Origin: a virus
IMG/VR virus record: IMGVR_UViG_3300042894_006732
Coordinates: 1 to 23,594 of that record
Direction: 5' to 3' (one strand)
Length of the DNA: 23,594 nt
Of the stretch, positions 1-23,594 are shown piece after piece. The translations under genes were made by a program, and so were the position numbers. Position 1 is the stretch's first letter. Each line of letters begins with the position of its first letter. The notes beneath the pieces were generated by a model. The model saw only the letters and a program-made list of their open reading frames with translations. It had not been told where the DNA came from and did no database searches.

Positions 1-282
1 GGTGAGCGTCGAGGGGCCCTCCGCCGGCGGCGCGGCCGGTGGCGCGGGCTCGCTCACCACCGGGAGGAGGACGGGCTCCCGAGCGAGGGCGCGCGCGGCA
101 CCCTCCGCCCCACCTCGGGCGCGGCGCTGGCGGGTCACGCCCGCTTTGACGCGACGGGCTTCAACGCACGCCAGGGCGGTGCAGTCCTCGGGGGTGCCCG
201 TGTGGCCGGGGGCGCGGAGGCCCTTCGAGGCGGTGGGCACGGGGCGCGGGTCGAGGGCGGGCGGTGTCTGCCAGTGGCTCAT
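1..282 (-). CDS. Hypothetical phage protein, C-terminus cut by window edge
   Basis: An open frame starts with ATG at 282 and runs off the left edge without a stop (94 codons visible, beginning MSHWQTPPALDPRPVPT). A GGAG lies 5-6 nt before the ATG, and the ATG overlaps the stop of the preceding small ORF as ATGA, which argues for coupled translation. The visible part is rich in Arg, Pro and Ala and shows no domain I recognise. Its place just after a TerS-like gene suggests a packaging or head-region protein, but that is only context. It does not look like the ATPase domain of a large terminase, at least in the first 94 residues. Confidence 0.6.
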   Translation of the reverse strand, partial: MSHWQTPPALDPRPVPTASKGLRAPGHTGTPEDCTALACVEARRVKAGVTRQRRARGGAEGAARALAREPVLLPVVSEPAPPAAPPAEGPSTLT

Positions 283-380
283 ACGTGCTCCGTTCTTTCG
301 TATCGTGTGCGGCGGAATGCGGGGTTGATACCGGAGGCCCCGAAGATTCGGAGCACGTCCAGTGGTTCGTTCAGGTTCAC
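279..380 (-). CDS. Very small hypothetical protein (33 aa)
   Basis: GTG at 380 begins VNLNEPLDVLRIFGASGINP and the frame closes with TGA at 279. Both ends are coupled to neighbours: the GTG overlaps the stop of the upstream TerS-like gene (GTGA), and its TGA overlaps the next ATG (ATGA). The overlaps at both ends, matching every other junction in this operon, are the main reason to call it. The product is soluble, with a short amphipathic start and a basic C-terminal half. I recognise no family. It could simply keep ribosomes moving between its neighbours. Confidence 0.5.
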   Translation of the reverse strand: MNLNEPLDVLRIFGASGINPAFRRTRYERTEHV

Positions 381-877
381 GACGCGCCGCCCTTCACCCT
401 CGAAAGGAGGCCCTCGAAGATGTCCAGCTCCTCGGGGGTGAGGCCCGAGAGGTCGAGGGGCTCCGCCTCGGTGTGCACCACCTCCACGCGCGGGAGCCCC
501 GAGCGGTCCAGGATGGTCTTCGCCGCCGCCGCGGCCACCGCGGGGTCCGTGTCCGCGAGCTGGCCCACGAGCACGCGCGCGGCGTCGAGGGTCGAGGCCT
601 TGAGCACCTTCCGAGCCTCCGCCACCGCGTCCTCGAAGCCTTGCGCGCGCGCGGCTCGCTCGGTGGCCACCGCCTCCACGGCCTTGTGGTTCACCCACCG
701 GGAGACAGTCTCCCGCGCAACGCCCACGCGGCGCGCGATCTCAGAGACGGTGAGGCCCTCCGCTTTGAGGCGAGCGGCCTCCGCCCGCGCATCTTCGCCG
801 CCCTTCGAGGGGGTGTGACCGGGTGTGACCGGGTGTGATGTCACAGGTGGATCACAGGGGGGAGGAGGGGGCTTCAC
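377..877 (-). CDS. Putative terminase small subunit (HTH DNA-binding protein)
   Basis: 166 residues. After a Pro-rich N-terminus of about 25 residues comes a helix-turn-helix at about 33-68 (core LTVSEIARRVGVARETVSRW), then a helical region with AAAKTILDRSGLPRVEV at about 117-134 and an acidic tail (LTPEELDIFEGLL). An N-terminal HTH followed by an 'AAAKxILDRxGL' helix is the layout of many phage small terminases, which recognise the packaging site and load the large subunit. I chose GTG at 877 rather than GTG at 901 because GGAGGG stands 4-5 nt upstream and the codon overlaps the previous stop as GTGA. It could instead be a generic phage HTH regulator. A repeat cluster inside its own 5' end (811-859) supports a packaging role. 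Confidence 0.6.
   Translation of the reverse strand: MKPPPPPCDPPVTSHPVTPGHTPSKGGEDARAEAARLKAEGLTVSEIARRVGVARETVSRWVNHKAVEAVATERAARAQGFEDAVAEARKVLKASTLDAARVLVGQLADTDPAVAAAAAKTILDRSGLPRVEVVHTEAEPLDLSGLTPEELDIFEGLLSRVKGGAS
811..859 (+). repeat. Tandem GGGTGTGACC repeats with inverted TCACAGG copies; candidate pac/TerS-binding site
   Basis: GGGTGTGACC occurs at 811-820 and 821-830, with a variant GGGTGTGATG at 831-840. The inverted element TCACAGG follows at 841-847 and 852-858. The core TGTGA is thus present three times in one direction and twice in the other within 49 bp. The 10-bp period is not a multiple of three, so the repeat is conserved as DNA rather than as a peptide repeat. It lies in the Pro-rich 5' end of the TerS-like gene. 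In phage P22 the pac site lies inside the small terminase gene (established). Assigning the same role here is inference. Confidence 0.5.
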
Positions 878-1110
878 GTTCCCTCCGCAGCGCGAGGGCA
901 CAGGTTGGGGCAGTGGAGGAGGAGAAGCGTGCGCGTCGCGTCTTCGAGCTGAGAGAGGGGCGCGCCCGTGCGGTGGTCCTTCGCGAGGGAGGGGGAGGCC
1001 AGCACGGCACCGAGCGCGGCGCGGACCAGCTCCACACGCGCGAGGGTCTCCGCGGCCACGCGGCGCGCGCGCTTCTCTTCGGGGTCTTCGTCCGCGTACG
1101 TGAAGCTCAT
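874..1110 (-). CDS. Hypothetical small phage protein (78 aa)
   Basis: ATG at 1110 overlaps the previous stop as ATGA, and the stop at 874 overlaps the GTG of the TerS-like gene. The protein starts MSFTYADEDPEEKRARRVAA and is predicted mostly alpha-helical, with alternating charged and Ala/Leu residues over residues 8-40. It ends with a short Cys-containing segment (LLLLHCPNLCPRAAEGT). I recognise no family. Codon use and GC match the neighbours, and the tight coupling makes it very likely to be expressed with them. Confidence 0.65.
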   Translation of the reverse strand: MSFTYADEDPEEKRARRVAAETLARVELVRAALGAVLASPSLAKDHRTGAPLSQLEDATRTLLLLHCPNLCPRAAEGT

Positions 1111-1370
1111 GCGGCCTCGGAGGTGGAGGAGGAGGTGGGTGCGGTCGCGTCGTGGAGCGCGGCGCGCGTCGAGGGAGCGAGCGAGGCCACCCACGCGAGG
1201 AGGAACTCCGCCGGGGTCCAGGGCCGGGGGCCGGGGGCGTCCATCGCGGGCATGGGCACGCCGGCGCGGCGGAACTTCGTGTGACAGGTCCAGCACAGCC
1301 CGCGGCGCTGCGCGGCGCGCTCGGGGTGGTAGAGGCACGGGCGGCGCGGGGCGCTCGGGGCGGCGCTCAT
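1107..1370 (-). CDS. Small zinc-finger-like phage protein
   Basis: 87 residues. An N-terminal metal-binding motif is visible: CLYH at about 12-15 and CWTCH at about 26-30 (C-x2-H, then C-x2-C-H), followed by basic FRRAG. This is the pattern of small phage zinc ribbons. The remainder contains WTPAEFLLAWVASL, a likely amphipathic helix, and a low-complexity Ser/Thr tail. The start ATG at 1370 overlaps the RusA-like stop, and the gene's own stop overlaps the next ATG. The role is unknown; HNH nucleases and DNA-binding accessory proteins can carry such ribbons, but no HNH motif is present here. Confidence 0.6.
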   Translation of the reverse strand: MSAAPSAPRRPCLYHPERAAQRRGLCWTCHTKFRRAGVPMPAMDAPGPRPWTPAEFLLAWVASLAPSTRAALHDATAPTSSSTSEAA

Positions 1371-1876
1371 CGGTCACCCCACACGAGGCGGAGGGAGCGG
1401 CCCGGCCGGGAGAGTTGCACCGGCACGCCCGCGCGGAAGGCCTCCTCGAGCGTGGCCACCTCTTCGTCCGAGAGCTCGAGGACAGTCTCCCCGGGCGCCG
1501 CGGCCTCGGTGGCGCGCGCGGCGAGGGTGATGCGCACCGCCCACGGTCCGCGCTCTTGGGCGTAGTGCCAGGCCACGCGCGGGTCACGGTCGGAGGGGAG
1601 CCCGAGAAAGTCCGCCACCCCATCGCGCACGGCCTTGAGGGCGGGGCGGAGGTTGTCATCGTCGAGGCCCGTGCTCGGGGCCACGCGCGTGAGGGTCACG
1701 TCCAACGGGCCCGTGGGGACCGTGCTCCGCCTCACGTTGGCCCCGAGGACCACCAGCACGGTGCCGCGCGCGTGCTTCGCGCGCTTCTGGCGCTCGCGCC
1801 AATGGGCGTGGTCGTTGGCCTCGCTCTCCGTGCGAAGGCCGGTGATGTCCACGGTTCGGGAGAAGGGGGCCTTCAC
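1367..1876 (-). CDS. rusA: RusA-family Holliday junction resolvase
   Basis: 169 residues. RusA enzymes are dimeric endonucleases that cut four-way junctions in recombining or replicating phage DNA. The diagnostic centre is present: GLDDDNLRPALKAVRDGVAD at about 70-89 followed by FLGLPSDRDPRVAWHYAQ. This gives the Asp cluster (D72-D74), the conserved Lys and Asp in the following helix (K81, D85), and the acidic 'DD' strand region (D96, D98). An N-terminal beta region with HWRERQKRAKHARG precedes it. The C-terminal 50 residues are longer than in the shortest RusA proteins. The start is GTG at 1876, overlapping the MazG stop as GTGA. Its position beside DnaB and MazG fits a replication/recombination module. 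Confidence 0.8.
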   Translation of the reverse strand: MKAPFSRTVDITGLRTESEANDHAHWRERQKRAKHARGTVLVVLGANVRRSTVPTGPLDVTLTRVAPSTGLDDDNLRPALKAVRDGVADFLGLPSDRDPRVAWHYAQERGPWAVRITLAARATEAAAPGETVLELSDEEVATLEEAFRAGVPVQLSRPGRSLRLVWGDR

Positions 1877-2226
1877 GGTGCGCCCCCTTCGTCACGGCGG
1901 GCCACGCTGTCCTCGGTGGTGAAGCCGTGGGGGTATCGTGCGCGGAGCTTCTCGACGTTCAGGTCTGCGATGTCCCCGAGCTCCCACCCCATCACGTTGC
2001 ACAGGTGCGCGAGGTACCAGAGCACGTCCCCCGCCTCCTTCTTGAGCTTCGCGGCGTCGCGCGGCGCGCGGTGGTGCTGCCACTTCTTGACCAGGTCGCA
2101 CACCTCCCCGGCCTCACCCGCGAGCCCCATCGCCGCGCAGTTGAGGCCCTTGTCCGCGTTCTCGGGGAGGAGGTCCGCTCCGCCCGTGCGCGCCGCGGCG
2201 CGCTGGTATTCGCTGAACGTGTTCAT
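1873..2226 (-). CDS. MazG-like nucleotide pyrophosphohydrolase
   Basis: 117 residues, the usual size of a single-domain phage MazG. These all-alpha NTP pyrophosphohydrolases hydrolyse (d)NTPs, or in some phages are proposed to act on alarmones, to the monophosphate and PPi. The metal-binding helices are clear: GLAGEAGEVCDLVKK (E38-x2-E41) and KKEAGDVLWYL (E64-x2-D67). The N-terminus (MNTFSEYQRAAARTGG) is also typical of the family. The start ATG at 2226 overlaps the DnaB stop (ATGA). Together with the second pyrophosphohydrolase-like domain at 3628-4854, it brackets the helicase gene, suggesting control of the nucleotide pool during phage replication. Confidence 0.85.
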   Translation of the reverse strand: MNTFSEYQRAAARTGGADLLPENADKGLNCAAMGLAGEAGEVCDLVKKWQHHRAPRDAAKLKKEAGDVLWYLAHLCNVMGWELGDIADLNVEKLRARYPHGFTTEDSVARRDEGGAP

Positions 2227-3635
2227 TGGTAGTCCCCTTCCGCTTCGTCTGCGGGGTGGTCCGCCTCGGAGGTCCGGCCTCCCCATGCGGGCCTCTGCGC
2301 GGCCTCGGTGAAGCGCGCGGCGGGCGCGCACCACCCGAGCCGCACCTCCGTGGGCGCCACGCCGTTGCGCTGCTTTTCAATGTGCGCGGCCACCCCGTCC
2401 TCGTCGCGGTGGAGGAGGATCACCACGTCCGCGTCTTGTTCGATCGCGCCCGACTCGCGGAGGTCCGCGAGGGTGGGCTTGCGCTCGGTGGCCTTGCGGT
2501 TCAACTGCGACAAGGCCACCACCGGGCACCCGAGCTCACCCGCCAGGGCCTTGAGCGCGCGCGACGCCTCCGCCACCTCGCGCTCCCGCGAGTCGCGCGC
2601 CGTCTCGGGGCGGAGGAGCTGGAGGTAGTCCACCACCACGAGGGCCACGCGGCCCGCGCGCGCCTTCGCGCGGAGGGCCATCGCACGGACCTGAACCACC
2701 GTCACCGAGGGGCGGTCACACAGGAGGAGGGGGAGCCCGCGCAGATCGTCCAGGGCGCGGGCGTAGCGTTGCGCGTCGAGGGGCGAGAGCTTCCGCTCCC
2801 GAATGCCCATGAGGTCCACCGGGGGCCGCGCCGGGTCCGCCGCGCACCAAAGCGCCGCGCACCGCATGGCGAGGTCACGCCGGGGCATCTCGAGCGACAC
2901 GAACACCACCACGCCCTCCGCGCGCGCCGCGGCCTCGCAGGCCCACAGGAGCGCCAGGGCGGACTTGCCCACCGCGGGGCGCGCCCCGAGGACCACGAGC
3001 TGGCCCGCCCACAGGCCACCCGCGAGCGCGGCGTCCACCGACGCGAGGCCCGTGGGCGTGAGGCCCGCCGGGGTGCCGGTCGAGGCCATGCGCGCCACCT
3101 CCTCCTCGAGGCCCGCGTCCAGCGGGAGGAGGTCCGCTTCCGCGTCGGCGCTCGCGGCGTCCATCACGGCGCGCGCAGACCCGAGGAGCTCCTCCGAGCG
3201 GGCGCCACGCGCGGCGCGGACGATGAGCTGGCGCGCGGCGTCGATGGAGCGGCGCACGCGCGCGGCGTCGGCCACCAGGCGCGCGTGGCTCTCAACGTGC
3301 GCCAGGGTGGGGATTTCGTCCGTGAGGTCCCCCAGGGCCTGCGCGCCGCCCACCGTGTTGAGGCGCTCGCGGCGTCGAAGCTCCGCGGCCATGGTGGTGA
3401 TGTCGATGTCCTCGCCACGGTCCCCCACCGTGCACATGGCCTCGAAGACCAGCGCGTGGCGAGGGTCGGAGAAGTCCGCCGAGCGGACCAGCGCGCGCAC
3501 GCGCCAGAGGACGCCCTCCTCCCCCCGCGCGTCGAGGAGCACCGCCGCGAGGACGGCGCGCTCCGCCTCGAGGTCCACCGGGCCCATGATCTCGTGGAGG
3601 CTCTGGCCTCCGACCGCTCCGCCACCGTCACCCAT
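2223..3635 (-). CDS. dnaB: Replicative DNA helicase DnaB
   Basis: 470 residues, full length for the family. DnaB is a hexameric 5'-3' helicase that unwinds the replication fork. The N-terminal domain starts PVDLEAERAVLAAVLLD (about 19-35). The RecA-like domain has Walker A GARPAVGKSA (217-226), SLEMP (247-251), Walker B ALVVVDYLQLL (331-341), SQLNR (376-380) and the family signature ADLRESGAIEQDADVV (390-405), with KQRNG near 421-425. ATG at 3635 was chosen over the much longer open frame upstream because AAGGAGG lies 6 nt before it and it overlaps the previous stop by 8 nt (ATGGGTGA). No intein or truncation is seen. The phage appears to bring its own helicase. Confidence 0.96.
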   Translation of the reverse strand: MGDGGGAVGGQSLHEIMGPVDLEAERAVLAAVLLDARGEEGVLWRVRALVRSADFSDPRHALVFEAMCTVGDRGEDIDITTMAAELRRRERLNTVGGAQALGDLTDEIPTLAHVESHARLVADAARVRRSIDAARQLIVRAARGARSEELLGSARAVMDAASADAEADLLPLDAGLEEEVARMASTGTPAGLTPTGLASVDAALAGGLWAGQLVVLGARPAVGKSALALLWACEAAARAEGVVVFVSLEMPRRDLAMRCAALWCAADPARPPVDLMGIRERKLSPLDAQRYARALDDLRGLPLLLCDRPSVTVVQVRAMALRAKARAGRVALVVVDYLQLLRPETARDSREREVAEASRALKALAGELGCPVVALSQLNRKATERKPTLADLRESGAIEQDADVVILLHRDEDGVAAHIEKQRNGVAPTEVRLGWCAPAARFTEAAQRPAWGGRTSEADHPADEAEGDYQ

Positions 3636-4854
3636 TCGAAGCCTCCTTCGCCGCTGCCATCGGCCGCGCCCCCGCGCGGCGCTGTTGGAAAAACTCCACC
3701 GTGCTCGCCACCGAGGCGGAGCCCGCCGCCGGCGCCGCGGGCACCACCACCGGGCGCGCTGCCTCCGCTGCGCGGGCCTGGGCCTCGCGCCATCGCTGGA
3801 CGCCGTCCGCGAGCATCCGAGCGTCCCCGGCGCGGCCCAAGAAGAACCCCACCGTGAGGGCCCCGCGGCCCTTCGGTCCCTCGCTCTTGGGCCAGAGCTT
3901 CGCCGCGCCGTCACCCGCGAGGGCGCGCCCGAAGGCCTCGAGCTCCGCCACGCCCACGAGGCCCACGTCCGCCAGGGCCGCGGCCATGGCGAGCTGGTCC
4001 CGCGAGGACGCGAACCCGGAGACGCGACCCTTCGACGCGTTGGCCAGCACCTCGAGGGCGGAGAAGGGAGGCGTCCGGGAAGCGTCCGGCGTCCGAGCGT
4101 CCGGGCGTCCGGGTGAAGCGTCCGGGACGCGTCCGGCTTCTGGCGTCCGGGCGTCCGGCTCGTCCTCGCGCGCACCTTCCTCCTCCTCCAAAACCTCCGG
4201 AATCTCCGGGAGGAGAGGGGAGTGTGAGGGGGGAGGAGGGGCGTCCGAAGAGCGTCCGGGAAGCGTCCGGGAAGCGTCCGGCTTCTGGCGTCCGAGCGTC
4301 CGGCCGGACGCTTCGAGTAGCGTCCGCCAGGGCGAACCGGACGCGGTCGCGTCGGCCCACGTCACGCCCTCGGGCACCGAGGCGAAGCGGTCGGCGCGGT
4401 GTTCGAAGCGCCAACGGAGGCGGCGGCGCTGCGCGGCGTCGAGGGCTTCAAGGCTCGTGGCCTTCGAGGAGCTGGTGGCGGGAGGAGGAGGCGCGGCGCG
4501 CGTGGGCGTGGGCTCCGCCCTGGTGGGCTCGGTGGTGCCCCTCGTGGGCCACGGCGTGGCCGTCACCTCGAACCACAGGAGGAAGAGGACGCAGCACGCC
4601 GCGTGCGCCAGGTGGTGGCGCCCGCTCTCCGCGTCGAGGCTCTCCCCGCTGTGCCACGCCACGAGGTGGCGGAGGGCCGCGTCGAAGTACCGCTCGCGCG
4701 CGCCGGGGACGCGCTGCCAGTTGTCCGGCTCGTACTTCGCCGCGCCGAACGCCAGCACGGCCATCACCTCGGTGAGCGCAGGCCACGGGAGGAGCGACGG
4801 GCGCACCTTGCCCGCGTCGTACTTCACCCCGGCGACGGAGGACGGGGCGCTCAT
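3628..4854 (-). CDS. dATP/dGTP diphosphohydrolase-like domain fused to replication-type C-terminal region
   Basis: 408 residues. Residues about 9-97 match the phage 'dATP/dGTP diphosphohydrolase N-terminal' (DUF5664, MazZ-like) type. Visible pieces are KYDAGKVRPSLLPWPALTEV, FGAAKYEPDNW, and RHLVAWHSGESLDAESGRHH followed by LAHAACCVLFLLW. A Pro/Thr linker follows, then a helical segment (about 134-180), a low-complexity stretch (about 185-262) that encodes the iteron repeats, and a C-terminal region (about 265-362) with GALTVGFFLGRAG and W-rich helices. That last region resembles the end domain of phage replisome-organiser proteins, but only loosely. It is encoded directly before DnaB and coupled by ATGA to the gene upstream. 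A possible role is origin binding or helicase loading joined to dNTP control (inference). ATG at 4854 was chosen by overlap. Confidence 0.7.
   Translation of the reverse strand: MSAPSSVAGVKYDAGKVRPSLLPWPALTEVMAVLAFGAAKYEPDNWQRVPGARERYFDAALRHLVAWHSGESLDAESGRHHLAHAACCVLFLLWFEVTATPWPTRGTTEPTRAEPTPTRAAPPPPATSSSKATSLEALDAAQRRRLRWRFEHRADRFASVPEGVTWADATASGSPWRTLLEASGRTLGRQKPDASRTLPGRSSDAPPPPSHSPLLPEIPEVLEEEEGAREDEPDARTPEAGRVPDASPGRPDARTPDASRTPPFSALEVLANASKGRVSGFASSRDQLAMAAALADVGLVGVAELEAFGRALAGDGAAKLWPKSEGPKGRGALTVGFFLGRAGDARMLADGVQRWREAQARAAEAARPVVVPAAPAAGSASVASTVEFFQQRRAGARPMAAAKEASNG
4071..4344 (+). repeat. Iteron-like GCGTCCG array; candidate phage replication origin
   Basis: GCGTCCG occurs in direct orientation at 4071, 4082, 4089, 4097, 4105, 4118, 4129, 4143 and 4151, and again at 4241, 4252, 4263, 4274, 4288, 4296 and 4320. 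Inverted copies (CGGACGC) start at 4305 and 4338. Four copies from 4241 to 4274 are exactly 11 bp apart. Other steps are 7, 8, 13 and 14 bp, so the unit falls in all three reading frames and cannot be explained as a peptide repeat. The gap 4159-4240 holds a purine/pyrimidine-skewed stretch with CCAAAACCTCCGGAATCTCC. Lambda's origin iterons lie inside gene O, just before the helicase-loading gene, and this arrangement is analogous. Confidence 0.65.
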
Positions 4855-5936
4855 GTTGCAGCCCCGGCGCGGCGCTCCGCGTGCTCCATCGTGCGCACCG
4901 AGGCGCGATGCCCGTAGCAGAGTTCGCGGAGGTCCTTCCGCTTCGTGTACGCGACTCCGACAGGGTGCGGGCACCCACGCACGGCGCACGGGTCGTTCGC
5001 GCAAATCACCCGGCGCGGCGCGATGGCCAGCACCAAGCCACCGCGCGGCACGGCGTCCGCCACGAAGCGCGGCGCAAAGAGGGCCTCGAAGGCGCCGAGA
5101 GTGAGCGGCGCGGCCTCGGGCCGGGGCGGCATCGGGCGCGCGAGCGGGCCACCGTCGCGCACCTCATCACGGCACGGAGGGCACCACGCTTGGAACGCGG
5201 GCGCCGTGTCGGGGCGCACGATGCCCACGGGGCGCTCGTGGCACCGCTCGCACGGCGTCTCCACCGTGGACGGCACCTCGGGAAGGATGCCCACGCGGCG
5301 CTTGTATTCGGCGGTACAGGCCGTCTCGCGGCACGTGGAGCACCACCCCTCACGGCCCTTGCGCGTCGAGGGCACCACACGCGCCGCGGGGCGCTCGTGG
5401 CACTTCGAGCACGTCGTGGGCTCGAGGGTGGCGCCCTTCGAGCGCGCGCGCCGCGCGTCGCGACGGCACACCGGGCACCACGCCCGCGTCTCGGGCGCGG
5501 TCGAGGCCAGCACGCGGCCCGCCGGGCGCTCGTGGCACCGATCACACGTCGCGCGTGCCTTGGGCGCGCGCACCACCGCGTTGCGCGCATCGACGCGGGC
5601 GCGCAGGCGGCACCGACCGCACCACCCGTATTGCTCGCGCGGCGTGGCGTTCGTGGAGCCGTGGAAGGGCTTCGCGGCGCGGTGCAGGTGGCACCGCTCG
5701 CACACCTTCGCGGCGGGCTTCTCCGGGGGCGGAGGAGGCGCGGGGAGCTCCACACCGGCGTGGTGAGCACCGAGGGCGCACCCGGCACACGTCACGAACT
5801 TCGCGCTGGTGTGACCCGAGCGAGCTTCGCCGCGCGCGAGGTGGCGCGCGCCGCACGCGGTTGTGGTGAGCGAGCATCGCAGCGCGACGCACCCGAAGAG
5901 GACCGGGAGGTGGACGCGGGAGGACGGGGCGCTCAC
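4851..5936 (-). CDS. Tandem zinc-ribbon repeat protein
   Basis: 361 residues of unknown function. Four repeats of the form C-x2-C-H...W-C-x2-C-R are visible: C79/C82 with C106/C109, C131/C134 with C154/C157, C176/C179 with C199/C202, and C229/C232 with C252/C255. Three of them start with the near-identical C-x2-CHERP(A/V). An N-terminal CAGC (50-53) and a distinct C-terminal cluster (C312, C317, C322, C340) add more probable zinc sites. The repeats sit 45-53 residues apart and must have arisen by duplication. GTG at 5936 is chosen because it overlaps the previous stop (GTGA). Zinc ribbons in array often bind nucleic acid or protein partners, but no enzyme domain is seen. Confidence 0.7.
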   Translation of the reverse strand: MSAPSSRVHLPVLFGCVALRCSLTTTACGARHLARGEARSGHTSAKFVTCAGCALGAHHAGVELPAPPPPPEKPAAKVCERCHLHRAAKPFHGSTNATPREQYGWCGRCRLRARVDARNAVVRAPKARATCDRCHERPAGRVLASTAPETRAWCPVCRRDARRARSKGATLEPTTCSKCHERPAARVVPSTRKGREGWCSTCRETACTAEYKRRVGILPEVPSTVETPCERCHERPVGIVRPDTAPAFQAWCPPCRDEVRDGGPLARPMPPRPEAAPLTLGAFEALFAPRFVADAVPRGGLVLAIAPRRVICANDPCAVRGCPHPVGVAYTKRKDLRELCYGHRASVRTMEHAERRAGAAT

Positions 5937-6151
5937 GACGCCACCTCCGCCGTATGCTCGGGGCAACGCCCGAGGCGCCACCCGGCGCGGCGCGAGTCTT
6001 CGTCCGCCAGCACGCCCGCCGTGAGCCCGTCCAGGGTGAAGCTCGGGGCGAAGGAGGAGACGTGGACGGCCTCACACGAGGCGTCCGCGCAGGCGCGCGC
6101 GCAGACGAACCCGAGGCCCACGCCGGGCTCGCGGTAAACGGCGGGCGTCAC
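5933..6151 (-). CDS. Small Cys-containing hypothetical protein (72 aa)
   Basis: GTG at 6151 overlaps the stop of the small XRE regulator (GTGA), and the TGA at 5933 overlaps the start of the zinc-ribbon gene. The protein reads VTPAVYREPGVGLGFVCARA at its start. It has Cys residues in a C-x3-C-x4-C arrangement (CARACADASC) and one more in GRCPEHTAEV near the C-terminus, so a single metal site is possible. I recognise no family. It is the second gene of the leftward early operon. Confidence 0.55.
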   Translation of the reverse strand: MTPAVYREPGVGLGFVCARACADASCEAVHVSSFAPSFTLDGLTAGVLADEDSRRAGWRLGRCPEHTAEVAS

Positions 6152-6390
6152 GCGGGCACCGTGGCGGTGTTGGGGGCCTCGGGGAGCACGGAGTCCCCCC
6201 AGATCGTCTCCACCGTGGTGTTGAGGAGCCGCGCCATCACCACGGCGCGCGTGGCGTTGGGGAGGGCGCCCTCCTCCGCCGTCTGCCACGAGCTGGCGGG
6301 AATGCCCGCGCGCGCCGCGGCTTCGCGGAGCGACAGGCCGTAGGCGATTCGCAAGGCTTTCAGGCGCGCGGACGGTCCGGTAACTTCCAT
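6148..6390 (-). CDS. Small XRE-family HTH regulator (Cro-like position)
   Basis: 80 residues with one helix-turn-helix domain filling about residues 9-65 (RLKALRIAYGLSLREAAARA, then GIPASSWQTAEEG, then LLNTTVETIWG). This is the classical XRE/Cro-CI fold. No peptidase or multimerisation domain is present. It is the first gene of the leftward replication/terminase operon and is coupled to it by GTGA, so it should be made during lytic growth. That favours a Cro-like role over a lysogenic repressor. Its ATG at 6390 has no good ribosome-binding site but lies 8 nt after a TACGTT -10 element, suggesting a leaderless mRNA. An operator (6403-6416) overlaps that promoter, so autoregulation is likely. 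Confidence 0.8.
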   Translation of the reverse strand: MEVTGPSARLKALRIAYGLSLREAAARAGIPASSWQTAEEGALPNATRAVVMARLLNTTVETIWGDSVLPEAPNTATVPA

Positions 6391-6398
6391 GGGGCCCT

Positions 6399-6427
6399 AA
6401 CGTACGTGATACCGTATCGGAGGGCAA
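6399..6427 (-). promoter_or_regulatory. Leftward early promoter, probably leaderless
   Basis: On the minus strand, TTGCCC (6427-6422) and TACGTT (6404-6399) are separated by 17 nt. Eight nt after the -10 lies the ATG of the small XRE gene, so the transcript would begin at or next to the start codon. The operator 6403-6416 covers the -10 and spacer. The assignment rests on sequence similarity to sigma-70 elements only. Confidence 0.5.
6403..6416 (+). promoter_or_regulatory. Operator 1 (TACGTGATACCGTA)
   Basis: A 14-bp site with perfect TACG/CGTA arms and a 6-bp centre. The identical 14-mer occurs at 7270-7283, and inverted at 7238-7251. A one-base variant is 33 bp away at 6436-6449. It overlaps the -10 region of the leftward promoter. 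Confidence 0.75.
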
Positions 6428-6435
6428 GCAATTTG

Positions 6436-6449
6436 TACGTGTTACCGTA
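6436..6449 (+). promoter_or_regulatory. Operator 2 (TACGTGTTACCGTA)
   Basis: It differs from operator 1 by one base in the centre and lies 33 bp from it, about three helical turns. It is followed immediately by the perfect palindrome TCGTACGA (6450-6457), giving an extended region for regulator binding between the two divergent regulator genes. Confidence 0.72.
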
Positions 6450-6474
6450 TCGTACGAGCCCCAGGCTTCGGGCC

Positions 6475-6960
6475 ATGGCAGATCGAGGAGGAGGACGGCC
6501 CACCGTGGGAGCCGCGCGGAGTGAATCTCTGCGGGCTTTGGTGCGGGCCATCACCGCGACGGATCACGCCGGCGTCCAGCGCCGCACCGCGGAGGCCCTC
6601 GGGGTCGCGCCGGGCTCCCTCAACGATTTTGCGAACGGGCGTTCGGGCGCGGGCGCGGGGATCATTGACGGGCTTGTGGCCTATCTCCGCCGCCCGGTGG
6701 AGGAGCTCGTGGCCGCCAACGGAGACCTGGCGGAGCTCCGTCGCCCGCGCACCGAGGCCGGGAGCGTGGAGGTGGTGTTCGGCGCCCTCCCTCTCTGGCC
6801 CCAGCTCCTCGAGGGCGCGCGGGCCCTGGACCCCTCGGTGCCCGAGTGGTGCTGGCGCGACGTGGCGGAGGCGCGCGTGTGGGTGCGCCACCCGGTCACC
6901 TCCAGCATGATCGCGGATATGGCGCGTTTCGTCCTCCGCCACACGCCCCCGCACGCCTGA
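6475..6960 (+). CDS. HTH regulator, CI-like position (161 aa)
   Basis: Divergent from the small XRE gene across two operators. Residues about 20-72 form a probable helix-turn-helix region (LRALVRAITATDHAGVQRRT, then AEALGVAPGSLNDFANGRSG). This is followed by a helix with YLRRPVEELVAANGDLAELR. The C-terminal half (about 98-155) carries WPQLLEGARALDP and EWCWRDVAEARVWV and may be for oligomerisation; it has no LexA-type peptidase motifs that I can see. ATG at 6475 has no Shine-Dalgarno. GTG at 6505 is a real alternative because GGAGGAGGA lies about 9 nt before it, and it would remove only ten Gly/Arg-rich residues. Position and size suggest it is the lysogeny-side regulator, but this is inference. 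Confidence 0.72.
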   Translation: MADRGGGRPTVGAARSESLRALVRAITATDHAGVQRRTAEALGVAPGSLNDFANGRSGAGAGIIDGLVAYLRRPVEELVAANGDLAELRRPRTEAGSVEVVFGALPLWPQLLEGARALDPSVPEWCWRDVAEARVWVRHPVTSSMIADMARFVLRHTPPHA

Positions 6961-6973
6961 CACTGAACGCCTG

Positions 6974-7003
6974 TTGCGCCCCTGTGGGGGTGGGTGTTAC
7001 CGT
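6974..7003 (+). promoter_or_regulatory. Rightward promoter with half-operator, probably leaderless
   Basis: TTGCGC (6974-6979), an 18-nt spacer and TACCGT (6998-7003) stand 8 nt before the ATG at 7012. The 10-mer GTGTTACCGT at 6994-7003 is identical to the right part of operator 2, so the phage regulators may touch this promoter too. Confidence 0.45.
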
Positions 7004-7011
7004 GCCCACCT

Positions 7012-7221
7012 ATGGGGTTATCACTCATCGCTGGCCAACCGGGTGAAGCCGTGGTCTTCGTGGAGACCGTGCTCCCACCCGGCGTGGACGCCGTCCGCGT
7101 CGGCGGAATTGAGTACGTGGAGCGCGTTGAGGCTGTGAGCGACCTCCCCGAGGGCGTCAACGCCGCGCGAATCGGGAGCGTCGCGTACGTGCCCTGCACC
7201 ACCGAAAGGCCTAGTTTCTAG
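7012..7221 (+). CDS. Hypothetical small protein (69 aa)
   Basis: Starts MGLSLIAGQPGEAVVFVETV and is probably beta-rich, with repeated GV/VEXV patterns (PPGVDAVRVGGIEYVERVEA, then GVNAARIGSVAYVP). I see no known domain. It lies between two operator pairs in the immunity region. I chose ATG at 7012 over the upstream in-frame ATG at 6994 because 7012 sits 8 nt after a TANNNT element, as in other genes here. A lysogeny-linked accessory role is possible, but there is no direct evidence. Confidence 0.55.
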   Translation: MGLSLIAGQPGEAVVFVETVLPPGVDAVRVGGIEYVERVEAVSDLPEGVNAARIGSVAYVPCTTERPSF

Positions 7222-7235
7222 GCAATTCGCGCGGA

Positions 7236-7253
7236 AGTACGGTATCACGTACT
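7236..7253 (+). promoter_or_regulatory. Operator 3 (AGTACG-N6-CGTACT)
   Basis: Contains TACGGTATCACGTA (7238-7251), the exact reverse complement of operator 1, and extends to perfect 6-bp arms AGTACG/CGTACT. It lies 32 bp before operator 4, repeating the spacing of the first pair. Confidence 0.72.
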
Positions 7254-7259
7254 TTTATC

Positions 7260-7287
7260 TTGCGTATCGTACGTGATACCGTATCTT
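7260..7287 (+). promoter_or_regulatory. Rightward promoter overlapping operator 4
   Basis: TTGCGT (7260-7265) and TATCTT (7282-7287) are spaced by 16 nt. Operator 4, TACGTGATACCGTA at 7270-7283, fills the spacer and touches the -10, the usual layout for repression. It would drive the plus-strand run of small proteins, DNA-modification genes and possibly xis/int. The rest of the gap 7222-7331 holds only operator 3 and a leader with GGAGCGAGCG before the GTG at 7332. Confidence 0.55.
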
Positions 7288-7331
7288 AGGCCCGCCTCGC
7301 ACCACTCCACGGTGCGAGCGCGGAGCGAGCG

Positions 7332-7550
7332 GTGGCCCACGACGTAGACCCCTCCCACGAAGTCCTCCCCGAGTGCGAATGCGACTTGTGCGTCGCGACG
7401 CGCACCGAGGTGTTCGAGCGCGTAGACGATGCAACCGCCGCCGTGCTGGCGGAGGTGGACGCGTGGTTCAGCGCCACCGTGGCGGAGGCGTTCCTCCCCT
7501 GGGAGCGTGACACCTCCTCCCGCGAGCTGGTCTTCGGGTGCGCGTCGTGA
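7332..7550 (+). CDS. Small protein with CECDLC motif
   Basis: 72 residues from GTG at 7332, with GGAG about 10 nt upstream. The N-terminus holds a compact Cys cluster (PECECDLCVATRTEVF) of C-x-C-x2-C form, followed by an acidic amphipathic helix (VDDATAAVLAEVDAWFSATV). I recognise no family. It is the first gene after the operator-controlled promoter and overlaps the next gene (GTGA). Confidence 0.6.
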   Translation: MAHDVDPSHEVLPECECDLCVATRTEVFERVDDATAAVLAEVDAWFSATVAEAFLPWERDTSSRELVFGCAS

Positions 7551-8173
7551 CCGGCGCGGACAGGGCGCTCCGCGAGCGCGAGGCCGGACCCGTCGAGACA
7601 GCGCGCGCGTGCCGCGGCGCGTGTGGCGCCACCACCGAGAACGAGTCCGGCGCGTGCGACGACTGCCACGCCGCGGCGGAGCGCGCGGGCGATCATTCGT
7701 GCGAGTGTTTCTGCGGGGAGTGCCTCACGCGGATGCGCCTGGAGGGGGCGCTCGCGCTGGCCCCTACCCTCGCCCCGGCGGTGCCCGCGGTGGCGCTCCT
7801 CCTCCCGCCTCCCGCGCCGGTGCTCCCGGCCACGCTCCCCGAGGTGCTCAAGTACCTTCGCACGGCCCCCGAGCGGGCGTTGTGCGCGGCGCTCCTCCTC
7901 GAGCGCGGTGAGCCGGACGGGCTCCTCGTGGTGGAGGAGGAAGCGGCCCTCAAGCGCCACGGCGTGTGGCCCTCGATTCTCTTCTACGTGGGCGCGTGGC
8001 GCGAGCACGGGGCCGCGGTGGCGGACGCGGTGTGGTCCACCGAGTGTCACCAGTGCTCGCGGTTGCTCGCGCTCAACGGCCTCACCGCCGTGCGCTGCGA
8101 AATGTGCCGCGAGCCCGAAGCGCCCGCGCGCGTCCTCGCCCCTTCCACCGTCCTCCTCCCGCCGTCGCTGTGA
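7547..8173 (+). CDS. Cys-rich (zinc-ribbon type) hypothetical protein
   Basis: 208 residues. The N-terminal third has many Cys: C22, C26, CDDC (37-40), CECFCGEC (52-59). The C-terminal part has CHQC (167-170) and CEMC (184-187). Between them is a Pro/Ala/Leu-rich linker (about 68-97) and a helical segment including LPEVLKYLRTAPERALCAAL. The spaced CxxC pairs suggest two structural zinc sites. GTG at 7547 overlaps the previous stop as GTGA; GTG at 7538 is possible but less likely. The function is unknown. It is not clearly related to the leftward tandem zinc-ribbon protein beyond the CxxC pattern. Confidence 0.62.
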   Translation: MTGADRALREREAGPVETARACRGACGATTENESGACDDCHAAAERAGDHSCECFCGECLTRMRLEGALALAPTLAPAVPAVALLLPPPAPVLPATLPEVLKYLRTAPERALCAALLLERGEPDGLLVVEEEAALKRHGVWPSILFYVGAWREHGAAVADAVWSTECHQCSRLLALNGLTAVRCEMCREPEAPARVLAPSTVLLPPSL

Positions 8174-8187
8174 GCGAGGGGTGTTCA

Positions 8188-8466
8188 ATGAACAGGATTC
8201 CTGCTCATAGCCTGGAGGCCTTGGTGCCTATGTCCGTCCTCGCGGCGGTCGAAGTGGCCAGCGCGTGGGGTGTGCCGGTGCGGTCCCTCCGCGTGGTGCG
8301 CGCGCAGCGGTCGCCGCACGGCGTGTGGAGCGCGGAGGTGCAGAGCGGCCCGAAGACCGCGGCGCCCGCGCGCCTCGGGGTTGCGGGGCTCCCCTCGCCC
8401 GCCTCCGCGCTTGGGGCGCTGGCGGACCATGCCGCGAACGATTCAACAACGACCGAAGGAGCCTGA
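8188..8466 (+). CDS. Hypothetical small protein (92 aa)
   Basis: ATG at 8188 (MNRIPAHSLEALVPMSVLAA) follows the previous stop by 14 nt with GAGGGG about 8 nt upstream. The N-terminal half looks helical and the middle is beta-like (VRSLRVVRAQRSPHGVWSAE). The tail is Ala/Ser-rich. I see no known domain. It stands directly before a small zinc-finger protein and the methyltransferase. Confidence 0.55.
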   Translation: MNRIPAHSLEALVPMSVLAAVEVASAWGVPVRSLRVVRAQRSPHGVWSAEVQSGPKTAAPARLGVAGLPSPASALGALADHAANDSTTTEGA

Positions 8467-8467
8467 G

Positions 8468-8671
8468 ATGAGCTCGAAGCGCGCGCGGGTGTTCCCTCGT
8501 GGTGTGGGCAAGGGGTGGAAGCGTGGGCGGAGGCGCGTCAACGGTGAATGGATCATCGTCGCAACCGACAAGTGCCACGGGTGCCGTGAGGAGTTCGCCG
8601 CGTGCGTGTGTGGCGAGCGTGTCCCCGCGCCGTGGGCCAACACCTACGTGATGGACCGGGAGGCCGCGTGA
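8468..8671 (+). CDS. Small basic CxxC protein before the methyltransferase
   Basis: 67 residues. A strongly basic N-terminus (SSKRARVFPRGVGKGWKRGR) is followed by CHGC (about 36-39) and CVCGERVP (about 46-53), a probable single zinc knuckle. GGAG is placed about 8 nt before the ATG, and the stop shares one base with the methyltransferase ATG (TGATG), so the two are translationally coupled. The basic zinc-knuckle form suggests nucleic-acid binding, possibly as an accessory of the modification genes (inference). Confidence 0.65.
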   Translation: MSSKRARVFPRGVGKGWKRGRRRVNGEWIIVATDKCHGCREEFAACVCGERVPAPWANTYVMDREAA

Positions 8672-10128
8672 TGGAAGGCCTCATCGTAGACAACTTCGCC
8701 GGGGGCGGCGGCGCGAGCTCGGGTCTGGAGGACGCCCTCGGGCGCCCCGCCAACATCGCGGTGAACCACTCCCCCGCGGCCATCGCCATGCACAAGGCGA
8801 ATCACCCGCACACGCGGCACTATCAGGAGGACGTGTGGGCGGTGGACCCTCGCGAGGCGTGCGGCTCCCAGAAGGTGGCCGTGGCGTGGTTCTCCCCCGA
8901 CTGCACCCACTTCTCCAAGGCGAAGGGCGGGCAACCGCGCTCGAAGGAGGTGCGCTGTCTGGCGGACGTGGTGATCCGTTGGGCCCGCGAGGTTCGTCCG
9001 CGCATCGTGTTCCTTGAGAACGTAGAGGAGTTCCTCACCTGGGGGCCGTTGTCCGATGAGGGCCACCCGATCAAAGGGCGGGAGGGGGAGGACTTCCGAG
9101 CGTGGCGCGCGAAGCTCGTGGAGCTCGGGTATCGCGTGGAACACCGCACCATCGTGGCGGCGGACCACGGCACGCCCACGACGCGAAAGCGCCTGTTTCT
9201 CGTGGCCCGCTGCGATGGGCTCCCGATCGTGTGGCCCGACGCGACGCACGGGCCGGGGCGCGGGAGGCCCTATCGCACGGCGGCGGAGATCATCGATTGG
9301 AGCCTCCCGTGTCCGAGCATCTTCGACCGTAAGCGCCCGCTGGCGGAGGCCACGCTCCGACGCATCGCGGCCGGTGTGCGGCGCTACGTCATCGATGCCG
9401 CGCGCCCGTTCATCGTGCCGTTGACCCACCAGGGCAACACGGAGCGGGTGTACTCCATCGACGCGCCGCTCCGAACCATCACCGCGGCCAACCGCGGTGA
9501 GCTCGCGCTCATCTCCCCCACGCTGGTGACCACGGGTTACGGGGAGCGCGAGGGCCAGGCGCCGCGCGTGCCCGGTCTGGGCAAGCCCCTCGGAACCGTG
9601 GTGGCCGGCGGTCAGAAACACGCCCTCGTGGCCACCTTCTTGGCAAAGCATTACGGGGGTGTCGTCGGCCACGGCCTCGAGCGGCCGGTGGGCGCTGTCA
9701 CCTCGAAGGACCACCACTCCCTCGTGGCCGCACAACTCGAGCTCCCGAGCGTGGGCACCGTGGGTGCGATGGGCCACGCCGCGGAGGTGCGCGCCTTCCT
9801 GGTCAAATACTACGGGGCGGACGGAGCGCCTACGTCCCAACAGAGCCTCTTCGATCCGCTCCACACCGTCACCACCAAGGCGCGATTCGGCCTGGTGACC
9901 ATCCGAGGGGTGGCCTACAGAGTCACGGACATTGGGATGAGGATGCTTGCGCCCCGCGAGCTCTTCAACGCACAGGGGTTCCGGCCGGACTACATCATCG
10001 ACCCCGAGCTTGGAGGGCGGAGGCTCACCAAGACGGAGCAAATCGAGTGCGCGGGCAACAGCGTGTGCCCGAAGGTCGCGCGCGCCATCGTCCACGCCAA
10101 CGTCTACCAGCGCGCGGTGGCCGCTTGA
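8671..10128 (+). CDS. DNA (cytosine-5) methyltransferase, phage orphan type
   Basis: 485 residues. It transfers a methyl group from SAM to C5 of cytosine in a short target. Motif I is DNFAGGGGASSGLE (7-20). Motif IV is WFSPDCTHFSKAKGG (73-87) with catalytic C78 in a PDC rather than the usual PPC. Motif VI is FLENVEEF (114-121), and motif VIII TTRKRLFLVAR (170-180). Motifs IX/X are RMLAPRELFNAQGF and IECAGNSVCPKVARAIV. Between VIII and IX lies an enlarged target-recognition region with four related units: PLRTITAAN (266), PLGTVVAGGQKHALV (306), PVGAVTSKDHHSLV (339) and PLHTVTTKARFGLV (396). No restriction enzyme gene is adjacent, so protection of phage DNA from host restriction is the likely job. 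Confidence 0.93.
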   Translation: MEGLIVDNFAGGGGASSGLEDALGRPANIAVNHSPAAIAMHKANHPHTRHYQEDVWAVDPREACGSQKVAVAWFSPDCTHFSKAKGGQPRSKEVRCLADVVIRWAREVRPRIVFLENVEEFLTWGPLSDEGHPIKGREGEDFRAWRAKLVELGYRVEHRTIVAADHGTPTTRKRLFLVARCDGLPIVWPDATHGPGRGRPYRTAAEIIDWSLPCPSIFDRKRPLAEATLRRIAAGVRRYVIDAARPFIVPLTHQGNTERVYSIDAPLRTITAANRGELALISPTLVTTGYGEREGQAPRVPGLGKPLGTVVAGGQKHALVATFLAKHYGGVVGHGLERPVGAVTSKDHHSLVAAQLELPSVGTVGAMGHAAEVRAFLVKYYGADGAPTSQQSLFDPLHTVTTKARFGLVTIRGVAYRVTDIGMRMLAPRELFNAQGFRPDYIIDPELGGRRLTKTEQIECAGNSVCPKVARAIVHANVYQRAVAA

Positions 10129-10916
10129 ACACCGAGCTGGTCCAGCGATGGAGCGAGCGCCGGGGCATCTACCGCCCCGCCGGGGAGACCTTCGAGCCGC
10201 GCGGCCACGAGGTGGCACCCATCACGGACGACCGCACCGCGCGCGCCTTCGTGGTTCGGCACCACTACTCCGCGAGCTACCCCGCGGCGCGCCGTCGCTT
10301 CGGTCTCTACGGCCACGGGGAGCTCCCCGGGGAGCTCCTCGGGGTCGCGGTGTTCTCCGTCCCGATGCACCCGGCGGTGTTGCGCCCCTTCGCGCCGGAC
10401 ACCTCGGTGGAGCTTGGGCGCTTCGTCCTCCTCGATTCGGTGCGCGGCAACGGGGAGAGTTGGTTCCTTGCGCGCTGCCTCCACCTCCTCCGCCACGAGG
10501 GGTTCGCGGGGGTGGTGTCTCACTCCGACCCGATGCGCCGCCGCGACGCCTCGGGGGCGGCGGTCTTCGGGGGCCACGTGGGCACCATCTACCAGGCCAC
10601 CAACGCGACCTATGACGGCACCACGGCGCGGGCGACGGTGAGGCTCCTCCCCGATGGGCGGGTGTTCTCCGCGCGGGCCATCTCGAAGATTCGCGCGGGC
10701 GAGAAGGGCCGGGAGTACGCCACCGAGGAACTCCTCCGCGCGGGCGCGCGAGCCCCGAGGGCGGGGGAGGAGGCGCGCGCGTGGCTCTCCGAGGTGCTCC
10801 CGCTGGTGACCCGCACGGCGCGCCACCCCGGCCAACACCGATACCTCTTCGCGCTGGACCGCGCCGCGCGTCGGTTGCTCCCCGCCTCGAAGCCTTACCC
10901 GAAGGTGATTCCGTGA
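10125..10916 (+). CDS. Mom-family adenine modification protein (GNAT fold)
   Basis: 263 residues. It resembles the phage Mom type, which in Mu converts adenine to a bulky N6 (methyl)carbamoyl derivative and blocks many restriction enzymes. Visible family-like blocks are FVVRHHYSASYPAARRRFGL (42-61), LLGVAVFSVP (71-80), ELGRFVLLD (96-104), NGESWFLARCLHLL (109-122), GVVSHSDP (129-136) and GHVGTIYQATNA (150-161). The C-terminal SARAISKIRAGEKGREYA and a further helical region follow. The start is TTG at 10125, overlapping the methyltransferase stop as TTGA. I recognise the family from memory of these blocks rather than a search; the GNAT superfamily is safer than the exact chemistry. Confidence 0.7.
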   Translation: MNTELVQRWSERRGIYRPAGETFEPRGHEVAPITDDRTARAFVVRHHYSASYPAARRRFGLYGHGELPGELLGVAVFSVPMHPAVLRPFAPDTSVELGRFVLLDSVRGNGESWFLARCLHLLRHEGFAGVVSHSDPMRRRDASGAAVFGGHVGTIYQATNATYDGTTARATVRLLPDGRVFSARAISKIRAGEKGREYATEELLRAGARAPRAGEEARAWLSEVLPLVTRTARHPGQHRYLFALDRAARRLLPASKPYPKVIP

Positions 10917-11188
10917 TGCGCCCCACGACGCCCGCCAACGACAACGCGCCCGCGCGCCCTCGGTGGGTGAGGCTCCCCGAGGAGGCCCGCCTCCGCGGGT
11001 TCTCCACCGAGGGCCTCCGCCGGTGGTGCGTGGCGCGCGGGGTGCCCATCCGCCAGAGCTCGCACCGCGACGCGTGGGTTTCGCCCGAGGCCATCGACGC
11101 CGCGGTTGAAGGGCTCCCCGTCGCGGGCACCGCCGCCCCCGACGAAATCGACGCAGAACTGAACGCCCTCCCAGGTCGCACGCGATAG
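10916..11188 (+). CDS. Excisionase-like winged-helix protein
   Basis: 90 residues. The core RWVRLPEEARLRGFSTEGLR followed by RWCVARGVPIRQ and DAWVSPEAIDAAVEGLP is the small MerR-type winged helix found in phage excisionases. It has a first helix, a 'W...RGVP' recognition region, and a Trp/aromatic strand leading to the last helix. It lies 10 nt before integrase, the standard place for xis. ATG at 10916 shares a base with the previous stop (TGATG); GTG at 10913 is in frame and would overlap as GTGA. Xis proteins bend attachment-site DNA to direct excision. Confidence 0.65.
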   Translation: MRPTTPANDNAPARPRWVRLPEEARLRGFSTEGLRRWCVARGVPIRQSSHRDAWVSPEAIDAAVEGLPVAGTAAPDEIDAELNALPGRTR

Positions 11189-11191
11189 CCT
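11186..11191 (+). promoter_or_regulatory. Possible leaderless -10 element of integrase (TAGCCT)
   Basis: TAGCCT ends 7 nt before the integrase ATG, resembling the TANNNT-N8-ATG spacing seen at three other genes of the window. No convincing -35 is present, so this is weak. Confidence 0.3.
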
Positions 11192-11198
11192 CGCGACC

Positions 11199-12560
11199 AT
11201 GGCCCGCCCACGCACCGGACAGGCCACCTACCGCCGGGGGCGATGGGTGGCGCGAATCCTCCTCCACCGCGAGCCCCGCACAGAGTCCGGGGAGTACCGC
11301 ACCGCGCAAGTCGAAGTGACGCGCGAGGGCGCGCCCGTCACCTCGAAGGAGCCCGGCGCGAAGTCTCACGCGCACCGCTACGCCCAACGCCTCCAGGGCC
11401 TCTACGATGACGGCCGGTGGGAGCCCGTGCGCGCCGCGAACTCTCCGGGGAAACCGGATGGTTCGGACGGCTCGAACTCTTCGACGCCTTCGAAGAGTTC
11501 CCCCGAGGCCACGACGGTGGGCGTGTGGGTGGTGCAGTGGCTCGCAACGCAGAGCTACTCCGAGGCGAAGCGCGACGCCGCGCGCGTGGCCGTGTACCTC
11601 CCGCCCACCGAGCTGGCGCGCGTGGCGCTCGGGGAGGTGCGCCCGCCCCACGTCGCGCGCTTCGTGGCGGAGCTCCGGGCCAGCACCTCCCCGAAGACCG
11701 CGAAGGCCCCCGCGCCTCGCACCGTGCGCAACGTGTACGACGTGGTGCGGCGCGCGCTCAAAGCCGCGGTCTTCGAGGGGCTCCTCCTCGCAGACCCCAC
11801 CACGAGCCTCCCGAAGACGGCGCGCCCGCACGCGGAGGACGCCCACCCCGAGGCCCGCGCGGGTTATCGCCTCGGGCGGGAGGAGGTGGAGTCGCTCGTG
11901 GCCGCGAGCGCCGGCCGCTGGCGTGTGCTGTGGGTGCTCCTCGCGCTCACGGGCGCGCGCCTCGGGGAGGCCCTCGCGCTCCGCTGGCGGGACCTGCTGG
12001 AGGACACGCCGCTCCGCCGGGTTGTGATCGCGCGCCAGGTGCACCACCGGACGCGGGCCATCACCGCCACGAAGACCCGCGAGGCCCGCACGGTCCCCCT
12101 CCACCCCGAGCTCCGCCGCGTGCTCGAGGTGTGGCGCTCGGTGGGGTGGCGCGAGGAGTACGGGCGCGAGCCGCTCCCCGAGGACCTTCTCCTCCCGGCG
12201 CGGAGTGAGCCAGGGCGCCCGTGGGGACAGGCGAGCGACGCGGGCGGGCCCCTGTGGGCACAGGATGCGTACCGCGCCCTCGGGCGCTCCCTCGAGGCCG
12301 CGGGCATCCGCGCGCACCGCGTCCACGACTTGCGCCACACCTTCGCCTCCCTCTGCGCGGACGCGGGCATGAGGGAGAACGTGGCCGCGAGGTGGACGCA
12401 CGCCCCGAGCGGAGGCTCCGCCCGCCACCTCTACGCCCTCCCCTCGTGGGCGGCGCAATGCGCGGAGATGGTCCTCCTCCGGGTGTCCTTCCCCGAGGCG
12501 GAGGGGGTGGAGGAGGAGGCCCTCGAAGGGGTTTCCGTACCGGGTTCCCGTACCGGGTGA
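11199..12560 (+). CDS. int: Tyrosine-family site-specific integrase
   Basis: 453 residues. It catalyses recombination between attP and the bacterial attachment site through a 3'-phosphotyrosine. The N-terminal part (about 1-75) is the arm-binding type. A Ser/Gly/Pro linker (82-107) leads to the core-binding domain (about 108-210). The catalytic domain has TGARLGE with R254, the beta-hairpin Lys in TKTREARTVPLHP (K292), HDLRHTF with H376 and R379, H401 in RWTHA, and nucleophile Y412 in RHLYALP. The ATG at 11199 follows a TAGCCT element by 7 nt. The last codons overlap the arm-type repeats of attP. The gene is convergent with the tRNA fragment, as usual for tRNA-integrating phages. Confidence 0.95.
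   Translation: MARPRTGQATYRRGRWVARILLHREPRTESGEYRTAQVEVTREGAPVTSKEPGAKSHAHRYAQRLQGLYDDGRWEPVRAANSPGKPDGSDGSNSSTPSKSSPEATTVGVWVVQWLATQSYSEAKRDAARVAVYLPPTELARVALGEVRPPHVARFVAELRASTSPKTAKAPAPRTVRNVYDVVRRALKAAVFEGLLLADPTTSLPKTARPHAEDAHPEARAGYRLGREEVESLVAASAGRWRVLWVLLALTGARLGEALALRWRDLLEDTPLRRVVIARQVHHRTRAITATKTREARTVPLHPELRRVLEVWRSVGWREEYGREPLPEDLLLPARSEPGRPWGQASDAGGPLWAQDAYRALGRSLEAAGIRAHRVHDLRHTFASLCADAGMRENVAARWTHAPSGGSARHLYALPSWAAQCAEMVLLRVSFPEAEGVEEEALEGVSVPGSRTG
11474..11500. repeat. Perfect 10-bp inverted repeat inside the integrase linker
   Basis: GAACTCTTCG (11474-11483) and CGAAGAGTTC (11491-11500) can pair with a 7-nt loop. The region encodes the low-complexity linker of integrase and is less GC-rich than its surroundings. 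Confidence 0.6.
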
Positions 12561-12571
12561 CGTTCGAAAGA

Positions 12572-12599
12572 GAAAAGGCCCCGTTTCCAGGGCCTTTTC
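12572..12599. terminator. Bidirectional rho-independent terminator in attP core
   Basis: GAAAAGGCCC (12572-12581) pairs with GGGCCTTTTC (12590-12599) over an 8-nt loop. It ends in a T-run on either strand, so it can stop int transcripts from the left and tRNA or lysis transcripts from the right. It lies 12 nt past the integrase stop and directly follows the tRNA fragment on the minus strand, so it may be the host tRNA terminator carried in the identity segment. Confidence 0.85.
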
Positions 12600-12600
12600 A

Positions 12601-12623
12601 GAGTGCGAGGAGGGGGACTTGAA
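12601..12623 (-). tRNA. 3' end of a tRNA gene (probably tRNA-Leu), att core; not a complete tRNA
   Basis: The minus strand reads TTCAAGTCCCCC then TCCTCGCA. This is a T-loop, the 3' strand of a GC-rich T-stem, seven acceptor-stem bases (TCCTCGC) and discriminator A, followed by CTC instead of an encoded CCA. TTCAAGT with a run of C and discriminator A is typical of bacterial tRNA-Leu. No 5' half, anticodon or D-arm lies upstream (checked to about 12720 on the minus strand), so it is only the identity segment used for integration. Confidence 0.65.
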
Positions 12624-12649
12624 GCCGCTCGGTGTGGGCGGAAGGCCGG

Positions 12650-12688
12650 GGTTGTTGGCGGTTCGGGGTCCGTGGACCGCCAACAACC
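12650..12688. repeat. 13-bp perfect inverted repeat beside attP core
   Basis: GGTTGTTGGCGGT (12650-12662) is the exact reverse complement of ACCGCCAACAACC (12676-12688), with a 13-nt loop. A second palindrome, GGTCC-gt-GGACC (12667-12678), competes with it. No T-run follows on either strand, so a simple terminator is unlikely. A protein-binding or recombination role within attP is possible. Confidence 0.65.
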
Positions 12689-12732
12689 GCCCCCTTCGCC
12701 GGGGCGTTCCCGTACCGGGTACGGGTTGCGGT

Positions 12733-12921
12733 TCAGTACATCAGCACGCGCGCCGCACGGGGCGAAACCACCGTGGCGGACATCACGCACGCGACGCAGA
12801 ACCCGAGGGCCGCGACGCCCACCACGCTCGCGGCGCCCACCATGGCGAAGCCCGCGGCGTAGCGCGCCGAGTCGATGACGCGGGCACAGCGCCCCGAGGG
12901 GCGTTTGTAGGGGTCGTCCAT
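12733..12921 (-). CDS. Small membrane protein (62 aa), last gene of lysis-type cassette
   Basis: MDDPYKRPSGRCARVIDSAR is followed by a long hydrophobic stretch (about residues 21-52: YAAGFAMVGAASVVGVAALG, then FCVACVMSATVV) and a short basic tail. One long or two short membrane segments fit a small holin, but there is no homology I can name. The ATG lies 4 nt after the preceding stop, with GAGGATGATGAG as ribosome-binding region. It is the last leftward gene before attP. Confidence 0.6.
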   Translation of the reverse strand: MDDPYKRPSGRCARVIDSARYAAGFAMVGAASVVGVAALGFCVACVMSATVVSPRAARVLMY

Positions 12922-12925
12922 CTCA

Positions 12926-13729
12926 TCATCCTCCGTAGGCGGCGCGCGCGAGGCGGTCGTCCAGCGCGCCCTCTGGCGCGAGGAACCACGCGGTTTCCTG
13001 TCCGAGCTTCCACGCCGCGAGTCGCCCGCTGTCGTGTTTCTGGCGCGTGCGAATGATCCCGTACGCGGGGCCCTCGCGCCCCGTCGCGGCGCGCGCATCG
13101 TCGGCCACGAGGAGCTCCCAGGCGCGCCACCGTTCGTGCTCGGGGACTGCCGCGAGCTGGTCCGCGTAAGGCGCCATGCGCGACCACAGGCCACCGGCCC
13201 CGCGCGAGAACGCGGTGAAGGCGAGGAGCACCGCCCACGTGCTCGATTCGTCGATGGGGTCGAGGCTCGTGGGGAGCTTGCGGCGCGCGTTCTCGAGGTG
13301 ACGGCGGAGGTTCGCGAGGCCCACGGCCACCTGGTCCGGCACGCCGCGCTCCCCGCGCCACCCCTCGGGGTCGAGTGTGGCCGGGCGCCCGAGGAGCTTC
13401 ACCACGAGCTCCGACGGCGCGAGCTTCACCCACGCGTTGTAGTCCGCCTCGGGGTCGAGGCTGAACGGCCGGCGGCGCTCCGTTTGGAAGTACCCCACCT
13501 CATCGAAGGGCGCGCGGCGCTTCGGGTCGGTGGCCTCGCCCGTGTTCTCGTCGCGCGAGGCGAACGCGGTGAACCCGAGGAACACCATCGCAGGCACGCC
13601 CGGCCACGCGATCGGCACCTGACGCCGCAGCTCGGCGCCGAGGGTGCGGTTCCATCGCTCCAAGAGGCGCGGGAGCTTCTCGCGCGCGTAGGCGCGCGGG
13701 TGCCCCGTGCGCGCAGACCGCGAGCTCAC
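12926..13729 (-). CDS. Putative divergent endolysin/lysozyme-like protein
   Basis: 267 residues with no signal peptide or membrane segment. An N-terminal region contains IAWPGVPAMVFLGFTAFASR, then DENTG (candidate catalytic Glu at about 61) and DEVGYFQTE (about 76-84). The last resembles the G-x-FQ motif that follows the catalytic Glu in lytic transglycosylase/lysozyme folds. A later STWAVLLAFTAFSRGAGGLW and a Trp/Tyr-rich C-terminus complete it. This motif reading is weak. Position among small membrane proteins next to the tail genes is the stronger reason to suspect a cell-wall hydrolase. The start could be GTG 13735, 13732 or 13729; I prefer 13729 because it overlaps the preceding stop as GTGA. 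Confidence 0.5.
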   Translation of the reverse strand: MSSRSARTGHPRAYAREKLPRLLERWNRTLGAELRRQVPIAWPGVPAMVFLGFTAFASRDENTGEATDPKRRAPFDEVGYFQTERRRPFSLDPEADYNAWVKLAPSELVVKLLGRPATLDPEGWRGERGVPDQVAVGLANLRRHLENARRKLPTSLDPIDESSTWAVLLAFTAFSRGAGGLWSRMAPYADQLAAVPEHERWRAWELLVADDARAATGREGPAYGIIRTRQKHDSGRLAAWKLGQETAWFLAPEGALDDRLARAAYGG

Positions 13730-13806
13730 CACCACCCCGCAGCGAACGCCTGCGCGATGCGCCAGAGCTCAGTGCCCCAGCCCACGAACGCCGTCACGTC
13801 GATCAT
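13726..13806 (-). CDS. Tiny hydrophobic peptide (26 aa)
   Basis: MIDVTAFVGWGTELWRIAQA followed by FAAGWW, a Trp-rich amphipathic or membrane-associated peptide. The ATG at 13806 overlaps the previous stop (ATGA), and its TGA overlaps the next GTG. Coupling at both ends and the absence of any gap suggest it is translated. A role as an accessory of the lysis cassette is only a guess. Confidence 0.45.
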   Translation of the reverse strand: MIDVTAFVGWGTELWRIAQAFAAGWW

Positions 13807-14171
13807 CGGTCGTCTCTTTCTGCGGCGCCTGCCGCTCCGTCGTTGTCGGCCGACGTCGACGCGTCGACCGGGCCCGCGTCGGCGAGCTGGGCGCGCGCCA
13901 CCGAGGCCGCGGCCACGATCACCTCGCGCCCCGCGGGGCAGATCACGTCCCAGGTCGCGAGGATCTTCGCGATCCCACCCGCCGCACCGACGGCGCCGCC
14001 CACGCACCCCGTGGCGAGCAGCACCGCGAGGCACACCAGCCACACGCCGCGCGCACGCGGTCGCCACGGCCCGGGCCGGTGCGACGGTCGCAGCGCCCAC
14101 GCGACGACGCACGCGGCGGGGTAGAGCAGCGCGCACAGGCACCACGCGAGCCACCAGCCAGCGCGCCTCAC
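13803..14171 (-). CDS. Small two-segment membrane protein with internal lipobox-like motif
   Basis: 122 residues from GTG at 14171 (GTGA overlap). The first membrane segment is about 6-27 (GWWLAWCLCALLYPAACVVA). The second is about 43-60 (VWLVCLAVLLATGCVGG), preceded by basic RPRARG and ending in a lipobox-like LLATGC. The acidic, Ala-rich C-terminal half follows. A translation start at the internal GTG (V43) would give a short lipoprotein, reminiscent of nested Rz/Rz1 spanins. This is speculative, and the family is unrecognised. Confidence 0.5.
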   Translation of the reverse strand: MRRAGWWLAWCLCALLYPAACVVAWALRPSHRPGPWRPRARGVWLVCLAVLLATGCVGGAVGAAGGIAKILATWDVICPAGREVIVAAASVARAQLADAGPVDASTSADNDGAAGAAERDDR

Positions 14172-14290
14172 GCCGCCCTCACGATCTCGACGGGTGCGCC
14201 GCCGTCGCAGCCCTCGCCCGTCGCGGCGATCACGGCCACCGCGAGCAGCCCCACGTAGACGCGCCAGAGCGTGCGCATCGCGCGCCTCAC
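14168..14290 (-). CDS. Small membrane or lipoprotein-like peptide (40 aa)
   Basis: GTG at 14290 overlaps the stop of the receiver protein (GTGA) and gives VRRAMRTLWRVYVGLLAVAV, then IAATGEGCDGGAPVEIVRAA. An in-frame ATG at 14278 would give 36 residues. It has a basic start, one hydrophobic segment and a Cys (EGC) close behind, which resembles a lipoprotein signal, though the lipobox is imperfect. It could be an Rz1-like outer-membrane spanin partner given its neighbours, but it is too short and degenerate to be sure. Confidence 0.45.
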   Translation of the reverse strand: MRRAMRTLWRVYVGLLAVAVIAATGEGCDGGAPVEIVRAA

Positions 14291-14961
14291 GCCGCACCGC
14301 CCAGGCGCGCCGCGAGGGCGCCACCGACGGCCAGCACGAGGGCGCCGGGCCCGCCGCGCACCGGGAGGCCACGGGCGGCGGCGACGATGTCCGCGACCCT
14401 GACTCCCGCGAGGAGGAGGATGCCTGCGATGCACCCGCCCTGGATCCACTCCGAGGCGGGGCGCACGAACAGCAGCACGCCGCCGAGGATCGCGAGCGCC
14501 AGGCCGTCGATGATCGTCGCGAGGGCGCGGGCCCCGAGCGACTCAGGCGCGGGCGACGTGCTCGGCGCCGGCGGCGGGAGTAGCGCGGCGACGCCTGCGA
14601 GCAGCGCCTCGTGGGCGACGGGCTTCGCCAGATACGCCCACCCGCGCGGGTCTGCCACGGCCGGGAGCGACTCGGGCGCGCGCCCGCTCACGAGCAGCGT
14701 GGGCACGCTCCGCGACGTGAGCGCGGCGTGCAGCGGCGCTGCGTCGCTGTCGAGCGAGAGGTCGAGCACGCACGCCGTGGGCGTCGAGCCCGCGAGCGCC
14801 GCGAGAGCTCCCGCGACGGTGTCGGCCTCGGTGACGTCGTGGCCGCTCTCGCGCAGAGGCGAGACGAGTGAGAGGCGGGCGGCTGCGTCGTCGTCGACGA
14901 CGAGGACGCGGGGGCGGGGTGTGGGGCTCAATCGAGGTCTCCGGGTGCTGGGTAGGCTCAC
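14287..14961 (-). CDS. Response-regulator receiver domain fused to membrane segments
   Basis: 224 residues. The N-terminal domain (about 18-128) is a complete two-component receiver. The acidic pocket is in VLVVDDDAAARL (D23-D25), the phospho-acceptor D67 in ACVLDLSLDSD, the switch S92 in LLVSGRA, and K113-P114 in YLAKPVAHEALL. A Pro/Ser linker (129-142) leads to hydrophobic segments at about 145-166, 174-196 and 205-218, with no DNA-binding output domain. It sits in the membrane-protein cluster between tail fibre and putative lysin, overlapping the next gene by GTGA. GTG at 14961 is chosen because AAGGA lies about 9 nt upstream; later TTG codons are possible. Control of a membrane function, perhaps lysis timing, by host phosphorelay is an attractive inference but unproven. 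Confidence 0.75.
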   Translation of the reverse strand: MSLPSTRRPRLSPTPRPRVLVVDDDAAARLSLVSPLRESGHDVTEADTVAGALAALAGSTPTACVLDLSLDSDAAPLHAALTSRSVPTLLVSGRAPESLPAVADPRGWAYLAKPVAHEALLAGVAALLPPPAPSTSPAPESLGARALATIIDGLALAILGGVLLFVRPASEWIQGGCIAGILLLAGVRVADIVAAARGLPVRGGPGALVLAVGGALAARLGGAA

Positions 14962-15023
14962 GGGCGCGTTCCTTCGAGGGAAGACGGCCCAGCGCCACGC
15001 GACGCCGGGCTCGTCGGGGTGGA

Positions 15024-16238
15024 TCAGATGGTCGAGATGAGGAGGCCGTAGTCCGTCGAGAGGTTGGTGGCGGCGATGCCGGTGAAGGTGAGCGAGTCGC
15101 TGCCGCCGCTGCCGACGGTGTAGGCGAGCGAGATGGCGCCCATGCCGCTCGGGTCGGCGCTGCCGTTGTTGTCGGCGAGCTCGCCGCTCACGACGCTTCC
15201 GACCAGCACGCTGTTGCCCGACGAGCCGCGGCGCGCGATGAAGGTGATCTCGCGGTAGAGGCTCTTCGCGAGGTCGCTCGTGTTCTTCACCGCGACCCAC
15301 ACCGCCACGCGGCGCAGGCTCGAGGTCGAGAGAGCCGGAAGCGAGATCGTCTCCGGCGTGGCGTCCGTCGTGGTGAGGGTGGCGCGCGAGCCCATCGCAC
15401 CGAGCGAGCTGGTGAGGCCGAACTGCGTCGCGTTCTGGTAGCCGTTCTGACTCGCGCTCGCGGCCTGAACGTTGAGGCCACCGGCGGCGCGGGTGATGAC
15501 GCCCGACGAGTCCACCTTCGCGCGGAGCTTGCCGCCGCTGATCTCGAGCCCGGGATCGGTGGCGAGATCGACGGCGATGGAGCCGCCCGAAATGGCGATG
15601 CCGTCACCCGCCGTGTAGCTCGCGCCACCCGAAAACTGCGTCCACACGAGGGCGTCGGTGCCCACGACGGCGCCCGACGAGACGACATAGCCGCGGCCCG
15701 CGGCGACGGTGCCAGCTTCGACGAACGTGAAGCCCCCCGCCGCGTTCGAGGCCGCGGCCATGTCGGCGGCGCGCGCCCACGAGCCCGCCGCGGCGACGTA
15801 GATGCCGTTCTGCGACGCGGTGCTCTGGTCCTTGACCAGCACGCGGTTGCCCGCGACGACGGACACGCCGTCGATGGTCTGCTCACCGCTCAGGGTGAGG
15901 TTCGCCGTCGAAGCGGCGGCGACGGAGGGCTTCACGTCGAGGCCCGCGGCGACGCTGTCCACGTACGCCTTCGTTGCCGCGTCGGTGGCGTCGCTGGGCG
16001 TGAGGAGGTTGGTGATCTTCTGGCTGTTGACCGAGAGGGAGCCCGTGAGCCCGCCCGACGCCGTGCGGAGGTTGCTCTCCGACTGCGCGCCCGTGGTCAC
16101 GTCGCTCGTGGTGGCGAGGTTGGTGCCGCTCTTCTGGAGGGTGCCCGTGAAGTTGAAGGCCGCGGTGAGGTCGATCTGTGACGAGTCGGCCTTGCCGGTC
16201 GACTGCGGAACGAGAAGGCTCTTGAGATCTTGCGACAT
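15024..16238 (-). CDS. Phage tail fibre protein
   Basis: 404 residues, rich in Ser, Thr, Ala and Gly with no Cys. Typical tail-fibre segments are present: SQKITNLLTPSDATDAATKA (then YVDSV) near 72-97, and LTLSGEQTIDGVSVVAGNRV followed by LVKDQSTASQNGIYV near 114-148. These occur in many phage distal fibres and form trimeric beta structures. The C-terminal part (about 270-404) is probably the receptor-binding or trimerising end. The ATG at 16238 has GGAG about 10 nt upstream and follows an intergenic hairpin (16254-16276), so expression may be set apart from the upstream adhesin. It is the last structural gene before the lysis-type cassette. Confidence 0.85.
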   Translation of the reverse strand: MSQDLKSLLVPQSTGKADSSQIDLTAAFNFTGTLQKSGTNLATTSDVTTGAQSESNLRTASGGLTGSLSVNSQKITNLLTPSDATDAATKAYVDSVAAGLDVKPSVAAASTANLTLSGEQTIDGVSVVAGNRVLVKDQSTASQNGIYVAAAGSWARAADMAAASNAAGGFTFVEAGTVAAGRGYVVSSGAVVGTDALVWTQFSGGASYTAGDGIAISGGSIAVDLATDPGLEISGGKLRAKVDSSGVITRAAGGLNVQAASASQNGYQNATQFGLTSSLGAMGSRATLTTTDATPETISLPALSTSSLRRVAVWVAVKNTSDLAKSLYREITFIARRGSSGNSVLVGSVVSGELADNNGSADPSGMGAISLAYTVGSGGSDSLTFTGIAATNLSTDYGLLISTI

Positions 16239-16253
16239 TCGATGTGCTCCGTG

Positions 16254-16276
16254 AAAAGCGCCGCCCTATGCGGCGC
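16254..16276 (-). terminator. Intergenic hairpin with T-run (attenuator-like)
   Basis: On the minus strand GCGCCGC (16276-16270) pairs with GCGGCGC (16264-16258) over a 5-nt loop and is followed by TTTT (16257-16254). It lies in the 56-nt gap between the LamG-like adhesin and the tail fibre. It is one of the few non-overlapping junctions, and could reduce read-through into the fibre and lysis genes. Confidence 0.6.
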
Positions 16277-16294
16277 GTGGGTGACAGTGAATGG

Positions 16295-17110
16295 CTACGG
16301 CGCGGCGCCGATGGCCTTGCGGTAGCGCGTGGCCCACGTGGTCTGTGACCACACCGAGGTCTCGACGCCTGCGCGCAGAATCGAGCCGTCGAGGCCGTTC
16401 CCGCCGCCGTTCGCTCCGAGGCGCCACGAGCCCGCCGCGCCCCAGGTGAGCGGCGTGTCCACGCTCTTCGAGGCGACTTGCCGCCCGTCGACCCACACGC
16501 GAAGGGTGCTCCCGTCGTAGGTCGCGCCGACGAGGTGCAGCCGGTTGATCTCGACCTCGTTCGCACCCGAAGAGACGGTGTCGTAGGTCGGTGTGCTGCC
16601 GAAGGGCGCGAAGGCCCGCACGACGCCGTTGGGGAGGATGTCCACGAAGGCGCCAAAAGGCGCGCTCCACGACGCGCCGTAGTCTCGCGCGATGACGCAC
16701 CCGGCGGAGCCGGGCATCGTGCGGAGCACCACGAGCGCCCACAGGGTGACGGCCGTCGTGGTGCCCGTGCTCGGGTACACGCCCGCGCCGCCGTTCACCT
16801 CGCTTGTCGAGGCGCCCGTGCATCGGAGCGCCGTGCCCGCGAGCGGAGAGAGCGCCTCGGTGTATCCGATCTGCGCGGCGCCCGCGTCGGCGAGCGAGCA
16901 CGACACAGAGCCCGTCGAGGCGAGCGGCGAGGCGCCCTCGGAGCACTCCCACAGGAGCGCGCTCGAACCCGCGGGGCGACGCAGCGCGAGGAGGCGGTCC
17001 AGCACGGTCGATGACGGGAGGGCCTCCGGGGCGCCGTCTGCGTCGAGGCCGAGCATCGTCGAGGGCGTGGCGTCCGCGGGGATCAGCACCGCTTCGAGGT
17101 TGCGTGCCAT
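16295..17110 (-). CDS. Tail-associated adhesin with concanavalin A/LamG-like domain
   Basis: 271 residues. The N-terminal 55 (MARNLEAVLIPADATPSTML, then GLDADGAPEALPSSTVLDRL) look like a fibre-attachment segment. From about 100 a LamG/ConA-type jelly roll is suggested by TAVTLWALVVLRTMPGSAGC, a buried-strand pattern, then RLHLVGATYDGSTLRVWVDG, RQVASKSV and WRLGANGGGNGLDGSILRAG. The 'Y-DG-x-LR-x-WVDG' strand pair is characteristic of this fold. Such domains bind surface glycans, so this probably helps host recognition. ATG at 17110 comes one base after the stop of the propeller fibre. Receptor specificity cannot be read from sequence. Confidence 0.75.
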   Translation of the reverse strand: MARNLEAVLIPADATPSTMLGLDADGAPEALPSSTVLDRLLALRRPAGSSALLWECSEGASPLASTGSVSCSLADAGAAQIGYTEALSPLAGTALRCTGASTSEVNGGAGVYPSTGTTTAVTLWALVVLRTMPGSAGCVIARDYGASWSAPFGAFVDILPNGVVRAFAPFGSTPTYDTVSSGANEVEINRLHLVGATYDGSTLRVWVDGRQVASKSVDTPLTWGAAGSWRLGANGGGNGLDGSILRAGVETSVWSQTTWATRYRKAIGAAP

Positions 17111-17111
17111 C

Positions 17112-18731
17112 TCAGACCTCCACCGCGAGCAGTTCGCCCGTGACCGCGACCGAGAAGAGCACCTTCACCTGCCCTGTCGCGCTGTTGACGGTGCACGTCG
17201 GTGAGAGCGTGCCGCCTTCGGTGCGCACTGCGTCGATGGCGTAGACGCCGCTCCCGCTGTCGTAGACCTGTGCCTCAATGGTGCCGTGCCACCGTCCCGC
17301 GCCGCTCGCTTGGAGCGCGCGCCCGCTAAGGCGCACGTAGGCCGGGAAGCTCCCGGGCGTGAGGGTGACCAGCGTCTGCGCGGTGAAGGTGAGCGTCGTA
17401 CCGCCCCCGCCTCCGCTCGCAGCCGGCGCCCATGTGGTGCCGTTCCACGTGAGTGCGTCGCCCACGCTCGGTGCGGCGCTGGACACCTCGCGCCCGCGCA
17501 GGTAGCCCGCGTCGGCGAGGTACGCGGGGAGTGAGCCCGCCACATACGGCCCTGGCGCGGGGTCCGCGGCGCGCCCGCACGCGAGGGCGAAGCCGTTCCC
17601 GAGCGCGAGCCACCGCCCGCCCTCGAAGACCAGCGCGAAGAGGTCGGAGGAGGAGGACGGGACCGCGGGCGTTCGAAGCCCCAACCACGACACGAGGTCT
17701 GTGGAGGTCCAGAGCCACGGCGCGGCGCTCGAGGTGGCCACCCACGCGCCGTCCTGATACCGGAGCTCGGTGAGGTACGTGGGGAGGAGGTCCCCGGCGG
17801 GAGTCTCCGCGGTCCACGTGGTCCCGCTGTTGAGCGAGCGGTAGAGGTTCTGCGAGGTGCTCCCACCGAGGCGGTACGCCACCACCTCCCCGTCCTCACC
17901 CGCCGCGAGGCGCCACGAGGCGGAGATTCCGAGGGTGGACTTGTATGCGAACGCGGCCCCGTCGCTGGAGCTGTAGACCTGTCCGCTTTGGGTGATGAAC
18001 ACCCACCGCTCCCCGTCGAAGACCACGTCGCGCCCGTCGGCGCTGCGCGCGGTGCCCGAGACGGAGTAGGCGGACCAGTTTTGCCCGCTGTCGTCCGAGT
18101 AGAAGCCCTCGGACGCGGTGAGGAGGAAGGTCCTCCCGCCGTGCGACGCGAGGGCCTTGGGCTCGCTCGGTGAGCTCGGGAAGCTGGCGCCCGACCACGA
18201 GCCCGACCCGGACCCGATCGCGCCCACGCCCGAGCCATCGTCCACCACGGTGGTGTGGAGCTCGTACCCGCCGGACGTGGTGCCCGCGAGCATCCATCGC
18301 ACGCCGTCCGTGTGGAGCGCGAAGGGCGCGGCCATCCCCGAGGGGACGTTGGTGCGGCGCGTCCACGTCTCGCCCGTCTGCGACACGCGGAGCGAGGTGG
18401 TGGGGCCCGTCTCCTCCCCCACCACCGCGAAGCGATAGCAGGCGTCGGTCCCGTCCGAGGTGGCGGTGTCTACGTCGAAGGCAAGGCGCGTGGGCGCGTT
18501 GAAGGTGGCGGGAGAGGTGGCCCACGCGGAGCGCGTCCATGCTCCGAGGTTCGGCCCGCGCAGGAACTCCACCCACTGGCCCGCGAGGCCCACCAGGAAG
18601 TTGAAGTAGGGCGCGGGGGGCAATTGCCCCGGCGCGAAGCCTGCCGCCGAGAGCCCCGACGGGGGCTCCACCATGTCACCCGAGGCGGCGGCGGTAGCCC
18701 ACGAGAGGGGGCGTGAAGGACGTTGGGCCAT
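17112..18731 (-). CDS. Tail fibre with BNR/Asp-box beta-propeller
   Basis: 539 residues. The N-terminus (about 22-58: PPSGLSAAGFAPGQLPPAPY, then FNFLVGLAGQWVEFL) is a typical baseplate-attachment segment of phage fibres. The middle carries repeated Asp boxes of sialidase-type propellers: SQTGETW (117-123), SDDSGQNW (212-219), SSDGAAF (255-261), SLNSGTTW (299-306) and TSTDLVSW (342-349). Each is followed by a hydrophobic strand such as DGVRWMLAG or DGERWVFI. A Gly-rich hinge (near 443-447) precedes a C-terminal beta domain. Asp-box propellers are found in glycan-active or glycan-binding proteins; no enzymatic residues can be assigned. ATG overlaps the previous TAA (TAATG). Confidence 0.82.
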   Translation of the reverse strand: MAQRPSRPLSWATAAASGDMVEPPSGLSAAGFAPGQLPPAPYFNFLVGLAGQWVEFLRGPNLGAWTRSAWATSPATFNAPTRLAFDVDTATSDGTDACYRFAVVGEETGPTTSLRVSQTGETWTRRTNVPSGMAAPFALHTDGVRWMLAGTTSGGYELHTTVVDDGSGVGAIGSGSGSWSGASFPSSPSEPKALASHGGRTFLLTASEGFYSDDSGQNWSAYSVSGTARSADGRDVVFDGERWVFITQSGQVYSSSDGAAFAYKSTLGISASWRLAAGEDGEVVAYRLGGSTSQNLYRSLNSGTTWTAETPAGDLLPTYLTELRYQDGAWVATSSAAPWLWTSTDLVSWLGLRTPAVPSSSSDLFALVFEGGRWLALGNGFALACGRAADPAPGPYVAGSLPAYLADAGYLRGREVSSAAPSVGDALTWNGTTWAPAASGGGGGTTLTFTAQTLVTLTPGSFPAYVRLSGRALQASGAGRWHGTIEAQVYDSGSGVYAIDAVRTEGGTLSPTCTVNSATGQVKVLFSVAVTGELLAVEV

Positions 18732-19336
18732 TAGGCGAGCACTCCTGCGAGGCGCCCACCGACGGTGCCCGCGATGTCTGAGAAGCCGTGCGCGTTGTCG
18801 GTCTCCACGCGCTCTCCACTCGCGAATCGGAAGGCGCTGCTGTACACGTCCAGCGTGTGGAGCTTCACGCCTGCGGCGCGCGCGCGCTTCAAGAGCGTGT
18901 GAAGGGTGGCGGTCCCGAGCGAGGGCGCGGCCTCGGGGGAGACCAGCACCGCGGCGGGGAAGAACTCTTCGAGCGTGTAGCCCGTCGCGCCCATGAGCGC
19001 GGCCACCACCTGGAGGAGTTCATCGCCCGTGCCCGCGCTTCGGTTGCACTTCACCACCACGAGGAGGACGGCGCGGTAATCCGCGTCGGAGAGCGAGCCG
19101 CGCGGCCACACGAGGAGCTCCCCGAGCTGGTCCAGCGCGTGGCCCGTCGCGTCCGCGAGCGTCGCCCCGAGCACGTCCCACAGCGCGTCCTCCACCTCCT
19201 GAACTTGGTCAAGGGCCGGGGCGAGGAGCGCCACCACGTCCTCGAGCGAGCGGAACTTGTGCGGGAGGAGCGCGACGCCGGCGGCGCTGTGCTCCGTCTC
19301 GTGGGTGTGCGCGGTGACGGCGTCGGGCTCGCTCAT
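18731..19336 (-). CDS. Baseplate/tail protein I-like
   Basis: 201 residues. The central block EDALWDVLGATLADATGHAL, then DQLGELLVWPRGSLSDADYR, then AVLLVVVKCNRSAGTGDELL resembles phage gpI / Mu gp48 / DUF2612-type proteins, which link the baseplate wedge to the fibres. The order J, then I, then fibre matches P2/Mu-like tails. The N-terminus contains His-rich AHTHETEHSAAG. ATG overlaps the J stop (ATGA). I base the call on the GxxLDxLG...R...sDxxYR pattern and gene order. Confidence 0.75.
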   Translation of the reverse strand: MSEPDAVTAHTHETEHSAAGVALLPHKFRSLEDVVALLAPALDQVQEVEDALWDVLGATLADATGHALDQLGELLVWPRGSLSDADYRAVLLVVVKCNRSAGTGDELLQVVAALMGATGYTLEEFFPAAVLVSPEAAPSLGTATLHTLLKRARAAGVKLHTLDVYSSAFRFASGERVETDNAHGFSDIAGTVGGRLAGVLA

Positions 19337-20496
19337 ACCAGCACCGTGGCCACGGTGATGCGCGACGTGTCGAAGGTGGCGCGCTGGCGGAGGAGGACCG
19401 CGAGGTTGACCGCGAAGACCGCGCCCGACGCGAGGCCCACGAAGGCCACCACGTCTTCGACGCCCGCCACGCCCATCACCGTTTCGATGATGCGCGCAAT
19501 GCGCACGGGGTCACCCGCGAGGAGCGTGTCACCCCAGGCCACCACCGCGGCCTTCACCGCGGCGTCCCCGGCGTAGGTGTCGCGGCGCGCGCCCACCGCC
19601 AGGGTGACGTAGACCGCGAGCTCCGTGGGGCGCGTGAACGCGACCGTGCGGGCCACGCCGTCCGCGTCGAGGGTGGTGCCCGAGGTGGACCCGTACGCGC
19701 GAATGCCCGCGGGCTTCGAGGCCCACAGCGCGGCGCGGATGTTCGCGTCGGTGCCACCGAGGACCAGGGCCTCGAAGGCGTGCGGCGGGATACCGTCCAC
19801 CGTCGCGTCCGTGGGGTTCTCGAACACCACCGCCTGGCGCACCGAGGCGACCGCGGAGAGCGCGGCGGTGATGGCGCCCACGGTGCCCGCGCCAGGGCCT
19901 TGAATCTCGCGCTCGCGGCGAAGGCGGAGCGCGGCGTCCGTCTCGACGGCGCGGCCGGGTGTGGCGTCCGCGAGGTTGGTAACGGCGCTCCACCCGGAAA
20001 CCGGCGTGGCAATGGTTGTGAGCGTGCCCGCGTACGCGAGGAACACGCCCGCGGTCTCCGCCTCCGCGGCCACGGTGATTTGCGCCGAGGACCCCGTGGA
20101 GTTCACGGCGTCCGCGAGCGTCACCCACCTGTTGGTGGTGTCACCCGCGACGTGCGCGACGGAGCCCGCGGGAATCGTGCGCCCGGCGGCGACGGTGAGG
20201 CGCAGAGAGACGGTGCCCTTGGTGGCGGGCGCGCGCGTGGTGCCCGTGATGGCGCAAAGGTCGTCCAGCGCCGAGAACGAAGCGTTGCGCGGAGAGCGCG
20301 CGCCGTAGACCAGCTCCGCCGCTTCCCAGAGCTCGCGGAGCTTCGTGGCCACCACGGCGTTGAGGTTGCCCACCACCGACTCCGCGGAGGTGTCCAACGT
20401 CGGGTCGATGGTCGCGCGCTGCGTCGCGGCGATCTCGTCGGCGATCTCCACCGCGGTCTTCGCGGTGAAGCCCGTGCTCGAGAGGCCCGCGGTCAA
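19333..20496 (-). CDS. Baseplate J-like protein
   Basis: 387 residues, the usual length of phage baseplate J / Mu gp47. The N-terminus FTAKTAVEIADEIAATQRAT followed by IDPTLDTSAESVVGNLNAVV is characteristic, as are ASFSALDDLCAITGTTRAPA (then TKGTV), the beta insertion TIPAGSVAHVAGDTTNRWVT, and TPGRAVETDAALRLRRERE. The C-terminal half holds VRQAVVFENPTDATVDGIPP and HAFEALVLGG. The protein is a wedge component of contractile tails. The start is TTG at 20496, overlapping the upstream stop as TTGA; the long in-frame extension upstream is antisense-like shadow. Confidence 0.9.
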   Translation of the reverse strand: MTAGLSSTGFTAKTAVEIADEIAATQRATIDPTLDTSAESVVGNLNAVVATKLRELWEAAELVYGARSPRNASFSALDDLCAITGTTRAPATKGTVSLRLTVAAGRTIPAGSVAHVAGDTTNRWVTLADAVNSTGSSAQITVAAEAETAGVFLAYAGTLTTIATPVSGWSAVTNLADATPGRAVETDAALRLRREREIQGPGAGTVGAITAALSAVASVRQAVVFENPTDATVDGIPPHAFEALVLGGTDANIRAALWASKPAGIRAYGSTSGTTLDADGVARTVAFTRPTELAVYVTLAVGARRDTYAGDAAVKAAVVAWGDTLLAGDPVRIARIIETVMGVAGVEDVVAFVGLASGAVFAVNLAVLLRQRATFDTSRITVATVLV

Positions 20497-20924
20497 GGCG
20501 TCACCCGGAAGGCGTCGAGGGTGACGGGCTCCCCGTCGATGGTGCGCGCGTCGAAGGCCACCGAGCTGGCGCGCGTAGCGCGGTCCAGGTCGAGGGAGAA
20601 GGAGCGGAGCGAGGCCACGCCGGGACACGTCGCGATTGCACGGCGGAGGAGGGCCTCCGCGAGCGCGGTGCGCCCTTTCGCGAGGATCACCGACAGGGCG
20701 GGAATGCCCACCGCGCGGTCCAAAACGTATTCGCCCTGCCACAGCGACAGGCGGAACCGGAGGCGCTGGCCCACGGCCTCCGCGCCCGGCTCGGTGAGGC
20801 GCGCACGCCCGCCCGCGAGGAGCATCCGGCCGGTGAGCGGGTCGAGGGCGAGGTCTCGCACGGGCGGAGCGTGCGCGGGCGCGCGTGCGAGATTCAACGG
20901 CGCGCACCCTCGCAACCCATTCAC
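20493..20924 (-). CDS. Baseplate wedge protein (Mu gp46 / gp25-W-like)
   Basis: 143 residues from GTG 20924. The recognisable part is DLALDPLTGRMLLAGGRARL followed by AVGQRLRFRLSLWQGEYVLD, then RAVGIPALSVILAKG and a C-terminal beta pair DARTIDGEPVTL. The Q-RL-R-RL-x-GE-xLD-xGxP pattern is that of gp25/W/gp46, small lysozyme-fold wedge proteins without activity. The N-terminus is uncertain: TTG 20897 (SD-like GAGGG upstream) or GTG 20861 would start closer to the family's usual length. The gene follows the inserted plus-strand lipoprotein gene, so it lacks the coupling seen elsewhere. Confidence 0.8.
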   Translation of the reverse strand: MNGLRGCAPLNLARAPAHAPPVRDLALDPLTGRMLLAGGRARLTEPGAEAVGQRLRFRLSLWQGEYVLDRAVGIPALSVILAKGRTALAEALLRRAIATCPGVASLRSFSLDLDRATRASSVAFDARTIDGEPVTLDAFRVTP

Positions 20925-20931
20925 GGAGCGC

Positions 20932-20961
20932 GTGACGTGCGTGCGAGCTCCGCCGTATCCT
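20932..20961 (+). promoter_or_regulatory. Promoter of the lipoprotein moron, probably leaderless
   Basis: GTGACG (20932-20937), an 18-nt spacer and TATCCT (20956-20961) lie 8 nt before the ATG at 20970, with no ribosome-binding site. The spacing is the same as at 6974-7012. It would give the moron expression independent of the late tail operon. Confidence 0.5.
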
Positions 20962-20969
20962 CCGCCCCG

Positions 20970-21515
20970 ATGGCCCTCCTACGTCTCGTCCTCCTCGTGG
21001 TGCTCCTCGTGGCGTGCGGTCCCGCTGTGTCCTCGGGCACGCCCACCGATGCGCCGCCCGAAGAGGGGACGTGCGCGGCCATCGCGGGAGGAGGGTGCGC
21101 GTGCGGCGCGGCCTCGGGCGTGTGGCGCTGCGTCGGCGAGTCGCCGGTGTGCGTGTGCAACGTGGCCGACGCCTCGAGCGATGTGGCCCCCGAGGACGTA
21201 CCCGAGGACACGAGCGGCCCCGATCCGGCCGCGTGCCTCGGGCCGTGCGCCGCGGACGCAGACTGTGAGCGAGCGTGCCGCACCACCGCGAGCGATCCGG
21301 CGGTGTATTGCTGCGTCGAGAGCCGGTGTGTGAGCGCGCGCGCCGCGTGTCCCGCGCCTGGCGTTGATGCGCGGGTCTGCACCGCCGGCGCCTGGGGTCC
21401 GGTGTGCGCTCGCACCGCGGACTGCAACCTCCTGTGCGGCGGGAGCTCGTGGTTCTGCACTCGTGGCGCGGCGGGCCTGCCTCGGTGCGAGAGCACCGCG
21501 GACGCGGGGCGGTAG
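20970..21515 (+). CDS. Cys-rich secreted lipoprotein (moron in tail operon)
   Basis: 181 residues. The signal peptide MALLRLVLLVVLLVACGPAV has a clear lipobox (LVAC), so lipid attachment at C16 is predicted. The mature part has a Thr/Pro/Glu linker, then many Cys in short loops: GGCACGAASGVWRCVGESPV, CVC, ACLGPCAADADCERACRT, YCCVESRC and DCNLLCGGSSWFC. 'DADCERAC'-type loops are familiar from myxobacterial surface proteins (from memory). It is the only plus-strand gene in the late tail block and has its own promoter. Its stop abuts the spike-gene stop (TAG|CTA). Likely a lysogenic-conversion gene altering the host envelope, for example for superinfection exclusion (inference). Confidence 0.82.
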   Translation: MALLRLVLLVVLLVACGPAVSSGTPTDAPPEEGTCAAIAGGGCACGAASGVWRCVGESPVCVCNVADASSDVAPEDVPEDTSGPDPAACLGPCAADADCERACRTTASDPAVYCCVESRCVSARAACPAPGVDARVCTAGAWGPVCARTADCNLLCGGSSWFCTRGAAGLPRCESTADAGR

Positions 21516-22319
21516 CTACGTCGCCTTCGCCTTCGTGGCCGCGGTCGAGGCGAGCGAGGGTATGGAGCCCGTGGGGGCCGCGGCGGTGCCTGTCACCGCG
21601 CCGCCCGTGGCGCTCGCGCCCGTGACCGCGTGGGTGTGCGCGTTGAACGCTGCGCGCACCGTCGAGAGCCGCGCGTCCACGAGCGCCGCGAGCGCCACGA
21701 AGTCACCGGCCACGCCCCCGAGGTGCACGGTTCCATCGGGGTCAACGGCCACAACGACCGCGTCCCCCTGTGCGATCTCCAGCGCGCCGTTGGGGCGGAG
21801 CGTGATGCGCGCGGCGCCCGCGTCGCTCCCGAGGACCAGCGCGGCGTCCGAGTTGGTGAGCACGCCGTCCGTGCCCGTAGCGCGCGGCGCGCGCGCGAGC
21901 GCGCGGGAGCGCACGTAGAGGCCGGGGAGCGCGACGCAGTTCGCGAGGTGGTGGCGCCGCAAGTCGTCGGGGTCCTGGGGTGCGCCATCGCCAGCACGCC
22001 ACGCGCCCGCGGAGCCCTCGAGCGGGAGGAGGAGGACGGTGTCGCCCGGTTGGAGTGCGCCCGCGAAGAACCACGAACCGATGCGCGGCCACACCACGGG
22101 CACCGAGGGCACCACCGGGCACTCCTCCCAGGTCACGGTCCCATCGCCCTGGGGGACGGGGAAGTTGAGGAGGGGGAGGATGTTCGCCGTCTGCGTCGCG
22201 GCGTCGTAGCTCTCGACGCGCCCCGGCTGTGGGCCTCGGTGTTGGAGCTCGTACCGCTCGAGGTGGGCCACGAGAAGGTCTTGGAGGTCCGGGTCGATGG
22301 GGCGCGGTCCGAAGCTCAT
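21516..22319 (-). CDS. Membrane-puncturing spike protein (Gp138/Mu gp45-like)
   Basis: 267 residues. The OB-type N-terminal region has GRVESYDAATQTANILPLLN, then VVPSVPVVWPRIGSWFFAGA and LQPGDTVLLLPLEGSAGAWR. Next comes DPDDLRRHHLANCVALPGLY, which matches the Gp138/gp45 type strongly. After a beta-helix-like segment (ARITLRPNGALEIAQGDAVV, then VDPDGTVHLGG) the C-terminus has FNAHTHAVTG (about 235-244). Such His-x-His tips can bind an iron ion in contractile phage spikes. ATG at 22319 overlaps the hub stop (ATGA). It forms the tip of the tail tube that pierces the outer membrane. Confidence 0.85.
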   Translation of the reverse strand: MSFGPRPIDPDLQDLLVAHLERYELQHRGPQPGRVESYDAATQTANILPLLNFPVPQGDGTVTWEECPVVPSVPVVWPRIGSWFFAGALQPGDTVLLLPLEGSAGAWRAGDGAPQDPDDLRRHHLANCVALPGLYVRSRALARAPRATGTDGVLTNSDAALVLGSDAGAARITLRPNGALEIAQGDAVVVAVDPDGTVHLGGVAGDFVALAALVDARLSTVRAAFNAHTHAVTGASATGGAVTGTAAAPTGSIPSLASTAATKAKAT

Positions 22320-23134
22320 TGCGGGCGCTCCTTTAGGGTCAAGTTCGCGTACCACTCTTCGCCGCGCGTGTTGCCGGTGAACTCCACCTCCTCCACGCGA
22401 TAAAGCCCGTTCACGATGGCGCTTCGAAGGTCCACCAGGCGCCCCGGCATGAGGTCCGGTTGAATGAGCCCCGTGGCCTTCACCGTGCGGGACTTGCCCA
22501 CCTCGGGGGAGCCCACGAGGCCGGTGTCCGGGGAGAGCACCACCGCCGTGCGTTGCAGCGCGCGCCCGATGGGGAGGAGCTGCAACACACCGTCTTGAAT
22601 CGACCACTCGAAGCCCGCGGTGGCGAGCACGCGCGCGAGCTCCGCGGCGGCGGAGCCGTGAACCACGGTCCCCTCCGCGAAGGTCGCGCCCACGCGTCCG
22701 AGCTCCGCGCCCTGGAGGGCCTCGGGGAGGTTGCCGCGCCCGATCCCGAGCGCGTCCGCGCACGCACCCACCACCTCCTCCACGCGCGCCCCGGCGGAGA
22801 AGGAGCGCGACACGCGCGCCGTCTGGAGAGCGTGTTCCCCGTCGCCGCCCGTGACGGTGCAGGCCCAATCCGTTCCCTCACGCACCACCGTCACCTTCCG
22901 CGAGTCGCCGCGGAAGAGCATGGTGAGCCCGCCCACGTAGCCCGCTTCAATCTGAACGAGCGCGCGGCGGAGGCCTCGAAGCTCTGCGCGGTGGGCCTCC
23001 GAGAGGTTGTAGACGATGAGATCGCACGTCCCCGCCCTCGCGCGGAGCGTGCGCTTCACCTTGAACTCCACGTCCAGCGCGCCCAACGCGAGCGTGCCCA
23101 CCTGGACCCTCCACGCGCGGCCGAAGAGCTCCAT
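22316..23134 (-). CDS. Baseplate hub protein (gpD / gp27-like)
   Basis: 272 residues. It starts MELFGRAWRVQVGTLALGAL followed by DVEFKVKRTLRARAGTCDLI. The stretch IVYNLSEAHRAEL...RRALVQIEAGYVG is the typical hub beginning ('vyNLs', 'v.leAGY'). Later VTVVREGTDWACTVTGGDGE, EWSIQDGVLQLLPIGRALQR and TGLVGSPEVGKS follow the family order of a gp27/gpD-type hub. The C-terminal IVNGLYRVEEVEFTGNTRGE, then EWYANLTLKERPQ is also characteristic. The hub sits on the tail tube end and holds the spike. ATG overlaps the plug-gene TAA by one base (TAATG). Confidence 0.82.
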   Translation of the reverse strand: MELFGRAWRVQVGTLALGALDVEFKVKRTLRARAGTCDLIVYNLSEAHRAELRGLRRALVQIEAGYVGGLTMLFRGDSRKVTVVREGTDWACTVTGGDGEHALQTARVSRSFSAGARVEEVVGACADALGIGRGNLPEALQGAELGRVGATFAEGTVVHGSAAAELARVLATAGFEWSIQDGVLQLLPIGRALQRTAVVLSPDTGLVGSPEVGKSRTVKATGLIQPDLMPGRLVDLRSAIVNGLYRVEEVEFTGNTRGEEWYANLTLKERPQ

Positions 23135-23472
23135 TACCCGAGCTCCCCGGGGTCGAGATACACGAGCGTGTGACGGGCCCCGAGGGAGGAGAAGGACGGG
23201 TCCTCGGGCGCGCGTGTGTCGCTGGCCAGCGTGTCCACCACCACGAGGTCACCGGGCGGGCGTCGCGCGTCCAGCACGCCGCGGAGCACCGGGTAACCCG
23301 TCGAGAGCCTCCGCCCCGAGGTGATGGCCACGCCGTCCTGGTCCTCCACGGTGAGGCGCCACCCGCCGTCACGTTGGCTCCACTCGAAGGTGAGGAGGTA
23401 GTCTCGCGAGGCCAGCGTGGTGCGCTGCGTCCACCTCGAAGCGCCCGCCGGGGTGCAAGGAATCTCATTCAC
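23134..23472 (-). CDS. Baseplate plug-like protein (Pam3 gp18/DUF6983-like)
   Basis: 112 residues from GTG 23472, which overlaps the upstream stop as GTGA. Visible are RDYLLTFEWSQRDGGWRLTV, then EDQDGVAITSGRRLSTGYPV and a terminal GARHTLVYLDPGELG. This 'Y-l-l-W-r-W-l-v-D-dG-i-G-l-gyp-L' pattern is that of the small beta proteins encoded just before the hub in Mu-like and Pam3-like tails. I recognise it from the pattern and position rather than from a search. Confidence 0.7.
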   Translation of the reverse strand: MNEIPCTPAGASRWTQRTTLASRDYLLTFEWSQRDGGWRLTVEDQDGVAITSGRRLSTGYPVLRGVLDARRPPGDLVVVDTLASDTRAPEDPSFSSLGARHTLVYLDPGELG

Positions 23473-23594
23473 GGGAGGAGGCTCCTCGCGCTGTCGAGGG
23501 CGCGGGCGAGGGTGGAGCGCCGGTCGGTGGCGCGGGCCGGTTGCGCGCCGCGCTGGCCCGCGCGCTGGCCCCGGCGCTGCGCGGGCGTGGTGAC
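23469..23594 (-). CDS. C-terminal end of an upstream tail gene (partial)
   Basis: 41 codons enter from the right edge and end with TGA at 23469, overlapping the plug GTG. The visible tail (RRGQRAGQRGAQPARATDRR, then STLARALDSARSLLP) is basic and low-complexity. In this gene order the upstream neighbour is often the tape-measure protein or a tube-end protein, but the fragment is too short to tell. Confidence 0.5.
   Translation of the reverse strand, partial: VTTPAQRRGQRAGQRGAQPARATDRRSTLARALDSARSLLP

Follow-up and report, generated by a model that had tools for sequence, protein, structure and literature searches.

The interval at positions 12535–12725 of the window (the whole stretch of DNA analysed, which is an entire IMG/VR record, 23,594 bases long and of linear class) is very probably the complete phage attachment site (attP) of a temperate, contractile-tailed phage with a Myxococcota-type host, and the sequenced molecules were very probably free phage DNA. 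A sequence-only reading had proposed an intact attP in unintegrated form, and this proposal is supported by a second record that reads through the site and a third that joins both ends of the map. From sequence alone, neither the site nor its unintegrated state could be established more firmly. The site and the genes beside it comprise the following elements.

10913–11188, plus strand: 91-aa open reading frame directly upstream of int (coding score).
11199–12560, plus strand: tyrosine integrase gene int, 453 aa, alternative start 11247 (PF00589, 8.8e-15; PHROG integrase, 2.6e-36).
12535–12545, plus strand: arm-type repeat 1, CCGTACCGGGT, left arm (motif search).
12544–12558, plus strand: arm-type repeat 2, GTTCCCGTACCGGGT, left arm, extending into the int stop codon (motif search).
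12572–12599, no strand assigned: two-way intrinsic-terminator-like hairpin, AAAAGGCCC...GGGCCTTTT (folding, −17.5 kcal/mol, z −3.4).
12603–12623, minus strand: tRNA-Leu 3′ end from T54, comprising the T-loop and the 3′ strands of T-stem and acceptor, and forming the identity segment of attP (exact host matches, hybrid tRNAs).
12617–12623, minus strand: putative 7-bp overlap, T-loop TTCAAGT, the likeliest strand-exchange site (from the start of identity at T54).
12641–12697, no strand assigned: strong hairpin between core and right arm, with a perfect core stem of 13 bp (folding; the 108-nt stretch around it has z −3.9).
12706–12725, plus strand: right arm, third direct copy, GTTCCCGTACCGGGT at 12706–12720, within a palindrome (motif search).
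12733–12921, minus strand: last gene of the late (tail) operon, convergent with int, with attP between both (coding score; sibling homology ends at 12733).

Arm-type repeats, as would be expected of a tRNA-targeting attP, are present on either side of the putative core. A sequence search bore out the exact 15-mer reported at 12544–12558 and 12706–12720, and located it at no other site in the window. These two copies flank the tRNA end as had been described, but a tandem third arm copy was overlooked, which starts at 12535 and lies 13 bp ahead of the motif at 12548. When the whole window was searched, CCGTACC was found in direct orientation at 12535, 12548 and 12710 and as inverted GGTACGG once, at 12718; all four copies fall inside one 200-bp stretch. 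The third direct copy forms one half of the palindrome CCCGTACC-G-GGTACGGG at 12709–12725. Resampling the window 200 times under a first-order Markov model gave a chance expectation of 0.095 exact 15-mer pairs within 200 bp. Nevertheless, the 15-mer pair alone is moderate evidence only, because the window holds several further close 15-mer pairs inside low-complexity coding repeats (4071–4290, 5228–5524 and others). The confinement of CCGTACC to 200 bp is stronger evidence than the pair.

Read on the minus strand from 12623 to 12603, the core is TTCAAGTCCCCCTCCTCGCAC, the final 21 nt of a tRNA-Leu, and ARAGORN detects no complete tRNA in the window. Thus, the tRNA T-loop and acceptor 3′ segment and the terminator that had been recognized between the repeats are indeed there, although the identity segment first proposed (12572–12623) was too long: exact identity spans the 21 nt of 12603–12623, extending to as many as 25 nt in some hosts, and the terminator is similar only. 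Specifically, the base preceding T54 is C in the phage and G in the hosts, and therefore identity starts in the T-loop, as it also does in displaced copies at five other loci (L021, L025, L045, L054 and L062).

When used as an exact pattern, this 21-nt end matched 82 stretches in the genome collection, roughly 58 of which are titled Myxococcota or 'Deltaproteobacteria' (our own count by record title), and ARAGORN called a tRNA-Leu, mostly GAG, at most of the matching stretches scanned. Over tRNA end and terminator combined, likeness to some host sites is 82–92%. The terminator hairpin resembles that behind host tRNA-Leu genes without being identical to it, and no genome in the collection carries the exact joined pattern of tRNA end and terminator because the terminator is phage-specific. 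Joining the 5′ parts of host tRNA-Leu genes from six metagenome-assembled genomes (MAGs) to the phage segment produced an intact tRNA-Leu in six of six cases by ARAGORN, and the opposite junction of the same hybrids produced no tRNA. This restoration of the gene in silico by a segment identical to the host tRNA 3′ end is the behaviour that would be expected of attP and attB. The earlier reading had called for a host search and regarded the lack of any host tRNA matching the core as evidence against itself; the search instead returned matching tRNA-Leu genes in many Myxococcota genomes. The hairpin at 12572–12599 would end both int on the plus strand and the restored tRNA-Leu on the minus strand, and that at 12641–12697 is a possible late-operon terminator or recombination-protein site.

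An intact tyrosine recombinase gene adjoins the site. Direct reading of the int translation reveals the catalytic R, K, HxxR and Y, and the last int codons and the stop are formed by the left arm repeats. Its best known phage relative is the Int of Mx8 (31% identical over 72%), and int as a single query retrieved only one further viral contig. The 91-aa open reading frame is a candidate excisionase by position only, with no match in family searches and no similarity to Mx8 Uoi. Directly upstream of int, at 8602–10916, a C5-cytosine methylase gene is followed by a Mom-like DNA modification gene.

On either side, attP is bordered by phage genes. To the left lie int, the two modification genes and genes for an HTH repressor, a dATP/dGTP hydrolase, a DnaB-type helicase and MazG; a search for a PurZ-type gene was negative, and therefore MazG and the hydrolase are not part of a recognizable Z-genome set. 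To the right, a tail operon on the minus strand, which includes baseplate J, hub and plug genes, runs to the window end. A response-regulator receiver domain protein is also encoded within this operon (14287–14931, minus strand). The placement of int on one side and of lysis and tail genes on the other therefore stands for int and the tail genes, but none of the proteins searched against Pfam, PHROGs and NCBIfam was recognized as a lysis protein. Chromosomal genes in place of tail genes, which would have spoken for a prophage, were not encountered: the tail genes extend to the window end and on into the second record, G001 (IMGVR_UViG_3300042560_002589; 13.8 kb), which starts inside int, reads through attP, continues 2.6 kb beyond the window and is 100% identical to it over 11,202 bp.

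Sibling contigs place terminase and portal genes to the left of the window (L160) and head-tail genes to its right. A further contig, L164 (3300042894_006265), overlaps the left end of the window by 80 bp (97.5%) and the right extension by 2,664 bp (100%), and thus joins both ends into a circle of about 38,053 bp without host DNA (our own arithmetic); this circle is pieced together from contigs that stem from several samples and strains. The left join is backed by the siblings L160 and L166 over kilobases. On the suggested check for circularity, the window record itself is classed linear and the composite map closes. Phage DNA is unbroken across the site; the ends of a prophage would lie at attP, which is internal here, and so the sequenced molecule was very probably not integrated at this site. 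Two records with phage genes across the site, together with a map that can be closed with no host DNA in it, are most readily understood as free phage DNA.

On this reading, the N-terminal domain of Int would bind the arms and its catalytic domain the core, with strand exchange probably occurring in the T-loop segment TTCAAGT with a host tRNA-Leu gene, most likely GAG. After integration, the 5′ part of the host tRNA would be kept, and the phage would supply the 3′ end and a replacement terminator. The int gene would then point at the restored tRNA, and the old tRNA 3′ end would be left at the far prophage end. The sequenced free DNA may have been circular, concatemeric or packaged. Several observations count against this explanation: the circle is composite and the window record itself linear, the genome of the actual host was not found, an integrated relative (G087, below) has an inverted and imperfect far arm, and 8 of 14 integrase relatives lack the tandem pair.

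The main rival left, to which we assign a small probability, is a contig that spans the junction of two tandem prophages in a double lysogen formed by homologous recombination, which would also carry a complete attP. From lambda genetics, a POP′-type junction is expected between tandem prophages, and the contig of MAG OFTM64, where a single intact tRNA-Leu is accompanied by three displaced 3′ ends, demonstrates that tandem arrays at this tRNA-Leu exist. However, this scenario needs a rarer state, two records read through attP, and the viral collection yielded no host-junction contig for this phage.

Comparison with sibling phages bears on a second rival. Window positions 12733–16292 and 17018–17216 were compared with L177 (G195), L180 (G194) and L159 (G189). 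The cassette from the tail fibre to the last late gene is 97–98.5% identical to G195 and G194, phages whose baseplate, portal and terminase genes are only about 65–70% alike to those of the window phage. Judged by these identities, the pattern is one of recent cassette exchange. Sibling homology ends exactly at the stop codon at 12733; this break was considered as an att junction and rejected because 110 bp separate it from the core and further phage genes follow beyond it. In place of a tyrosine int and attP, the siblings carry a large serine integrase (Resolvase, Recombinase and Zn-ribbon domains) adjoining the terminase, at L177:18507–20129 in G195 and also in G194.

Since siblings with the shared tail end carry a serine integrase, the integration module is exchangeable, and the tRNA piece could thus be a relic in a phage that integrates elsewhere or never. 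We consider this marginally less probable even than the double lysogen, as int is intact and abuts the site, the repeats, the terminator and the exact 21-nt identity are all retained, and the closest integrase relative found sits at the same tRNA-Leu. Finally, despite the other 15-mer repeats in the window, coincidental or low-complexity matching, as might arise in a G+C-rich genome, is a negligible explanation, given the restriction of CCGTACC to one short stretch, the exact 21-nt match to tRNA-Leu accompanied by a correctly spaced terminator and int oriented as expected, and the contradiction already supplied by the host tRNA-Leu matches and hybrid tRNAs. Free phage DNA with a complete attP remains the preferred reading.

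Relatives of the integrase also bear on the layout of the site. The closest found among 183 genomes of the order (51%; G002/L040) has the same orientation as int in the window and adjoins an intact tRNA-Leu(GAG) that shares the 21-nt end; others adjoin tRNA-Gln, Asp, Ser, SeC, Ala and Val. A tandem pair, defined as an 11-nt repeat with at most one mismatch and a period of 10–14 within 150 nt of a tRNA 3′ end, occurs in 6 of 14 integrase relatives, a count that excludes both the window and Mx8, versus 25 of 1,143 control stretches (2.2%). The binomial p of about 3e-7 is a guide only, because the relatives have common ancestors and the window and Mx8 had already been seen when the test was designed. 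The signal is clear when repeats are anchored at the tRNA 3′ end and weak when anchored at the int stop, because the Int of many relatives reads into the tRNA. A tblastx comparison of the window with the relatives was uninformative at this G+C content. In G087, 41.0 kb lie between a restored tRNA-Asp and the displaced fragment of that tRNA, with tandem repeats adjoining the former and diverged inverted copies about 125 bp inside the other end. This is the split into attL and attR that had been predicted for a prophage.

At the loci L094, L095, L109, L110, L117, L118, L121 and L128, many integrase relatives read across the restored tRNA as Mx8 does, and others stop short. An Mx8-type C-terminal switch may come and go in the group. 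Stacked elements at one tRNA-Leu(GAG), with one to three displaced 21-nt 3′ ends at kilobase distances, are also seen in uncultured deltaproteobacterial/Myxococcaceae MAGs (L086, L030 and L062 on contig JAJCZM010000049.1; L047 and L021 on SCUS01000092.1). Separately, a 529-kb viral contig (L008; IMGVR_UViG_3300035182_002586) encodes a complete tRNA-Leu(TAG) of its own, which ends in the same 21 nt, and has a tmRNA gene.

The tandem pairs suggest a recurring att layout in this integrase group. There is perhaps an even chance that the Myxococcota Int relatives share a portable att module, swapped whole against a serine-integrase system between phages with a common tail cassette. With equal reserve, we propose that the module consists of the tRNA 3′ end, a replacement terminator and two arm sites of about 11 nt, whose sequence diverges between integrases. 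It is just as plausible, and no more so, that these sites lie about one helical turn apart (period 11–13), 20–50 nt downstream of the tRNA. If true, the att module would be recognizable from sequence alone, and the arm specificity of each Int predictable.

Myxococcota have few genetic tools, among which the Mx8 attP is widely used. With the window, uncultured Myxococcota relatives gain a well-defined pair of attP and int, whose predicted target is tRNA-Leu(GAG), and the metagenomic contigs analysed here are marked as free phage and not as prophage. The example is an ordinary one, although cleanly dissected, and is built on the plan of Mx8 (AF396866). In Mx8, int reads into attP, tandem arms GTGACAGCGG lie at 6370 and 6381 with a third direct copy at 6582, and a terminator hairpin and a tRNA 3′ end on the opposite strand lie between the tandem and third repeats. 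In the window attP, the tandem arm pair is likewise followed by the terminator, then the tRNA 3′ end and then the third arm. The repeat sequence and the tRNA differ, the latter being tRNA-Asp in Mx8.

A further difference concerns int itself. The Mx8 int frame runs through attP, such that integration alters the Int C-terminus (PMC6070905; PMC4383910). In contrast, the window int stops within the left arm at 12560, about 43 bp short of the tRNA piece that starts at 12603, and therefore a strict Mx8 switch cannot operate. Judged by this arrangement, the window module is Mx8-like but falls outside the strict Mx8 type.

The element in MAG RH-26jul17-416 (CANJUR010000038.1; L040, G002:C38) is similar in its integrase (47–51% identical), whose gene points with its 3′ end towards an intact tRNA-Leu(GAG) that shares the 21-nt end. 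However, about 0.7 kb separate that int from the tRNA, a tandem repeat was not found there, and its contig is without the structural genes of the window. In attP sites of the lambda/L5 type, arm-type repeats flank the core over about 190 bp in all, as in the window. Likewise, Islander-type tDNA-targeting islands of the T-loop/J subsite have an attP that carries a 3′ tDNA fragment from the T-loop and restores the gene (PMC4383910). The window differs in that its attP is seen in free form, before or after integration.

Follow-up and report, generated by a model that had tools for sequence, protein, structure and literature searches.

A receiver domain fused to a membrane-type tail in a phage lysis cassette, and stand-alone receivers among the lysis genes of other phages, suggest host-signal influence on lysis timing

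We found that a metagenomic virus carries, between its tail fibre genes and its lysis-type genes, a gene for a two-component receiver domain fused to a hydrophobic, membrane-type tail, that this fusion recurs at the equivalent place in other phages, and that stand-alone receivers occupy lysis cassettes in several further phage groups. That such switches turn up amid lysis genes in several viruses unrelated to one another suggests that, in some phages, a host signal has a say in when the cell bursts. We give a probability of roughly 0.4 to the reading that several unrelated phage lineages independently recruited a receiver into their lysis machinery, where a coiled-coil partner or a fused tail keeps it at the membrane and host phosphorylation decides when lysis occurs. 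The narrower proposition, that a phosphoryl signal from the host can affect lysis through a membrane-held receiver, appears to us evenly balanced, and in it we infer both the phosphorylation and the effect on lysis. How phages adjust lysis time to the state of the host is an old question, and the known lysis timers, such as holins and antiholins, mostly have no defined input from host signalling. If the reading is correct, the lysis-cassette receiver would connect the two-component signalling of the host with lysis in a concrete way and would represent a previously unrecognised class of lysis regulator; the arrangement is present in cultured Alteromonas phages, which makes the idea testable with existing isolates.

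The window, by which we mean the whole 23.6-kb metagenomic virus record analysed (IMGVR_UViG_3300042894_006732), contains the fusion as an intact reading frame of 225 codons including the stop (Table 1). The receiver (residues 17-128) is followed by a Pro/Ser linker (129-145) and a hydrophobic tail (146-224) with two to three segments. We performed an HMMER search, which matched residues 19-122 to PF00072 (31.4 bits, curated cut-off 30.2, E 2.3e-7), and a phmmer search of PDB, which matched PrrA (8e-8) and other response regulators. The AlphaFold2 model of the receiver has the (beta-alpha)5 fold (pLDDT about 68-87), and a Foldseek search with this model returned PhoP receivers (2.6e-6). These results agree with the initial annotation, which had recognised a receiver domain; of the key residues listed there, D67, S92, K113 and P114 stand, while the acidic pair is D23/D24, with D25 an extra Asp beside it. 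The switch position (110) is a Tyr. No DNA-binding domain was matched in the window protein or in the proteins of L009, L048, V22, A5, R8W, H4/4, R9Y2 and XX1924 discussed below; the linker and hydrophobic segments take the place of such a domain, as had been claimed, and an ordinary DNA-binding response regulator is ruled out by the absence of the output domain. An assembly or frameshift artefact is likewise ruled out, since independent contigs carry three divergent alleles and further contigs have near-identical copies. The ribosome-binding site of the gene is identical in L009 and L004.

Within the tail, the best 19-residue hydropathy windows lie at 148-166 (2.30), 177-195 (2.12) and 206-224 (1.56), giving two strong membrane-type segments and one weaker one. 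This pattern was reached by 22% of composition shuffles, and the segmentation is explained by hydrophobic composition, not by a special arrangement. AlphaFold confidence in the tail is only 40-50. Such hydrophobicity is not general in the window, where one of nine tail or baseplate proteins has a single hydropathy window of at least 1.6. The protein has no match to known holin families or to DUF2730.

Table 1. Coordinates of the fusion gene and neighbouring features in the window
Feature	Position	Strand	Remarks
Receiver-membrane fusion gene	14287..14961	(-)	224 aa, GTG start; PF00072, AlphaFold/Foldseek, alignment of 15 receivers, hydropathy
Ribosome-binding site of receiver gene	14962..14980	(-)	AAGGA-type, gaaggaacgcgccc before GTG
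Tail-fibre-like protein gene	15024..16238	(-)	Directly upstream of receiver gene; by position; 33% identity to same-place protein in L022
Gene for 40-aa small hydrophobic protein	14168..14290	(-)	GTGA overlap with receiver gene
Gene for 122-aa protein, two hydrophobic segments	13803..14171	(-)	Second segment ends in lipobox-like LLATGC (lipobox read by eye)
Gene for 26-aa peptide, GWGTE motif	13726..13806	(-)	Motif seen by eye; present also just before L048 endolysin
Gene for 269-aa protein, endolysin position	12926..13735	(-)	Equivalent position is that of the L048 endolysin (2007-2921)
Gene for one-segment membrane protein	12733..12918	(-)	Kept downstream in L004, L006, L009, L048
Phage integrase gene	11199-12560	opposite to receiver gene

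Baseplate and fibre genes lie upstream of the receiver gene on the same strand, and downstream follow, in order, the 40-aa hydrophobic protein, a lipoprotein-like protein, the 26-aa peptide, the 269-aa protein and the one-segment membrane protein. The GTGA overlap with the neighbouring gene, noted in the initial annotation, is present. Judged from its sequence, the 122-aa protein is a candidate outer-membrane lipoprotein or spanin partner. The 269-aa protein had been called a possible lysozyme: it does sit where L048 has its endolysin, which makes it, by position, a candidate peptidoglycan hydrolase and the candidate endolysin of the window, but it had no match in Pfam, PHROG, PDB or a phylum-wide search, and its predicted structure has a pLDDT of 34. 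Its motif FASRDENTGEATDPKRRAPFDEVGYFQTE looks lysozyme-like by eye. An endolysin in the same gene run is present in L048, L031 and PB15. Given the integrase gene, the phage is probably temperate. The junction of tail fibre and lysis genes is a common site for accessory genes, and a lysis role does not follow from position by itself.

Two other phages, L009 and L048, carry the receiver-tail fusion at the corresponding position, with 43-53% identity. The L009 protein (257 aa) is 43-45% identical to the window protein and scores 38.3 bits against PF00072; that of L048, a 36-kb contig with an integrase, is 249 aa long and 49-53% identical, and its receiver scores 30.1 bits, just under the cut-off. 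In L048, genes for a lipoprotein and a metallopeptidase-like protein come after the receiver-tail gene, and then an endolysin gene whose product has a peptidoglycan-binding domain (PG_binding_1, 27.7 bits). The lysis-type cassette described for the window thus has counterparts in which the same fusion lies beside lysis genes. The membrane core of the tail is 80% identical between L009 and L048 over 51 residues (dN/dS 0.39), against 43% for their receivers, which argues that the tail is under constraint. We found no stand-alone copy of the tail domain in IMG/VR or in cultured phages. The genes flanking the L009 fusion (baseplate, 269-aa, 65-aa and first fibre) are 78-98% identical to those of the window, and its second fibre, receiver and lipoprotein genes are diverged replacements of the window versions. 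When window positions 13757-17445 are compared with L009 and L022, the block from second fibre to lipoprotein, including the receiver, is swapped between the conserved flanks; the receiver therefore travels with the fibre block, possibly matched to the host.

A second group of metagenomic phages (L019, L029, L030 and L031), with a baseplate J protein about 47% identical to that of the window group, carries a stand-alone receiver of 129-130 aa heading the lysis genes. Its gene follows and overlaps a gene for a coiled-coil protein with an N-terminal transmembrane segment, and is followed by genes for a membrane protein, for a lipoprotein that shares 50% identity with its L048 counterpart, for a metallopeptidase-like protein and for an endolysin of the Amidase_2 or peptidoglycan-binding type (Amidase_2 at 52.9 bits in L031). 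PF00072 scores are low in this group (21.6 bits for L019) and the key residues are kept, with Ala in place of the switch aromatic residue; dN/dS is about 0.35-0.54, which indicates purifying selection on these receivers. Two prophages of cellular genomes, L061 with the same cassette (9672-10250) and L027 with a similar one (13982-14515), have neither the coil gene nor the receiver, so the two genes look like one optional module. The receiver is also absent from five J-bearing prophage regions of cellular genomes and is therefore dispensable. When 379 cellular genomes from the phylum to which L027 belongs were searched with a profile of the group-2 receivers, nothing matched at E <= 1e-14, a weak result given that the search had no positive control. 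Several of the metagenomic records compared are fragments. As a separate observation, HExxH-type metallopeptidase-like proteins recur in these cassettes (L031 6987-7655, L029 6980-7690, L048 1244-1912), with weak or no Pfam matches (DUF6782, SprT-like).

Receivers were also found in the lysis cassettes of cultured Alteromonas phages of five groups. Phages V22 and A5 were reached through the literature on CheY-like phage proteins, and PB15, XX1924, R8W, H4/4 and R9Y1-3 were added by tblastn; the V22 seed was picked for its "CheY-like" label, not for lysis, and the later matches derive from these seeds, which makes this a biased sample. In V22 the gene order is coil, receiver, Rz-like spanin and a protein with two transmembrane segments, and in A5 the same order continues into an endolysin. 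In PB15 and XX1924 an XhlA-like gene precedes the receiver, followed by an endolysin or a phrog_1501 protein and then a holin (in PB15, endolysin match 1.6e-31 and holin match 2.6e-40). The foturviruses R8W and H4/4 have a class II holin, a one-transmembrane coil protein, the receiver and a membrane protein, and in R9Y1-3 a one-transmembrane coil protein and the receiver are followed by a GH108 lysozyme (R9Y3 is known only as a search match). Homologs are thus not confined to host chromosomes far from phage lysis genes. A tail-fibre chaperone reading was ruled out, as the chaperone is a separate gene in V22 and A5. We did not count matches in Pseudomonas phage Y11/sp., Acinetobacter "MD-2021a" and unannotated Listeria and Staphylococcus "phage" contigs, all of which resemble host DNA.

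We aligned 15 receivers and found both acidic residues, the phospho-Asp, the Ser and the Lys kept in all 15, at between-group identities often of only 10-30%. The switch residue varies: it is Y, W or F in the fusions and Ala in the group-2 receivers. In PB15 and XX1924, a Ser replaces the Pro that follows the Lys. Every stand-alone receiver measured (about 125-150 aa) is preceded by a gene for a membrane-tethered coiled-coil protein, with the receiver start lying -29 to +2 nt from the coil stop and the genes usually overlapping. The fusion phages have no such coil gene; there the receiver bears its own membrane tail. A coil gene beside the stand-alone receivers and a fused tail in the fusions is what one would predict for a receiver that has to act at the membrane, next to lysis proteins. 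The coil proteins fall into families mostly without mutual match, the one weak match being that of L019 with PB15/XX1924, and those tested against Pfam gave no match to DUF2730 (PF10805). The helical segments of some coil partners contain histidines, in RLDDLMLHLMNQR (L073 3699-3995), RLTELTMHLLNQR (L075 3630-3995) and RHTLRAEMHTAM (L029 5559-6026); a phospho-acceptor role for them would be pure speculation. A search for the histidine-kinase ATPase domain (HATPase_c) gave no match in seven metagenomic phage records, which are possibly fragments (control positive in 14 of 14 genomes), and the phosphate would therefore come from the host.

Under the proposed mechanism, the fusion protein would be made late, together with the lysis genes, and its receiver would be anchored in the host inner membrane by its own hydrophobic tail. 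D67 would be phosphorylated by a host histidine kinase or a small-molecule phosphodonor, and the S92/Y110 switch may then alter the behaviour of the membrane part or, through contact, of a neighbouring lysis protein. Lysis timing would thereby come to depend on a host signal, which might act in either direction, as a delay or as a trigger. In other phages, related and unrelated, a stand-alone receiver and the membrane-tethered coil protein encoded upstream may do the same job, the fusion in the window being seemingly these two parts merged.

The main rival is that the receiver is a decoy, which late in infection drains phosphoryl groups from the histidine kinases of the host and so silences a host response, for example to envelope stress, while leaving the lysis proteins untouched. 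A full phosphorylation site with no output domain, in a protein that stands alone or is membrane-anchored, would suit such a role, a membrane anchor would bring the receiver near membrane kinases, and the output-switch aromatic residue is missing from the group-2 receivers. There is also a precedent: PIT4, described as an early protein of Pseudomonas phage LSL4, binds the kinase domains of several host histidine kinases (PMC10714779) and so resembles the window protein, as proposed, in acting on host two-component systems. We nonetheless consider a decoy rather unlikely, as it leaves unexplained the recurrent coupling to a membrane coil gene and to spanin, holin or endolysin genes, and the late position, where an early gene would suit it better.

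The receiver fold might instead serve as a constitutive adaptor or scaffold on a lysis complex, with phosphorylation playing no part. The variability of the switch residue and the loss of the Pro in PB15/XX1924 fit this idea, yet the acidic pair, phospho-Asp, Ser and Lys, which all 15 receivers keep despite their divergence, would be superfluous in a scaffold, and we hold this reading to be improbable. More doubtful still is an accessory gene for host signalling (a class II auxiliary gene, "PhoB", or a motility or phosphate response) that sits by chance in a hot spot between tail fibre and lysis genes. This is the published reading for V22, A5 and R8W, and several relatives lack the receiver; against it, no receiver tested has a DNA-binding domain, the receivers of the window, L009 and L048 are fused to a membrane-type tail, and the cultured phages of five groups all carry the receiver in the lysis cassette with genes overlapping or abutting. 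Control of lysis by a host signal, through phosphorylation of the receiver, is the mechanism that we consider likeliest.

The window protein shares with single-domain response regulators (CheY, PF00072) the fold, acidic pair, phospho-Asp, Ser/Thr and Lys, and differs from them in its hydrophobic tail and in having no partner kinase gene in the phage records tested. Like antiholins, other lysis-timing proteins and the Mu gp25 releasin, it is small, putatively membrane-associated and encoded in a lysis-type region, but it has no sequence match to releasin (DUF2730) or to known holin families. To our knowledge, no antiholin carries a receiver. In layout, the coil genes beside stand-alone receivers resemble the Mu gp25 releasin (DUF2730, PMC9239132), with one transmembrane segment and a cytoplasmic helix.

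The initial annotation knew of no described system of this kind, which, in the open-licence papers searched, holds for receivers as lysis genes; CheY-like proteins themselves had been reported. Those of V22 (gp30) and A5 (gp11) and the R8W "PhoB" were published as an auxiliary metabolic gene in a host-recognition module or as a DNA-binding PhoB (PMC7289586, PMC10579305, PMC8228385). Neither the V22 nor the A5 paper mentions a holin, endolysin or spanin, and "lysis" occurs once in the A5 paper, in another context. Like the window receiver, these receivers are phage-encoded, have a full active site and lie downstream of a tail fibre gene among spanin, holin and endolysin genes; unlike it, they stand alone. 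Full-text searches of open-licence papers turned up no description of a receiver in a lysis cassette or of one joined to a membrane tail. CheY-like phage proteins were thus already known, and the lysis-cassette setting and the membrane-tail fusion appear to be new. If our reading is right, annotations that file such receivers as metabolic or phosphate-response genes would need correcting.

Two details of the deposited annotations concern the receivers of cultured phages. In R8W (L073 3992-4453) and H4/4 (L074 3992-4453), the gene is annotated as a DNA-binding response regulator or PhoB and only the receiver domain is present. In PB15 (L071 4992-5390), the deposited "response regulator" begins at 5013 and so lacks the first strand; starting from the in-frame ATG at 4992 includes this strand and makes the gene overlap its upstream neighbour by 4 nt.
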